Source: Sedimentisphaerales bacterium (lineage in GTDB: Bacteria; Planctomycetota; Phycisphaerae; Sedimentisphaerales; SM23-30). From it: a stretch of 64,000 nt of DNA. Positions within the stretch are counted from its first letter, which is position 1. Each line of letters begins with the position of its first letter. The stretch spans positions 1 through 64,000 of the forward strand of contig JAFGKT010000080.1 in NCBI GenBank assembly GCA_016928435.1, in the 5' to 3' direction. The notes beneath the pieces were generated by a model. That model saw nothing but the letters and a program-made list of their open reading frames with translations, ran no database searches and was not told the origin of the DNA. The position numbers and the translations under genes are program-made. Positions 1-64,000 of the stretch are shown here, in pieces.

Positions 1-594
1 CAGGGGCGGATATAGAGCACAGAGGTTTAGTCGGGAGTACAATGGGGACGGGGCGTCAGGGAGTATTTAACCGCGAAAGACGCGAAAAAAAAGAAATAGT
101 CGCCAGAGGCGGATATGAAGCAGAAGGGGATTGGTCGGGGGCCTAATGGAGACGGGGCGTCAGGGATGGTATGCACAGCATACCCTACGTTGGGATTTGT
201 GGTGTTGATGGTTGTTGGTGATATGGTTGGGTTGCGTTTTTTGGTTGGTGGTTAGGAACTGCGATTTCCGTTCCGGGCTCTCCGCTCCGTGTCGCACTTT
301 TTCTTGATTTACATTGTCGGTTTTCATAACGAAAGTTGCCTGATCACGCCTGGCTAATTCAAAATCCGCGATAGTCGGTGAAATCGGCGTTTTTGAAGTC
401 CCGACCCCCGTCGAAAATGCTGACGCATCCTCTACAAAGAGGCAAAGTGGAATTCTCTTGCCAAGCGGCTGTGGAGCAATAAAATAGAGTTTTTGTGAGC
501 TGGTTCACAATCTTGATCGGCTAGTTCTGCGATGATATGGGGAGAGCTACGTCGCCTTTTTAACGTAACCATTGACTCAAGAGGAGTTTGTGCT

Positions 595-1848
595 GTGCTG
601 GGATATTGGAAATACTTAGAGAATAGTGATCCGGAAATTTATGGTCTTATCCAACGCGAGGAGCATCGTCAGCAATCGATGCTGGAGATGATCGCGTCGG
701 AGAATCACGCCTCACCGGCGGTGCTGGTGGCTGCGGGCAGTTGCTTGACCAACAAATACGCTGAGGGGCTTCCCGGGCGACGCTATTACGGCGGCTGTGA
801 ACATGTTGACGATGTTGAGACCCTCGCGATCAATCGCTGCAAGAAATTGTTCGGTTGCGATCACGCCAACGTCCAACCGCACTCGGGCACCCAGGCAAAC
901 ATGGCGGTGTACTTTTCGCAATTGAAGCCGGGCGACACCGTATTGGCGATGGACCTGGCCCACGGCGGCCATTTGAGCCATGGCTTTCGACTTAACTTCA
1001 GCGGCAACTTATATAATTTTGTAAGCTACGGCGTAAAACGGGATACCGAAACGATCGATTACGATCAGATCGCGACATTAGCGAAAGAACACAAGCCGAA
1101 ACTGATTGTTTGCGGCGCCAGCGCCTATCCACGAACAATCGATTTTGAAAAGATCGCGGAAATCGCCAAAGAAAACGGCGCTAAGGTTTTGGCTGATATC
1201 GCGCATATCGCGGGGTTGGTTTGCACAGGTTTTCATATGGACCCCATTCCCTGCTGCGAATTTGTAACCAGCACAACCCACAAAACCTTACGGGGTCCAC
1301 GAGCGGGCACGGTAATGTGCAAAGCTGAATACGCGAAGTCCATCAATTCGGCGGTGTTCCCCGGTATGCAGGGCGGGCCTTTGTGTCATGTCATCGCAGC
1401 CAAGGCGGTCGCCTTCGCGGAAGCGTTACGGCCGGACTTTAAAACCTATGCCAAGCAAATAATAACGAATTGCCAGGTCCTAGCCGATGAGCTAACGAGC
1501 AAAGGGTTCAGGCTCTGTTCCGGCGGTACGGATAACCACTTGGTGCTGGTTGACCTGCGACAATACAACGCTGAACTAACCGGCGCGATGGCGGAGACTT
1601 TGCTGCATGACGCTGGGATTGTGGTAAACAAGAATTTGATTCCATACGACACGCGTTCCGCTCAAGAAACCAGCGGGGTGCGTATAGGCACGCCGGCGCT
1701 TACCACCCGCGGACTAAAAGAAGAGCATATAAAACAGATCGCCAATTGGATCGACAAAGTGCTTTCGAGCGGCGGGGACGAAAAAATTATCTCGAACGTA
1801 AGAAATGAAACCGCTGAGCTATGTCGGCAGTTTCCGATACCGGGATAA
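595..1848 (+). CDS. glyA: Serine hydroxymethyltransferase
   Basis: [33 protein letters not shown] and [12 protein letters not shown] motifs. ORF opens at 532, but GAGGAG at 581-586 ahead of GTG 595 suggests the true start. Confidence 0.95.
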
Positions 1849-1921
1849 TGACCGAAAGCAAAGATTTGTCAGCGTCATCAAATGTAGTGTAAGTTTTGAA
1901 TGACCATAAGGAATTGGAGCG

Positions 1922-3277
1922 TTGCAGTATCGGCCCAAACTGATGGTGTTGAGTATTGATGGTGTTCCGATCGAACTGTTGCGGCAGTTGGTCGGACAAG
2001 GGGATATGCCAAACCTGCAGCGATTGATACAGCAGTCAACACTCCGGCAAATGCGGTCGGTTCAGCCGACGGTTTCTTGTGTGGCTTGGGCCAGCTACAT
2101 GACGGGCAAAAATCCAGGCAAACATGGCATATACGGTTTTATCGATCGTAAACCGGGCAGCTATGATTTGGAGTTCCCCAACGCGAATCATTTGCAGAGT
2201 GCCAATATTTGGGAAATCCTCAGCGCAGCGGGCAAACGCGTCTTTGGGATGAACGTCTGCACCAGCTATCCGCCCCGGGCAGTGAACGGGATATTGATAG
2301 GCGGTTTCTTGTCGCCCAGTTTGGACAAAGCGACGTATCCCGGTGAGGTAGCGGAATATCTCCAATCGATCGATTATCGCCTGGATAGTGATGCTGCGTT
2401 GGCGCGACGTGATAAGAAAGCGATGCTCTACGATCTCGATCACACTTTGGATGCGAGAATGGAAGCGATGTTCCACTTCTTAGAGCAAGAGAGTTGGGAC
2501 TTTTTTCATACGCATATCATGGGCAGCGACCGGATCAACCATTTTCTTTGGGGCAAAGTACAAGAGCACGATTCGTATTTTATGCCTGCTTTCTTTCGTT
2601 ATTATCGACGGATTGATGAGGGGATCGGGAAGCTGCTGGAATATTTGGGTGATGATGTGCCTCTGCTGATTTTCAGCGACCATGGTTTTTGCAATATAAA
2701 GAAGGAAGTGATGCTTTCGCGGTATTTGGTCGAGCTAGGCTGGACCAAGTGCGCTGAGAAGGTGCAGCATCCGTTGTCGATCGAACCAGGGCAGTCGAAA
2801 GCGTATTGCATGATACCGGGGCGGATTTATGTGAATTTGAAGGGTCGTGAGCCGGGCGGGATTGTGGAGTTGGCGGATTATCAGCGGACGCGGGAACAGT
2901 TGCGTGATGATTTGCTGGCTTTACGCGATCCGGACGGCAGCGCAGCGGTGGTAAAAAAAGTAATGATGCGTGAGGAGCTTTACTGGGGCGAAGGTAAGCA
3001 GCCTACCGCCCTACCGCCTGAGGATGTCGGCCAAGCTGCTGGAGCATTTGGCAAGGGACCGGACCTTGTGGCGATTCCGCATGATGGCTACGATTTAAAG
3101 CTGGGCTTGGCGGGGACAGACGTGTTCGTCAAAACCGAACTGGAAGGAATGCATACATACGACAACGCTTTTATGGTAGCGAGAGACGTGCCGCTGTCTG
3201 AGAATTTGGATATCACCATGGTTGCCAAGGCGATATTACAGCGATTGGAAGTTGATGTGCCTGCGGATTTGGACTGA
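1922..3277 (+). CDS. AlkP-superfamily type I phosphodiesterase / nucleotide pyrophosphatase-like protein
   Basis: LSIDGVP..., PTVSCVAWASYMTGKNPGKHGIYGF and FSDHGF motifs; TTG start. Confidence 0.85.
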   Translation: MQYRPKLMVLSIDGVPIELLRQLVGQGDMPNLQRLIQQSTLRQMRSVQPTVSCVAWASYMTGKNPGKHGIYGFIDRKPGSYDLEFPNANHLQSANIWEILSAAGKRVFGMNVCTSYPPRAVNGILIGGFLSPSLDKATYPGEVAEYLQSIDYRLDSDAALARRDKKAMLYDLDHTLDARMEAMFHFLEQESWDFFHTHIMGSDRINHFLWGKVQEHDSYFMPAFFRYYRRIDEGIGKLLEYLGDDVPLLIFSDHGFCNIKKEVMLSRYLVELGWTKCAEKVQHPLSIEPGQSKAYCMIPGRIYVNLKGREPGGIVELADYQRTREQLRDDLLALRDPDGSAAVVKKVMMREELYWGEGKQPTALPPEDVGQAAGAFGKGPDLVAIPHDGYDLKLGLAGTDVFVKTELEGMHTYDNAFMVARDVPLSENLDITMVAKAILQRLEVDVPADLD

Positions 3278-3295
3278 TAAACTGGAGGAGTTTAT

Positions 3296-4417
3296 ATGGC
3301 AAAAGATATTCATAGTGAAGCATTTCCAGATGAGACAAAGCTTAAACTAGAGATATTTAGAGACTATACGAAACAGTGGTTACCAGTATTCCTGTCTAGC
3401 AGAACCAGGTCCTTTCATTCAGTTAACATATTCGATTTTTTTGCCGGGCCAGGCAGAGACACAGAAGGCCAACCTGGCTCCCCTCTTATACTTCTTGAAG
3501 AGGTGAAGAAGTACCTCAATGATCCAAAGCTACCTCATGCAAAAGGCGTTAAAGTCCGTCTATTCTATAGTGATTCTGATAGTAAAAAAATACTTCGGCT
3601 AAAGGAAGAGCTAGATAAGGCAGACAAACAGAATATTGAAATTGAAACATCACCCCTAGACTTCAAAGAAGCATTTAAGAAAGAGCGAGATACACTGCGA
3701 TCGCGGTCTAACGCCAACTTGATTATTTTGGATCAATACGGAGTTAAGCAAGTGACACCAGAGATATTTCAAACGCTCATTCAATTGCCTTCCACGGATT
3801 TTATGTTTTTTATAGCATCTTCTTTTATAAAACGATTTATCAAGACAAATGAACTTGGACAACATTTTCCTGATATATCTTCGGAGGAAATTGAAGGTAT
3901 TCCAGCCAAAGAAATGCATCGCTTTATCTGCAACCATTACCAAAGATCAGTGCCCCAAAACATAGAGTTTTATCTTGCCCCTTTTTCTATCCAAAAAGGC
4001 GCGAATTACTATGGCATAATCTTTGGCACACATATTCTGTTGGGGTTGGATAAGTTTCTTTCGGTTTGTTGGAACAAAGACAAGATTTCCGGACAAGCTA
4101 ATTACAACATTGACAATGATATACAATGGGGCAATCAACTTGCTCTCGGATTTGCTGAAGAATCCACAAAAGAAAGCGGTTTAGCAGAAGATTTAATGTC
4201 ATTTCTCTCCAGTGGTCGAAGAAACAATAACGAGTTATACAAGTTCACATTGGAGCATGGCTGTCTGCCAAAACACACTGGAAAGATACTGAAACAATGG
4301 TCAGAGGAAGGTCACTTGAAGGTATATCCTGAAAACATCAAGAAAGGCGCCTATTATCTCAGTTGGGAATACTATAAGAAAAAGGAAATCAAAGCCAAAT
4401 TCGAGGTTGTAAAATGA
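3296..4417 (+). CDS. tcmP: Three-Cys-motif partner protein TcmP-like
   Basis: FxDYTKQWLPVF...FDFFAGPGRDTEGQPGSPLI-type N-terminus characteristic of TcmP; stop overlaps the start of a DUF5131/Gp37-Gp68 ORF. Confidence 0.8.
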   Translation: MAKDIHSEAFPDETKLKLEIFRDYTKQWLPVFLSSRTRSFHSVNIFDFFAGPGRDTEGQPGSPLILLEEVKKYLNDPKLPHAKGVKVRLFYSDSDSKKILRLKEELDKADKQNIEIETSPLDFKEAFKKERDTLRSRSNANLIILDQYGVKQVTPEIFQTLIQLPSTDFMFFIASSFIKRFIKTNELGQHFPDISSEEIEGIPAKEMHRFICNHYQRSVPQNIEFYLAPFSIQKGANYYGIIFGTHILLGLDKFLSVCWNKDKISGQANYNIDNDIQWGNQLALGFAEESTKESGLAEDLMSFLSSGRRNNNELYKFTLEHGCLPKHTGKILKQWSEEGHLKVYPENIKKGAYYLSWEYYKKKEIKAKFEVVK

Positions 4418-5142
4418 AGAAATCACGTATTGAATGGACCGAATCAACCTGGAATCCTGTAACAGGCTGCACCAAAATCAGTACCGGGTGCCTCAACTGC
4501 TATGCTGAGCGCATGGCTAAGCGATTGCAGGCTATGAACCAGCCCAATTACCGTAATGGTTTTGAAGTAACCTGTCATCCCCATGCCTTGGACATACCGC
4601 TCCGGTGGAAAAAACCCCAAGTAATTTTCGTCAATTCCATGAGTGATTTATTTCACAAGGAAATACCCGACGATTTCATTTTTGATGTTTTCAATGTAAT
4701 GAATGTCGCGAAACAGCACGCATTTCAAGTATTGACAAAACGCGCCGAAAGGCTAGCCCAGCTGTCGCCGGGCCTGCCCTGGCAAGATAATATTTGGATG
4801 GGAGTAACGGTTGAATCATCCGCACATAAATATCGCATAGATTATTTACGTTATACCGGAGCCCGCATAAAGTTTCTGTCATTAGAGCCACTTCTAGATG
4901 ATCTAGGTGAGCTTAACCTGAGTGGTATTGACTGGGTGATTGTGGGTGGAGAATCCGGGCCTGGCGCCAGACCGATCCAAATCGATTGGGTAAGAAATGT
5001 GAGACAACAGTGTATAGATGCAGATGTGCCATTCTTTTTCAAACAGTGGGGTGGAACCAACAAAAAGAAGAATGGAAGAATCTTAGAAGGACGCACATGG
5101 GATGAGATGCCATCCGGTTTCAATCAAGATGCGTATGTATGA
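4414..5142 (+). CDS. DUF5131 / phage Gp37-Gp68 family protein (three-Cys motif)
   Basis: IEWTESTWNPVTGCTKISTGCLNCYAERMAKRL (C-x6-C-x2-C), WIGVTVE-like and VGGESGPGARP motifs. Confidence 0.88.
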   Translation: MKKSRIEWTESTWNPVTGCTKISTGCLNCYAERMAKRLQAMNQPNYRNGFEVTCHPHALDIPLRWKKPQVIFVNSMSDLFHKEIPDDFIFDVFNVMNVAKQHAFQVLTKRAERLAQLSPGLPWQDNIWMGVTVESSAHKYRIDYLRYTGARIKFLSLEPLLDDLGELNLSGIDWVIVGGESGPGARPIQIDWVRNVRQQCIDADVPFFFKQWGGTNKKKNGRILEGRTWDEMPSGFNQDAYV

Positions 5143-5171
5143 TTTACAGAACTTAAGGGCTTTGAAGTAAT

Positions 5172-5969
5172 ATGGACCGATTAGACGAATTAGAGAATCA
5201 GAGTATTTATATTATACGCGAGGCGTATTACCATTATCGCAATTTGGCGTTGTTGTGGTCGGTAGGTAAAGATTCTACGACGCTGGTTTGGCTATGCCGC
5301 AAGGCGTTTTTGGGGAAGATTCCTATCCCGGCTTTGCACATTGACACGGGCTATAAGTTTCCGGAGATGTACAAGTTCAGGGATGAGTACGGCAAGAAAT
5401 GGGGCTTGAAGGTTGTGGTTGCGAGAAACGAAGAAGCGATCGCGGCTGGTATGGGGCCAACGAAGAAGTTGGAATGCTGCAACGCGCTCAAGACCGAAGG
5501 TTTGAAAAAAGCCATCGCTCAGCATCACTTTAGTGCTTTACTTTTGGGCATTCGTCGGGATGAACATGGCATTCGAGCGAAAGAAAGGTATTTTTCGCCA
5601 AGGAACCAAGAATTTAAGTGGAACTATCAGGATCAGCCGCCCGAGCTGTGGGACCAATACAAAAGCCAAGCAGAAGAAGGTACGCATATCCGCGTGCATC
5701 CTCTGCTGCACTGGACAGAAAAGGATATTTGGTACTACATTCGGCGGGAGAATATTCCAATTACGGATTTGTATTTCGCCAAGAACGGCAAACGCTATCG
5801 CAGTATCGGCTGTGTACCCTGCTGCAGCCCCGTGAATTCGGATGCGGACACCATCGATAAAATAATTGAAGAACTAGAGAGTACGAATACTTCGGAACGA
5901 GCCGGTCGAGCACAGGATAAGGAAGACACTTATACCATGCAGAAACTTCGGGCATTGGGTTATATGTAA
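5172..5969 (+). CDS. cysD: Sulfate adenylyltransferase subunit 2 / PAPS-reductase family
   Basis: LLWSVGKDSTTLVWL PP-loop, IRRDEHGIRAKER, GCVPCCSPV; adjacent to a cysN-like GTPase. Confidence 0.88.
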   Translation: MDRLDELENQSIYIIREAYYHYRNLALLWSVGKDSTTLVWLCRKAFLGKIPIPALHIDTGYKFPEMYKFRDEYGKKWGLKVVVARNEEAIAAGMGPTKKLECCNALKTEGLKKAIAQHHFSALLLGIRRDEHGIRAKERYFSPRNQEFKWNYQDQPPELWDQYKSQAEEGTHIRVHPLLHWTEKDIWYYIRRENIPITDLYFAKNGKRYRSIGCVPCCSPVNSDADTIDKIIEELESTNTSERAGRAQDKEDTYTMQKLRALGYM

Positions 5970-6175
5970 TCACCGTAAGCGTTCACATTAAAGAAAAGCG
6001 GCGCATTGACACTAATATTCGCGAATATGGCTGCCAGGGGAGAACTCGAAAGTACAAGAAGTTTGGTCTGTAGTACAATGAAGGTTATTAGGTCAGGGAA
6101 TTAATCCGGTCGCTTACACTCGCGGCTCTGATTGGTATGCAGGAAGTATTATAAAAACGAAAGAATAAGACAGCT

Positions 6176-7411
6176 ATGCGTGAGAATTTGCATTTTGTGG
6201 TTGTTGGGCACGTGGACCACGGTAAGAGTACGTTGATCGGTCGGTTGTTGTATGACACGAATTCTTTGCCGCCTGACAAGATGGAAGAAGTGCGCAAGAT
6301 GAGCAAGGAATATCAAGGGCAACCGGAATTCGCCTTTGTTATGGACCATCTCGAAGAAGAACGCAATCAGCGGATTACGATTGATACCGCTCAGATATTC
6401 TTCAGTACCGATAGCCGGGATTATGTTATCATCGACGCACCGGGTCACAAACAGTTTCTCAAGAATATGATCACCGGTGCCAGTCAGGCGGAAGCGGCGT
6501 TATTGCTGATTGACGCTCAAGAGGGCTTACGCGAGCAGACCCACCGCCATGCCTATATGCTGAGCTTGCTGGGATTGCGGCAAATTGTGGTGATAGTGAA
6601 CAAGATGGATTTGGTGGGATACGACCAGCAACGTTACAATGAAATACGCGAGCAGATAACAAAACGCTTGGCGGAGTTTTCCCTGGAGCCGATGATGGTG
6701 ATACCGATCTCGGCAAGAATGGGCGATAATGTGGCACAATTGGGCGAGAACCTCTCTTGGTACAAAGGTGATACCTTGTTGGGCTCGCTGGATAAGCTTC
6801 GTTGTATTCGTCAAGGTAACGAAGGCCCCGTACGATTCCCGGTGCAGGATGTGTACGAAATGGATGGCCAAGATATATTGGTCGGTCGGGTGGCGTCGGG
6901 AGTTTTGCATAAGGGAGATCAAGTGCTGTTTCGGCCCAGCGATACGGCCGCGGTCATCGAACAGATCAAAGTATTGGATGGAGAACTAGACAGCGCCGAC
7001 GCGGGTAAATCGATCGGCCTGGTAGTGAAATCGGATAAAAATGGAAAAACCATCAAGCGAGGTCAAGTGGCTTGTCCATCCACCGACAACCAGCCGCGAG
7101 TCTTAAGTGATTTTTCAGCTTCGGTGTTTTGGATGAGCGAACAACCGTTAAAGTTGGGCGACAAGCTGGACCTCAAGTGCGCGACCCAGCAAGTACCATG
7201 TAAGATCAGCAAAATCACCAATCGTTTGGATTCTTCGAGCCTGGATTTGTTGGCAGAAGATGCTCAAGAATTGTGCGATACCGAAGTGGCGCAACTCACC
7301 ATCGAAACCGAACAGCCAATCTGTCTCGATGCTCATGAGTCAATAGCTGAATTAGGCCAATTCGTGCTGATGCGCAACAACGATACAATCGGCGGCGGCG
7401 TGGTACACTAA
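6176..7411 (+). CDS. cysN: Sulfate adenylyltransferase subunit 1 (GTPase)
   Basis: [52 protein letters not shown]; no C-terminal APS kinase domain. Confidence 0.92.
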
Positions 7412-7478
7412 GAACATCGGTAAGCTTTTACAATAAAGAGAAGCGGCGAATCGTGCGTCAGGGATGGTGGGCATGGGA

Positions 7479-9074
7479 TTACATATATCCCAAGTCGTTT
7501 AGGCGTTTTTCGATATCGGCTTGTTCTTCGGTGGAATAATCTGTGATTCGGCCTCCACGCTCGTAACCATCGCTGTACGTTATCTCAGGGAAAGACGTAA
7601 ACGCCTTAACCATTGGTCTTCCATCCATATTCTTCGGCACCGCCAGGCCTAATGACGCCAACACCGTTGGAGCGATATCCACAATTTCCGCGTCCAATTG
7701 CTTGCCTGAAGCGACATTGGGACCGTGAACAACATAGACTCCCGCTCGACTGTGGGTACCCATAAGGGAAATTGGATCGCTGTCTTGGGCGGGTCGCGTA
7801 ATCACTTTGTCAGAGTGCGGGCTCAGTTGGCTGAAAACCCCCTCTTTGCAGTTGACAACCAGGTCGGGCATGCCCTGGTCCTCGGTGGGGCCGAACATCT
7901 CAGAACCCGTCTTGACTTCAGTAACCAACGACAAATCGCTGCCAGGACCCAAATCCGCTAAGATTTCGTCGGTCAGTTTTTTCGCCAGGGTCGCTCGCTG
8001 GGTCTCAGTCCCATTCAGATAGATCAGCCCCGACATAGACCCTACAGCAAAGGCTGAAGTCTTCTCCATGTCCAATACCATCTGCAGATAGGCCAGAAAC
8101 TCCTCGGCGCTATAAGCTTTGTTGCGCAGCTTCAATTTGCCGTACAATCGCGCCATCCATTTCAGCGGCGGCAGCCAACGTTTCATACTCTCTTTGACAG
8201 CCTTCGCTTTGCTTCGCGGGGGCTGCTTCAAATGTAAATATCCCTTTTGCTTTAACCAAACATTAAGAAACACAAAATGCTCAAGCCTACAAAAACCGTG
8301 ATCTGAAACAATCATCGTGACAACTTCCGGTCCCGCGGCTTGAAGCAACTGCCCGATGACATCATCACAAGCACGATAAAAACGTAATACCTCTTGACGG
8401 TTTTCCGGATGATGGCCGACTGCTGCAGGGTCCAACGCTGACCACAAATGATGCTGAACCCGATCAGTACTCTGCATCTGGTAACAGAAAATATCCCAAT
8501 CGAAATCCCGCATCAATCGCAGTCCAACTCGCGCTCTGGTCTTCTCCGCAGCAATCTGCTGATCTACAAAAGCCCGCACAGTTTTGACCGGAGTTGTATC
8601 GACAATACGATATCCCGATTCGGGGGCAATGTATTTAACATACGCTTCGGCTGGGTGTACGGTGTCCGCGGATAAACCGGGACAAAGCAAACCGGGGATG
8701 ACCACTCCGTTCACTTTAGGCGGCGGTGAAGTTACCGGCATGTTCAGACTTACGACCGACTTGCCCCCTTGGTCAGCCAACTCCCACAGGCTGGGCAACG
8801 CGATATTGCTGAAGCTGTTGAGGAAAATCTGTTTGCGTATGCGATCATAACCGTGGAACGAATAAACCCTGGTTTTGCCCGGCTGCGCGCCTGTCATGAA
8901 CGAAGACCAAGCCGGCGCCGTCGTAAAAGGGATAACGCTCCGTAAGTTACCGCTGCAACCTTCAGCCACCAATCGAGCCAGATTAGGCATAACACCTTGC
9001 TCAAGAAAAGCGCGTCCTATCGACCAGGTGAAACCATCCAGGCCAATCAATACTATTTTGCGTCTATCGCTCAT
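7479..9074 (-). CDS. AlkP-superfamily phosphodiesterase/nucleotide pyrophosphatase-like protein
   Basis: LIGLDGFTW, PFTTAPAWSSFMTGAQPGK, IVSDHGF; C-terminal tail IEKRLNDLGYM. Confidence 0.85.
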   Translation of the reverse strand: MSDRRKIVLIGLDGFTWSIGRAFLEQGVMPNLARLVAEGCSGNLRSVIPFTTAPAWSSFMTGAQPGKTRVYSFHGYDRIRKQIFLNSFSNIALPSLWELADQGGKSVVSLNMPVTSPPPKVNGVVIPGLLCPGLSADTVHPAEAYVKYIAPESGYRIVDTTPVKTVRAFVDQQIAAEKTRARVGLRLMRDFDWDIFCYQMQSTDRVQHHLWSALDPAAVGHHPENRQEVLRFYRACDDVIGQLLQAAGPEVVTMIVSDHGFCRLEHFVFLNVWLKQKGYLHLKQPPRSKAKAVKESMKRWLPPLKWMARLYGKLKLRNKAYSAEEFLAYLQMVLDMEKTSAFAVGSMSGLIYLNGTETQRATLAKKLTDEILADLGPGSDLSLVTEVKTGSEMFGPTEDQGMPDLVVNCKEGVFSQLSPHSDKVITRPAQDSDPISLMGTHSRAGVYVVHGPNVASGKQLDAEIVDIAPTVLASLGLAVPKNMDGRPMVKAFTSFPEITYSDGYERGGRITDYSTEEQADIEKRLNDLGYM

Positions 9075-9148
9075 GATATGTGATATTACCCAACATCTAC
9101 TTCAAAAAAACCTAAACTAAGTTAAGATACCATTCATCACCAAGACTC

Positions 9149-10684
9149 TTAGTTATCAGATTGCCTTCGCAAAAGCCTGCCCAGAAGTTCTCGCACCATT
9201 CTGCGCTCGTATCTGTCCAAGGCCCAGTATGAAAAAAACCAAAATACTATGGCATTAAGCAGTCCTAAGACAAGAAAATTAATGGTACTGACAGGCGCCA
9301 AAAACCTTTGTTGCCAAATTAAGAACACAACAAAAATTAATGAAAACGGCAGCAGTTTCGCACATACATTCCAATAGTACTTTAGCATAGAGATACGCAA
9401 GATGGACCGGAAATAGAACTGCATTGTTGTGCGACGCAGTAAAACCACGATGACCGAGGCCCATGCTACGCCTATAATGCCGTGGTATTTCGCCAAGACC
9501 AAGCTGAGTACTAAATTAATGACAGCCATTACCATACCAAGAACCGCGGGGAAACCATGCTTGGCAAGTCCGACATGCATTTGAGAGCCTATTGTTTGTG
9601 CATACGCAGGGATTTGCGAAGCCAGGAGAATAACAAGCACATAATAGGTTTCTTTGGCATAGTGATAGTCCTCACCTTGCCAGACTTGAATGAATTCTCG
9701 GCCTCTCACCATAAGAAACAGTATGACCGGCAGCACCATAATAAGCGAAAACCGAGAAGCACGTGTAAACAGGTCTTCGAACTTTTGCTTGCGCTCCTGG
9801 CCGGTCAAAACTGAAATCTCGCTCGTGACAGGCATAAATATTCGCATTACCGTTCCACATACTTCCTGAATCGGCTGCATTAATCGCGGAGCAATTCCAT
9901 AGATTGTAATGTGTACTGGCGAAAGCACAAGACCTATAACAGCAGGATGGCTTTTATTGAGGAGCCAATTTGCCAGGTTGCTTAGAAACGAGAAAACGCC
10001 GAAACTCATCAGCTTTTGTATCACGCCGCGATTAATATGACAGCGTGCCAGCTTGATCGACTCAATCTGGAACAAAAATATTGTGGCTGCGATGCCAGAG
10101 ACGGCATTACATATCAATGTAATCCACGCAAGATTGACCAATCCATATCCGCGATGCAACAATAGTATTATCGCGGTTGCTCGTATCATAGATACACACA
10201 CCGCCAGCGAATTGACAAACACATATCTCTGCAAACCCTCAATCGCGGCTTGTACAATAGTGAAAAGCAACGACAGAAACACCGCCCCAATCATGATAAG
10301 TAATGCGAGCTGTACTTTGGCTAGAGGGATTTCTTGACTGGCAAGCTGGACAATATCGGTGAACAAGAAAAACAAAGCTGCGGGAATCAGCGACACTGCG
10401 CATATAAGAGCATGCAGAACAGCGGCACTGCAAAACACCTCATGTAGAGGTTCATGGCGTGCCTTGCACTCAGCCACAAACTTGGCGACGCTGTTGCTCA
10501 CAAACGATTGGGCAAGACTCAAAAAAGCCATTAATGACCCGATAAACCACCAAATCCCATTGATATCATTGCCTAGCTGCCTACGAATATAGGGAGTAAT
10601 AGCAATGAATATGGCAATATTGGCACAGGCCCTTACGATGCCACTAGCCATGTTCACAACAATATGCTTGTTGGATTTAGCCAA
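9149..10684 (-). CDS. Polysaccharide flippase (MOP/Wzx-like) membrane protein
   Basis: About 12-14 hydrophobic segments; oligosaccharide flippase-like arrangement; located in a polysaccharide-type cluster. Confidence 0.75.
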   Translation of the reverse strand: MAKSNKHIVVNMASGIVRACANIAIFIAITPYIRRQLGNDINGIWWFIGSLMAFLSLAQSFVSNSVAKFVAECKARHEPLHEVFCSAAVLHALICAVSLIPAALFFLFTDIVQLASQEIPLAKVQLALLIMIGAVFLSLLFTIVQAAIEGLQRYVFVNSLAVCVSMIRATAIILLLHRGYGLVNLAWITLICNAVSGIAATIFLFQIESIKLARCHINRGVIQKLMSFGVFSFLSNLANWLLNKSHPAVIGLVLSPVHITIYGIAPRLMQPIQEVCGTVMRIFMPVTSEISVLTGQERKQKFEDLFTRASRFSLIMVLPVILFLMVRGREFIQVWQGEDYHYAKETYYVLVILLASQIPAYAQTIGSQMHVGLAKHGFPAVLGMVMAVINLVLSLVLAKYHGIIGVAWASVIVVLLRRTTMQFYFRSILRISMLKYYWNVCAKLLPFSLIFVVFLIWQQRFLAPVSTINFLVLGLLNAIVFWFFSYWALDRYERRMVRELLGRLLRRQSDN

Positions 10685-10769
10685 ACGATAATCCTAATTT
10701 AGAAAACACAACATCCTGGTGGATTCACAGATTCAGCAGGCTTCTGTTACGAAGAAAAAACGCACTGTG

Positions 10770-12317
10770 TCAATTCGGTGAACTCGATCTAGTAAACCGC
10801 AACAGCTCGATCCCAAGAAAGTCTTCAGACTGCATATCGGGAAATTCCGACTGTAGAGTCGTTCGCACCAATCCCGATGGATCGACCTTTTTATCATGGG
10901 ACAGCACCAGCCAAACACAAGGATAATCTCGAATAGTTGACCGCAACTGACTCGCGTACTCTTGGTTCATTTCAAGATATGGCCTCTCAAACGGATGAGG
11001 CACATCCGGCGGGTAAGGCAGTACTGTAATGTCGGAACGATTTGCATAATAACTATAGGCATTATGATAGCAACGGGCTGATGTTATAACAACTAAATCC
11101 GCGGACGAAGCCTGTTCCTCTATGTACTGAACAAGTTCGCGCCACTGCTCCTTGTCGGTATCACGGTAATAAACATAGACATCCAGTAATGAAATACAAA
11201 CAAGTGCAACGACACAAAGTACTTTCAGCGACATAAAGCGAAGACAATCAATGCCTTTGGTCATTAGCAAAATTAAAGGAATCGAGGCGACAATTGCACC
11301 TCTTGTCAAGTAAATGGGTGAGGCAACCTGCGAGATCAAGAACGGTAACGCTATTGGAACCACAAGCCAAAGAAGCAGATACAATCTCCCCGACAACCAT
11401 TCACGAAGCAGAATCCTCTTTCCTGTTATTCTAAATAGAGCATTGAAACAAAGCATCACCATGATGCACAGGGATATTTTGCCCAAATTATTATTCCCAT
11501 AATGGATATTTCCGCCGCAGAAGCATTGCAAGGTATCGACAATTGACATTAGAGTGGGTCGTTTTATCCAGAAGCCGGACAAAACATGCTGCATCTGTCG
11601 CCAAAGAAATATGCCCCACGGAATAAACAATATTAGAAGAACGAACTGGAGAAACATCCACTGCCGCAGGGTAATTTTGTTTTGCCTTTTGTTCTTGGCC
11701 AGAAGATGCCAAGCTATGCAAATATTCTGCGCGATAATGACAAACATGCCGTATATATGACAGTGCATAAGCAGGAAACTGCTGATGAGATATGCCGTGA
11801 ACATTTTCTTGCTTTTATTGCGCATGCTTAGCAAGAAGTAATATGTGCTTAGCGAGGCTAGAAGAGCAAGCAGAATATAACTTCTGGCCTCCTGAGAATA
11901 GTATATCTGGAAGAGCGACACTGAGCAAAGCAGGGCGCCAATCAAGGCCATGTTTCTGCTGAACAGCAAACGACCTATCTTATAGAGAACCAAAATGATG
12001 AGCGATCCAAATATAGCCGACGGCATGCGTAGGGCAGTTTCTGAATCCCCAAAAACTTTGATCCAAAAATGCACAATGCCATAATAAAGCGGCGGATGTT
12101 GGTCGTACGTACTGGTCAGCTCAAATAGTTCATACAAATCAAGACTGGCAGACCTAATTGTATAACCCTCATCAACCCACAAGCTCTCTTTCCCCAAATG
12201 GTAAACACGCAGGAAAGTTCCGACACCTATGATTATCAATAAGGCAATCGTGTACCACGTCAATCCGGATCGGTTCATATTGGAATTGTTTTCTGTAAGC
12301 AAGTTGTCACGCTTCAT
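10770..12317 (-). CDS. Glycosyltransferase family 39 (ArnT/PMT-like) membrane protein
   Basis: GTFLRVYHLGKESLWVDEGYTIR...QHPPLYYGIVHFWIKVFGDSETALRMPSAIFG is characteristic of GT39. Confidence 0.88.
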   Translation of the reverse strand: MKRDNLLTENNSNMNRSGLTWYTIALLIIIGVGTFLRVYHLGKESLWVDEGYTIRSASLDLYELFELTSTYDQHPPLYYGIVHFWIKVFGDSETALRMPSAIFGSLIILVLYKIGRLLFSRNMALIGALLCSVSLFQIYYSQEARSYILLALLASLSTYYFLLSMRNKSKKMFTAYLISSFLLMHCHIYGMFVIIAQNICIAWHLLAKNKRQNKITLRQWMFLQFVLLILFIPWGIFLWRQMQHVLSGFWIKRPTLMSIVDTLQCFCGGNIHYGNNNLGKISLCIMVMLCFNALFRITGKRILLREWLSGRLYLLLWLVVPIALPFLISQVASPIYLTRGAIVASIPLILLMTKGIDCLRFMSLKVLCVVALVCISLLDVYVYYRDTDKEQWRELVQYIEEQASSADLVVITSARCYHNAYSYYANRSDITVLPYPPDVPHPFERPYLEMNQEYASQLRSTIRDYPCVWLVLSHDKKVDPSGLVRTTLQSEFPDMQSEDFLGIELLRFTRSSSPN

Positions 12318-12382
12318 TCATTGACGTTCCTGTTCTGTTTTCCCCAGATATTCAGTAAAAACCAGCTATAAAAGCGGACATG

Positions 12383-13705
12383 CTATAAGTATCCTAGACT
12401 TTTAAGCCGTTTGGAAATTTCCGCGGTATCATCATCATCCATTTTTGTGTTTTCTTGAACAGCAATCAGTTGTTCCAGATCACTACGGAATCGGCGTGCA
12501 ATATGTGGAAATCGATCAACCACATTGGTTAGCTCGAGGCGATCGCGTTTCAAATCGAAAAGCTGTTCTTTGGGTTCAGAAGCCAGATAAGTATAGGCAT
12601 ATTTCCAATCCGGCGTGCGTAGGCCTAGTATCCAATTTGTTTTATCCAGCAAAATAATACCGCTTGCCTGTGTGTAAGCGTGTTCCTGCCAATTATTATC
12701 GCAGGGCGACCGCATTAGCGGGTATAGAGTACGTCCTCGCTTAGTGGAATCTGATTCCGTTGATAATACACCCAATAAATCCAGCAATGTGGGCATTATA
12801 TCCACCTGGCTCACTTGACGGTCAATCCGCAAGCCCGCCGGCACATTCTTCCCGCCGACAATCATCAGCGGAACCTTGATCAAGAAGTCATACACATGAA
12901 AACCATGCCCATAAAAGTGATTGTCAAAACCCGGAGAATAATGATCAAACGGACCAAACGGCACATATCTACGTAAACGATCAAGCATTGTACCGCACCA
13001 ATATGCCCACCGTCGCAGTTTTTTCTTTCTGCGGGCCCATTCCAGAAAGCGTTTGACGCGACATTCCGCCAGGCTTTCACCATGATCCCCGGTTACAACA
13101 ACAATAGTATTGTCGAGATCGATCTCTTTGAACAGCTTGCCAAGCTGATGATCCACCGCTGACAGTGTACGCTCATATGGCCCATAACCATATTTGCTGT
13201 GATTAAATTCAGGCGGCGGCACACGCACTTCATGCAATTCCCAAATGTGCAAAAATGTCATCCAAGGTTCAGAGGCGGATTTAACAATACCAGGCAAAGA
13301 CGCGCCAAAATCATCAAATATCCTGGCGGACACCTGTCGATGGTTATAATTGTGAAACTGCTCAGCTATCCCCAGTTCTTTGGTAAGCGGTCCCGAAACA
13401 TAGGCACTGGTATGATACCCCATCTGACCAAGCTTGAACGGCAGCGACTCTACGCGGCTGTTCATTCGGTATCCAGCCAGCGACTGAATGCCGTGTTCGT
13501 AAGGATATGCTCCGGTTAGCATGCTGGCGATGCTGGGACTAGTAAGACTGGCCACAGCTATGGTATTGGTAAAGAGGCATCCTTGTGCCATCAATCTATC
13601 TAAGTTTGGCGTACGGGCGCCGCTATTAACAAGCATATCGGCCCTGAGACAATCCAGGCAAATAAACAGAATGTTTGGTTTTGCTGACATGCCAATTTTC
13701 CTCAC
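12383..13705 (-). CDS. Sulfatase-like hydrolase/transferase (Thr in place of the formylglycine Cys)
   Basis: NILFICLDCLRADML, VASLTSPSIASMLTGAYPYEHGI, VVVTGDHGESL, YGHGFHVYDFLIKVPLMI; tail ISKRLKSLGYL. Confidence 0.87.
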   Translation of the reverse strand: MRKIGMSAKPNILFICLDCLRADMLVNSGARTPNLDRLMAQGCLFTNTIAVASLTSPSIASMLTGAYPYEHGIQSLAGYRMNSRVESLPFKLGQMGYHTSAYVSGPLTKELGIAEQFHNYNHRQVSARIFDDFGASLPGIVKSASEPWMTFLHIWELHEVRVPPPEFNHSKYGYGPYERTLSAVDHQLGKLFKEIDLDNTIVVVTGDHGESLAECRVKRFLEWARRKKKLRRWAYWCGTMLDRLRRYVPFGPFDHYSPGFDNHFYGHGFHVYDFLIKVPLMIVGGKNVPAGLRIDRQVSQVDIMPTLLDLLGVLSTESDSTKRGRTLYPLMRSPCDNNWQEHAYTQASGIILLDKTNWILGLRTPDWKYAYTYLASEPKEQLFDLKRDRLELTNVVDRFPHIARRFRSDLEQLIAVQENTKMDDDDTAEISKRLKSLGYL

Positions 13706-13900
13706 AGTGTCACGGGGCTATAGCCAAACGATGCTGGAGACTCACCACACTGCAACTGATTTTGCTAGAAGTGCGAGTTCGCAGTTTTGCTTGATTTACT
13801 ATGATCGAAGATAAACAAAAATACGTATGCGATGAAAAGGCACTCCTGAATGCATATTTTGACGTTCAAAACCGCGAAAGTTGACTAGAAAATAAACCAT

Positions 13901-13940
13901 AAAAAAAACCGGAACAACCCTAGAATAGAGTTGTTCCGGC
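13901..13940 (-). terminator. Intrinsic terminator of the pseudopilin-like gene
   Basis: CCGGAACAAC/GTTGTTCCGG 10-bp perfect stem followed on the minus strand by T8. Confidence 0.9.
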
Positions 13941-13971
13941 ACAAGTCAAATCAAAATGTAAAAAAGCAAAT

Positions 13972-14925
13972 CTAGTTGCCCAAGAAGGCGTCATCGGGTC
14001 CCCAGGACAGACTATCCCAAACACAGTCATCCCACTCACCGATTGTCTTTTCGCCTTCGCTGCCATCATCACTGCTCCAACGAGTGTAGATGTTTTCGCT
14101 ACCAATGCCTGCTAGAGGATCAGTTGGTCTTTTGACGTTCGAGCCGGCAAAGAGAACATTCTGACATTCCTGACTATGGTTCAGCGAGTTGCTGGTGTCA
14201 TCGTCGGTTGGATCACCTAGACTGTCTGGATCACCAATGTTATCATTAAGCCCGTTTTGGCCATCTTGCGTGTCAAAACGAGGATTCTTGTCCGCTATGA
14301 TTGCCAACGCCGAGGACGATGAAGCACTGGAGGGATTCTGGAATGGGTCGTGATAAGAATAGCTCAGGTTGTTCATAGTGTGGAAATCACGCAGGTCGGC
14401 CCAGTTTTTGATGTGGTCGCCGCCATCGCCATCTATAGCTACCTGAAGGTCCATTTCACGATCGCTGGGGGCACTGGGGCAGAGGAACATCTTGGGCACA
14501 AGATCAGTGTGTCTGATCAACAAATACATACAGCCACCAACGGTCGGAGCACCTTCCCAAGAAGTTCTGGCTTCCTGCGCATCATTCGGCCAAACAGTAT
14601 TATCTCTCCAGTCCCACTGATACCAGCGAGCCCAAGTGGAATCGTACTTGCTTCCGCCAAAATAAACCCAACTTGTGTTCGTTGACTCACCGGAAATTGT
14701 GGGATTATCATCGCGATAATCATTCTGGTAGATCGCCAGCGAGCGGCCGATACCAGCCAACTGGGCACCGCACTGTACACGTTTGGCCAACTCACGGGCA
14801 CGGCCGAGAGCAGGCAGCAGGATTGAGACCAACAGAGCAATAATGGCGACCACCACCAACAGCTCAATCAGCGTAAAACCTTTTCTTTTTCTGGTCATGA
14901 CAGTTCTCCTTAAGAAAAAGACCAT
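13972..14925 (-). CDS. Prepilin-type N-terminal methylation domain protein (pseudopilin-like)
   Basis: MTRKRKGFTLIELLVVVAIIALLVSILLPALGRARE type IV pilin-like leader and helix. Likely start is at the internal Met (MTRKRK) after an AAGGAGA RBS (about 14898). Confidence 0.92.
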   Translation of the reverse strand: MVFFLRRTVMTRKRKGFTLIELLVVVAIIALLVSILLPALGRARELAKRVQCGAQLAGIGRSLAIYQNDYRDDNPTISGESTNTSWVYFGGSKYDSTWARWYQWDWRDNTVWPNDAQEARTSWEGAPTVGGCMYLLIRHTDLVPKMFLCPSAPSDREMDLQVAIDGDGGDHIKNWADLRDFHTMNNLSYSYHDPFQNPSSASSSSALAIIADKNPRFDTQDGQNGLNDNIGDPDSLGDPTDDDTSNSLNHSQECQNVLFAGSNVKRPTDPLAGIGSENIYTRWSSDDGSEGEKTIGEWDDCVWDSLSWGPDDAFLGN

Positions 14926-15479
14926 ATTTCCTCGGGGCTTGGACTACCATGCAGGGAATAAGAAATTATGCATAATAGCGATAGGCCTGCTGTACAGAGA
15001 CCTCTGCTTAGCCCAAACTCCGACTTTGCCGGGGAAACACTCCCCGAGCGAACAATTTTAACGCAAACGCCGCAATTGCAACGCTAAACAGCTAGCGGAC
15101 CTGACATTATGGGCCGCGACCGGCGTCCATAAAGAGTCGGATCAACAGAATTTAACTAAACATCAGCTGCGCAACCAATTTACAGGTCTTTTTCGACCGA
15201 CCCCCCGGTCACGAAATCAGGCAGGCACGTTCAAGGTATGTATCAGCAAAATGACAAAATAACGTACGCCAGTAAGGCACTCTCAATAAAGTATATATAT
15301 GATAGAGCGCAACCTACCTTATATCTTCTATATAATTTTATCGGTTCAGAATCAGATGTCAAGCAAATAAGACCAACAAATTGCACATAAGTAGGCAAGG
15401 GTTAAGGCCTATTTTGACGCCCTAACTTATTCCCTCCCAGCCTCTTACATCAAAATCACCAAAGAATAACCACAACAAC

Positions 15480-17459
15480 TTACACCGAAGCCGCGGCTAG
15501 ATGGACCGCATCAAAATCGTTGGAGAATTCGGAATAGCGGATTTTTTCAGGGTGGTTCTGAACCAAGTCTATAGCCAACTTAGCGATCTCGGGGTCAAAC
15601 TGTCGTCCGCTGTGTTCGGTCAACTCAGAAATCACCTTCTCCAGCGGATACGCCTTCTTGTAGAACCTAGCACAGACCATGGTATCGAGAGTATCGGCTA
15701 CCTGTAGGATTCTTGCTCCCAGAGAGAAATCTTCCCGTGAAAGGCGATCAGGATATCCATTTCCGTCAAATCTCTCGTGGTGATGTCGCACCATCTCGGC
15801 TTCAGCGTCAAAGAAATTACACTGACTAAGAATCTCATAACCGATGACGGTGTGCATTTTGATAATGCGGAATTCGTCATTGGTGAGCTTGGCGGGTTTG
15901 GTTAAGATCGCATCGGGAATACCGATTTTGCCTAGATCGTGCAAAGTAGCTGCGCAACGAATAACGCTTATTTCCTTTTCCGACAGTCCCAAACACCTTG
16001 CGAAATACTCAGCGTACTCTGCCACATTAAGTGAATGGTCCTTAGTATAAGGGTCTTTGGCCTCAACCGCTGCGACCAGAGTACGCACCATCGACAGGTT
16101 GGCGGTGCGTAGGCGTTTTTCGATTTCGCCGTCGTCGTCGGAATTGCCGGAATTTTTTCTCATTTCTGCCGCACATGTTTTTACGCCGGACACAACGTCC
16201 CACAGAACAATGGGATCTTGCGGCTGCTTACGGGCCTGAGCTAGGGCTTCTTCAGTGCTGGCGAGTAATTCGTGCTGACTTTCCACATATCCACTGTGAC
16301 ATTCCGCGATACCTATCGAAACCGACAACTGGGTTTTCGAGCTGCCGGCATTGAATTCTCTTTCCAGCACCAAATCACGAATGCGTTTGGCCAATATCAG
16401 AGCGCCGCTATCGTCAGTTTCCGGCAATATCAAGCCGAACTGCGTGCCGGCATAACGGGCGACATAATCCACAGCCCGAACTTGACTGCGACAAAGCTGC
16501 CCCAACTCGATAATCGCCACGTCGCCATAAGCGTGGCCATGCGTAACATTCAAGTTACGCAATCCTTCAACATTGATGATCATCACAGCAAAAGTCCGCC
16601 CGTAACGTCGGCACGAAGCTCTTACACGCGAAAGCTCTTCCTGGAAACTGCAATGATTCGGCAGGCCTGTTAAGGGATCATGGCCGGCATTGCTGCGCTG
16701 CTGCGTAAGCGAACGAGGTGGTTCCGAAGTCTCACTCACTATCGGTGACACATCCACCAATCGCAGGAGATAACTGGGATGTTCGCCGGATATATCCGCC
16801 TTTTCGATGCTCACTTCGGCTGGGAATTCCTGGCCTGTCGCGCGTTTCAGTGTAAGGGCAGCTTTTCTCGACATACCCGCCTGATCAGCCAGGGTTTCAA
16901 AAACCATATGCTCCGCGGGAAACACCTCTTCCAAAGGCAAACCTATCGCCGCGATTGGACTGCCGGCGTAAATCGAAGCGAAGTTATCATCGACGTAACG
17001 GACAACCCCCTCATGATCGAGCATGACAATACAATATCTTTCGCTCAATCTCCGAGGGTCTTGGTGATGTAGGGGCAAACGCTGCAATTGCAAAGCGCGT
17101 TGCACAACATTACGCAATGTCCCCAGATCAAACGGTTTTTCGATATAATCAAATGCACCGTCTCGCATGGCTTGGGCGACCCATTCTTGCCGTTGCTTTC
17201 CCGTAATCAGTATCGTTCGCGCATTAGGATGGTTTTTGGATACTTCATGCAGCAAATCAAAGCCGTTCTTGTCAGGCATAGCGATATCGCTGATGATAAT
17301 ATCATAGCCGTTCTGCGCAATCAGCGACTCGGCTTGCGACACATCATACGCTGTATCACAATCCAGACCGTCACCTTTGAGGACGTCGCCGACAATACTA
17401 CAAATCTCGGCATCGTCATCAACAACCAGAATTGTGGCATTTTGCCTATCTGTTGACAT
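15480..17459 (-). CDS. Response regulator with REC, PAS-like, degenerate GGDEF and HD-GYP domains
   Basis: ILVVDDDAEICSIV, DIIISDIAMPDKNGF, RYAGTQFGLIL in place of GGDEF, LHDLGKIGIP and HHERFDGNGYP. Confidence 0.92.
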   Translation of the reverse strand: MSTDRQNATILVVDDDAEICSIVGDVLKGDGLDCDTAYDVSQAESLIAQNGYDIIISDIAMPDKNGFDLLHEVSKNHPNARTILITGKQRQEWVAQAMRDGAFDYIEKPFDLGTLRNVVQRALQLQRLPLHHQDPRRLSERYCIVMLDHEGVVRYVDDNFASIYAGSPIAAIGLPLEEVFPAEHMVFETLADQAGMSRKAALTLKRATGQEFPAEVSIEKADISGEHPSYLLRLVDVSPIVSETSEPPRSLTQQRSNAGHDPLTGLPNHCSFQEELSRVRASCRRYGRTFAVMIINVEGLRNLNVTHGHAYGDVAIIELGQLCRSQVRAVDYVARYAGTQFGLILPETDDSGALILAKRIRDLVLEREFNAGSSKTQLSVSIGIAECHSGYVESQHELLASTEEALAQARKQPQDPIVLWDVVSGVKTCAAEMRKNSGNSDDDGEIEKRLRTANLSMVRTLVAAVEAKDPYTKDHSLNVAEYAEYFARCLGLSEKEISVIRCAATLHDLGKIGIPDAILTKPAKLTNDEFRIIKMHTVIGYEILSQCNFFDAEAEMVRHHHERFDGNGYPDRLSREDFSLGARILQVADTLDTMVCARFYKKAYPLEKVISELTEHSGRQFDPEIAKLAIDLVQNHPEKIRYSEFSNDFDAVHLAAASV

Positions 17460-17622
17460 CTTGTACCAATGCTGAAAGCACAGAAAATGAGTAAGATACT
17501 GACCACACTGCTAGTTATGGAGTCGGCATTGGCACAAACGTACTTTATGGATGCAGGGACAGGCAAAACCCGTAAAACGGAATCTTGGCTGGCATTTAAC
17601 CTAGTATAGAGCTTTCTATGTG

Positions 17623-18873
17623 TCAGGATATGCGGCGTCTCAGCATGTCTAAGGCTGTATTTACAGCTCTAGTACGAATCATTTTTCTGTCGCCATGAAG
17701 TATATTTTGCGACACTAGCGTTCCCGAACCGTCCGCTAGTCCGATAAAGACAAGTCCGATAGGTTTTTCAGCCGTGCCGCCGGATGGTCCCGCAATGCCC
17801 GTAATACTTAGAGCATAGTCACTTTGGGCGTATTCTCGCGCTTTTTGCGCCAATTGCCTAGCCACCGACTCACTAACCGCCCCATCGCTATCAATCAGCT
17901 CCGAATCGACTCGCAACATACTGATCTTGGCGTCGTTGCTGTAGGTAATCCACCCGCCAAGAAACGCGCTGCTCACACCCGGGATGTCCGTCAATGCGCC
18001 AGCCAACATACCGCCGGTGCATGATTCAGCCGTGGCGAGAGTGGCTCGGCGTTCCATCAAACGCTTAACTACCACCGACGCCAAAGTGTCATCATCAGAA
18101 CCGAAGACTATGTCACCCAGTCTTTGGCGCAATTCCGCTTCAACGGGAGCAATCATTTTTTGTGCTGTTTCTCGGTCGGCCGCTGTGGCGTTGATACGAA
18201 GACTGATAATCCCTCGCGCCACAGTACTATTGACGACCGGATTGCGATGACGGGTCATCATATCGCCCAACATCTCAGCAACCGTTGACTCGCCTTGTCC
18301 GAAACAGCACAATGTCCGACTTACAATTACTTGCTTATCCCTGGTTTTTTCCGCGAGCTTCGTCACCAATGGAAAAACCGTTTCCGTGCATAGCATTCGC
18401 ATTTCAGACGGTACACCAGGCAGAAAAAACGCGTGGGCGGCGCCGATCTCAACCATCATACCGCAGGCTGTACCGATCGGATTATCGATCACTGCGCAAC
18501 CTTTGGGAATCATGGCTTGAATACGATTACGCTGAGCCATGGGTCGCTTAAAACGCGCGAACATATCGGTCATTTTGTCAAGTGTCATCTGATGCAACTC
18601 AAGCTCGGTACCAAGCACCTCCGCCAAAGCATGTCGCGTAAGATCATCATCTGTGGGACCCAATCCGCCGGTAGCAATGATAACATCGACGGTCTTGGCG
18701 AGCCTGGAAAGATGCTCAGCAATATCACTTTGACTATCAGCAAGAGTGATATGCTGACTAACACCGATGCCGATTTGCGCTAATTGCTCACTCAGCCAGG
18801 CGGAATTGGTATCAACCGTCTGGCCCAGAATCAACTCATCACCAATACTAATAATAGCCGCCTGCAAAGCCAT
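17623..18873 (-). CDS. cinA: CinA family competence/damage-inducible protein
   Basis: AAIISIGDELILGQTVDTNSAWLSEQL; C-terminal TAESCTGGMLAGALTDIPG and SITGIAGPSGGTAEKPIGLV. Confidence 0.95.
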   Translation of the reverse strand: MALQAAIISIGDELILGQTVDTNSAWLSEQLAQIGIGVSQHITLADSQSDIAEHLSRLAKTVDVIIATGGLGPTDDDLTRHALAEVLGTELELHQMTLDKMTDMFARFKRPMAQRNRIQAMIPKGCAVIDNPIGTACGMMVEIGAAHAFFLPGVPSEMRMLCTETVFPLVTKLAEKTRDKQVIVSRTLCCFGQGESTVAEMLGDMMTRHRNPVVNSTVARGIISLRINATAADRETAQKMIAPVEAELRQRLGDIVFGSDDDTLASVVVKRLMERRATLATAESCTGGMLAGALTDIPGVSSAFLGGWITYSNDAKISMLRVDSELIDSDGAVSESVARQLAQKAREYAQSDYALSITGIAGPSGGTAEKPIGLVFIGLADGSGTLVSQNILHGDRKMIRTRAVNTALDMLRRRIS

Positions 18874-18918
18874 AGCCTTCTCACGAAAAAAGGTACTAAA
18901 ATATTACCCCCCCACTCA

Positions 18919-19989
18919 TTAAACATTGAACCGAAAATTGATGATATCGCCGTCTTGGATAATATAGGTTTTCCCTTCCAATCTTACTTTTCCCGCGGCT
19001 TTGGCGGCTTTCATATCACCAGCGGCAATCAGATCATCATAATGAACGGTTTCAGCGCGAATGAATCCTCTTTGGATATCGCTATGAATTTCGCCGGCCG
19101 CCTCCAAAGCCGGGCACTGAGCGCCAACCGTCCAGGCGCGAACTTCGTCAGGGCCAACCGTCAAAAACGAAATCAACTCCAGAGTTTGATAACACATAAC
19201 AACGAGTGTGTCGCGTGCGATCTGTGTGATGCCCATATCCTGTAGAAACTCGTTTCGTTCCTGTGGATCTAAAGCAGCCAATTCCGCTTCGAGACGAGCG
19301 CACAGGCTTATCACCGGACCACCTGCCTGCTCTTCATTAATGGCGCAAGGCTCTTCGATATCGGATTCACCAACATTAACAACCACCCTAGTAGGCTTTA
19401 GCGTAAGAAAGCCGAAACTTCGGAGCATTTTTTCCTGTTCCGGAGAATCGACCACGTCGCTGATGGGTTTCATGTCTTCGATGGCTTGGGCGCATTTTTC
19501 CAGCAACGGCAGTTCCTTTTTGTCCTGCTCTTGAGTCTTGGAAGGTTTGTTCACCGACACCTTGAGCTTTTCGATACGATTGGTAATCAGTTCGAGATCG
19601 GCCAAGAGTAATTCGGTTCGCAGCTCATCAAGATCAGCCACCGGGTCCACACGATCACGATACGCCGCGACCGAACTGTCTTTGAAACCACATACTACTA
19701 AAAGCAGCATATCGCACTGACGGGCCTCGGCAATAACCCGCCTTGCTTCCTGACGGTGCGATTCATCAACAAAACTCAGGCCGGGAAGATCGAGAAAATC
19801 TATAGTCGCATGGGTCGTCTTCTTGGGATGGTACATTTCAGTGAGTATATCCAGCCGAGTATCCGGGACTTTCACAACGGCCTTGCTCGCGTGCTGTGTA
19901 TCACCCCCCGCGGGCACATGGCCCTCGGTAACGGCTGAGAACAATGTACTCTTTCCCGACTGGGCCAAACCAACTAGCGCTATTTGCAT
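18919..19989 (-). CDS. ychF: Redox-regulated ATPase YchF
   Basis: MQIALVGLAQSGKSTLFSAVT P-loop; C-terminal TGS-like FIRAETVHYDDLIAAG...IIQDGDIINFRFNV. Start refined to the internal ATG at 19989. Confidence 0.93.
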   Translation of the reverse strand: MQIALVGLAQSGKSTLFSAVTEGHVPAGGDTQHASKAVVKVPDTRLDILTEMYHPKKTTHATIDFLDLPGLSFVDESHRQEARRVIAEARQCDMLLLVVCGFKDSSVAAYRDRVDPVADLDELRTELLLADLELITNRIEKLKVSVNKPSKTQEQDKKELPLLEKCAQAIEDMKPISDVVDSPEQEKMLRSFGFLTLKPTRVVVNVGESDIEEPCAINEEQAGGPVISLCARLEAELAALDPQERNEFLQDMGITQIARDTLVVMCYQTLELISFLTVGPDEVRAWTVGAQCPALEAAGEIHSDIQRGFIRAETVHYDDLIAAGDMKAAKAAGKVRLEGKTYIIQDGDIINFRFNV

Positions 19990-20176
19990 CTTAAACTCCA
20001 AAATAGCTAAATGAACTACCGAAGAACCACGATCAACGGCCAATCAACCAGAATCAGGGAACCGCGTGGATAACTTTGAACAAGATGTTCAAAATTACCC
20101 ACCCTACGACTGATCGGCCTGTGTGAACACACATCATGATTGCCCAAACCGATTCTGTCAAGTTTGAACCCGAATT

Positions 20177-20230
20177 GTAAGCGTTCACAGTAAAGAGAAC
20201 CACGAATTGACACTAATACTCACTAATAGG
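20177..20230 (+). repeat. Dispersed intergenic repeat copy (GTAAGCGTTCACA...family)
   Basis: gtaagcgttcacagtaaagagaaccacgaattgacactaatactcac; related copies at 5975, 7420 and 24593. Confidence 0.7.
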
Positions 20231-20713
20231 AATTTGGTTTGTTTTTTGTAAGTTAGAGGGCAGGTGGGTGACAGTCAGGTATTCCGGGCACAAATTGGTC
20301 AGGGAACCGCGTGGGTAAAATTGAACAAATTGTTCAAAATTACCCACTCTACGGCGCTAATACCGCGAATATAGCTGCCAGGGGCGAAGGCGGAGGCACA
20401 TGGGGCTTGATCGGGGGTGCAATGGAAGCGGCTGCGAAAAGCGGGCAAATAATTTCCCGTTACGTGTAAACAACTTCCCGCTGAACATTCAAATGGGTTT
20501 ATCTATCCACAGCTAAGTTTCGCTGACACCAAAAACCTGATATAGCGGGAAAAACCTAACTCAACTGGGAACTGAATTACCCACATCCATATCAGCAAAC
20601 GAACCATCTACAAGCGACAAATAACCTTTCGCAAAAACTTTTTGTCCTGCAAACCCTTTATTAAAAACCACTTACAAAATACTTCTTTTTTATACAATCC
20701 AAACGGACGTACC

Positions 20714-20728
20714 TGGCACACGCATTGC
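20714..20728 (+). promoter_or_regulatory. Sigma-54 (-24/-12) promoter
   Basis: TGGCAC-ACGCA-TTGC matches the consensus TGGCAC-N5-TTGC, about 60 nt before ATG 20787. Confidence 0.75.
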
Positions 20729-20786
20729 GAATACTATAAAGCAAAGGCAAAGAGGAAAATGTTTTTGAATTATACGGAGTTGGAAA

Positions 20787-21056
20787 ATGTTTTTTGAAGA
20801 ACCATTATCAGGTTCGCAGGTTCGGTTTCGCTTAGCCAGCGCGGCCTGTCCGGATGCCAAAGCGATCGTCGATAAAATAACCGATCAGCTCGATGTAACC
20901 GGCAAGGTACTCTACCTGAGCGATTCCGGGGACCAGAAATCGCACTTTGCGATAGTCGATGTTCCAGGCATTATGTCGCCTGTGGTTGTGCCGGTCGATC
21001 GTGTTCAATTGTGTCACGAGTCTGCCGGAGAAGTAAAGACTGAGACGCAGAAATAA
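20787..21056 (+). CDS. Small hypothetical protein (89 aa)
   Basis: First ORF downstream of the sigma-54 promoter; preceded by a purine-rich cGGAGTTGGAAA stretch. Confidence 0.6.
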   Translation: MFFEEPLSGSQVRFRLASAACPDAKAIVDKITDQLDVTGKVLYLSDSGDQKSHFAIVDVPGIMSPVVVPVDRVQLCHESAGEVKTETQK

Positions 21057-21176
21057 GTAGTGAAGCGGCAAACTAATGCTGCGAAAATTGAAGCATTGCG
21101 AGAGAAGTGAGAGTTAACACGTGAGAAGAGACCGGAGAGAAAGAGAAACCGGGGCATATAACAAACGATCTAATTA

Positions 21177-21260
21177 GCTCTCTCTCTCCCTCCCAGGCTT
21201 GCCAGTTCTCCCCGAATTGATAAGTCTGGGAACTTGAAATCATTCGGTCGAAAGACCGTT
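21177..21260 (+). ncRNA. Structured repeat element copy A
   Basis: GCTCTCTCTCTCCCTCCCAGGCTT...AGTTC-TCCCC-GAATT...AAGTCTGGGAACTTGA + CGGTC-GAAA-GACCG hairpin. Confidence 0.7.
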
Positions 21261-21493
21261 ATATAAATATCGGCGATGTTGAGAGTGTTTGAGACATTAA
21301 TCTAGATTGGAGTGCGAAACGCACTTTTTCTTGATTTACACTATTGGGTTTCATAGCGGAAGTGCATATTTTGACGTTCAACACTGCGAAAGTTGACTTG
21401 GAGAAATATAAGAGAAATTCAGCAATAATATCCTTTGGCGGCAACGTCCTATGTCAAGCATTTCGGAGGAAAAGAGAAGCTGCACAGGACGTA

Positions 21494-21579
21494 TTCTCTC
21501 TCTGAATCCCAGACGAGACACCTTTGTGACAGACTAGATAAGTCTGGGAAACAACGATAAAACGGCTAAGTAAACCGTT
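21494..21579 (+). ncRNA. Structured repeat element copy B (divergent)
   Basis: TTCTCTCTCTGAATCCCAGAC...GTCTGGGAAAC + AACGG...CCGTT hairpin. Confidence 0.55.
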
Positions 21580-21644
21580 CAAAAATAGAATATTAATAAT
21601 CAACATTGATAGTTTTTAAGCCTGAATAAAAATGGAATAATTTT

Positions 21645-21728
21645 GCTCTCTCTCTCCCTCCCAGACTGACCAGTTCTCCCCGAGCTGATAAGTCTGGGAA
21701 CTTGAGTTCAATCGACCTTGTGGTCGTT
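21645..21728 (+). ncRNA. Structured repeat element copy C
   Basis: GCTCTCTCTCTCCCTCCCAGACT...AGTTC-TCCCC-GAGCT...AGTCTGGGAACTTGA + CGACC-TTGT-GGTCG. Confidence 0.7.
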
Positions 21729-21809
21729 AATAAATAAGTAGGCAAAGGAAGCAACGAAGAGAATCACGGCAAAAAAAGCCTATACTGGTAATTGATAGCG
21801 AGCTTTCAA

Positions 21810-22052
21810 ATGAAGGAATCAATTGCGGTTTGTATAGTAGCGTTGATGTTTCTGACGCTTGGCAGTTCGCTACACGCGAACGCCGCTGATCTTAAAATTG
21901 TATCAAACCATGGTGATCGGTCTTCTGACAGTATTCAGACCGCGGAGTTTAGCACATCAGCTCCCGCAACCATCGCCCTGGTACCAGAGCCGGCAACCAT
22001 AGTTCTACTCGGCTGCGGCGGATTTCTTCTGCTGCCCCGCAAGCAGAACTAA
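21810..22052 (+). CDS. Mini PEP-CTERM sorting-domain protein (about 80 aa)
   Basis: Signal peptide-like N-terminus (MKESIAVCIVALMFLTLGSSLHANA) and C-terminal VPEPATIVLLGCGGFLLLPRKQN. ORF opens at 21792 (TTG); ATG 21810 is preferred. Confidence 0.8.
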   Translation: MKESIAVCIVALMFLTLGSSLHANAADLKIVSNHGDRSSDSIQTAEFSTSAPATIALVPEPATIVLLGCGGFLLLPRKQN

Positions 22053-22192
22053 ACTCTAAAACAGCCGTGAAATCGCCCCAAAGCGAAAAAACCAATAAGG
22101 TACGACCATTTGTAAAACCAATATTGTGGACGACGTAGATTTTAGACTAGACAATTAATAAGGAATACAGGTAAAAGTAAATAGAATAATTT

Positions 22193-22275
22193 GCTCTCTC
22201 TCTCCCTCCCAGGCTTACCGGTTCTCCCCGAATTGATGAGTCTGGGAACTTGAGTGAAACCGGCCTGACCAGCCG
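22193..22275 (+). ncRNA. Structured repeat element copy D
   Basis: GCTCTCTCTCTCCCTCCCAGGCT...GGTTC-TCCCC-GAATT...AGTCTGGGAACTTGA + CGGC...GCCG. Confidence 0.7.
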
Positions 22276-22334
22276 ATCAAACATAGAAGCAAAGTGAGGA
22301 GTTCAGAAGAATCGGTTTCATACCGTATTATTTT

Positions 22335-22416
22335 GCTCTCTCTCTCACTCCCAGGCTTGGGTAGTTCTCCCCGAATTGTCCTGCCTGGGACCTAAAAATG
22401 TCAGCCGTTAAGGCTG
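22335..22416 (+). ncRNA. Structured repeat element copy E
   Basis: GCTCTCTCTCTCACTCCCAGGC...AGTTC-TCCCC-GAATT...GCCTGGGACC + CAGCC-GTTAA-GGCTG. Confidence 0.7.
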
Positions 22417-22426
22417 CTAATAGGTC

Positions 22427-22465
22427 AAGGTTGTTGGTCTCTTAAGAGGCTGACAACCTTTTTTT
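22427..22465 (+). terminator. Strong intrinsic terminator closing the element/PEP-CTERM unit
   Basis: AAGGTTGTTGGTCTC-TTAA-GAGGCTGACAACCTT (about 15 bp, including G-U pairs) followed by T-run. Confidence 0.9.
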
Positions 22466-22484
22466 GTAGGCGTTCATGGTAATG

Positions 22485-22540
22485 GGACTTGGTTGGTGTT
22501 CTATCACCCTTTAGCTACGCGAAAGGGTGCCACCCGGTAC
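22485..22540 (+). repeat. ACTTGGTTGGTGTTCTAYCACC repeat copy with hairpin
   Basis: acttggttggtgttctatcaccctttagctacgcgaaagggtgccacccgg; the same unit is tandemly repeated at 24669-24845. Confidence 0.75.
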
Positions 22541-22609
22541 AATCGATTGATTAGGTCAGGGACGGTGGGCATGGGATCATCATCCCTTGGTAAGATTGAG
22601 CTATCATGC

Positions 22610-23440
22610 TCAATTTGAATAGGTATGGACGCTCACAAATATTCGTGCCAGATTGACCCAAAGCAAAGTGACAACAATTACCACGATTCCAAGCAAAGCG
22701 ATAAAACTATTGGCCGCGCGATAACGTTGCTGATAAGCGAAACGGAAGTGAAAATAACCGACATATACCAGCCACGAAGCCAAAGACCAAAGCTCCTTGG
22801 GATCCCATCCCCAATAATCCGCCCAGGCCAATTGCCCCCACCAACTGCCGAGTATCAAACCCAAAGTCAGAAATATAAAACCCGTCGCGATCATCCGATA
22901 CGTGGCCTGCTCGTATTCAAGAGCCGATCGCGTTAGAAAACTCGGCTTCTTATCAGTTGCAATACTGCCATCATCGGCGTCACCAGGCGCCAATCGTTCA
23001 CAGACGGCCTGAACCGCGGCCTTAGCCATGAATATGTAGGCAATCATATATACCATCACATGCGGTATGAACAATGGCGACTGAAGGGCCGGGGGCAGAT
23101 TCTGCGGCTGTGCCGAAAATATAAATCCCGCGGGGAACAAAATTATAACCCCGAGCAAAGCATCCACCGCTTCGCCTGGAACATACAGCACCTTGCGTGA
23201 AAAATAGGACACCGGATAGATCATTCCCAGCCCTAGAAATAATTCAAACAGGTTTTGCAGCGGAATATGACCTACGTGTTGCCAACGGTATAAATAACCC
23301 GCCAAGGCGATGAGAAACCCCGCAAAATAGGTAAAATGACCCGCACGCCAACGTCGTAACAGGCTAAGTGTGAGAGAAAGCAGATACACACTCATCGCGC
23401 CGTAAATAAACAACGCTTGCACGGAATATTTAACAGCCAT
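22610..23440 (-). CDS. ccsA: Cytochrome c biogenesis protein CcsA/ResC-like
   Basis: WGQLAWADYWGWDPKELWSLASWLVY tryptophan-rich motif; multi-pass membrane protein. Confidence 0.92.
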   Translation of the reverse strand: MAVKYSVQALFIYGAMSVYLLSLTLSLLRRWRAGHFTYFAGFLIALAGYLYRWQHVGHIPLQNLFELFLGLGMIYPVSYFSRKVLYVPGEAVDALLGVIILFPAGFIFSAQPQNLPPALQSPLFIPHVMVYMIAYIFMAKAAVQAVCERLAPGDADDGSIATDKKPSFLTRSALEYEQATYRMIATGFIFLTLGLILGSWWGQLAWADYWGWDPKELWSLASWLVYVGYFHFRFAYQQRYRAANSFIALLGIVVIVVTLLWVNLARIFVSVHTYSN

Positions 23441-24470
23441 TTTTCATTCCTCCTCGCAAGCGATAAAGCCGCACGATGAAATGGCCGGAAATACCAACCG
23501 CCAAGAGCCAATACCCCAAATATACAACGCTCCGCCCGCTGTCATTAACGACAGTCAGTACCGTAACAGGCCGATCACCAAGCATATACCAGCTACTTTG
23601 GTACAGACTGTATCCGCTGTATGCCGCGGGGTGATTCACCTCCAGATCGCACGTTTGCAGCGTTTGGCCTTGAGCGTCAGTAAACGAAAGCTCGCTGAAA
23701 TAGTCCCGCACCTCTCGGCTATAGATAAATTGCCAATGGTGTAATGGCCCATGATGCTCCGCGGTACGATCAGCATAAACGTAGAAACGTCGATCCGGAG
23801 CCGAGGGTGATTGCAATATCAATTCCAAGGCCGCGTTTTCGCCCTCACCCGGTGAGTCAATCACAGCAGGCCCCCCCTCTTCCTGTACAACTTGCAGATT
23901 GTCCAAATGGCGCGCAATGCGTATAAGACTGCCGTCAGCAGCCAAGAGAACTTCCCGGCCCTGCTCCGCCGGCACTCGCGCAGTTGCCCCTGCTGGGTCA
24001 ACCACCATCAAATACCCCGGCTCATAGAATTCCCGCCGAAAATCATGCAAGGTAACACTAAACGGTAAATGACCAATAAACCGCCCCTGCCCATAAACCT
24101 CATTGGTCGATTCACCTTCGACAATTATCATCTGGCCGCGCGGAATAGCATCGCACTTGAATAATCGTTGCCGCAGCAGATACCCGCCAGGCGAGGCCCA
24201 AATGCTCGCTAAGATAACCAATATGGGCCCTAAGTGCATCATTAAGAGAAAAGGTCTTCTAACCAATCGCCCAAAAGTGAGCAAGCCCGCCAGAATGACA
24301 ATCACAAAACAAAACCAATAGAACCCCATCGGCAGCGAAGTAAACAATTCGCGAGCCCGCTGAGCCCCTAGAAACGCAGCATAAACCGACAGTACGGCCA
24401 GCAGTCCCACGCAGGCTAAGCACAGCCAAATCAATGTAATTCGGGTTTTGTACGCAACATTTTTCGACAA
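23430..24470 (-). CDS. resB: Cytochrome c biogenesis protein ResB-like
   Basis: Membrane protein overlapping ccsA, with a periplasmic PFSVTLHDFRREFYEPGY...YSGYSLYQSSW segment typical of ResB. Confidence 0.85.
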   Translation of the reverse strand: MSKNVAYKTRITLIWLCLACVGLLAVLSVYAAFLGAQRARELFTSLPMGFYWFCFVIVILAGLLTFGRLVRRPFLLMMHLGPILVILASIWASPGGYLLRQRLFKCDAIPRGQMIIVEGESTNEVYGQGRFIGHLPFSVTLHDFRREFYEPGYLMVVDPAGATARVPAEQGREVLLAADGSLIRIARHLDNLQVVQEEGGPAVIDSPGEGENAALELILQSPSAPDRRFYVYADRTAEHHGPLHHWQFIYSREVRDYFSELSFTDAQGQTLQTCDLEVNHPAAYSGYSLYQSSWYMLGDRPVTVLTVVNDSGRSVVYLGYWLLAVGISGHFIVRLYRLRGGMKNGC

Positions 24471-24668
24471 AGCCTGGGCCCCTTCTCAACCACACACCAA
24501 GATGAAGTCTTGGCAACCTCAATAGACACCATTGGCGATTAGTCTAAAAGCGATTATCGTCAAAAGACTGTGTGGCCGCAAGAAAGACTTTTGTAAACGT
24601 TCACAGTAAAGCGAAACGGCGAATCGGTGCGGATGTGTGAGCCTCACGGACAGATTGACCGACGGTAG

Positions 24669-24845
24669 ATGGTTGGAGGATGAGACTTGGTTGGTGTTCT
24701 ATCACCCTTTAGCTGCGCGAAAGGGCGGGCACCCGGATGGTTGGAGGATGAGGCTTGGTTGGTGTTCTACCACCCGGATGATTGGGAAATGAGACTTGGT
24801 TGGTGTTCTACCACCTTTAGCTGCGCGAAAGGGCGGGCACCCGGG
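24669..24845 (+). repeat. Imperfect tandem intergenic repeat (about 41-69 bp units)
   Basis: Three iterations of 'atg.ttggga.atgagacttggttggtgttctaccaccctttagctgcgcgaaagggcgggcacccgg', the middle one lacking the hairpin segment. Confidence 0.8.
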
Positions 24846-24927
24846 TGATTGGGAAATGGGGCTTACGCTTCGGGCTCTGATTTGGTGGGTGCTGCCCGTG
24901 CTGTTAGGCTAAAATAAGTTTGGCAAA

Positions 24928-26361
24928 CTAGTGGATATTGTACTTCTCGAGCTTGTTGTAGAGAGTGCGACGCGTAACCCCTAGTCGCTCAGCTAAAGTA
25001 GTACGATTGAGCCCCCGGGCGACAAGTCTTTCGAGAACGACTTTCTCGCAGTGGTCGAGTACATCGTTGAGATGTTTTCGGCCTTCAAACAACGATTCAA
25101 TAAACTGATCGGAAATTTCTATGGCGCTGCCCTCGGCGCCGGCCTGCAACTGCGATTGAATAATAGCAGGAGGCAAATCGGAAATTTCTATTGGTCCCGA
25201 CTGTTCTTTGAAAACCAGTATCTGCCTAACAATGTTTTCCAACTCCCGAACATTACCGCTACCTATAGTGCGGCCCAGCAATTCATAAACGGCAGGCTCG
25301 ACACCATCGATTCGTACAGAACTGTAGTGAGCGTATTTCTTCAAGAAGAAATCAAACAGCAAAGGAATATCCCCACTTCGCTGCCTTAACGAAGGCACAT
25401 CAAGCTGAATCACATTGAGCCGTTGGAAAAGATCCAATCGGAACTTGCCTTGCTCGACCATACTCTGCAAATCGCGGTTACTCGCGGCGATAATACGAAC
25501 ATCAATACGATATTCGCGATCACTGCCCACAGGCAATACCAATCCCTCCTGCAGCACACGCAAAATCTTCGGTTGCAGCGGCAGATCAAGTTCACTGACT
25601 TCATCCAATAGAATCGTACCGCCGTCCGCTGAACGGAAGTAACCCGGACGACTTTCCGTCGCGCCTGTAAAAGCACCCTTACAGTGGCCAAACAGCTCGC
25701 TTTCCGCCAAGCTGCCGCTGATCGCTGCGCAGTTCACCGAAATAAACGGTTTGCTACCACGTTTTCTATCCCAATGATGAATCGCCTCAGCGAAACGCTG
25801 TTTGCCTGTACCGGATTCACCGAATATGATAACCGGCGCATCCGAAACGGCGGCGGCCCTTCTCGCCTGCGACACCACATGAGCCAAGGCTGTGCTTTGA
25901 CCAACCAGTCCTTGCTCAGTCAAGTCTTTCTCTTCCACTTGCTTGTGCCTGCCGTACTGTTCAAAGGCGTAATTCAACGCTTCTGAAGCCTTTGCCGCTA
26001 GAGTTTCGAGGTAGTTCTCGGCTGCGCCATTCACTATAGAACAAACCCCCGCGACCACAACCTGGCAACTCTGGGTCAACGTCAAAGGTGCCGGAACCAC
26101 CAATATCGATTGAGCGAAGGGTTGTTCGGTCCGCAAAAGACGTATGAAGTCCGTAACGCCTTGAAGGTCGCCGGTGTCTGACAGCGCCAAGACCACCAGC
26201 GCAAAAGACTGTTGATCTAACAACCGTGACAGTTCATCCAGACCGTCTGCGACAGCGGCTTTCTGCCCCAATTGAGTCAACACGTTACAGATTGGGCCCT
26301 TCATGTCGGCATTGCCTGTATATACAGCAACACCGCAATCAGGAGTGATTGGTTTACGCAA
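24928..26361 (-). CDS. Sigma-54-dependent enhancer-binding regulator with degenerate receiver
   Basis: GESGTGKQRFAEAIHHWD Walker A, ESELFGHCKGAFTGATESRPGYF (GAFTGA), Fis-type HTH; TTG start. Confidence 0.93.
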   Translation of the reverse strand: MRKPITPDCGVAVYTGNADMKGPICNVLTQLGQKAAVADGLDELSRLLDQQSFALVVLALSDTGDLQGVTDFIRLLRTEQPFAQSILVVPAPLTLTQSCQVVVAGVCSIVNGAAENYLETLAAKASEALNYAFEQYGRHKQVEEKDLTEQGLVGQSTALAHVVSQARRAAAVSDAPVIIFGESGTGKQRFAEAIHHWDRKRGSKPFISVNCAAISGSLAESELFGHCKGAFTGATESRPGYFRSADGGTILLDEVSELDLPLQPKILRVLQEGLVLPVGSDREYRIDVRIIAASNRDLQSMVEQGKFRLDLFQRLNVIQLDVPSLRQRSGDIPLLFDFFLKKYAHYSSVRIDGVEPAVYELLGRTIGSGNVRELENIVRQILVFKEQSGPIEISDLPPAIIQSQLQAGAEGSAIEISDQFIESLFEGRKHLNDVLDHCEKVVLERLVARGLNRTTLAERLGVTRRTLYNKLEKYNIH

Positions 26362-26829
26362 GAATTCTCTCTCTCGTTGCTCTGTGGCGGGATTGCTCTC
26401 TCAACACCGCCGCAAAACCTGACACTCAGAGGCCATACGTCAGCCTCAAAACACTCTCTCTATTTATATATTAAACGCAAAAGCCATACCGCAAGTCAAA
26501 AGGAAAAACAGAATAAAACGAGGATAGCGCCTAACATATTGACATAAAAGCTTTTAACAAAATACGATTCCCATGTTCATATTTCGTTAGCGCCACTGTG
26601 GACAGGTCATATGTTGTCTTCAACCAACAACCACAATCGACCCTTTACGCTTAATTAATGTAAACGATTACAAAATAAGATTTTACGGCATTAAAACATC
26701 GTCATAGCATAACGTTGTTAAAACTCAACACAAGTAGCGGTTTTGAGGACGGACCACCCCAATTCCAACAGCAGACCAAGATATGAATCTCACTATTTGA
26801 CAGTGAGTTACGCACCTTCGAGCAGGAGC

Positions 26830-26869
26830 AAAAAAGCCCCGAGTGACACTAACGCCACTTGGGGCTTTT
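26830..26869 (-). terminator. Intrinsic terminator (bidirectional-looking)
   Basis: AAAAGCCCCGAGTG...CACTTGGGGCTTTT with T-run on both strands. Confidence 0.85.
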
Positions 26870-26982
26870 ACGTTTTCTGCTGCAACTATTTCTACGCGCT
26901 ATCACGCAGCCCGTTTGGCATGACCAGCCGAAACCGCGATCAAGCAAAGATAGCCGCTAAGGTCAACACAACCACCTTGACT

Positions 26983-27885
26983 CTAGAATATCTTGGTGAT
27001 CGTCAGGACAGCCGTGGAGCCCTCAGGCCGATCGACGGCACTGTATTCCCATTCCCAGCGGAAGGAAACAAAGGTAGTGTATTCTGGGAAGAATACCTGA
27101 ACTTCAGGCCCGATCGCGCCAACACGATCATGTACGTCATTCCAGGTCACGTCATCGCCGGTATCATCGGTCAACTGCCACTGATTGTACCCAACAACAC
27201 CTAGATCCACACAAGGCATGATCGTCTTGGCTACGCCCCACTCAAAGAGGAGGTTGTCACCGGGCCTGATATCATCGTGGCGCATATCACCATGCAGCTC
27301 GTATCGGCCTAGAATCGAAGCCGAGAGCGTCCGCTCGGCGTCAAAATAATACGTACCACCAAGCGTAAACATTGTCGTGTAGAAATCCTTGCCCGGGGTA
27401 GCTGGGTTGTCGGCTTCACGGTCGCCGGTAGGAATCCAGAACGCCAAGCCAGCGCCGATGTCGTAGTTGTCACAATGCCAACCAAGCAAAATCGGCTCGA
27501 TGCACATATCACCAATACTGAGGTCGTGCGTTCTGAAGTTGACCGTATCCATTTCGAGGTCGGTATAATTCAACGGTAACAGAACATCCATACCAAAATC
27601 AGCACCTAAAACTGTATCACCGGTCATCCAAATAAGACGCGGACAAAAGACAAACGCGTCCAAATCGAGTCCCATTCCGTTGTTGCCACCTTGGCCGTCG
27701 CGATATACATCGGATTCATAATAGAAAAAGTAATTCTTCAGATACAACCCAGGAGGCGGAACCGAAGCCGCTCTGATACCTTCAGCTCCTAGAGGATAGT
27801 GACCTGTCAGCTGCGCCGAAGCTGTGCCCAACAGTCCAACGCTCAGCAACAACACAACAATTGTCATTACACTGGTTTTTTGCAT
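26983..27885 (-). CDS. Secreted/outer-membrane beta-barrel-like protein (SphA/phenol meta-pathway-like transporter family)
   Basis: Signal peptide MQKTSVMTIVVLLLSVGLLGTASA; VPPPGLYLKNYFFYYESD..., alternating amphipathic strands ending in VLTITKIF. Confidence 0.7.
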   Translation of the reverse strand: MQKTSVMTIVVLLLSVGLLGTASAQLTGHYPLGAEGIRAASVPPPGLYLKNYFFYYESDVYRDGQGGNNGMGLDLDAFVFCPRLIWMTGDTVLGADFGMDVLLPLNYTDLEMDTVNFRTHDLSIGDMCIEPILLGWHCDNYDIGAGLAFWIPTGDREADNPATPGKDFYTTMFTLGGTYYFDAERTLSASILGRYELHGDMRHDDIRPGDNLLFEWGVAKTIMPCVDLGVVGYNQWQLTDDTGDDVTWNDVHDRVGAIGPEVQVFFPEYTTFVSFRWEWEYSAVDRPEGSTAVLTITKIF

Positions 27886-28524
27886 ACTGGTTGCTCCTTT
27901 ATGGTATGAAATAAAACCTAGAAACGTAAATTTCGACCTAATTTCAAAACCTAACCGCCGTGGCGATGCCGGCAACGGACCGCCCAGCTAGTTAGTTTGA
28001 ACAAACCGCGATATTCCCATTTCAAAAAATAGCATCAGTTGATTACAGAAGGGTTCAAAGGCGAATTATAAAGAATTACCAATGAAAATCAAGCTGTCAG
28101 GACCAAAACTTTCCCTCAATCGCAAAAAACCCATGCCGCATCAGCCCCACTACCAAATCAGAGTCCCAAGCGTAATATCTAACAGTAGGGTTCGCACCGC
28201 CGGGGGAATCCTCAACTGCCCCCCACCGATTCGACAATCCTCGGTTACAAATCCCACCAACCACCTAAACATATTGACACACCCGCACACACATAGCCAC
28301 GAGTTTTCGGTTGATTTTATAAGAGGGGTAAACTACGATGTCGCAGGCGAGGCGACTAAGGCTCAGTGCGGCGTCAGGATGATGCAAAAACCGTCGCAGC
28401 CGACAACTGATAGGCGGTTTGCCTGAGTACCTGGTCCCTGGCGTCTAATCAAGTATTTATACTGGATTAGGAAATTGTGAAGGCAATCTGCGCCCTCCCC
28501 ACCCGACACCACGGCGTGTCGGCG

Positions 28525-28565
28525 AAAAAAAGTGAGGATCGGAGCTCGCCGTAACCCCGACCCTC
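28525..28565 (-). terminator. Intrinsic terminator on the minus strand upstream of carA
   Basis: GAGGGTCGG...CCGATCCTC 9-bp stem (one G-U) followed by ACTTTTTTT on the minus strand. Confidence 0.6.
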
Positions 28566-28688
28566 CAAGCCAGGCTGCCCCAGCAATTTAATGCTGGGAG
28601 ACCCACAGCCTCGCCATTAATATCGTCAGTTGGGGGTTGATAGCTTAATTTCGCGCGTTTTTTTTTGCGCCCGGCGCATAAGGAAGTC

Positions 28689-29852
28689 ATGACAAACACA
28701 CAAACAGCAAAACTAGCACTTGCAGATGGCACGATTTTTACCGGTAAGCGTTTCGGCGCCGTAGGCACTACCGAAGGTGAAGTGGTTTTCAACACCAGTA
28801 TGATGGGTTATCAAGAGATTTTAACCGACCCCAGCTATCGCGATCAGATAGTAACGATGACTTATCCTTTGATGGGAAACTACGGCGTATGCGGGGAGGA
28901 TACCGAAAGCGCTCGCATCCAAGTAGCCGGTTTTATCGTACGTGAGCCCGCCCAACTGCACAGTAATTTCCGGGCCGAGCAGTCCCTCGATGAATACCTG
29001 CGTGACAATGGTGTAGTAGGCATCAGCGACATAGATACGCGGGCGTTGGTACGCAAACTGCGTATCGATGGTGCCATGAACGGCATACTTAGTAGTGAAA
29101 TCACCGACGACGCTGAATTGGTGGCTCGAGCCCAAAAGGTAGTCGGCTTGGTCGGCCGTGATTTGGTGTGCGAAGTAACGGTAGAGAAGGAACATAGCTG
29201 GAGCGACGGCTACCAATCGGTATTTGCCGGGCCGAAACCCCTTGGCCAGAAAAAACCAACCAAGAAGTTCCGAGTTGTCGCTTTCGATTGCGGCATGAAG
29301 AAAAATATCAGCAGAAACCTAATCGAAGCCGGCTTCGAGGTAACGGTTGTTCCCGCCGGCGCGAGTTTTGACGAGATAATGGCCCACAAACCCGACGGCG
29401 TTTTCGTGAGCAACGGCCCCGGCGACCCCGAACCGGTTAGCTATACCATCGAAACCATCAAGAAGCTAATTGAACAGAAAATACCCATGTTCGGCATCTG
29501 CTTAGGAGTAGAGTTAATCGGCCAAGCGCTGGGCGGCAAGATATTCAAATTGAAGTTCGGCCATCGCGGCGGCAACCAACCGGTCAAAAACCTGGACACC
29601 GGCCGTGTCGAAATCACCGCTCAGAATCACGGTTTCGCCGTGGATATCGATTCTTTCAACAAAGACGATGTCCGCATAACTCACATCAACCTAAATGACA
29701 ACACCCTAGAGGGCATCGCTCACAAGAAGCTGCCCATCTTCGCGGTGCAGTACCACCCCGAAGCCTCGCCAGGCCCCCACGACGCGACCTATCTCTTCGA
29801 CGCGTTTTATAGAATGGTGCAGGACAAAAAACCTGTCACCAAATTGGGATAG
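28689..29852 (+). CDS. carA: Carbamoyl-phosphate synthase small subunit
   Basis: LALADGTIFTGKRFG, FNTSMMGYQEILTDPSY, MFGICLGVELIGQALGG, QYHPEASPGP. Confidence 0.95.
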   Translation: MTNTQTAKLALADGTIFTGKRFGAVGTTEGEVVFNTSMMGYQEILTDPSYRDQIVTMTYPLMGNYGVCGEDTESARIQVAGFIVREPAQLHSNFRAEQSLDEYLRDNGVVGISDIDTRALVRKLRIDGAMNGILSSEITDDAELVARAQKVVGLVGRDLVCEVTVEKEHSWSDGYQSVFAGPKPLGQKKPTKKFRVVAFDCGMKKNISRNLIEAGFEVTVVPAGASFDEIMAHKPDGVFVSNGPGDPEPVSYTIETIKKLIEQKIPMFGICLGVELIGQALGGKIFKLKFGHRGGNQPVKNLDTGRVEITAQNHGFAVDIDSFNKDDVRITHINLNDNTLEGIAHKKLPIFAVQYHPEASPGPHDATYLFDAFYRMVQDKKPVTKLG

Positions 29853-29876
29853 GCGAATAACGCCCGCCTCAAAAGC

Positions 29877-31415
29877 CTAATCGTCCTGGGCCAAAATCAC
29901 AATCACCATATCATCATAAACAAAAACCGAACTCGGATGGGGATACGGTTCGCGACTGGCTGCCTGTTGCCGGGCAATGTCAATTTGGTCCGCTGTTGGA
30001 CGACAGTTATTGAGTTCCAGAAAATCAAGCAAGATTGCGTATTTGGACCAATCTGTGACAAAAGCACTAACAGCCACGCTATACTGCCGGCGGGAACAAT
30101 ACTCAAGGTATTGAGTTATAATCTCCTGAGTCGTCTTGTCCTCCTTGTGAAAATCATATTGCCTCGTATTGCCCAGAACCACCAGCGACAGGTCTTCGTT
30201 ATATTCCGGCAGTGACTCGATTCTCGATGCGATTCTCGTAGCCAGTGAGATATCTCGTTGGGTACGAAGGTGTTGCTGGAAAGCCAGAGCATTATCTTGC
30301 AGGCAGAATAACGCCAGCACAACAATCAGCAGCAGATTTACAACCCTAAGCCAAGTGTCACGGATGACATGAGCAAAGATGGCATAGCTTCCCACAAAAA
30401 CCGTAACAAGCCCTAATGATGTTCGCCACGGTAATTGAGAAACGCTCGTCGGCAAAACATGCAGTATCGCTGCCAAAGGAGCAATCGCGAACAAAAGAAC
30501 AACCACGAACACCCGCCACAAAGAACGCGGCACCCTCTTGATGGAATACAAAACAGTGCCAACACAGCAAACAACCGTGGTAGCAAAAAGAACTATTTTG
30601 GTTTGAAACGGCAATACAAATTCAGGAATAGGCAGGACCCTGGATGAGAGAATCAGTATCACCCAACCAATCTTCTGCTTGATTTGAGCAAATGAAGCTA
30701 TTAATCCTTGTTCAAAGCGTGGATTGGGACGCACATTTGTCAGAAGGAAAACCAGCTTGGTAACTAAAAAATACAGAACTACCCCAATGACAATTGTCGC
30801 AATAATACGAAAGAACGGCATTTTCGCTGAAGATTCAGAAACCAGTTGCATAATTGCTCGTATGACAATAGCCGCGGCGATTACGGAAAGGCATGGTTGA
30901 TAAATACCCAAGGCCGCGGCAACACAAACAACAGCGGCTATTCGTCCCGAGCGAGAGTATGATAGATTCAGCGACAACATAGCCAAAAAATAACCAACAG
31001 GAAAAGCTACTACCACAGCGTGAAAATTGTACATATCAACAAGATACGGGTGAATAGTAAATATCGAGACAATGATAATCTGGGAAAAAGCATCTTTTAC
31101 CCGCCAGAAATGACACAACTGTAGAGCTGCGAAAATCATAAAGACTATACCAATTAAAGCTGATATAAAAGCGGTATAATGAGAACCCAGAAGATAATGA
31201 TATATAAAATGAAACAGCCATCTGCCATGAGCGATAAAATTCGGACGTTGGAACATCATCGAATAATCATCAACACAATACGAGATTGAAAACAAACGGG
31301 TAGCGAAAGCAAGCACGTTGATCACAAAAGCAGCCACGATCACCCGTAGATGTTGCTGCAAATAAGTGATAATCCTCGCGTAGAATAAAGCTATAAAGTG
31401 CGGAACATTGTTCAT
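29877..31415 (-). CDS. Multi-pass membrane protein, possible GtrII-like glucosyltransferase
   Basis: About 12 TM segments with a periplasmic C-terminal tail; N-terminal ...SISYCVDDYSMMFQRPNFIAHGRWLFHF resembles GtrII-type proteins. Confidence 0.6.
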   Translation of the reverse strand: MNNVPHFIALFYARIITYLQQHLRVIVAAFVINVLAFATRLFSISYCVDDYSMMFQRPNFIAHGRWLFHFIYHYLLGSHYTAFISALIGIVFMIFAALQLCHFWRVKDAFSQIIIVSIFTIHPYLVDMYNFHAVVVAFPVGYFLAMLSLNLSYSRSGRIAAVVCVAAALGIYQPCLSVIAAAIVIRAIMQLVSESSAKMPFFRIIATIVIGVVLYFLVTKLVFLLTNVRPNPRFEQGLIASFAQIKQKIGWVILILSSRVLPIPEFVLPFQTKIVLFATTVVCCVGTVLYSIKRVPRSLWRVFVVVLLFAIAPLAAILHVLPTSVSQLPWRTSLGLVTVFVGSYAIFAHVIRDTWLRVVNLLLIVVLALFCLQDNALAFQQHLRTQRDISLATRIASRIESLPEYNEDLSLVVLGNTRQYDFHKEDKTTQEIITQYLEYCSRRQYSVAVSAFVTDWSKYAILLDFLELNNCRPTADQIDIARQQAASREPYPHPSSVFVYDDMVIVILAQDD

Positions 31416-31488
31416 ATACTCGCCTCTGAGACTATCCTGGTTTCAACTGACCAACACCGTACAAGCAGAAAACTGCGGTCTTTGGAAT

Positions 31489-31812
31489 CTACCGCAACTG
31501 GGCCACAATAAAAGCGATTATGCCCAGCGCAATCAGGGCCAGCACAATCGCGGCAAAAATGCGGGCCAGGGGGCCTTTGCGGGGAACGAACGTGCCATGG
31601 CGCAAATGGCGGAAGATTATGTCACCGCAATAGGGACAACAGTCCATCTCATCAGTGATGGGTTTGCCGCAAGCGGGGCAACCTTGTTCGAAATTGCGAA
31701 ATTCAATGGGCTCAGCAGGAATATCTCTCAGATCATCATCCTCAGGCCCCAAAAGGTCATCGTCATCAAATTCATCAAAAGATTCGTCCTGATAATCCGT
31801 ATTTTTGTTCAT
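31489..31812 (-). CDS. Zinc-ribbon, single-TM small protein
   Basis: CPACGKPI...CCPYCGDI double CxxC, C-terminal TM helix. Confidence 0.7.
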   Translation of the reverse strand: MNKNTDYQDESFDEFDDDDLLGPEDDDLRDIPAEPIEFRNFEQGCPACGKPITDEMDCCPYCGDIIFRHLRHGTFVPRKGPLARIFAAIVLALIALGIIAFIVAQLR

Positions 31813-31817
31813 AGCGA

Positions 31818-32573
31818 TCAAGCTTTCCCTTTTATCCTTGGCTGCAATAGCCGATTCAGAAACAGCATTATCGCTGTCTCCTTACCCATAAGTTCGCGTA
31901 GATGGTAGCAAAGCAATTGATGGGCTTCAAACACATCGTTAGCGGAAGCATCGTGGTGATGGGCCGGCGAACACAGAATTTGCCAAGCGGCATGCCGAAT
32001 AAAACGCTTCTCCATAACCGCCGCCTCACACTCACGACATAGCATGCCGCCCGAAGAACTGCTGAAATAAAGACGCGATCCCTGCAAACCTTGCCCGCAC
32101 CCACAACAGCGGTCCCACGTTGTACCAAATCCCACCGAACGCAGCAGGGCCAACTCAAATGCAACCAAAGCCAAGGTCACATTCGATTGGTCCGGCAGTC
32201 CCCCCAAAAACGCAACAAAGGCGTCATAAAGATCCGGATGCGGGTCCATATCTTCTGTGAACTGAGCGATCAAATCCCCCGCGAACTGGCCGCTGTGCAA
32301 ACGAATTAAGTCGGTCCTGATTCGCGTAAAGGGCTCAACGAGGTCAAATTCGGTCAGGGTCGCGAGCCCGCTGTCGCCCCGGCTGGGAATGAACATAAGA
32401 TTACCCATAGTAAGCAGGTCGATACCACCGCCGAAACTGCCTTTCTCGCGGCGGGCACCCTTGCCGATACCACGAATCTTGCCATGCTCCCGACCAAACA
32501 ATGTAACAATCTGACTCGACTCAGAGTAGTCTTGCCTGCGAATGCAAATAGCCTGATCTTCTATAACGCTCAT
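31818..32573 (-). CDS. recO: DNA repair protein RecO
   Basis: OB-fold N-terminus DQAICIRRQDYSESSQIVTLFGREHGKIRGIGKGARREK; CxxC-type zinc site. Confidence 0.9.
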   Translation of the reverse strand: MSVIEDQAICIRRQDYSESSQIVTLFGREHGKIRGIGKGARREKGSFGGGIDLLTMGNLMFIPSRGDSGLATLTEFDLVEPFTRIRTDLIRLHSGQFAGDLIAQFTEDMDPHPDLYDAFVAFLGGLPDQSNVTLALVAFELALLRSVGFGTTWDRCCGCGQGLQGSRLYFSSSSGGMLCRECEAAVMEKRFIRHAAWQILCSPAHHHDASANDVFEAHQLLCYHLRELMGKETAIMLFLNRLLQPRIKGKA

Positions 32574-32594
32574 TAATCACTTTTCAAGTAAGTT

Positions 32595-33977
32595 CTAGGA
32601 ACCGTCAGCAGTGGCTTTCTGGTCTCCATGGTTGGGATCATGTTTTCGACGCCCATTGCCTTCGGTTTCCTTGGGCTTAATGACCATACGCAAACGATTG
32701 ATCTTCCGCTCCTCAACATCGATCACGGTAAAGAAAAGATTCTCGTATTCGAAGGTTTCTCCGCTCTGTGGTATGTTGCCCAGTCTATGAAAGGCGAAAC
32801 CACCAATAGTCTCGTAGTCTTCATCCTCAGGTATCTCTAGATCAAACTCATCATTGATTTCATCCACATGCACACGAGCGTCCATTTCAATCGTATCGCC
32901 GTCGAGTCGCACAATCATCTGGTCTTTCGGCTCTTCATACTCATCTTCGATCTCGCCGACAATTTCCTCCAAAATGTCTTCGATTGTAACCACCCCCGCT
33001 GTGCCGCCGTACTCATCAAGCACCACCGCCAAGTGTATCTGCTGTTCCTGAAAATCTCGCAGCAGGTCACGCAGTGTTTTGCTTTCGGGCACAAAATACG
33101 CTTTGCGCAAACGGTGCCGAATACCAGGTGCCGAATCAGGCTGAGTAAGGTCACGCAGCAAATCCTTCGCGTAAAGCATACCAATAACTTTGTCGATGTT
33201 CTCTTCATAAACCGGGAATCGTGAATGCCCCGCGGAAATAATGACCGCGGCCGCGCTCGCTAAATCAACATCAGCGTCAATACCAATAACATCGGTGCGA
33301 GGGGTCATAATCTCACCAACGGTCTGCTCGCGAAACTCCAGCACCGACTCGATCATTTCCCGTTCTTGTTCGTCAACAACACCTTTCTTTTCCCCTTCTT
33401 CCACAACGTTAAGCAGCTCTTCCTGTTTTTCTTCACGCGAACCGTTGGCATCTTCCACGCTGACCCCGGCCAACCTGCGGATAAGCGGATCGAACAAACC
33501 CAACACCGTGGTCACCGGCCAAGTGATAACCAGTATGAAAGGGAAAATCGGAAAACAGGCAGCCACAAAAGGAGTCGCTGCGTACTTGGCCCAAGCCCGC
33601 GGAATAGCGACGGAAAATACCGCTAAAACAATCGCTGAAACCCCAAATGCCCACAGCAACGACCAAACATTCGGTGTGTGGTCGGGACGAAAGGTAAAAT
33701 AAGAAACAACGCAAATCAATAAACCAAGATTGGCCAAAAGCCGAAGAAGTGCCGAGGAAAAAACCAGAGTCGGACACATATTGCGCATCGCTTCCATACG
33801 CGAGGACCGACCTTGGCTGTCAAATATCTCCTCCAACTTCACCCAGGACAGATAGCGTAGCGAAAGACTCACTACCGAAAGTAACATTGAAAAAACAACA
33901 CATATGGCCGACAAGACAACACACCATGTTTCATTAGTCAAACCGATGATTGTAGGCCACGATCCAGGATCGTCCAC
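32595..33977 (-). CDS. HlyC/CorC-family CNNM + CBS domain protein
   Basis: VGEIMTPRTDVIGID, SRFPVYEENIDKVIGMLYAKDLL, VVLDEYGGTAGVVTIEDILEEIVGEIEDEYE. Confidence 0.93.
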   Translation of the reverse strand: MDDPGSWPTIIGLTNETWCVVLSAICVVFSMLLSVVSLSLRYLSWVKLEEIFDSQGRSSRMEAMRNMCPTLVFSSALLRLLANLGLLICVVSYFTFRPDHTPNVWSLLWAFGVSAIVLAVFSVAIPRAWAKYAATPFVAACFPIFPFILVITWPVTTVLGLFDPLIRRLAGVSVEDANGSREEKQEELLNVVEEGEKKGVVDEQEREMIESVLEFREQTVGEIMTPRTDVIGIDADVDLASAAAVIISAGHSRFPVYEENIDKVIGMLYAKDLLRDLTQPDSAPGIRHRLRKAYFVPESKTLRDLLRDFQEQQIHLAVVLDEYGGTAGVVTIEDILEEIVGEIEDEYEEPKDQMIVRLDGDTIEMDARVHVDEINDEFDLEIPEDEDYETIGGFAFHRLGNIPQSGETFEYENLFFTVIDVEERKINRLRMVIKPKETEGNGRRKHDPNHGDQKATADGS

Positions 33978-33982
33978 GAGAA

Positions 33983-34513
33983 TTAACCCTTTCTACGGCT
34001 ATATACCTTACCATAACCAAGCTCTTCCAAAAGCTGGTCTTCTTTCTGATGCATCTTTTTGGCCTGCTGCGGCGTCTGATCATCATATGCCAGTTGGTGC
34101 AATAGCCCATGCACCACGTATAAATTCAATTCCGCCAACGCGTTTTTCTCATCCCCTTCAGCAATCTCCAAAGCCAATTGCGCGTTGACGACTATCTCAC
34201 AATCCAAACCGCTGACACTCTCTGAATCAGCGTCGCCCCCGGTATCTTCCTCATCGGACAAATCAAAGCTGATTACATCGGTCACCACATCCATATCGAA
34301 AAATTGTTTTTTCAGTTGCCTTATGCTCACGCTATCCACAACCGCGATACTTACGGCCCCCTCAGCGATGCCCAAATTACCCAACACAAAGGCAGCGGTC
34401 TTACGCAGACATTCCGCGTCGAACGTCAAAAAGCTCTGCTCATCCGTAATATTAATATCAAACTGATTCACAAAAACACTCACTGGTTCAAAACGTCGTT
34501 TTCGTCGCTCCAT
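33983..34513 (-). CDS. ybeY: Endoribonuclease YbeY
   Basis: TDVISFDLSDEE...VVNAQLALEIA...LYVVHGLLHQLAYDD; start refined to the internal Met. Confidence 0.88.
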   Translation of the reverse strand: MERRKRRFEPVSVFVNQFDINITDEQSFLTFDAECLRKTAAFVLGNLGIAEGAVSIAVVDSVSIRQLKKQFFDMDVVTDVISFDLSDEEDTGGDADSESVSGLDCEIVVNAQLALEIAEGDEKNALAELNLYVVHGLLHQLAYDDQTPQQAKKMHQKEDQLLEELGYGKVYSRRKG

Positions 34514-36014
34514 TGAGCTTAGTAGCGATATCAGTATCTTCGCTCTTGGGATACGTAATACGCCCATGATACATACCGCAAAGACTCTTGATCAAACTGA
34601 CTTCGATTTTCTTGAGGTCTTTCAAGGTCATGTCACAATTATCAAACTGCCCGTCGAGCAGGCGTTTCATCACGATTTCTCGTACCACATTCTCGATTCG
34701 GCTCGGGGCGGGCTCCTGCATCGCGCGCGTGGCCCCTTCCACAGCGTCGGCGATCATCACAATCGCGGCTTCTTTGCTCGGAGGTTTTGGGCCAGGATAC
34801 CGAAATTCGGTTTCTGGAACGTTCGAGCCGGTCTCAGCGCTTTTTTTCGTCGCTTCATGGAAAAAATACTCCACGAGGGTGGTACCATGATGGCAAGCTA
34901 TAAACTGATGCAAGATTCTAGGCAAATGATATTCCCGCGCCAATTCCATACCATCTTCAACATGCCCGATAATAATCATACGGCTCATCGTCGGAGACAG
35001 CTCACGATGCTGGTTGAAGTTTTCAGCTTGGTTTTCGACAAAATACCTGGGCTTGTTTATCTTGCCCACATCATGATAATAGCTGCCCACCCGACACAAT
35101 ATCCCATTTGCGCCGATAGCCTCCGCGGCGGCTTCGCTCAACATACCGATCTGCCAACTGTGGTTGAATGTTCCAGGCGCCGCCACCGCCAGCCGTTTGA
35201 GCAAAGGACGGCTAGCCTCACCGCATTCTTGCAGCGTCATCGCCGTAGCTGTGCGGAAGACCGCTTCTATGACCGGCAAAATACCCTGCATAATGAAACC
35301 AACGGCAATCGCTGAGCCCCCGGCCCAAAGACTATTGAAAAGAATAGAAACCAACGGACTGCTCATCCAAAACCCAACAGCCCAAACCATGACAACAACA
35401 ACCAAAGCGGTATAAAAACTAACGCGGATCAAATAAGAACGCGATCGAATCTCCTTCAGCATCAAAACCGAAAAACCCATTCCGCTGCAAATACTCAGAA
35501 AAACCGATAACGTTTCCTCCCCCAGGACAATCGTACTCAGTATCGCCGCGAACGCCCCCATCCCCAAAGCGAAACGCTGCGAATAACCTATCGCCAAAAC
35601 AATCACCAGCATCAGTACCGGCGCAACCATCAGATGACGCGGCCAATCGTATATCGCGATAATCCGCATCACCACCAGCACCAAAAGCAAAAACACAAGC
35701 AACACTGCGCCGCGAGCGTGATTGCGAATGACCTGCGGCTCATACACGGCTACGTAAAATCCCATCGCCAAACTGACAACCGATATCAGCAGGCATACCT
35801 CCAGCAAAGATACCGCGAAAATCCATCGCCCGTCTTCGCTGCCGGGCAACATTGTCGGATTAAAACATAATACAAACCCCGAAATTATCACAAAAACACC
35901 GAGCATCAGCAACGATACCGGCGCGCCAGCATCATAGAAACGCCGCCACTTGTGCGCCAACTCTCGGTCCCCGAGTTGTCGAGGATCGACCCGTTTTACT
36001 TTTTTCTTAGTCAT
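34488..36014 (-). CDS. 7TM-HD phosphohydrolase (PgpH-like), short N-terminus
   Basis: Multi-TM region followed by APGTFNHSWQIGMLSEAAAEAIGAN..YYHDVGKINKPRYFVENQ...IACHHGTTLVEYF. Confidence 0.9.
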   Translation of the reverse strand: MTKKKVKRVDPRQLGDRELAHKWRRFYDAGAPVSLLMLGVFVIISGFVLCFNPTMLPGSEDGRWIFAVSLLEVCLLISVVSLAMGFYVAVYEPQVIRNHARGAVLLVFLLLVLVVMRIIAIYDWPRHLMVAPVLMLVIVLAIGYSQRFALGMGAFAAILSTIVLGEETLSVFLSICSGMGFSVLMLKEIRSRSYLIRVSFYTALVVVVMVWAVGFWMSSPLVSILFNSLWAGGSAIAVGFIMQGILPVIEAVFRTATAMTLQECGEASRPLLKRLAVAAPGTFNHSWQIGMLSEAAAEAIGANGILCRVGSYYHDVGKINKPRYFVENQAENFNQHRELSPTMSRMIIIGHVEDGMELAREYHLPRILHQFIACHHGTTLVEYFFHEATKKSAETGSNVPETEFRYPGPKPPSKEAAIVMIADAVEGATRAMQEPAPSRIENVVREIVMKRLLDGQFDNCDMTLKDLKKIEVSLIKSLCGMYHGRITYPKSEDTDIATKLNGATKTTF

Positions 36015-36943
36015 TTTATGTTGTCGTAGGCCCTTACAATGTTCTGCACCAGACGATGGCGAACAATGTCGGATTCGTTGAGTTTAACTATAGCGATCCC
36101 TTTAATGCCTTTCAAACGTTTAACAGCGTCGATCAGCCCGGACTGATTGGGCTCCTCCAGATCAACCTGGCTGTCATCTCCGGTTACTATCATTTTCGAG
36201 TCTCGTCCCAAACGCGTCAAGAACATTAACATTTGGCTCACAGTCGTGTTTTGTGCTTCATCGAGGATTATAATCGAATCATTGAACGTTCTGCCTCTCA
36301 TAAATGCCAAGGGAATCACTTCGATGATATCGTTAAACATGAATCGCTTGACCTGAGCGTACTCCATCATATCTCCCAGGGCATCAAATAACGGTCTAAG
36401 GTATGGGTTCACTTTTGCTTGCAGATCTCCGGGCAGAAACCCCAGCTTTTCCCCCGCTTCAACGGCAGGCCGCGCCAACACAATCCGGCGAATCTCATTA
36501 CGCTTCAGCATAGCAACCGCCATAGCCACCGCCAGGTACGTTTTCCCCGTCCCTGCCGGGCCCGCGCAAAACACCAAATCGTTATTGCTGATGGCTTCTA
36601 TGTATTCACTCTGACCATTGGTTCTCGCCGTAATATTATGCCCCGAGGTATAGACCTTGATGGTTTCTTTTTCGGCGCGTTTCGATTGTTCCGCAGCCTC
36701 AAAGATAATCTGGGTCATATCTTTTTTGCTGAGGTGATCGGTGCGGCGTATCCGCTCTTGCATCAAGTGAAACACACGAGCCGCGTGAGTCACATTTTCG
36801 TCTGATCCTGACAAGCTCACACGCGTATCGCGAGCGATAACCTTTATGCCGCATGTATCACGCAACATTCGCAAATTGGCTTCAGCAGGCCCGAACAGGC
36901 CGGACCGCTTCTCTGGGTTCTCCAGTGTTAAAGTAAGTTCCAA
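36011..36943 (-). CDS. phoH: PhoH family ATPase
   Basis: DLVFCAGPAGTGKTYLAVAMAV, LARPAVEAGEKLGFLPGDLQAKVNPYLRPLFDAL, ILDEAQNTT. Confidence 0.95.
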   Translation of the reverse strand: MELTLTLENPEKRSGLFGPAEANLRMLRDTCGIKVIARDTRVSLSGSDENVTHAARVFHLMQERIRRTDHLSKKDMTQIIFEAAEQSKRAEKETIKVYTSGHNITARTNGQSEYIEAISNNDLVFCAGPAGTGKTYLAVAMAVAMLKRNEIRRIVLARPAVEAGEKLGFLPGDLQAKVNPYLRPLFDALGDMMEYAQVKRFMFNDIIEVIPLAFMRGRTFNDSIIILDEAQNTTVSQMLMFLTRLGRDSKMIVTGDDSQVDLEEPNQSGLIDAVKRLKGIKGIAIVKLNESDIVRHRLVQNIVRAYDNIK

Positions 36944-37000
36944 GTGGTATTCTTACTCCTAAAATTCGCCTAGCCCGCCCCGCCGCAGACTCAAAACATA

Positions 37001-37900
37001 TCATAACCCATGCTCTGTATGTATCACACGAAACATCACATAAGCAAACGGCGCGGCAATCAAGACCGAATCCAACAAGTCCAGAAAACCGCCGAACTGC
37101 GGAACCAACCGGGCAGAATCCTTACTCCCAAGATCTCTTTTGAGCATCGATTCAAGCAGATCGCCCAACTGCCCCGTTATCGCGATAAGCAAGCCAAACA
37201 CAACAGCAGCCCACCAAGGCATTATACCAAGTCCATTTGAAAAAATCGAGGCCACAATCACCGCCAAAACCACGCCCCCGGCTAACCCTTCCCAGGTTTT
37301 CGCCGGGCTGATCGACGGAACCCACTTGTGACGACCAAGTTTGCGTCCGATGAGATAAGCACCTATATCAGCAGACTTTACAGTCGCCAGAAACATCAAT
37401 AGCGGCATCACCTCCGCCCATAAACTATCCGCGACAGCATTTATCATTCTGATCTGGAAAATAAACCAACCGCCCACGCCCAAATACAAAACCACAAAAC
37501 AAGACAGCGCGATATTTCCTAAAGCGTTTTCGTTACGATACTTAAACCCCTGAAAGCACCCCGCGGCCATTATCATCGCCGCCAACATCCCCGCCAACAC
37601 CACCTCACCGCCGATCGGCAAGAAACACACCCACGCCGGCATCACCGCCAAAGCGACACTAAAACCTACCGCTATCAAAAGGCTTGGGCGCAAATCCTTC
37701 GCCCGGGCCAGCAAGCACAACTCACGCCCGGCGAAACCGATAAACAACGCCAACAACAACGCAAAGCCAAAGGCCGGCATCGCTGAATCAGCAAAATAAT
37801 TTCGCGCACAAAGCCAAGCTTCAAAAACAAGTACCCCCACCAAACCGATACCCATTATCGTGCCGAAGAATAGTCTCTGCGCCAATTTGGAATTCAGCAA
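37001..37900 (-). CDS. cdsA: Phosphatidate cytidylyltransferase
   Basis: SADIGAYLIGRKLGRHKWVPSISPAKTWEGLAGG; C-terminal RDLGSKDSARLVPQFGGFLDLLDSVLIAAP. Confidence 0.95.
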   Translation of the reverse strand: MLNSKLAQRLFFGTIMGIGLVGVLVFEAWLCARNYFADSAMPAFGFALLLALFIGFAGRELCLLARAKDLRPSLLIAVGFSVALAVMPAWVCFLPIGGEVVLAGMLAAMIMAAGCFQGFKYRNENALGNIALSCFVVLYLGVGGWFIFQIRMINAVADSLWAEVMPLLMFLATVKSADIGAYLIGRKLGRHKWVPSISPAKTWEGLAGGVVLAVIVASIFSNGLGIMPWWAAVVFGLLIAITGQLGDLLESMLKRDLGSKDSARLVPQFGGFLDLLDSVLIAAPFAYVMFRVIHTEHGL

Positions 37901-38005
37901 ATTTCACTCCACTACAACAGATAGGTAAACAAGCATCATTTGATGACTTTAGGGCGCCTCTGGAACACAAGCGCAAGTACCTCTACCGTTCATGTCTATA
38001 CAAAA

Positions 38006-38773
38006 CTAAAACCCAGCAGGCTTCAAACCGCCAAATCGCCGGTTCCGCTTGGCATATTCACAAATACACTGATGCAGTACTTCCGTCGAAAAGTCAGGCC
38101 AATGCACCTCGGTAACGTAAAACTCCGCATAGGCGATCTGCCACAACAGATAATTGCTCACCCGCATCTCGCCCGAAGTTCTAACCAACAAATCAGGATC
38201 AGGCAAACCAGTCGTATCGAGGGCGTCACTGACCAACTGCTCATCGATATCTTCGGGCGAAATCTTCCCCGATGCCGTATCAGCAGCCAAGCGTCTGATC
38301 GCGCCCACCAATTCGGATCGGCCTGAGTAATTCAGCGCCAAGCAAAGAGTCATCCCCGTGTTCGACTGACTGATGCGTACCGTCTCATGCAATTCTTTAA
38401 TCACAAAATCAGGCAACCCCTCTTCGCTGCCCAAATGGCGTACCTTTACATTATTATCCATTATAGTCGGGCGTTCATTGATAAGATAATGGGCATAAAG
38501 ATGCATCAGCCCGTTAACCTCTTCGCGCGGCCTTTTCCAGTTTTCGGTACTGAAAGAGTATAAAGTCAGACACTCCACACCCAACCTGGCACACTCCGTA
38601 ACCGTGCTGCGAACAGCCTTGCTCCCGCTTCGATGGCCTTCAAGCCGAGGCTTGCCCTGCTGTTGAGCCCATCGGCCGTTGCCGTCCATAATAATGGCAA
38701 TGTGGCGCGGCATTTTCTGCCACGGAATCCCCAGAATGGGATGCATTTCGTTATCAACCGAATCTGTCGTCAT
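38006..38773 (-). CDS. uppS: Isoprenyl transferase (undecaprenyl diphosphate synthase)
   Basis: PRHIAIIMDGNGRWAQQQGKPRLEGHRSG; LTLYSFSTENWKRP; DLLVRTSGEMRVSNYLLWQIAYAEFYVTEVHWPDF. Confidence 0.96.
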   Translation of the reverse strand: MTTDSVDNEMHPILGIPWQKMPRHIAIIMDGNGRWAQQQGKPRLEGHRSGSKAVRSTVTECARLGVECLTLYSFSTENWKRPREEVNGLMHLYAHYLINERPTIMDNNVKVRHLGSEEGLPDFVIKELHETVRISQSNTGMTLCLALNYSGRSELVGAIRRLAADTASGKISPEDIDEQLVSDALDTTGLPDPDLLVRTSGEMRVSNYLLWQIAYAEFYVTEVHWPDFSTEVLHQCICEYAKRNRRFGGLKPAGF

Positions 38774-38860
38774 ACTCTATTCCGTTTTTGAAGCTCGCTC
38801 TAAGGTAGTCATCTTTCGCCGTTTTGACCGTGCGAAATCACACAGATGTAATGTTCCGAT

Positions 38861-40144
38861 CTAACGATTCAACGTTTGTTCACGACCAGGCCCCACCCCC
38901 ACAGTCTTGATCGGCAACGACAAAATCTCTTCCAAACGCTTAATATAGTTCTGAGCCGCACTCGGCAAATCATCAAACGAAGTCGCTCCCGTCAAATCTT
39001 CATCAAAGCCGGGCATAGTCTCGTAAACGCATTCAACCTCGTCCAGGACATCCGCCTCAGCGGGGAAAAAGTCCAGCTTTTCACCTTTATACTTATAAGC
39101 GGTGCATATTTGCAGTTCTTTGAGACCACTGAAGGTATCCAAGTGCAGCAGGGCCAATTCCGTAATGCCGCCGATCCGCGCTGAATAGTCAACCGCCACC
39201 GCGTCAAACCAACCGCAACGCCGAGGCCTGCCGGTCGTCGTGCCGTACTCGTGTCCTTTATCGCGAATGTATTGGCCGGTTTCGTTATCCTGCTCGGTCG
39301 GAAACGGGCCCGCGCCTACACGCGAAGTATAAGCCTTAACCACCCCGACAAACCGATCGACAATAGTCGTCGGCACCCCCGCCGCGGGTCCTAATCCCAA
39401 AGCGCAGCAGTTGCTGCTGGTAACAAAAGGAAAAGTCCCATGATCCAAATCAAGCAAACTTCCCTGAGCGCCTTCAAATAATATAGATTTCTTCTCTTTC
39501 CAAGCGCGGTGCAGAATCGCCGTAGTGTCAACAATCTTGTCCTTGAGCGCTTCAGCCCATTTCTCGCATTGGCTAAATAAAACATCAACTGAAAGCGGCT
39601 CATTATCGTTATACAATGCCGCGAAGTAACGGTTCTTTTGTTCGACAATCCGTTCCAGACGTTCGCGCAGCCGGTCCAAATGCAGCAGATCCGCCACCCG
39701 CAAAGCCGTACTGCGAATCACTTTGTCGCTGTAGCAAGGCCCGATTCCGCGGATCGTGGTACCGATCTTCTTGGCCCCCAACGCTTCTTCGCTCAAACGG
39801 TCCTGTTTTTTGTGGTATTCCATAACCAAGTGGGCCCGGCCGGAAATCTTCAGATTACCACCAACATCAATACCACGCTTGGCGAGACCGGCAAGTTCTG
39901 ATAGAATAATCTCAGCGTCCAGAACCACACCGTTGGTAATCAAACACAGCGTGTTTTCCCGCAGAATACCGCTGGGCAGCAGATGCAGGGCAAAAACTTC
40001 TTCATCCGCGCTGCGAACTACTGAATGGCCGGCATTGGCGCCCCCGCTGTAGCGAACAACAATATCTGCCGTCCCGCTGAAGATGTCGACTATTTTGCCC
40101 TTGCCCTCGTCGCCCCACTGTAAACCAACAACACATGTGTTCAT
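38861..40144 (-). CDS. purA: Adenylosuccinate synthetase
   Basis: VVGLQWGDEGKGKIVD; YSGGANAGHSVV; GTTIRGIGPCYSDK; EGAQGSLLDLDHGTFPFVTSSN. Confidence 0.96.
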   Translation of the reverse strand: MNTCVVGLQWGDEGKGKIVDIFSGTADIVVRYSGGANAGHSVVRSADEEVFALHLLPSGILRENTLCLITNGVVLDAEIILSELAGLAKRGIDVGGNLKISGRAHLVMEYHKKQDRLSEEALGAKKIGTTIRGIGPCYSDKVIRSTALRVADLLHLDRLRERLERIVEQKNRYFAALYNDNEPLSVDVLFSQCEKWAEALKDKIVDTTAILHRAWKEKKSILFEGAQGSLLDLDHGTFPFVTSSNCCALGLGPAAGVPTTIVDRFVGVVKAYTSRVGAGPFPTEQDNETGQYIRDKGHEYGTTTGRPRRCGWFDAVAVDYSARIGGITELALLHLDTFSGLKELQICTAYKYKGEKLDFFPAEADVLDEVECVYETMPGFDEDLTGATSFDDLPSAAQNYIKRLEEILSLPIKTVGVGPGREQTLNR

Positions 40145-40339
40145 AACTAGCCTTCTGCAGTAACTTAATTATAATATTCGTTCCGTACAAGAACGAACCA
40201 AACACAGTACTTTACCAAAGCTGCGCGATACGGTCAACTTTTTAACCAATCGCCCAACCATGCCTTGCGACACGCTGAACCGTTGAGCGCCGGCAGCTGG
40301 CGCAACCGCCAAATAACGCCCTGAAAGGCCCAACATTCC

Positions 40340-41062
40340 ATGTCAGAAATCGCGAAACCTAAAACAACACAAACACTAAATGCCTCTGCCCCTCAATCGC
40401 CCCTAAAGGTTAGCCTCTCTCAACCACGCACCAAACAACATTGGATTAAAATCCTATTGTTACTAATCTTATGTGCGTCACTCAGCGTCGCCCCTGTTTG
40501 GGCCGACCAAGATGTTTCCTCCGGCCCCGAAACTCAAGCTTCCCCTCAAGCTCAATCGCAGCCTACCGGCCAGCCCACAGACTCATCCAATCTCCCTCAA
40601 TCTTCAACGATACCACCCAACGTTAATCTCAACAATATTGGCGATGGCATTGCGATTCCCCCAGAGCTGCTTCAAAGCCTCCTCCAGTCGGCCGGTCCAG
40701 CCAAGACGCTTGCCCCCCCTAAAATGTCGCTCCGCACGCGACTACTCCTGGTCATAGCCACCTTGGTCACAATAATGGTAGGTGTATTGTTCTGCCAAAT
40801 ACTCGCGTCCAAACTCGTCCATGAGAATCATCAAACCAGTATATTCTTGATTTTCGGGCTGTTTTCGGCTATGGGAGCATTGTGTTTGGCCTGTGCGTTG
40901 GTCGGCAATCTGCGATTACATCTCGCCGCGGTACTATGCACTCTGGCCAGCGGCTTTTGCCTTGGAGCGATCGGCATCGGCCCCCTACCCTGGTTTCGAA
41001 CATGGCTCTTAGTCGAAGTCGCGAAAACAAACGACCAAAAAGACGTGCGACATCATCAATAA
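40340..41062 (+). CDS. Hypothetical membrane protein (Pro/Gln/Ser-rich linker, several TM segments)
   Basis: Long ORF with hydrophobic N-terminus and three or more C-terminal TM segments; no homology recognised. Confidence 0.6.
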   Translation: MSEIAKPKTTQTLNASAPQSPLKVSLSQPRTKQHWIKILLLLILCASLSVAPVWADQDVSSGPETQASPQAQSQPTGQPTDSSNLPQSSTIPPNVNLNNIGDGIAIPPELLQSLLQSAGPAKTLAPPKMSLRTRLLLVIATLVTIMVGVLFCQILASKLVHENHQTSIFLIFGLFSAMGALCLACALVGNLRLHLAAVLCTLASGFCLGAIGIGPLPWFRTWLLVEVAKTNDQKDVRHHQ

Positions 41063-41098
41063 CGTGCAAATACCCGATTTTAAACGCGAAAGTAGATT

Positions 41099-41578
41099 AT
41101 GTTAAAACTAGCCCCCAAAATCGACCCCGAACCGCATCGGCAGCAACAATTGCGGTCTTCCATCAATCGCCAGTTGATCGGCTTTGAATACCGCAGTAAA
41201 GCCACCATTTTCGGCATCCCTTTGGTTCATATCTGCCGGGGCGGTGTGGATTCACGCGGGGTCGCCAAGGGAATCATCGCCATTGGTGATATCGCCATCG
41301 GCGCCGTGGCTGTGGGCGGCTTGGCCATGGGCGGAGTAGTCGTCGCGGCGGTCGGGTTTGGAATCATAAGCGTCGCGGCCTTTGCGATTGGACTTTTGGC
41401 TATCGGGGCCGTAGGTATGGGAGGGATGGTCTTTGCCGCCTGCGCCATCGGATACTGGTCTTTTGGCGCCGTGGCCGTCGGTATCTACGCTCGCGGAGCG
41501 GTCGCCATCGGCTTGGATGCCTTGGGTACAATTACTCTAACACCATCAGGCATGACAATATTGCCTTTAAACCCCTAA
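41099..41578 (+). CDS. Hydrophobic pentad-repeat protein (A-[IVM]-G-x-[IVL])n
   Basis: IGFEYRSKATIFGIPLVHICRGG header followed by about 16 consecutive 5-residue units. Confidence 0.75.
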   Translation: MLKLAPKIDPEPHRQQQLRSSINRQLIGFEYRSKATIFGIPLVHICRGGVDSRGVAKGIIAIGDIAIGAVAVGGLAMGGVVVAAVGFGIISVAAFAIGLLAIGAVGMGGMVFAACAIGYWSFGAVAVGIYARGAVAIGLDALGTITLTPSGMTILPLNP

Positions 41579-41762
41579 CTTGCCACAAATTCAATATCCG
41601 GCCACTATAGAACGTTGCAATCGTGGCGATTATTAGTATAATCCAAACAAGGACTTGTGCTTCATAGGCGCGGTCTGAACATACGTAAAAAACGCTAACG
41701 TTTTGTCATCGGTTTCGGGCCTTGGCCGCTTGGGCACAACCAAACCAATAGGAACATCAAAA

Positions 41763-42719
41763 ATGACACGATCTACTTACAGTATCGCCATTGCAATCAT
41801 CACGCTGGCCTGCTGGCCCAACGTTTGGACAAACCCCTGTTGGGGCGACACGGTCGTACTGGGCAGTGCCGAGCAATGGGTCGCTGTTGACCAAAACGAA
41901 CCCGCTGAGTTCACCCAAATCCGCGCCGATCTAAACAACGGACAAACCAGGCGGGCACTCAATCAAATCAAAGATTGGATCGAAGACCATCCCGACTCAC
42001 CTTACATCGACCAAGCCCTGCACATCCAAGCTCAAGTGCTTATAGCAAGGGGCAAACACTATGACGCCTACGAAATCTACGAACAATTGCTCGATGAACA
42101 CAGCAATTCGCAATTGTTTGAAACCGCGTTGCGTGAGGAAGTGGACATCGCGAGGCTGTTCCTGGCGGGCCAAAAGCGCACCGTCTTGGGTATCCTTAGA
42201 GTCACCGCCAGAGCCGAAGCTATTGTTATGCTCGACGGCGTTGTAGAACGCTGGCCCGGCTCGGAACTCGCTTGCCAAGCTCTCATGATGCAGGCTGACT
42301 ATTACTTCCAAGAAGGTCGCTTTGTTGAATCCCAAGAGATTTACCAAACCGTGGTTGAATACTACGGCCACAGTGAATACTACCCCACCGCCATGCTGCG
42401 TCGTGCTGAATCCAGTTTTGGACAATATTACGGCCCCGAATACGACAGCACCTGCTTGGACGACGCGTATATTCGGTATCTAGAATTCGAAGCCGAGTTT
42501 CCTGAACAAGCGTTGCAGAACAATGTAGCCGAGCGACTCGAAGAAATCATCAACGAACAAATCCGCAAGGAATTCGTCGTGGCTGATTACTATGAGCGCA
42601 CGGGTAGAATCCCCGCCGCGGTGAGCTATTGGCAAATGATAGTCGAACGTTGGCCCAATACCACCTGGGCTCAGCAATCACAAGAACTGCTGGCAAGCTA
42701 TGCCGACAGCGAAAACTAA
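41763..42719 (+). CDS. Tetratricopeptide/BamD-YbgF-like secreted protein
   Basis: Signal peptide and repeated TPR-like segments (HYDAYEIYEQLLDEHSNSQLFETAL, GRFVESQEIYQTVVEYYGHSEYYPTAMLRRAES). Confidence 0.75.
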   Translation: MTRSTYSIAIAIITLACWPNVWTNPCWGDTVVLGSAEQWVAVDQNEPAEFTQIRADLNNGQTRRALNQIKDWIEDHPDSPYIDQALHIQAQVLIARGKHYDAYEIYEQLLDEHSNSQLFETALREEVDIARLFLAGQKRTVLGILRVTARAEAIVMLDGVVERWPGSELACQALMMQADYYFQEGRFVESQEIYQTVVEYYGHSEYYPTAMLRRAESSFGQYYGPEYDSTCLDDAYIRYLEFEAEFPEQALQNNVAERLEEIINEQIRKEFVVADYYERTGRIPAAVSYWQMIVERWPNTTWAQQSQELLASYADSEN

Positions 42720-42796
42720 CGACTAGCACCTTATCTTCGTTCGTCCCTGAAACTTCAACAACCCGATATCAACCGCCGCCCACTGCGAGAACATAT

Positions 42797-43309
42797 ATGC
42801 TAAAAAAAACAATTGGCCTATTTATCGCATTCATCATAATCGCCTGGCTGCCCGGCTGCGCCCAGCTAGGCTACACCACCGACACCCTCCACTATGACAA
42901 CATAGAAACCGTATTCATCGAAATGTTCGACAATAACACATTTCGCCGCGGCGTGGAATATGATCTGACCCGCGCCGTCGCCACCCAACTCGAACTCCAC
43001 ACGCCCTACAAAGTTGTTTCTAATCGCAACACCGCCGATACCATTCTAAGCGGCAATATTCTCGGTATCGCTGAGCGTGTACTCACAGAACAGCGGGATT
43101 TGGATCGGCCCCTCGAAAACCAGGTCACAATTCTCGTAGAAGTAACCTGGAAAGATTTTCGCAACGGCCAACTGCTTCTCGACCATAGGCAGATCAGTAC
43201 CAGCGGTGAATATGTGTCATTGTTAGCCGCCGGTCGAGACAGCGCCACCCAAGAAGCCGCCAATGAGATGGCTGTATATATCGTCGAAGCCATGGAAAGG
43301 CCTTGGTAA
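42797..43309 (+). CDS. LptE-like LPS assembly lipoprotein
   Basis: Lipobox WLPGC; GYTTDTLHYDNIETVFIEMFDNNTFRRGVEYDLTRAVATQLE is typical of the LptE family. Confidence 0.75.
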   Translation: MLKKTIGLFIAFIIIAWLPGCAQLGYTTDTLHYDNIETVFIEMFDNNTFRRGVEYDLTRAVATQLELHTPYKVVSNRNTADTILSGNILGIAERVLTEQRDLDRPLENQVTILVEVTWKDFRNGQLLLDHRQISTSGEYVSLLAAGRDSATQEAANEMAVYIVEAMERPW

Positions 43310-43451
43310 GGCCGAGGGGTTCAGTTTTCCCAGGGTGGGGTTAGTTTCCGTAAAACAGTAACCCCAAACCAAAAAAACAAAATGAATACCGGTGGGTGTT
43401 TTCCAACAATCAAGCCCACCCAACAACAGCGTAAGAGAGTTAGCCAACATA

Positions 43452-45500
43452 ATGAACAATCAGCCCAATAATTCTGATCCTGATAGAAATAACCAACCGC
43501 CCCAAGGCCCCGGCAGAAGACCGCCAGCCAAGCCCCCCCGCAACATCTACAGCCTAGGCGTTCTTTTGATGATCGGCGTTCTGCTTATGATGGTCATGCA
43601 CAGCATGTCGCCGCAGGGAAGAGAGCTGACCTTTTCCGAATTCAGTCGCTTGGTCCAAGACAACCAAGTCGATAGTATCGAAGTCGAAGACGCAACCATT
43701 ACCGGCAAGTTGCATCCCGGCGCCCTCACCAGTGATGATGGTACGGAAATAACCGAATTCACCGTCGTTATCGAACAAGGCATCGGCCGGGAACAATGGT
43801 TTCAGCAATTGCTCAGCGAACACGATGTCGAAGTAACCTACCGTTCGCGCAGCACATTGGTTGATATCCTCATCGGCTTGGTCCCCTGGATACTGATTTT
43901 AGTGGTAATGTATTTCCTCGTCTTCAGGCAGTTCCGCGGCGCCGGTGGAGCGGGCATGCTGGGGTCGTTCGGCCGGAGCCGGCACCGCATGGCCTCCAAA
44001 GACCAAGCCAAGGTAACCTTCAAGCAGGTCGCGGGCATCGATGAAGCCAAAGATGAAGTCCAAGAAATAATCCACTTCTTGCGTAATCCCAAAAAATTCC
44101 AACGGCTGGGCGGCCGAATCCCGCGCGGCATTCTCCTGGTAGGCGATCCCGGTTGCGGCAAAACCCTCCTCGCTAAAGCCATCGCCGGCGAAGCCGATGT
44201 TCCTCTGCTGAGCATATCCGGCAGTGATTTCGTCGAGATGTTTGTAGGCGTAGGCGCTTCCCGCGTACGCGACCTTTTCCGCCAAGCTAAAGAAATCTCT
44301 CCCTGCATCATATTCCTGGATGAGATCGACGCCGTGGGCCGCAAACGAGGCGTGGGAGTCGCGGGCGGCGGTCACGACGAACGTGAACAGACCCTTAATG
44401 CCATCCTCGTTGAGATGGACGGTTTCAGCAGCAACGATCAAGTTATTGTCATTGCCGCGACTAACCGCGGCGATGTTTTGGATCACGCGTTGACCCGCCC
44501 CGGCCGATTCGATCGGCAAATCTATGTGCCGCTGCCCGACGTCAAAGGCCGGGCCGAAATCTTGCAAGTTCATGCCGCCAAGGTAAAATTAGGCCCCGAC
44601 ACCGATCTGCATCGTTTGGCGCGCGGCACGCCCATGTTCAGCGGCGCCGACCTCGAAGCCATCATTAACGAAGCCGCACTCGCAGCTACAATGCAAAACA
44701 AAGACTACGTCGAAATGTGCGATCTTGAGGAAGCGCGTGACAAGGTCCGTTGGGGCCGTGCCCGCCGCAGCCGAACCATCGATGAGAAAGAACAAAACGT
44801 CACCGCTTTCCACGAAGCCGGCCACGCTCTCGTACAATCCTTGACACCAAGTGCCGACCCTATTCACAAAGTCAGTATTATTCCCCGCGGAAGAATGGGC
44901 GGCGCCACTTTCAGCCTGCCCGAACAAGACCGCACCATGTACACCAAAAGTTTTTGTTTGGCGCTGATTCGCGTTTGTTTTGGAGGTCGTGTCGCCGAGG
45001 AAGTAGCCTGCGGCGAAATCACCAGCGGCGCCCAAATGGATATCGAGCAAGCCACTAATATCGCCCGTCAAATGGTCAAGGTCTGGGGCATGAGCGAAAA
45101 ACTTGGGTTCATCAAATATGGCGCCGATGAAGCGCCGGCTTGGCCGACGGACCTTGGCGGGCGTGAATACTCCGAACACACCGCCGAAGTCATCGACTCC
45201 GAAATTAAAGATATCATGAACGCTGCTTACAACGATGTCAAAAAACTGATCTTGGAAAACCGCGATAAGTTGGACCGATTGAAAGCCGCTTTGCTCAAAT
45301 ATGAAACCCTCAGTGACACTGAGGTAAAACGTATCATGGACGGCGAAACTCTCGACAAACCCACGGTCGGCGATCTCATCAAAGCCGAACAGGCCAAAAC
45401 ATCTGATAACAATCACGCTGAACACCAACAAACTCCTAGCAGCAAAGATAACAACTCTGCCGATAATTCATCCGATGAAACTACTGAAAACCAGGAATAA
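43452..45500 (+). CDS. ftsH: ATP-dependent zinc metalloprotease FtsH
   Basis: [60 protein letters not shown] (HExxH). Confidence 0.97.
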
Positions 45501-45740
45501 CCAAAAGATCATCATGCGGTTATCGGACGCCGTTATCGACAAATTATCCTCACATAACTGTTAACGCGGGAATTTTGGCTTTTCCGGGCACCCCGCCTGG
45601 TATTTCTTAGACCATCACATCGCAACAACTAAGTTCCACTAACTAAATGCCGATCATTCTAACATGCGGTATATGGTGAAGGGTAATCGGCTCAACCACC
45701 ATGTCGTGCGTTGGCCTAGCTTAGTAGTACGGAACGAAAA

Positions 45741-47024
45741 ATGCCTATTCTTTTGTCTGCACAAGAACTCGAACCAGGAATGGTCGTAGCGGTTAACGTT
45801 GTTAACCAGTACAACGTCCTGCTCCCTCATGGAAAACGTATAACCGAACAAGACATTGCTTCTCTTGTAAAACGTTTTCCCGACAAGATGGTCCATATCG
45901 TTGACCCACTCCTTGATGACTTCGTGCAATTCGATGACGATAGTCACGATCAAGAAGTCTCGATGGAAGTTCGTCGCAACATCGCAACAGCCACCCATAA
46001 AGTCAGTGCGTTGGTCCGTGCCGGAGTCGCCCTCGACGCCGACCATCTGCGAGGTATAGAAGATGTCGTCAATAATATGATGAAACATCTCAGTCAAAAT
46101 CCCGTCACCATGGCGATTATAGAGCAGAGCGCCGGCTGGGATGATTATCTCCAGGAACACAGCGCCAATGTCTTTTACCTGAGCATGCTGATCGGCAACA
46201 CCATCAAAAACTACATTCGCAGAGAACGCGAACGACTAAGCGCCGCCAAAAATGTGCCCCACGGGATGAACATAACCCCGCTCGCCACCGCGGCGATGTT
46301 CCACGATATCGGCATGTCTCCTATCGAACAGCTTTATCGCAAATCCGAACCGTTGACTGCCGAAGAGATGGACGCCATCCGCGCCCACCCCAACTCCGGC
46401 GCCGATATGCTGCCCGAAGAAATCGACCCCATGGTGAAACTCATCATACGCAACCACCACGAAAATTTTGACGGCACCGGCTACCCGCGTGCCTTGCCCG
46501 GCAGTGAAACCAACATCTTTGCCCGCATTCTGCGAGTCGTCGATGCTTATTCCGCCGCGATCTCGCACCAGGTTTATCGAAAAGCCAAAAGCCCCGTCAA
46601 AGTACTCTACGAAATGCTCTATGGCGACTACAAACGTTACTATGACCCGGTAGTATTAAAGGTGTTTTCCGGATTGATGCAGCCATTCCCGATCGGCGCC
46701 AAGATAAGTCTGCAAGATGGACGATGGGCCGTCGTCGTCAAGCACAATCAGCAGCATTGCTTTAAGCCCAATGTGATCATCGCCTACGATGAGTTCGGCG
46801 ACCCTATAGAACGTGAAAACCTCCAACAACCGTTTTCCTTACAAAGCAGACCCGACATAAAAGTAAAAAGCTTCGGCGAGGACGACATCTCTTTCGTAAA
46901 CGATCTTCCCGAAACTCTAAATCTCGGTAACCAGACCGACCAAGGCGAATCCTCCGACGACGATCCCGTACAAAAAATAATCGAGCAAGATGAAGCTGAC
47001 ATATTAAGCTTCCTCTACCCCTAA
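45741..47024 (+). CDS. HD-GYP domain protein with DUF3391-like N-terminus
   Basis: MFHDIGMSPIEQLYRK; IRNHHENFDGTGYPRALPG. Confidence 0.93.
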   Translation: MPILLSAQELEPGMVVAVNVVNQYNVLLPHGKRITEQDIASLVKRFPDKMVHIVDPLLDDFVQFDDDSHDQEVSMEVRRNIATATHKVSALVRAGVALDADHLRGIEDVVNNMMKHLSQNPVTMAIIEQSAGWDDYLQEHSANVFYLSMLIGNTIKNYIRRERERLSAAKNVPHGMNITPLATAAMFHDIGMSPIEQLYRKSEPLTAEEMDAIRAHPNSGADMLPEEIDPMVKLIIRNHHENFDGTGYPRALPGSETNIFARILRVVDAYSAAISHQVYRKAKSPVKVLYEMLYGDYKRYYDPVVLKVFSGLMQPFPIGAKISLQDGRWAVVVKHNQQHCFKPNVIIAYDEFGDPIERENLQQPFSLQSRPDIKVKSFGEDDISFVNDLPETLNLGNQTDQGESSDDDPVQKIIEQDEADILSFLYP

Positions 47025-47230
47025 TCACCCCATATCCCCCAATAATTCAGCGATCCGCGGTTTTGAAATTCTCTTCACCCTGCGTTCGCCCCTCTGTGTT
47101 TTAACAAATTGACAACAAATCCCAACGCTCATAAAATGCTCTGGGCTGGTCCCATGCAAATTCAGGCAAACCAACCCAGTATTCCTAGACACGGGTTCTC
47201 TCACTCAATCCAAAAGAGGACAAACTAAAA

Positions 47231-48265
47231 ATGAAAGCCGCCGTACTCACAGCAATCCGCCAAATCGAGATTCAAGACCTCGCCAAGCCCAAAATCCAAA
47301 AAGACAACGACGTTCTGCTCAAATTGACCAAGGTCGGGGTTTGCGGCTCTGATGTACACTACTACATAACCGGCCGGATAGGCTCCCAAGTCGTCCAGTT
47401 CCCGTTCATAGTCGGGCACGAATGCGCCGCCCAAGTCGTAGAAGTAGGACCAGCTGTCAAAAATCTCAAAATTGGTGATAATGTCGCCGTTGACCCCGCC
47501 GTGGTCTGCCACAATTGCGATCAGTGCAAAAGCAATAGAGAAAACACCTGCCGAGAATTGCGATTTCTCGGTTGCCCCGGACAACTGGCCGGCTGCCTCT
47601 GCGAATACATCGTCATGCCCCAAGACAGCCTCTTTCCCATCGACGGCATAATCAGCATCGATCAAGCGGTTTTGTCTGAACCGCTGGCCATCGGATACTA
47701 TGCCGTCAAACAGTCACAGATCAAACCAGCAGCCAATGTTGCCATATTGGGCGCCGGCCCTATCGGACTCAGCGTCCTGGTCTCCGCCCGAGCAAACAAC
47801 GTTGGCAAAACCTACGTCACCGACAAAATCAACGACCGTTTGACCGCTGCACGCAAAGGCCAAGCAAGCTGGACCGGCAATCCCGACCAAAGCGATATCG
47901 TCGCCGACATCTCCCAGCAAGAACCACAAGGAATGGATGTCGTTTACGAGTGTTGCGGCGAACAAGACGCCCTCGATCAAGCTGTTGAGTTGCTCAAGCC
48001 CGGAGGCAAACTAATGCTCATTGGCATTCCCCGCGCCGATCGAGTCTCGTTCCAAATCGACAAGCTGCGTCGCAAGGAAATCACTGTTATCAACGTAAGA
48101 CGCCAGAACGATTGCGTCCAGGGCTGTATCGACATGCTCGCCCAAGGCAAAGTCGATGTCGATTTCATGGTAACCCATCGATTCAGCCTCGACCAAACCC
48201 AAGAGGCGTTTGAATTGGTCCACAACTACGCCGACGGCGTCATCAAAGCCATGATCGAATTCTAA
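47231..48265 (+). CDS. Zinc-dependent alcohol/polyol dehydrogenase (MDR family)
   Basis: KVGVCGSDVHYYITGRIG; FIVGHECAAQVVEVG; CDQCKSNRENTCRE; GAGPIGLSVLV. Confidence 0.92.
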   Translation: MKAAVLTAIRQIEIQDLAKPKIQKDNDVLLKLTKVGVCGSDVHYYITGRIGSQVVQFPFIVGHECAAQVVEVGPAVKNLKIGDNVAVDPAVVCHNCDQCKSNRENTCRELRFLGCPGQLAGCLCEYIVMPQDSLFPIDGIISIDQAVLSEPLAIGYYAVKQSQIKPAANVAILGAGPIGLSVLVSARANNVGKTYVTDKINDRLTAARKGQASWTGNPDQSDIVADISQQEPQGMDVVYECCGEQDALDQAVELLKPGGKLMLIGIPRADRVSFQIDKLRRKEITVINVRRQNDCVQGCIDMLAQGKVDVDFMVTHRFSLDQTQEAFELVHNYADGVIKAMIEF

Positions 48266-48371
48266 GCCCCTAATCAACACCCCAAGCGTAATCCGCAGTG
48301 ATTCCCCCAAAACCAACCCTCAACAATTTACACCGTGGGGATTCTTGAACTCCGATCCCGGTAACACGCAT

Positions 48372-48405
48372 AAAAAAAGGGCGTTAGGCAAAAAACCCAA
48401 CGCCC
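48372..48405 (-). terminator. Intrinsic terminator downstream of rpsD
   Basis: GGGCGTTnnGTTTTTTGnnTAACGCCC followed by T7 on the minus strand. Confidence 0.9.
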
Positions 48406-48477
48406 TGCTTCTTTTGTATTAGCCTTCCAACGAAAAAGCGAAAACCTCGCTCTCTGCGTTACGAAGGCTCTAACTGA

Positions 48478-49086
48478 TTAGTGAGTGAAGTACTCAATAA
48501 TCAGGCTGTAATCCAACTCAAACGGAATCCGAATCTCTTCCACGCTCGGCAGATTCAGCACTTTACCCTGGAGCTTGCCATCTTCGCATACCAACCAAGT
48601 GGGAACAAGTTTCTCCTCACAGGTTTCAGAGCAAGTCTGAACAAACTTCGAGCTTTTGTCCTTAACCGAAATGGTATCCTCGGCCTTGACCAGATAGGAA
48701 GGAATATCAACCTTATTGCCATTGACCAGTATGTGACCGTGAGCTACCATCTGACGAGCTTGCCAGATCGTACGCACCCAACCCAACCGGCGAACAACAT
48801 TGTCCAAACGGCTTTCCAATATCTGACGCAATGCAGCCGCGGCAGAACCATGACCAACGCTCGCCATCTTCACATACTTACGCATCTGGCGATCACGAAC
48901 ATTATAATAAAAAGCCAAGCGTTGTTTCTCGTTCAACTGACGCCCATACAAACTACGACGCGGCGAACGAAAACCATGCATCCCCGGACGGTTGGGGCGT
49001 TTCAGGCTCATGTGCCTTACGGTCTCGGCAATCGGAACGCCTAAGCGTCGGCTAAGTTTTACCTTTGGTCCGGTATAATTACCCAT
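48478..49086 (-). CDS. rpsD: 30S ribosomal protein S4
   Basis: MGNYTGPKVKLSRRLG...; ESRLDNVVRRLGWVRTIWQARQMVAHGHILVNGNKVDIPSY. Confidence 0.97.
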   Translation of the reverse strand: MGNYTGPKVKLSRRLGVPIAETVRHMSLKRPNRPGMHGFRSPRRSLYGRQLNEKQRLAFYYNVRDRQMRKYVKMASVGHGSAAAALRQILESRLDNVVRRLGWVRTIWQARQMVAHGHILVNGNKVDIPSYLVKAEDTISVKDKSSKFVQTCSETCEEKLVPTWLVCEDGKLQGKVLNLPSVEEIRIPFELDYSLIIEYFTH

Positions 49087-49359
49087 ACTGACAACGACTC
49101 CTAAAGTCCTTAATAATACCTAGTATTGCTTGCCCAGAACAGATGGACAAAACGTTGTAAATACCGTAATTGCGACGTCTTGTCAAGGGCCAAAACAGCA
49201 AAAATAGCCCGCTATCTACGCCCACAGCTCATCCCCAAAGCGCACTTTCCGGCCGACAACCGTAAAACACTGTATTACAAATACTTATCCGCCTTTGACA
49301 AATCAAAATCTTGTTTATATCAGTTATCCTGTCCCAAAAACTCCCTGGCAAAACTCAAC

Positions 49360-49770
49360 TCATTTGGTCATATCAAAAACCGAATCGCTCATAATCTGCC
49401 CACAGTATATACATGCCGCGTGCCTAGGCGAAACCACACGCCCGCAATTTGGGCATTCGATCGGCTGTGAACGCTGATTCTTGCCGTCAAGCTGACCGTC
49501 CCGCATGTCAATCTCATAAAGTTTGTTATTCAAATCATCCTCGGTTAGCCCGGCCTTGTCTCTTAGCAACTCCCAAAGGGCTTGATTGATCAGCAGCGCC
49601 TTGGCCAGATTAGATTCCAGCATCCGCAAATGGCTCTGGACATGCACAGCCTCTTCGCGCTTACGCCTGGCCCGATCACGCGACGGGTCCTCTCGGTCGT
49701 TATGAATCATCGTCTTGCCATGAATATTGAACATCGCGCACATAATACAACCTCCTGCCGGGGTTACCAA
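49360..49770 (-). CDS. Small zinc-ribbon protein
   Basis: Helical region followed by IECPNCGRVVSPRHAACIYCGQIM (two CxxC). Confidence 0.65.
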   Translation of the reverse strand: MVTPAGGCIMCAMFNIHGKTMIHNDREDPSRDRARRKREEAVHVQSHLRMLESNLAKALLINQALWELLRDKAGLTEDDLNNKLYEIDMRDGQLDGKNQRSQPIECPNCGRVVSPRHAACIYCGQIMSDSVFDMTK

Positions 49771-50067
49771 AAAAACCGCCGTCGTCCTCTGACAAAAACT
49801 CCTGTTATTCCTAGAGTTACACTCGCAATAGTCGAAAATCCCATCCTCGTTTTTGACTTTTTAATCGCTGGACGCTATGAACATTTAGTGTTATTTTAAG
49901 TTTTGCTTCTATCTGCTTCAATCCATGCAGACAAGCAACAAAATGGGCTCTATGGGCATAAGATTATACACTGCAACCACTTACGCACATTCCCTCAGGG
50001 CCGTTCCATAATAGTCAATTAATCACAGTGTAGTAGTATTTATGTCTAACAATAGGAGTATAGCCAA

Positions 50068-50412
50068 ATGTCAGCAGAAAACGTAACGGTTTTTTTTGAG
50101 AAGTTCAAAGCCGATTCAGGCAAAATGCAGCAAGAATTACCCGAAATGACCAAGGCCTTCATGGGCCTCTTCCAGACAACAATGAAAGACGGCGCGCTCT
50201 CAGCGAAGGTAAAAGAGCTGATCGCCCTAGCCGCAGGCATCACAGTTCGTTGCGAACCTTGCATTAATCTGCACGTGCAGAAATGCATTGCCGCAGGCGC
50301 GACTCGTGAGGAAATCCTAGAAACCGCCGGGGTAGTGACCATGATGCAAGGCGGCCCCGGATTCACCTACGTCCCCAAAGTAATGGACGCCCTGGAATCC
50401 TGCGGCAAATAA
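50068..50412 (+). CDS. Carboxymuconolactone decarboxylase/AhpD-like protein
   Basis: LSAKVKELIALAAGITVRCEPCINLHVQKCIAAGATREEILETAGV (CxxC..H). Confidence 0.92.
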   Translation: MSAENVTVFFEKFKADSGKMQQELPEMTKAFMGLFQTTMKDGALSAKVKELIALAAGITVRCEPCINLHVQKCIAAGATREEILETAGVVTMMQGGPGFTYVPKVMDALESCGK

Positions 50413-50440
50413 ATACCCGCTCAACCCCAAAAAGCAACAC

Positions 50441-50470
50441 AAGGGTCAGCTCACGCTGGCCCTTTCTTTT
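50441..50470 (+). terminator. Intrinsic terminator of the AhpD-like gene
   Basis: AAGGGTCAGC-TCAC-GCTGGCCCTT followed by TCTTTT. Confidence 0.85.
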
Positions 50471-50723
50471 GTCCTATCAGACTTTGTCCTATCAGAGCTA
50501 ATCTCCCCTCCCCTTCCCACATCTCAGTCAAGTTCAATATATCCATCTCGGTCTGCCCTTCCACCAAGTCACAAAACAAGACGCCAACCGCCTTTGAATC
50601 TCTCCGCTCCACCAGTTTTCGCCCAGAAAACCGCCCATGAATATTTTCCTTCGGCTGCGGCTTTATTTTCGTTGATTGCTGTCCTAGAATTACTATTGAA
50701 ACCAATATGAAGGAACCCAAACA

Positions 50724-51671
50724 ATGAAACAGCAGCCCAGAAAAATCGTGATTATTGGAGCCGGAGCTGTCGGTGTTACCTACTGTTATGCCCTTATGCA
50801 GCACGGCTTGGCCGACGAAATCGTCTTGATCGACCTCGACCACGACCGAGTCGCCGGTGAGATCATGGATCTATCTCACGGCCTGCCTTTCGTCCAACCA
50901 GTTCGCATTCGGGCCGGCGACTACAGTGACTGCGCAGATGCCGCTCTTATTGTCCTCACCGCTGGGGCCAAGCAAAAACCCAATCAGTCTCGCCGAGAAT
51001 TGGTGCAGCAAAACGCCAAAATCGTTGTTTCTATATGCCAGCAAATAAAACGCTACGCCAATGATGCTATCCTCCTAGTTGTCACCAATCCCGTAGATGT
51101 GCTGACCTACATAGCCATCAACCAACTCGGTTGGCCCAAACCATGCGTCATCGGCTCTGGTACCGTCCTGGATAGCAGCCGTTTTCGTTATATGATCAGT
51201 CAGCATTGCCAGATCGACCCGCGTAACGTCCACGCTTACATTCTTGGCGAACATGGAGACAGCGAAGTTGCCGCCTGGAGCATGACGCACATCGCCGGCG
51301 TACCCATCACCGACTACTGCCCTGGTTGCCAACGCTGCGACTTTCGCGAAACCCACCGGAACATTGCTCAGAAGGTACGCGATTCCGCCTATCACATTAT
51401 CGACTACAAAGGCGCAACCTATTATGCTATCGGCTTGTCACTCGTCCGCATCTCCGAGGCCATTCTCCGCGACGAACACAGCGTGCTTACTGTTTCAACT
51501 TTGCTCAACGGTGAGTACGGCCTCAAAGACATCTGCCTGAGTGTCCCTTGCATCCTCGATAGGACCGGCCTTGTCAGTATCATCGAAGCAAAACTTGCAG
51601 CAGATGAGCAAAAAGCCCTCCAGGCCTCCGCCCAAGTTCTACGCAATAACCTCGCGGACATCCACCTCTAG
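50724..51671 (+). CDS. ldh: L-lactate dehydrogenase
   Basis: IVIIGAGAVGVTYCYALM; LTAGAKQKPNQSR (Gln at the substrate-specificity position); ILGEHGDSEVAAWS. Confidence 0.92.
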   Translation: MKQQPRKIVIIGAGAVGVTYCYALMQHGLADEIVLIDLDHDRVAGEIMDLSHGLPFVQPVRIRAGDYSDCADAALIVLTAGAKQKPNQSRRELVQQNAKIVVSICQQIKRYANDAILLVVTNPVDVLTYIAINQLGWPKPCVIGSGTVLDSSRFRYMISQHCQIDPRNVHAYILGEHGDSEVAAWSMTHIAGVPITDYCPGCQRCDFRETHRNIAQKVRDSAYHIIDYKGATYYAIGLSLVRISEAILRDEHSVLTVSTLLNGEYGLKDICLSVPCILDRTGLVSIIEAKLAADEQKALQASAQVLRNNLADIHL

Positions 51672-51711
51672 ACTTACTCTTAAACACCCCATTATCTGGT
51701 TATCTCTGCGC

Positions 51712-51748
51712 AAAAAAAACAGCAGAGCGCCGCAAAGGACACTCTGCC
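51712..51748 (-). terminator. Intrinsic terminator downstream of acs
   Basis: GCAGAG...CTCTGC stem followed by T8 on the minus strand. Confidence 0.75.
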
Positions 51749-51782
51749 GTTTGAAAATCACAAAACTATTCGCGTATCACGC

Positions 51783-53741
51783 TTAGGCGTCGGCACTGCC
51801 GGTTACCAAAGCGTCAACCACTGACGGATCCGCCAGGGTCGAGGTATCACCGATTTGGTCCGGCGTACCTTCGGAAATCTTACGCAGAATACGACGCATG
51901 ATCTTGCCCGAACGCGTCTTGGGCAAAGCAGGCGTAAACTGAATCTTATCAGGCGAAGCGTGTGGACCAATCTCATTACGCACCGTCTTGACCAACTCAC
52001 CCTTCAGTTCCGGAGTAACTTCTTTGCCGGTCTTCAGAGTAACATAAGCGTAGATACCTTGACCCTTCAGATCGTGAGGCATACCGACAACGGCGGCTTC
52101 TGCGACACTTGGGTGTTTACCCAAAGCGCCTTCGATTTCCGCTGTGCCCAAACGATGGCCCGAAACGTTGATAACGTCATCAACGCGACCGGTAATCCAG
52201 TAGTAGCCATCTTCGTCGCGACGGCAGCCATCACCACTGAAGTACTTGCCAGGATACATGCTGAAGTAAGTTTGCTTGAAGCGATCGTGATCGCCGTACA
52301 AGGTTCTCATCATGCCCGGCCACGGGAACTTGATGCACAAATTGCCGCTTACACTGTTGCCTTCAATGGTCTTGCCGTTTTCGTCAACCAATTCCGGTTG
52401 TACGCCAAAGAAAGGCAGCGTAGCCGAACCGGGTTTGGTCTTGATAGCGCCGGGCAACGGAGTAATCAAAATACCGCCGGTCTCCGTCTGCCACCAGGTG
52501 TCCACTATGGGGCAGTTCTCTTTGCCGACAACTTGATAATACCAATGCCATTCCGGGCTCTTGATCGGCTCACCGACAGTACCCAGAACCTTCAAAGTAC
52601 TAAGGTTATGCTTGGTTACCCAAGAATCGCCTTCTTTCATCAGTGCCCGCAAAGCAGTCGGAGCGGTGTAGAAAATGTTGACCTTGTGCTTATCAACTAC
52701 TTCCCAGAACCGACCGTAATCAGGATAGTTCGGCACGCCTTCAAACATAACCGTAACTGCACGGTTCGTCAAAGGACCATAAACAATGTAGCTGTGTCCG
52801 GTAACCCAGCCGATATCAGCCGTGCACCAGTAAATGTCGCCTTCTTGATAGTCAAACACATACTTGTGCGTTATTGCCGCGTAAAGCAAGTAACCGCCGG
52901 TGGTGTGCAATACACCCTTGGGATGACCGGTTGAACCAGACGTGTAAAGAATGAACAACGGATCTTCGGCATCCATCGACTCGCATGCGCACTCGGTTGA
53001 TTCCGCGTCGCACATCTCATGCCACCACAAATCACGACCTGCCTGCATCGGAACTTCGTTGCCGGTACGCTTCACAACAACAATATGCTCTACGCAAGGA
53101 CAAGAAGCCGCAGCCTTGTCAGCGTTGGTCTTCATCGGAATATCATTCTTCTTGCCACGCAGTGCCGTGTCTTGAGTAATGATAACTTTGCATTCGCTGT
53201 CGTTGATACGTTCTGCCAAAGAATCAGGACTAAAAGCGCCAAAAACAATGCTGTGTACCGCGCCAATACGCGTACAAGCCAGCATCGCCACAGGCAACTG
53301 AGGAACCATCTGCATATACATGCAAACGCGGTCGCCCTTCTTGACGCCGATCTTCTTCAGAGCGTTGGCGAACTGACAAACCTGGTCCAGCAACTCTTTG
53401 TAAGTAACTTTGCTGTCTTCATGCGGGTCGTTGCCTTCCCAAATAATCGCTGTTTGGTCGCCTTTGCCGGCTTCGACATGACGGTCCAAGCAGTTATAAC
53501 TGACATTCAGTTTGCCGCCCTTGAACCACTCGATATTGGCTTCGTGAAAATCCCAATCCAGAACCTTGTCCCATTTCTTGTCCCAAGAAATCATTTTTTC
53601 CGCCATCTCAGACCAGAACCCTTCCGGATCCTTAACTGAACGGTCGTACATCTCTTGGTACTTCGCGAAATCGATATCCGTTTTGCCCTTGATAGCATCG
53701 GGTACATCATAAGTAGGAATCGTTGATACTTCTTCAGACAT
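51783..53741 (-). CDS. acs: Acetyl-CoA synthetase
   Basis: [70 protein letters not shown]. Confidence 0.97.
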
Positions 53742-53795
53742 ATAGCAGCTCCTTATGTCGTTAGATTTTTATTAAAAAAAATACCATAAAATCCG

Positions 53796-54038
53796 CTAAT
53801 CCCGAGTAGGAATCACCAGAATACACACATAGTTCATTATTGCCCACTCCAACCCCGATAACGCCTGGCGAGATAAGCGTATCAAATCGGGACGGTTTTT
53901 TTGCTCAGCCCTGCGAACTTCATAAATTATTGTGTTTACTTCGCTTATCGCGAGTTCACACCGAGACCTAAACAAAAGATACGTATTATAATCGCCGAAT
54001 CCATCCGCAACAACAAAAAACCTTTTTTTCCGCGTCAT
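53796..54038 (-). CDS. Small hypothetical helical protein (80 aa)
   Basis: ATG at 54038 preceded by GAGGAGAT RBS; MTRKKRFFVVADGFGDYNTYLLF... Confidence 0.5.
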   Translation of the reverse strand: MTRKKRFFVVADGFGDYNTYLLFRSRCELAISEVNTIIYEVRRAEQKNRPDLIRLSRQALSGLEWAIMNYVCILVIPTRD

Positions 54039-54254
54039 TATCTCCTCACGCCTTTTCCATCCCTCAGACCCAAACCACCAACCACCAATCAGAGTCCTAA
54101 GCATAAATATCTACCAACGCGGTTCGCGCCGCCGGGATTGAATCCCCAACCTCCATAACCCTATTGACGAGACGCTGTGTGACAACTACCATATGGTATC
54201 CATCTAATCCAAAACACTTTAATCCAGAGTAACGAACCAGTACCTCAAAGCACA

Positions 54255-55502
54255 ATGACCGACCCATCAACAACCCCAGACCGCTCATCCGGCAGTACCA
54301 GCAGCTCAAGGCTCCCCAGCCGAGTGGTATTGGTAGCCGATGAAACAACATTGTGGCAATACGAGCCGGTTCTGCGCCGAATGATGCTGGGCCTAATCGA
54401 CGAAATCGACGACCTCACTCTTTTGTGCCTGGGCCGTTGCGCACTCGCCAATTTTGTGCCCTGTCCTCCGGTACGTCTGCTAACCGAAACCCGCAAAGAC
54501 CCCACCTACGAACAATTCGATGTCACTTCCCGCGAAGTGACTATTCGCGCCCCTCGTTCCAGGTTGATTAATCTGCTGCTGCCTCACAGACGCATAAAAC
54601 GTTTGGCTAATGCGCTGACCACATACAAGCCCACACTTCTCCACGCGCTGGGCGAAAATCAAGGCCATCTCGTTCGTCAGTTGAGCAAACAACTACATCT
54701 GCCTTACGTCGTTACTTATCTGCCCCTGGAAGGTCAGCCGAGTCAAGTCAGCTCGCCCCGCTGCACCGCTGTTATTTGCTGCAACAGCAAAGCCGCCCGC
54801 CAAACCCGCCAATCGCGCAAAATCCCCGCTTCCCAGGTCCACCTTATACCGATCGGCACTCATGTATCACAAGAATCTGTTGCATTCAACCACGAGCAAG
54901 ACACAACCAACCTTTTCTACATCGGCCCGTTGGAAGAAGGCCTAGGCCTGGCTGAACTAATCAATGTCTTACGTCGTTTACTCAACAACGATCATCAATG
55001 TCATCTCACCTTGTGCGGCCAAGGCGCCGCTAAGCGTCACCTCCGCCAACAAACGCAGCGACTAGGCCTTACCGAACAAGTACATTTCACCCCCCCGCTG
55101 ACCAAGTTTATCCAGCACAGCCAAGCAGGCAAAATACTACTTAAGTCCAGCGACATATTCGTCCAACCCTGTCCTTCTCATAACCTCAGACCTGAATGGC
55201 TGGATGCCATGAGCGTAGGAGTAGTACTTGTAGCCGCCCAAGGACCGCCTTGCGACCTGTTCGTTGAAAACCAAACCGCTGCGATCGTACCATTCAGAGA
55301 CGAAGACCGACTTCTGGAAACGCTCGAAAACTTGATAACCAACCCATCCCACGCCATGCAGCTAGCCCACCAGGCCCAAGAACACCTGCGCAAACATTTC
55401 CAGACCAGCCATATGGTCGAACGCATGGGCAACGCTTATCGTCAAGCCATCGAAACATTCGCCGCATTAAAGAACCCACCCCAACCAGAGCCGCGAGCGT
55501 AA
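54255..55502 (+). CDS. Glycosyltransferase family 4-like
   Basis: LFYIGPLEEGLGLAELINVL..., HLTLCGQGAAKRHLRQQTQRLGLTEQVHFTPPL, DIFVQPCPSHNLRPEWLDAMSVGVVLVAAQGPP. Confidence 0.85.
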   Translation: MTDPSTTPDRSSGSTSSSRLPSRVVLVADETTLWQYEPVLRRMMLGLIDEIDDLTLLCLGRCALANFVPCPPVRLLTETRKDPTYEQFDVTSREVTIRAPRSRLINLLLPHRRIKRLANALTTYKPTLLHALGENQGHLVRQLSKQLHLPYVVTYLPLEGQPSQVSSPRCTAVICCNSKAARQTRQSRKIPASQVHLIPIGTHVSQESVAFNHEQDTTNLFYIGPLEEGLGLAELINVLRRLLNNDHQCHLTLCGQGAAKRHLRQQTQRLGLTEQVHFTPPLTKFIQHSQAGKILLKSSDIFVQPCPSHNLRPEWLDAMSVGVVLVAAQGPPCDLFVENQTAAIVPFRDEDRLLETLENLITNPSHAMQLAHQAQEHLRKHFQTSHMVERMGNAYRQAIETFAALKNPPQPEPRA

Positions 55503-55579
55503 TATCCGCCGGTGCGGCTCACACCGACCGGATTGATTCCTGACTCTTTACCCCAATTGCCATCCCAACAAAGCACCGC

Positions 55580-56686
55580 TCACCAATGCCGTGCCGCGAA
55601 ATGATTCACAGTCAACTGCAGTGCCCGCATAATGTGGTTGGCCAGTCCCGTATGGTCCGTCTCAAACCAAACAATCTCCGCGTCCGCTTCGTCCGCCAAA
55701 GCCTGGGCGCAATGGGCCGGTATAATCCTATCGTCCGTGGCGTTCAGCATTAGAACTCGAGTGTTACGCAAGCGGTCCGCGTAAACCAACGGCTCGATCG
55801 GCTCGGTCGCTTTTCGAAACTGTTCAACCGATATCCCTCGACTCTGTAATTCCGCACGCACTCCCTGCACCTCCGGCGCATCGGTCATCAAAACATAAGC
55901 CAAATCCCCTCCCGCCACCACCAACACTACCCGCCCAAACCCCCCGTCCACTCCCGCCGTCAACGCCGAAATCAACCCACCCAAACTCACCCCGCACAAA
56001 CCAATACGATCAGCGTCCACCCCTTCTTGCGCCGCCAACCAAGCGGCGCTTCGCCGCACATCCATCACCGCTTGCTCCACGGCCTCTACCAGCATATCCG
56101 GACTGCCGGCAAACCCTCGAACCCCTCCGCCCTGCCGCGCTCCATAGTAAGGCAGAACCATAATACAAACATCGATACCCGATGTAGCCAACGTATGAGC
56201 GATCACTCGCGGCAGCGTCATGTCACCATCCAAAGCACCCAACAAAATTACACTAGGCCGAGAACCATCACCATTCTGGCGGTAGTACTCGCAATACACC
56301 GTATTGTTGGCCGTCACATCACTTGCATAAGCCGAAGGAAAACTCACATAATAAACATCGTACAAAGGCGTCTCCCGCAGCAGAACCTTGCGGTACTCAA
56401 AGTCCTCTTCGCCTCTATCGTACTCATCCAAAAACGCCTGCTGACAAGGATCATCACTGACCGGTATCGACCTATACATCTCCGCCGGGATAGTCCCCAC
56501 TTCTTCAACCGCCAACTGCGATGACTCCTGCCCATAAGCATCATCACCACCCGCTTCATCCGCCCCTGCGCTATTTTCCTCCGCGCCCGTCAACACAACC
56601 GCCCAACCCCAAACCATCAAAAATCCAACCAGCACCGTCCAACGCCGCGAAAATCCATGTTTTCCACTTGCTCTCATCTGATGCAA
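55580..56686 (-). CDS. Secreted alpha/beta hydrolase
   Basis: Signal peptide; RIGLCGVSLGGLISALTAG (GxSxG), LMLNATDDRIIPAHCAQAL, H near C-terminus. Confidence 0.85.
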   Translation of the reverse strand: MHQMRASGKHGFSRRWTVLVGFLMVWGWAVVLTGAEENSAGADEAGGDDAYGQESSQLAVEEVGTIPAEMYRSIPVSDDPCQQAFLDEYDRGEEDFEYRKVLLRETPLYDVYYVSFPSAYASDVTANNTVYCEYYRQNGDGSRPSVILLGALDGDMTLPRVIAHTLATSGIDVCIMVLPYYGARQGGGVRGFAGSPDMLVEAVEQAVMDVRRSAAWLAAQEGVDADRIGLCGVSLGGLISALTAGVDGGFGRVVLVVAGGDLAYVLMTDAPEVQGVRAELQSRGISVEQFRKATEPIEPLVYADRLRNTRVLMLNATDDRIIPAHCAQALADEADAEIVWFETDHTGLANHIMRALQLTVNHFAARHW

Positions 56687-56804
56687 CCTTTCGTATTATG
56701 ATATTCGCCCAAAGAATCATAATTTATACCCCCCATTACAGCAGAACGTTACACCAATTCCCCCCTTACCGAATGCGATGCTTCCCAGCCGAGCGCCCCC
56801 ATGC

Positions 56805-57635
56805 TCAGCTAATTCCCCCCTCAGCCGCAGCATATTGTTCCACCAAACTCTTTTCCGCCAAAACCGTCTGCTGATTCTCAAAACTCACCCGCTCACTGCG
56901 ATACAAAACGCCGATAGGAATCTCATCCCCCCATCGCAATGCCAACCGCAAAGCCACCTCTTTATCACGCGGATCATGGTCGTCACCCACCGGCTTCACG
57001 CGCTGTTTATACCACTTAAATGTGTTTTGCTTATTGAATGACGGGCACGGCTGCAGAATATCAACCAACGCGAATCCACCTGTGTGCTTCAACGCCGCCA
57101 CCATCGTCGCCCGCAAATGATCCCGCTCACCCACAAACGACCGCGCCACCAACGAACATTCCTCAAGAATCGCTATCGCCAACGGATTAAAAGGCAAACT
57201 CATTACCCCGTGCTTCTGTATCTTGGTAACCATTCCCAAATCGCTCGTCGGCGAAGCCTGCCCCTTGGTCAAACCGTACACTTGGTTATCATGCACAAAA
57301 ACCTTCACGCCTATGTTCCGTCGAATAGCATGCAAAAAATGATTCCCCCCTTCCCCATACATGTCGCCATCGCCGCTGGTAATCGTAACTTCCAATTTAT
57401 GATTGCTCAACTTAATACCCGTAGCCGCCGGCAACGCTCGGCCGTGCAAACCATTAAATACATTGCCCCTAGTATAATGAGGCAACTTAGCCGCCTGACC
57501 AATCCCCGAAACCAAAACCAACTTATGCCTATCCACCCCCGCTTCCTCCAAAGCTTCATCAAAGGTCTTCAGCAAAGAATAATTACCACAGCCCGGACAC
57601 CAAGCCGGTTTCGTATCTGTTTCGGCTAATTTCAT
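56805..57635 (-). CDS. korB: 2-oxoacid:ferredoxin oxidoreductase beta subunit
   Basis: PAWCPGCGNYSLLKTFDEAL; SGDGDMYGEGGNHFLHAIRRNIGV; DNQVYGLTKGQASPTS. Confidence 0.93.
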   Translation of the reverse strand: MKLAETDTKPAWCPGCGNYSLLKTFDEALEEAGVDRHKLVLVSGIGQAAKLPHYTRGNVFNGLHGRALPAATGIKLSNHKLEVTITSGDGDMYGEGGNHFLHAIRRNIGVKVFVHDNQVYGLTKGQASPTSDLGMVTKIQKHGVMSLPFNPLAIAILEECSLVARSFVGERDHLRATMVAALKHTGGFALVDILQPCPSFNKQNTFKWYKQRVKPVGDDHDPRDKEVALRLALRWGDEIPIGVLYRSERVSFENQQTVLAEKSLVEQYAAAEGGIS

Positions 57636-59296
57636 TTCTGTATCCTTTCGGCTATCTCTGCCCCGGTAAAAGGCATCCCCGTATAATTCGTCAGCAGCTC
57701 ACATTCAGTCAAAACCCCCACCGAACGCAGAAGCGTCGCCAACTGCCCCGTACAATTCCCCTCCACGGATATAATTCGCTTCGGCGAACCAATCGCCTCC
57801 TTAACCTTATCCACCGCCAAAGGCCAAACCTGACCAAAGTGCAGCATCGCCGCCGACACCCCCTTTGCGTTCAACAACGCCACCGCTTCCCGACCAGGCC
57901 CCAACGTCGAACCCCAAGTCAACAGCAGCGTTTCCGCATCCTCCGCACCAAACCGCTCCGGCAACAAAGCCCCCGCCGTCATCCCCTTCAGCTTCCGCAT
58001 CCGCTTATCCTGCTGCTCCACATGCGCATCCATATCCTCAGTGATATGCCCATCCGCCGTGTGCGAATCACTGTCACACACCACCAATGCCTCCCCACCC
58101 GGAATCGCCCTATCCGACACCCCGGAATCCGTCACCGCGTAACGAACATAATCCTCCCCCGCGTCCGTCACAATCCTGCGATCTATCAGCCTCGGCTGAC
58201 TATCCAGTTCGTCAATCGAATGTTCCATATCCTGCAAGAATTGGTCCGTCAATATCAACACCGGCGTTTGGTATTCATGCGCCGTTTCCATCGCCCTCCG
58301 CGTCAAGTCGTAACACTGCTGCACCGAACCGGGCGTAAATATCGCCCGCGGAAACTCCCCATGGCCCGCATACAAAGTAAACATCAGATCCTGCTGCCCC
58401 GTACGCGTCGGCAATCCCGTCGCCGGGCCCGGCCGCTGCGCAATCATCACCACGATCGGCAACTCCATCATACCCGCCAAGCTCAATCCTTCCGCCATCA
58501 AAGCGAACCCCCCTCCGCTGGTCATCGTCATTCCCGGCACCCCCGCGTACGTCGCCCCGCAAACCATATTCACCGCTGCGATCTCATCTTCCGCCTGTTC
58601 CACCACAATCCCGTATTCGTCCGCAGCACCCGCCAAGAAAGTAAAAACACCCGTCGAAGGCGTCATCGGATACGCCGTAACAAACTTCACTCCGCTAACC
58701 GCCGCGGATAGCCCCATCGCCGTCGAACCATCATAAACCCAACCGCCCTTGCGCGTAGGCTTAGGCCCCTTCAACTTCCCCACCTGGTCCGCCACCAACT
58801 TGCCTCCCGCCCGAGCGCAAGCGATATTCCCCGAGACCACCCCCTCATCCTTCTTAGCGAATTGCTTTTTCAGCAACCCCTCCAATACCCCAATATCATA
58901 ACCCAGCAGCGCCATTACCGCCCCAGCCGCCACCGTATTCGAATACAGCGTGCTATCAGCCGTTTCCTTAGCCACCGCTTCCAAATCAATATTTATATCC
59001 CCCTTGCCCGAGCCAGTATTATGCAGAATCATCCCGCCCGATGCCACCTCCTCGCCTAGCACTTCCAACGCCTCATCAGTCAACGCCACCAAAACCCCAA
59101 CCTTATCCCCCGGCCCATACAACGGCTCATCACCAATCCGAATATCATACCAATTAAGTCCACCCCGAACCCGCGACATATAACTCCGCGTCGCCAAAAC
59201 CTCCAGCCCCAATTCCGCCAACGAGCCAACCAAAAGTTGACCTGTCGTCAAAACTCCTTGACCCGCTTCGCCCGCGATTCTAATCGTCAAATCCAT
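57632..59296 (-). CDS. korA: 2-oxoacid:acceptor oxidoreductase alpha subunit (gamma-alpha fusion)
   Basis: RIAGEAGQGVLTTGQLL; FVTAYPMTPSTGVFTFLA; TMTSGGGFALMAEGLSLAGMMELPIVVMIAQRPGPATGLPTRTGQQDL. Confidence 0.94.
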   Translation of the reverse strand: MDLTIRIAGEAGQGVLTTGQLLVGSLAELGLEVLATRSYMSRVRGGLNWYDIRIGDEPLYGPGDKVGVLVALTDEALEVLGEEVASGGMILHNTGSGKGDINIDLEAVAKETADSTLYSNTVAAGAVMALLGYDIGVLEGLLKKQFAKKDEGVVSGNIACARAGGKLVADQVGKLKGPKPTRKGGWVYDGSTAMGLSAAVSGVKFVTAYPMTPSTGVFTFLAGAADEYGIVVEQAEDEIAAVNMVCGATYAGVPGMTMTSGGGFALMAEGLSLAGMMELPIVVMIAQRPGPATGLPTRTGQQDLMFTLYAGHGEFPRAIFTPGSVQQCYDLTRRAMETAHEYQTPVLILTDQFLQDMEHSIDELDSQPRLIDRRIVTDAGEDYVRYAVTDSGVSDRAIPGGEALVVCDSDSHTADGHITEDMDAHVEQQDKRMRKLKGMTAGALLPERFGAEDAETLLLTWGSTLGPGREAVALLNAKGVSAAMLHFGQVWPLAVDKVKEAIGSPKRIISVEGNCTGQLATLLRSVGVLTECELLTNYTGMPFTGAEIAERIQK

Positions 59297-59428
59297 GGTC
59301 CGCCGTTTCCTCTCTAGCCACCCCTATGTTAGCCCATACTGACTTCTAAAAGCGCAAAGCATCCACATCTCGCAGCACCAAAGCCCGCAAGTCCTCCAAA
59401 CAGTCCGCAACTAATTAAAATCATATCC

Positions 59429-60298
59429 CTAAAGCAATCCGTAATCCGCCAGGATTTTCTTCAGTTGCTTTCTCTTCTCGTCGTCCAGTCCGACCATCGG
59501 TAGGCGCAACTCATCCGAAGCCATACCCAACTCCGCCATCGCCGCCTTGATCGGAATCGGATTCGTTGACAGTCCCAGCAAAGCTTGAGACATCGAAAAC
59601 AACCTGTCGTGCCACTGCCGAGCCGTCACAAAATCGCCCGCCAAAATCGCGTCCGTCATCGCCTTGGTGTCTTTAGGCACAATATTGGCTACCACCGACA
59701 CCACACCCTTGCCCCCCACCGCCGCCAAGGGCAGCGTCAAGCTGTCATCGCCCGATACTATCGTCAGATCCGAACCAATCGCGATCGCTGAAGCCTGGTC
59801 CATTTTGCCCGTCGCCTCTTTGACCGCTACGATGTTTTTGAGCTTCGACAGACGAATAATGGTTTCCGGTTCCATGTTCACCACGCAGCGTCCCGGAATA
59901 TTGTACAGCATGATCGGCAAATCAACCGTCTCCGCGATAGCCTTAAAATGCTGATACATGCCTTCTTGTGTCGGTTTGTTATAATACGGAACTATCTGCA
60001 AAGTACCATCGGCGCCTACTTCTTTGGCGAACTTGGTCAATTCAATCGCCTCAGCCGTGCTGTTGGAACCGGCACCAGCGATGACCGGCACTTGCTTGGC
60101 CGCGGCTTTGACTACCGCTTCCACTACCTTCTTATGCTCAATGTGCGATAGCGTCGGCGATTCGCCTGTCGTTCCCACCGGAACAATACCATCCGTGCCG
60201 TTTTCAATGTGGAACTCGACCAGCTTATCCAAAGTAGCAAAATCAACTTGTCCATCCTTAAACGGCGTAATCAAAGCAACCAAACTGCCGGTAAACAT
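59429..60298 (-). CDS. dapA: 4-hydroxy-tetrahydrodipicolinate synthase
   Basis: GTDGIVPVGTTGESPTLSHIEH; VIAGAGSNST; PIMLYNIPGRCVVNM; VAVKEATG. Confidence 0.96.
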   Translation of the reverse strand: MFTGSLVALITPFKDGQVDFATLDKLVEFHIENGTDGIVPVGTTGESPTLSHIEHKKVVEAVVKAAAKQVPVIAGAGSNSTAEAIELTKFAKEVGADGTLQIVPYYNKPTQEGMYQHFKAIAETVDLPIMLYNIPGRCVVNMEPETIIRLSKLKNIVAVKEATGKMDQASAIAIGSDLTIVSGDDSLTLPLAAVGGKGVVSVVANIVPKDTKAMTDAILAGDFVTARQWHDRLFSMSQALLGLSTNPIPIKAAMAELGMASDELRLPMVGLDDEKRKQLKKILADYGLL

Positions 60299-60386
60299 CT
60301 TTATTCTCTCCGAATCTATTATCAGCTTTCAAAAATCTAATCTTGCCGGCAGACTCTAAGACCGCCAACGTCAACGTCTATTGCAC

Positions 60387-61109
60387 TTAACTGTACTTAT
60401 CGATCAAAGCGATCATTTCCCGCACCGCTTCTCGAATGCCCACAAAAACCGAACGCGCTATGATACCATGGCCGATGTTAAAATCTTCCAGTCCCTCAAT
60501 CGCCGCGATCGGGGCGATATTACGATAATTCAAACCGTGCCCCGCGTGTACCACTAACCCATTCTCCATGCCGATATCCCGGCCTTTTGTCATCTCCTTC
60601 ACTCGTCGCGCTCGCTGCTGATCTGTGCGGGCATTAGCGTACATCCCCGTGTGCAGCTCAATCGCGTCGCAGCCCGCCTGGGCCGATGCCAAAATCTGCT
60701 TCGCGTCCGGCACAATAAAAGCCGAAACCACAATGCCGGCCTTCTGCAGCCGTTTCGTAACCGACATTAACCGCTTCTTATGCTTCACACAGTCCAAACC
60801 ACCCTCGGTCGTCAATTCCTGCCTTTTCTCCGGCACCAACGTCACCTGGTCAGGCTTCACCCGCGTAGCGATCCGCACCATCGCGTCCGTCATCGCCATT
60901 TCCAAGTTCAACTTCACGCCCACCGTCTGCCGCATTATCTCCAAATCTCTGTCTTGAATATGCCTTCGGTCTTCGCGTAAATGCAGCGTAATACCTGCCG
61001 CGCCGGCCAACTCGCACTCCGCCGCCGCCCAAACCGGGTCCGGCTCATCAACACCCCGCGCCTGACGAATCGTCGCTACATGATCGATATTTACATTCAA
61101 AACAGCCAT
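60387..61109 (-). CDS. pdxJ: Pyridoxine 5'-phosphate synthase
   Basis: LNVNIDHVATIRQARGVDEPDPV; ITLHLREDRRHIQDRDL; IELHTGMYANA; VHAGHGLNYRNI. Start refined to the internal ATG. Confidence 0.96.
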   Translation of the reverse strand: MAVLNVNIDHVATIRQARGVDEPDPVWAAAECELAGAAGITLHLREDRRHIQDRDLEIMRQTVGVKLNLEMAMTDAMVRIATRVKPDQVTLVPEKRQELTTEGGLDCVKHKKRLMSVTKRLQKAGIVVSAFIVPDAKQILASAQAGCDAIELHTGMYANARTDQQRARRVKEMTKGRDIGMENGLVVHAGHGLNYRNIAPIAAIEGLEDFNIGHGIIARSVFVGIREAVREMIALIDKYS

Positions 61110-61161
61110 CGCACTTATCCTTTCCGCCATTCCCGGCGCTGCCCAACTGCCCAATACAACC

Positions 61162-62241
61162 CTATTGCCGGTCGGGCATCTTTTTGCTCTTGGTCTCTTT
61201 CGAGTGCCACTGCTGGGCGCTGATGGTCGAACTGTCTTGGCCTTCCCAACGATGCGACGCTATCGCTTCCAGAATTCGCTCAACCAGTTCCATTGCCGCG
61301 ACCCCGTCTTCGGCTGAAACCTGAGGCCGAGTATTGTTCAACACCGCGGAAACAAAATCCTCCTGCTCCATCCGCAACGGCTCACCATCATCGATACTCA
61401 AATTTTCCACGTTCACCATCTCGGTCCAATCGACATTCTCGATGTCCAACTCACCGTTGGTTTGATGTTCCCGCAGCAACTGTACCATATCGATATTCGC
61501 AGCCTTACTGACCATTACCCCACTCTTCTTGAAATAATCCAAGGATAAATAAGCGTCTTCGCTGAAGACCCGTATTTGTCGTTCGGTTTTCAACGCCAAG
61601 CGTGAAGCCGTCAGATTCGCCACACAACCACTCTCGAACACCACCCGAACATTGGCGATATCTTCATGTTGGCCCAGCACATTCACGCCCGCAGCCTGCA
61701 CATCCTTAACCGGACTCTGTGCCAAAGACAGCACAATATCAATATCGTGGATCATCATATCCAGCACCACGCCGATATCCGTCGAACGAAAACTATAGGG
61801 CGAAATCCGATCCACTTCCATAAAGCGAGGCTTGATTTCTATGCGGCGCATCGCCTGGACCACCGGGTTAAAACGCTCGGAATGACCCACCTGCAAAATC
61901 GCGTCATGTTCCCGCGCTGTACGCAGCATCCGTCGCGCCACCGGCAACGTATCCGCGATCGGCTTTTCCACCAAAACCGCGATACCATGCGCCAAAAAAG
62001 GCTCAGCGACATAAGCGTGAAATTCCGTCGGCACCGAAACCGTAACCGCGTCAACCTTATCCATAACATCTACGAAATCACTAAAGGCCTTCGCGCCGTA
62101 CTGCTTCGCCAAAGCCTCGGCGCGCGCGATATCGCTATCCACCACGCCGACAAAATCAACATCGTCCATTTCGCTGTAAATTCGGCTGTGCAGACGCCCC
62201 ATCTTGCCGGCACCAATTACCGCGGTTCGTAACTTTTTCAC
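61162..62241 (-). CDS. Gfo/Idh/MocA family oxidoreductase
   Basis: LRTAVIGAGKMGRLHSRIYSEM; VSVPTEFHAYVAEPFLAHGIAVLVEKPIADT. Confidence 0.92.
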   Translation of the reverse strand: MKKLRTAVIGAGKMGRLHSRIYSEMDDVDFVGVVDSDIARAEALAKQYGAKAFSDFVDVMDKVDAVTVSVPTEFHAYVAEPFLAHGIAVLVEKPIADTLPVARRMLRTAREHDAILQVGHSERFNPVVQAMRRIEIKPRFMEVDRISPYSFRSTDIGVVLDMMIHDIDIVLSLAQSPVKDVQAAGVNVLGQHEDIANVRVVFESGCVANLTASRLALKTERQIRVFSEDAYLSLDYFKKSGVMVSKAANIDMVQLLREHQTNGELDIENVDWTEMVNVENLSIDDGEPLRMEQEDFVSAVLNNTRPQVSAEDGVAAMELVERILEAIASHRWEGQDSSTISAQQWHSKETKSKKMPDRQ

Positions 62242-62280
62242 TCTCTAGCTACCTTTCGGCTACTGCGATACGCAGCTTAT

Positions 62281-63153
62281 TCAATCTCTATCTACTTTTC
62301 GACGATCTTTCTTGCGAACCTCAAGCGGCTTACGATTACGCTTGCCAATCTCTTTGTCGCGCCGGCAGCTCTCCTCATAACGACCCAACCGGCTATCACA
62401 GCTCTTCTTCATAAAAGCGCACAGATAACGAACATGGTCGTTGACTTCCGCTCGCCCCTCAAACTCATTCAAAACGGTACTAATCGGCCCCTGACGGAAC
62501 ATCAAACGATACGCTTCCTTCAGCGCGCCGATATCATCGCTGCTAAAACCGTTACGTTTCAAACCTTCTTCGTTCACCCCCCGCACACCGTTCGGATCGC
62601 CCGAAAACTTCATAAACGGAGGAACGTCACGCCTTACCGGCGTCAAGCCAGCAACATAACTAAACTTGCCAACCGTAACAAAATGATGCAGACCGATCAG
62701 CGCCGATATCACCGCACCGTCTTCTATCTTCACATGACCAGCCAACTGAGTCTGATTCCCCAAAATCACATGATTACCAATAACACAATCGTGGGCCACG
62801 TGAGTTGAAACCATCAGCAAATTCTCATTGCCGATAACCGTCTCGCCAATCCCCAACTCGGTCCCACGATGCACCGTCGCGTTCTCACGAAACACATTGC
62901 CGTAGCCTATAATCGTTTTCGTAGGCGCACCGTCATATTTAAGATCCTGGGGCGCAGCACCAATCACCACATTAGGATAAATTATATTGTTAACCCCAAT
63001 GCAGGTCTCGCCTTGGATAGTAACATTGTTCATCAGCTCACAGCCGTCACCAATAACCACATCCGGCCCGATCACACAAAAAGGACCAATGGTCACATCC
63101 GCACCGATCTTCGCGGCAGGATCAATCACGGCATATTTCGAAATTTCACTCAT
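62281..63153 (-). CDS. lpxA: Acyl-ACP--UDP-N-acetylglucosamine O-acyltransferase
   Basis: Hexapeptide repeats; MVSTHVAHDCVIGNHVILGNQTQLAGHVKIEDGAVISALIGLHHFVTVGKF (catalytic His region). Confidence 0.92.
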   Translation of the reverse strand: MSEISKYAVIDPAAKIGADVTIGPFCVIGPDVVIGDGCELMNNVTIQGETCIGVNNIIYPNVVIGAAPQDLKYDGAPTKTIIGYGNVFRENATVHRGTELGIGETVIGNENLLMVSTHVAHDCVIGNHVILGNQTQLAGHVKIEDGAVISALIGLHHFVTVGKFSYVAGLTPVRRDVPPFMKFSGDPNGVRGVNEEGLKRNGFSSDDIGALKEAYRLMFRQGPISTVLNEFEGRAEVNDHVRYLCAFMKKSCDSRLGRYEESCRRDKEIGKRNRKPLEVRKKDRRKVDRD

Positions 63154-63227
63154 TCGCTTCTCATTTCCTCAGCTTGTCGGCAAATCACAAAAAATCTCTT
63201 TGAATCTCGCAAACAAGCTGCTTGTTC

Positions 63228-63989
63228 TTAATGACGAAACTGCTCTAAATATCGTCCCATACGATGTTGCGCCGCCCTATCCAAAAAATCCAACAGATAT
63301 TGCACGTTTTCATCTAGATTCGGCTGTTCTCGCAACTCGCTCACAGCCCGCGTCAACGACTTGCCATCCTTACGTCGAAACAATTGCCTATGCGCTTTTT
63401 GCAAAGCAGCTATCGACTCTTCCGAAAAACCCGCACGCTGCAAACCAACGGTGTTCAATGCCCGCACCCGGCACGGATACACACCCGCAACCCGCATGAA
63501 CGGCGGCTGGTCCGCGTGCATGGTTGCCATTCCACCTGTATATAAAAATCGGCCCAAAGTCACAAACTGATGCGTACCGGAAAAAGCACTTATCCAGGCC
63601 TTGCGTTCAATCTTGTTATGGCCGCTAATCTGCGAATAGTTGCCCAAAAATATCTCGTCTTCCACAACACAATCGTGTCCCAGATGCGACCCGATACAAA
63701 AATAGTTCTTATTGCCAATAACCGTTTGTCCGCTATACGAACTGCCGCGACTGATCGTAACGTTTTCTCGAAATATATTACCGTTACCCACAATCAGCTT
63801 GGTATCCGGATCACCGCAGCCCAAACTCTGGGGGATATCACCCAGCACCACATTCGCGTGCAGTCGATTGTTCTCGCCCAGCGTAGTATTACGCACAATC
63901 ATAACATTCGCGATCAAAACACTGCCTGCGCCAATCGCAACATCGCGCTCCACCACGCAACCAGGGCCGATCTCAACATCGTCGCCCAA
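63228..63989 (-). CDS. Second LpxA-like acyltransferase (possibly truncated by window end)
   Basis: Hexapeptide repeats; IGSHLGHDCVVEDEIFLGNYSQISGHNKIERKAWISAFSGTHQFVTLGRF. The N-terminus may continue beyond 64000. Confidence 0.85.
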   Translation of the reverse strand: MGDDVEIGPGCVVERDVAIGAGSVLIANVMIVRNTTLGENNRLHANVVLGDIPQSLGCGDPDTKLIVGNGNIFRENVTISRGSSYSGQTVIGNKNYFCIGSHLGHDCVVEDEIFLGNYSQISGHNKIERKAWISAFSGTHQFVTLGRFLYTGGMATMHADQPPFMRVAGVYPCRVRALNTVGLQRAGFSEESIAALQKAHRQLFRRKDGKSLTRAVSELREQPNLDENVQYLLDFLDRAAQHRMGRYLEQFRH

Positions 63990-64000
63990 AATCGCGCTTT

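Follow-up and report, generated by a model that had tools for sequence, protein, structure and literature searches.

The locus analysed here lies within a 64,000-nucleotide stretch of DNA (the window) from a Sedimentisphaerales bacterium, whose genome is a draft, 85% complete and 3.07 Mb in size. On the plus strand, a sigma-54 (-24/-12) promoter, TGGCAC-ACGCA-TTGC (20714-20728), precedes an open reading frame (ORF) for an 89-aa small protein (20787-21056), a member of a conserved family that is predicted to form a small SH3/KOW-like barrel. It is followed on the same strand by five copies of an RNA element: A, a CU-rich leader with hairpin 1 (21173-21239), B, a degenerate copy (21489-21557), C (21641-21707), D (22189-22255) and E (22331-22398). 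A second hairpin accompanies A (CGGTC GAAA GACCG; 21245-21258), C (CGACC TTGT GGTCG; 21713-21726), D (22261-22275) and E (CAGCC GTTAA GGCTG; 22402-22416). A mini PEP-CTERM ORF of 80 aa, also on the plus strand (21810-22052, with an alternative TTG start at 21792), is present within the array, and an intrinsic terminator at 22427-22466, with a 15-pair stem (22427-22460) and a T-run, closes the unit. An earlier note on this DNA had described a self-contained unit made up largely of RNA elements, running from the promoter to the 15-bp terminator with all elements on the plus strand. This description was upheld: every part was found where the note had placed it, B being degenerate, and all five copies have the proposed orientation. 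A possible weak internal terminator (hairpin plus U-run) between A and B (21309-21332) leaves some doubt as to whether one unbroken transcript reaches 22465. Two 55-nt repeats with 89% similarity (20054-20108 and 20299-20353), both containing a long palindrome, lie immediately upstream of the unit.

The exact leader pattern of the element, GCTCTCTCTCTCNCTCCCAGRY, was found on 20 contigs when 85,462 genomes were scanned, and no copy was found in viral contigs. Nineteen of these contigs bear a planctomycete title; the twentieth (L043), titled Alphaproteobacteria, matches G559, which is placed in the class of the window. With a covariance model built from the leader-pattern loci, the element was detected in 65 of the 397 genomes available for the class, spread over 36 of its 276 genera; borderline matches in G112 and G745 were rejected as probable chance runs of CT. 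In a profile search the small protein was found upstream at all the leader-pattern loci except L044, where the contig end cuts the locus, and L054, which is stand-alone. Of 12 further genomes searched within the family, 5 have homologues of the 89-aa protein, each with the same RNA element after the ORF. Furthermore, 13 additional model matches that had been found by their RNA only proved to carry the small ORF and a sigma-54-like site, which independently confirms the linkage. Judged by this distribution, the unit is not a local oddity; it is a hitherto unnamed gene unit that occurs across the Phycisphaerae.

Six residues (P22, G39, S45, D46, G61 and P65) are invariant among 33 homologues of the small protein. 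The 89-aa protein matches no Pfam or NCBIfam family, and a Pfam scan of the 33 homologues gave nothing above noise, DUF1127 being absent. A PDB sequence search returned noise only, and a single-protein scan of the genome contigs found no relative, the patterns being too specific. On sequence comparison the small protein is placed in a new family. Its structural model (pLDDT 74) resembles SH3-like barrels (the KOW domains of NusG and Spt5, Tudor, FeoA), though not significantly, with no Foldseek match below 1e-3. Barrels of the SH3/KOW/Tudor-like type commonly bind nucleic acid or peptides. Because the fold match is weak, RNA binding by the small protein is a guess, suggested mainly by its linkage to the RNA element and by the case of CcaF1 discussed below. 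One homologue, at L035 (G273:C557), is from a genome outside the class of the window; AGGCACGGCGCTTGC precedes it and an ORF for a secreted protein follows. No recognisable RNA element was found at this locus, which may be a distant variant or the result of a binning error.

Sigma-54 sites were scored at 11 consensus positions, with GG-N10-GC obligatory and the site no more than 160 nt from the protein core. The window promoter has GG-N10-GC and agrees at 10 of the 11 positions. A lone match of this kind carries little weight: among random 160-nt stretches taken from these loci, 2.8% score at least 9/11 and 0.8% at least 10/11. A site of at least 9/11 precedes the small ORF in 31 of the 33 orthologous units, however, and this degree of conservation is far above chance. 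Among elements that lack the ORF, only 1 of 18 has an upstream sigma-54 site, against these 31 of 33 (Fisher p 2e-10). Upstream of the promoters, TGCACA is present at 19 of 33 loci (4.6 expected) and GCACAC at 16 (3.7 expected). Motifs of the TGCACA type often form dyads, for example TTGCACA-N5-TGTGCAA. Also enriched is another motif, around CGTAAC/AGTTAC. The enrichment of TGCACA and GCACAC, often in dyads, is the pattern expected of activator sites.

A candidate for such an activator is encoded on the minus strand at 24928-26361, 2.5 kb from the unit with two genes between; it has a GAFTGA motif in its AAA+ domain and a Fis-type HTH, and no receiver domain was recognisable in it. Homologues of this activator (phmmer 1e-97 to 1e-149) immediately precede the small ORF, in the same orientation, in 12 distinct units, and one further unit has this order as well. 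The gene order in the window, with the activator two genes off and on the other strand, departs from that of these relatives. The intergenic stretch at 24637-24848 seems internally repeated, GGHPDGW/GWCSTT-like words recurring in its ORFs. The genome of the window also encodes rpoN (PF04552, 199 bits, contig 33). Sigma-54 control of the unit, as originally proposed, is supported by the conserved sites, by the presence of rpoN and by the linked activator, and has a high likelihood.

The earlier note had gone further and placed the unit, as a regulon member, beside the control of PEP-CTERM genes by RpoN and a PrsR-type activator. On such a reading the RNA elements would serve an RpoN-driven surface protein gene in a PEP-CTERM regulon. 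RpoN, and probably PrsK-PrsR, are reported to control PEP-CTERM genes elsewhere (PMC9850573), and that system has RpoN and an NtrC-type activator in common with the unit described here. In the window the mini PEP-CTERM ORF sits between elements C and D; it passes NCBIfam TIGR02595 (17.4 against a cut-off of 16 bits) and is below the cut-off of Pfam PF07589 (14 against 20.7). PEP-CTERM proteins also adjoin the unit in G005 and G007. However, together with a lone element in G006 these are the few loci, all of family f1, that have a PEP-CTERM gene nearby; none was seen near the other units examined, and the conserved cistron is the small protein, so a PEP-CTERM gene was rejected as the conserved target cistron or partner. 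Nor is the linked activator PrsR, as it scores 246 bits against the TIGR02915 cut-off of 502.6, a value that no protein in the window genome reaches (best 415.6). Already weakened by the conservation pattern, membership of a PEP-CTERM regulon is thus very improbable, and the mini PEP-CTERM ORF is, as far as gene neighbourhoods tell, an incidental passenger and not a conserved part of the system. A weak element match in antisense was also observed just upstream of a PEP-CTERM gene at L024 (G006:C180).

The RNA element itself consists of a pyrimidine-rich, CU-rich leader with two UCCC motifs, followed by the hairpin. Four of the five window copies have fold z values of -3.5 to -5.1, B having only -1.0. 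In an alignment of 67 model matches, 114 hairpin cells were changed on both sides, compared to 41 in shuffles, and covariation was 0.372 compared to 0.149, with 0 of 500 shuffles reaching the observed level. These counts are biased towards structure, as the alignment was made to fit it and some of the matches are on the reverse strand. Compensatory changes were also seen in an earlier set of 43 sequences. Sliding the pairing by 1-3 columns lowers the proportion of paired cells from 88% to 55% or less, and examples of compensatory pairs are plain in the raw sequences (TCCCAGGC/GCCTGGGA, TGCCAGGC/GCCTGGCA and TACCAGGC/GCCTGGTA). The unpaired leader is conserved even more strongly than the stem. 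No Rfam family matches the element at gathering or at relaxed thresholds, and by this comparison it is a new RNA family. A low-complexity CT leader present in several copies per locus could be taken for a mobile or REP-like DNA repeat, or for a chance collection of CT repeats; this explanation is already refuted by the compensatory changes in the hairpin, by the fixed orientation behind one ORF family, by the confinement of all five copies in the window genome to one locus, and by a distribution of 20 contigs in 85,462 genomes that is wholly planctomycete once binning is considered.

In some copies the leader is predicted to be largely paired (mean P(unpaired) of 0.22 for A and of 0.36-0.44 for several others). 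The purine-rich stretch between the small ORF and element A (21099-21155, GAGAGAAGTGAGAG...GGAGAGAAAGAGAAACCGGGG) can pair with the CU leader of A, which it perhaps sequesters.

Each locus carries from 1 to 5 copies of the element, spaced 95-113 nt apart in arrays outside the window. The spacing in the window, 142-548 nt, is unusually wide because the PEP-CTERM ORF and other sequence separate the copies. A U-run is found at the last copy in 12 of 19 loci and at inner copies in 1 of 23; the last copy would therefore appear usually to terminate the transcript, and the inner copies not to do so. In the units examined the element is always 3' of the small ORF, except in G273, where none was detected. 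Such a position, together with the frequent doubling of the last copy as a terminator, might indicate a cis-acting 3' untranslated element whose sole function is to terminate or stabilise the small-protein mRNA or to autoregulate it, the repeats being redundant. The scarcity of U-runs at inner copies does not fit such a role, however, and conservation of the unpaired leader goes far beyond what a terminator requires.

The forms of the element that occur alone also bear on this point. At 18 loci, many of them in family f107, the leader and hairpin are present without the small ORF, most with a U-run. In f107, sigma-70-like sites are found around 50-100 nt upstream, whereas the promoter assignments of stand-alone loci outside f107 are weak. 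In the f107 fold, a 5' hairpin and a terminator flank the CU stretch, which is mostly unpaired; in the arrays the state of the leader is mixed. In several genomes, for example G645, G559, G768 and G794, a sigma-54 array and a stand-alone copy coexist. The stand-alone forms, including those in genomes with both arrangements, imply that the element itself is a small-RNA module, and the ORF-less elements look like independent small RNAs, mostly without a sigma-54 site. A purely cis-acting role has difficulty accommodating them, and we consider it improbable.

Alternatively, the CU-rich leaders and hairpins could titrate an RNA-binding protein, possibly the co-encoded one, in the manner of CsrB/RsmZ, with copy number setting the strength and no pairing to mRNA. 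Tandem copies with a strictly kept sequence motif, a copy number that ranges from 1 to 5 and a linked small protein predicted to be an SH3/KOW/Tudor-like barrel are all consistent with this. On the other hand, many loci have a single copy, as do the stand-alone genes, which would be a poor design for titration, and the f107 stand-alone form resembles a typical base-pairing small RNA with its terminator. Titration is accordingly rather unlikely, though less so than a role confined to the 3' untranslated region.

The Qrr small RNAs of Vibrio are sigma-54-dependent, and sigma-54-driven small RNAs in several copies are common to the two systems. One Qrr gene moreover adjoins the gene of its NtrC-type activator, LuxO (PMC8043402). 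The Qrr RNAs differ in being separate genes that act via Hfq, with four stem loops and no linked small protein (PMC8043402). Another parallel, in layout, is CcaF1-CcsR, where a small RNA-binding protein and tandem small RNAs are transcribed together under one alternative-sigma promoter (PMC10253847). The CcaF1-CcsR1-4 locus of Rhodobacter and the alphaproteobacterial CIN1/cuckoo RNA loci share with the present unit a small ORF, tandem homologous RNAs, an alternative sigma promoter and a Rho-independent terminator (PMC10253847), and the CIN1-type order of small ORF, tandem homologous RNAs and terminator is seen in the units found here. Their protein, however, is a DUF1127 protein and their promoter is of the RpoHI/RpoHII type (PMC10253847), whereas here an unrelated protein is combined with sigma-54 and a linked activator, the RNA is unrelated and the phylum is different. 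Processing by RNase E into separate small RNAs is a trait of the CIN1 locus, and the present transcript may be cut too. A third parallel concerns the RNA. In LhrC of Listeria a UCCC-rich stretch between hairpins blocks ribosome-binding sites; this small RNA, too, exists in multiple copies, and its CU-rich UCCC motif is redundant, one occurrence being single-stranded between stem loops. LhrC differs in being under LisRK two-component control and in having no protein cistron (PMC4132741). No sequence relation between LhrC and the element was found, the element having no Rfam match. The earlier note had seen no such unit described; being made without databases, it could not recognise the recurrence of the unit in the class or the close functional parallels with CcaF1-CcsR, LhrC and Qrr/LuxO. 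By analogy, the best-supported reading is that the unit works like CcaF1-CcsR or Qrr, with unrelated RNA and protein families.

Comparison between loci supports the promoter, the activator, the protein family, the RNA structure, the strand, the terminator role of the last copy and the stand-alone RNAs; beyond this, we infer cleavage into small RNAs, target pairing and the function of the small protein. Taken as a whole, the region is probably a sigma-54-controlled operon for a protein and small RNAs, with a tandem array that carries a UCUCUCUCCCUCCC seed. The NtrC-type activator encoded nearby would bind upstream, and RpoN polymerase would fire at 20714-20728 under some condition. One transcript would then carry the small SH3-barrel-like protein and the array of RNA modules. 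In each module a strong hairpin would follow a single-stranded GCUCUCUCUCUCCCUCCC leader, and the inner copies would have one more hairpin. Transcription would be stopped by the last hairpin or, as in the window, by a separate one. The modules are most likely cut into, or used as, trans-acting small RNAs of around 95-110 nt, whose UCCC-rich leader would pair with target mRNAs at purine-rich ribosome-binding sites. The small protein may well bind RNA, and could aid processing or pairing or feed back on the array. In this way the array probably silences other genes.

In a crude test for such genes, around 2 of 15 extended leader-complement sites (GGAGAGAGA) in the genome were convincing at start codons; as the sites are not clearly concentrated there, the targets are unproven. 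One candidate target of the CU leader is a 417-aa secreted protein encoded in the same genome, whose start is flanked by GGAGAGAGAGTATGAAAAAGAGAGAG (L123:1501-1512, contig 53 of G000), and a second is a BatD-like protein (L119). Two other matches to GGAGAGAGA were rejected: that at the L128 start codon is probably inside a longer TPR reading frame, and that at L125 is too distant from its start codon.

A search for Hfq (PF17209), the usual helper protein of small RNAs, detected none in 13 genomes from the family of the window, most of them incomplete drafts, under conditions in which the positive controls were detected. Conceivably, though we propose this only tentatively, planctomycetes that lack Hfq use the small SH3-barrel-like protein as the dedicated RNA-binding partner of this small-RNA family. 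A single sigma-54 operon would then supply the RNAs along with a matchmaker or processing factor of their own, and constitutive copies that stand alone elsewhere would share the seed.

To our knowledge very little is known of small-RNA regulation in the Planctomycetota, and in the open-access literature no small RNA was found described in the Phycisphaerae. The RNA and small-protein families are new, and the arrangement is one already known elsewhere with unrelated parts; the unit thus parallels the alphaproteobacterial protein-plus-small-RNA operon. With a class-wide RNA family and its covariance model, an inducible promoter, a likely activator and a new linked protein family, the system is directly testable, and it suggests a way in which a lineage without recognisable Hfq may run base-pairing small RNAs.

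Follow-up and report, generated by a model that had tools for sequence, protein, structure and literature searches.

Conserved arrays of a structured RNA family behind a sigma-54 promoter and a small-protein gene in Phycisphaerae

Five structured elements on contig JAFGKT010000080.1 of a Sedimentisphaerales bacterium (positions 1 to 64,000, the 64,000-nucleotide stretch referred to here as the window) are members of an RNA family absent from Rfam and belong to a larger conserved arrangement, i.e. an operon in which a sigma-54 promoter is followed by a small protein of approximately 90 amino acids, one to five RNA units and a terminator. The family occurs in 16% of the sampled genomes of the class Phycisphaerae and is tied to both sigma-54 and a new small-protein family. 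These arrays are likely to give rise to a set of small regulatory RNAs (sRNAs) that is apparently undescribed, their expression being inferred; the literature searched yielded no publication on sRNAs from this class.

RNA units and their structure

All five units of the window lie on the forward strand. Unit A (21177–21260) comprises a CU tract, an outer/inner hairpin and a second hairpin (21245–21258), and a terminator-like hairpin with a U tract, supported by a consensus match only, is found 3' of it (21309–21331, forward strand). Units C (21645–21728), D (22193–22277) and E (22335–22418, the last copy of the array) were delimited by folding and a covariance model, and the divergent unit B (21493–21579; 55.7 bits, with B itself in the model) retains the tract and the outer-stem sequence with the inner hairpin gone. 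The general order within a unit is a pyrimidine tract (typically GCUCUCUCUCUCCCUCC), an outer stem CCCAGGC/GCCUGGG, a variable inner hairpin, a short linker, a second short hairpin and a spacer that leads into the next tract and contains A/U, often ACAUAG. Units A, C, D and E fold 4.2–5.4 s.d. below dinucleotide shuffles, whereas unit B folds only weakly (z = -1.7), with a minimum free energy structure that lacks the outer stem even though CCCAGAC/GTCTGGG is present. Covariance model E-values for the five units ranged from 1e-10 to 1e-18, units A–E being included in the model, and relatives left out of model building were matched as well (G004, 6e-8; G001, 5e-5). E-values from such home-made models are rough.

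A first-pass annotation, made without database searches, had described five dispersed copies sharing one layout. The common layout held, with B as the divergent copy, and so did the 5' tract, outer stem, inner hairpin and downstream hairpins as described (except that the inner hairpin is absent from B), the GGGAACUUGA linker in A, C and D, and the statement that the element matches no known family. The term 'dispersed' did not hold: the copies form a single array within one operon starting near position 20714. Its inclusion of a downstream hairpin in each copy held only in part, as the second hairpin sits between units and its assignment to the preceding or following one remains open. The annotation had missed the sigma-54 promoter, the small-protein gene, the terminator formed by terminal copies and the conservation across the class. 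The covariance model that it proposed was built and searched, and relatives were found across Phycisphaerae.

Support for a selected RNA structure came from an alignment of 67 distinct copies, in which pairing was kept in 91.8% of cells and compensatory changes on both sides were seen in 17 of 18 pairs (228 cells, compared with 75 in shuffles). The covariation score of these copies was 0.420, against 0.140 for shuffled alignments; sliding the partner gave 0.061 or less. This alignment had been fitted to the structure, and the test was therefore repeated on a MAFFT alignment that had not; RNAalifold recovered the same hairpin from it, and 11 of its 14 pairs showed compensation. The basal stem pair varies between C-G, G-C, A-U and U-A. 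Copies within one array are not independent of each other. Rfam 15, searched at gathering and relaxed thresholds, returned no family match, and below-threshold scores were at chance level.

Every unit carries an unpaired pyrimidine tract, typically CUCUCUCUCUCCCUCC, ahead of the hairpin, and this tract is more constant than the stems. Its constancy is partly built in, as the DNA pattern used for one of our searches selected for the tract (L051–L087); among copies found without the pattern (families f12, f14 and f18), the tract was still pyrimidine-rich but varied in sequence.

Short hairpins in several copies, the last of which are terminators, could in principle also stem from a simple repeat at the DNA level, from a mobile element (REP/MITE-like) or from a set of repeated terminators that do nothing else. 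We consider this very unlikely. The element shows no genome spread, all five matches in the 3.07-Mb metagenome-assembled genome (MAG) being confined to the one locus; its orientation is fixed, as is its position 3' of one class of gene; and the stems show compensatory changes while an unpaired tract is conserved across a class. The first-pass claim that the element is an RNA under selection and not a DNA repeat is thus supported by the compensatory changes and the covariation, and no mobile spread was seen.

The operon and its small protein

The array of the window is preceded by a sigma-54 (-24/-12) promoter, TGGCAC-ACGCA-TTGC (20714–20728, forward strand), upstream of a small open reading frame (20787–21056, forward strand). 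A sigma-54 box was present upstream of the small ORF in all 23 loci scanned, with approximately 0.06 expected per 200 nt. At 25 of the 38 loci recovered by the DNA pattern (37 contigs plus one viral contig), a homologue of this ORF ends a short distance 5' of the array. Among 398 Phycisphaerae genomes, the small protein was detected in 33, all of which also have the RNA (Fisher p = 2e-30), and for 34 of 35 small-protein genes the RNA lay 8–369 nt downstream on the same strand. Conversely, 32 of the 65 RNA-positive genomes had no detectable small protein. A sample of 297 genomes from the phylum gave one protein match outside the class (locus L193, genome G573); this locus has a sigma-54-like box and other short repeats downstream (CAGATCTCCTGAGC...), and no CU RNA was found there.

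The 89-amino-acid protein represents a new family with a number of invariant or near-invariant residues (F, CP, G, SD.G, V, G, P and VP). AlphaFold2 predicted an SH3-like small beta barrel with moderate confidence (pLDDT 75), and Foldseek against the PDB retrieved only SH3, Tudor, KOW and chromobarrel domains, none of them significant (best E 0.08). Searches of Pfam, NCBIfam, PHROG and PADLOC with the protein gave no match and PDB sequences nothing convincing, and 27 homologues compared with Pfam gave only weak, unrelated matches and no DUF1127. Nucleic-acid binding by this protein is plausible but only inferred; the fold is predicted by a model and its match is weak. A type III toxin–antitoxin system was also entertained and dropped, since no toxin family matches the protein and the RNA lies on the 3' side of its gene.

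The array of the window ends in a strong intrinsic terminator with a 15-bp stem and U7 (22427–22467, forward strand) at the end of unit E; here and in some relatives the terminator is separate from the last unit. Outside the family to which the window belongs, the hairpin of the last unit doubles as the transcription terminator: in these other families a U-run followed the last copy in 25 of 29 arrays, while 3 of the 27 inner copies had one (p = 2e-8).

Two further genes of the window deserve mention. A sigma-54 activator with an AAA+ domain, a Fis-type helix–turn–helix and a degenerate receiver-like N-terminus is encoded on the reverse strand (24928–26361), and at 14 other loci a homologous gene sits immediately upstream of the small ORF. 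An optional element, a gene for a small exported protein of PEP-CTERM type (21810–22052, forward strand; TIGR02595, 17.2 bits, cut-off 16), occupies the space from unit C to unit D. PEP-CTERM genes often occur beside the arrays in both Sedimentisphaerales families, although no chance rate was computed for this. At nine loci (L052, L059, L064, L066, L074 and L084 among them), the array was seen to have a gene for a GbsR/MarR-like regulator downstream of it.

Distribution, solitary copies and a sister RNA class

With BLASTN, five further genomes of the window's family gave homologues, whereas those sampled from the rest of the order gave none. A model built from 13 copies (R1) matched 9 of 13 genomes of the family, the window's own among them. 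One hit, L030 (genome G007, E 0.003), was discarded as a chance match. One DNA pattern compared with all 85,462 GTDB species matched 37 contigs, 34 of which carry the label of Planctomycetota, of Phycisphaerae or of one of the orders of that class. Two others, one labelled only 'bacterium' (L060) and the other 'Alphaproteobacteria' (L054), have the same small ORF upstream. The latter, a Phycisphaerae-type operon under an alphaproteobacterial label, probably reflects mislabelling or mis-binning of a MAG contig. Matches in Methylobacterium and in a viral contig (L076 and L088) were rejected as chance occurrences of the pattern. A second model, R2, was built from 69 copies; of the 398 Phycisphaerae genomes sampled with it, 65 (16%) carry the element, and these fall into eight families. 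Nearly all of the genomes are MAGs, and counts of presence are lower bounds.

Copies in family f11 are mostly solitary, with the hairpin serving as terminator. A sigma-70-like promoter (TTGnnn-N16/17-TACGAT or TATAAT) was found 75–92 nt upstream in 7 of the 11 solitary copies checked, mostly from f11, and these seven meet the criterion for a trans-acting sRNA, namely a promoter of its own together with a Rho-independent terminator; units in arrays share a promoter. Solitary, short CU-tract/terminator RNAs of f11 with TTGAAG or TTGCAG-N16/17-TACGAT were seen at L114, L115, L122, L123, L125 and L126. Because solitary copies have promoters of their own, a single unit is sufficient to make up an sRNA gene, and these copies probably represent free-standing sRNA genes, an inference drawn from sequence alone.

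A sister class of the RNA is found in family f7, which belongs to the same order as the window, where model R3 matched 17 of 162 genomes. Its tandem units (L043:4500–5630, L194–L238) contain a tract reading CUCUCUCCUCUUCUUC or CUUCUCCUCCUU, a stem GCUGGG/CCCAGC and a second hairpin, and some of the tracts include CUCCUCCUU, the core of the 16S anti-Shine–Dalgarno (anti-SD) sequence. These units lie near a stand-alone receiver-like protein of 124–158 amino acids, upstream of which most loci have a sigma-54 box, and the f7 activator has no N-terminal receiver-like domain in four loci (L224, L232, L235 and L236). What stays constant is the RNA array together with sigma-54; the protein is exchangeable. 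The degenerate receiver-like N-terminus of activators in the window's family and others shows weak profile similarity to the stand-alone f7 protein (E 4e-4). At L228 and L234 (genomes G082 and G081), f7-type units lie approximately 100 nt upstream of successive genes for PEP-CTERM or exported proteins, and a cis role is possible there.

Possible mode of action and comparison with known systems

Our preferred explanation, which we hold to be the best available and somewhat more likely than not, is that the operon transcript is cut into an array of sRNAs whose CU tracts pair with purine-rich ribosome-binding sites. It rests on the composition, exposure and constancy of the tract, on the terminator formed by the terminal copy and on the existence of solitary, sRNA-like copies; expression, processing and targets are inferred. 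In such a scheme, the sigma-54 activator would turn on the single promoter, yielding a transcript of the small-protein gene followed by the array of RNA units. Cleavage by a ribonuclease would fall in the short stretches that separate the hairpins of one unit from those of the next (in other families typically ACAUAG) and would release sRNAs of approximately 80–100 nt with an exposed 5' CU tract and a 3' hairpin cap. Pairing of this tract with the purine-rich Shine–Dalgarno regions of target mRNAs would then lower translation, the several units providing a high dosage. The small protein, with its predicted SH3-like barrel, may assist in the processing or presentation of these RNAs where no Hfq was detected, and the likely outputs would include exported PEP-CTERM proteins, often encoded beside the arrays in the window's order.

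No Hfq was detected in any of the 13 family genomes searched, while control genomes were positive. CsrA is encoded in 12 of these 13 genomes, and together with the multiple hairpins and a GGGA beside the stem in several copies this could suggest an RNA that sequesters CsrA. We regard such a role as very unlikely, since GGA is absent from the hairpin loops, so that the criterion of a repeated loop ANGGA is not met, and the GGGA is not kept, other copies having CUGGC, CUGGU or CUGGA at the stem base.

The pairing hypothesis was weighed against the 49 translation starts of the window, at which reversed or shuffled tracts scored equally, the affinity thus reflecting CU composition. Near-perfect long complements of the tract were no commoner than those of a reversed control, and no specific target emerged. 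Target specificity is therefore not shown, and a protein-binding role stays the main rival. Under this alternative, which remains possible, the units would be binding sites for the small protein or another CU-binding protein, and the array would titrate that protein or autoregulate the operon (a sponge or feedback). The strict co-occurrence and adjacency of protein and RNA, a tract far more constant than the stems, an SH3-like fold compatible with nucleic-acid binding and the lack of a strong specific mRNA target all speak for it. Against it, a detectable protein is missing from 32 of the 65 RNA-positive genomes, and in f7 a receiver-domain protein replaces the small protein.

A further alternative is that the units are cis-acting mRNA elements that control stability, processing or translation on a polycistronic sigma-54 transcript also carrying PEP-CTERM genes. 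In favour of this, unit C lies approximately 80 nt before the PEP-CTERM ORF, the units in G081 and G082 precede successive exported-protein genes, and separate terminators end some arrays of family f1. We find it unlikely, however, as many arrays terminate without a downstream gene on the transcript and solitary copies have their own promoter and terminator.

Returning to the sRNA reading, its closest parallel is the CcaF1–CcsR operon of Rhodobacter sphaeroides, in which a gene for a small RNA-binding protein is followed by four homologous sRNAs, with an alternative-sigma promoter, a 3' terminator and processing by RNase E (PMC10253847). In the related ar14/cuckoo RNAs, an ultraconserved anti-SD motif is set among divergent stems and silences mRNAs via base pairing (PMC10746234). 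As in the CcaF1–CcsR1–4 and CIN1 cuckoo loci (including ar14/NfeR1), the layout seen in our sequences combines a small-protein gene, several homologous sRNA units and a 3' terminator in what is inferred to be one transcription unit. A pyrimidine-rich, anti-SD-like motif in unpaired regions, stems that differ and an alternative-sigma promoter are also shared. Membership in the cuckoo/CcsR family can nevertheless be ruled out, as the motif, its position, the protein family and the sigma factor all differ. The planctomycete tract, CUCUCUCUCUCCCUCC, lies 5' of the stem, whereas the cuckoo motif is CCUCCUCCC in unpaired hairpin regions; the planctomycete protein lacks the DUF1127 of CIN1 loci; and the promoter is a sigma-54 box rather than one for RpoHI/HII. 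The hosts are Planctomycetota and not Alphaproteobacteria, the RNA fold differs and there is no sequence match. A design of small protein plus anti-SD array is thereby suggested to have had more than one origin. In a bolder reading, which we put forward tentatively and would not yet back over its negation, the operon is a class-wide, Hfq-independent riboregulatory module whose sigma-54-driven transcript would yield a new, small SH3-like RNA-binding protein and a multi-copy anti-SD sRNA array, convergent with CcaF1–CcsR and with its protein partner exchanged for a receiver domain in the sister family. The arrays offer a test of sRNA action in genomes without detectable Hfq.

A second parallel is provided by Vibrio, where Qrr1–5 are near-redundant sRNAs under the control of sigma-54 and an NtrC-type activator (LuxO), one of them being encoded beside the activator; the Qrr genes are individually promoted and Hfq-dependent. 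Five Qrr sRNAs are described for V. harveyi. Multiple similar RNA units, sigma-54 with an activator and an adjacent activator gene are common to both systems, but the planctomycete units form a single operon array behind a protein gene, Hfq was not found and the sequences are unrelated.

With respect to possible outputs, an RpoN-dependent PEP-CTERM gene has been reported from a floc-former (PMC9850573), and the PrsK/PrsR–RpoN control of PEP-CTERM genes is not known to involve an RNA element. The arrays resemble that system in being under sigma-54 and, in the window's order, in having PEP-CTERM genes close by; a difference is that the activator of the window scores below the TIGR02915 cut-off (246 compared with 502.6).
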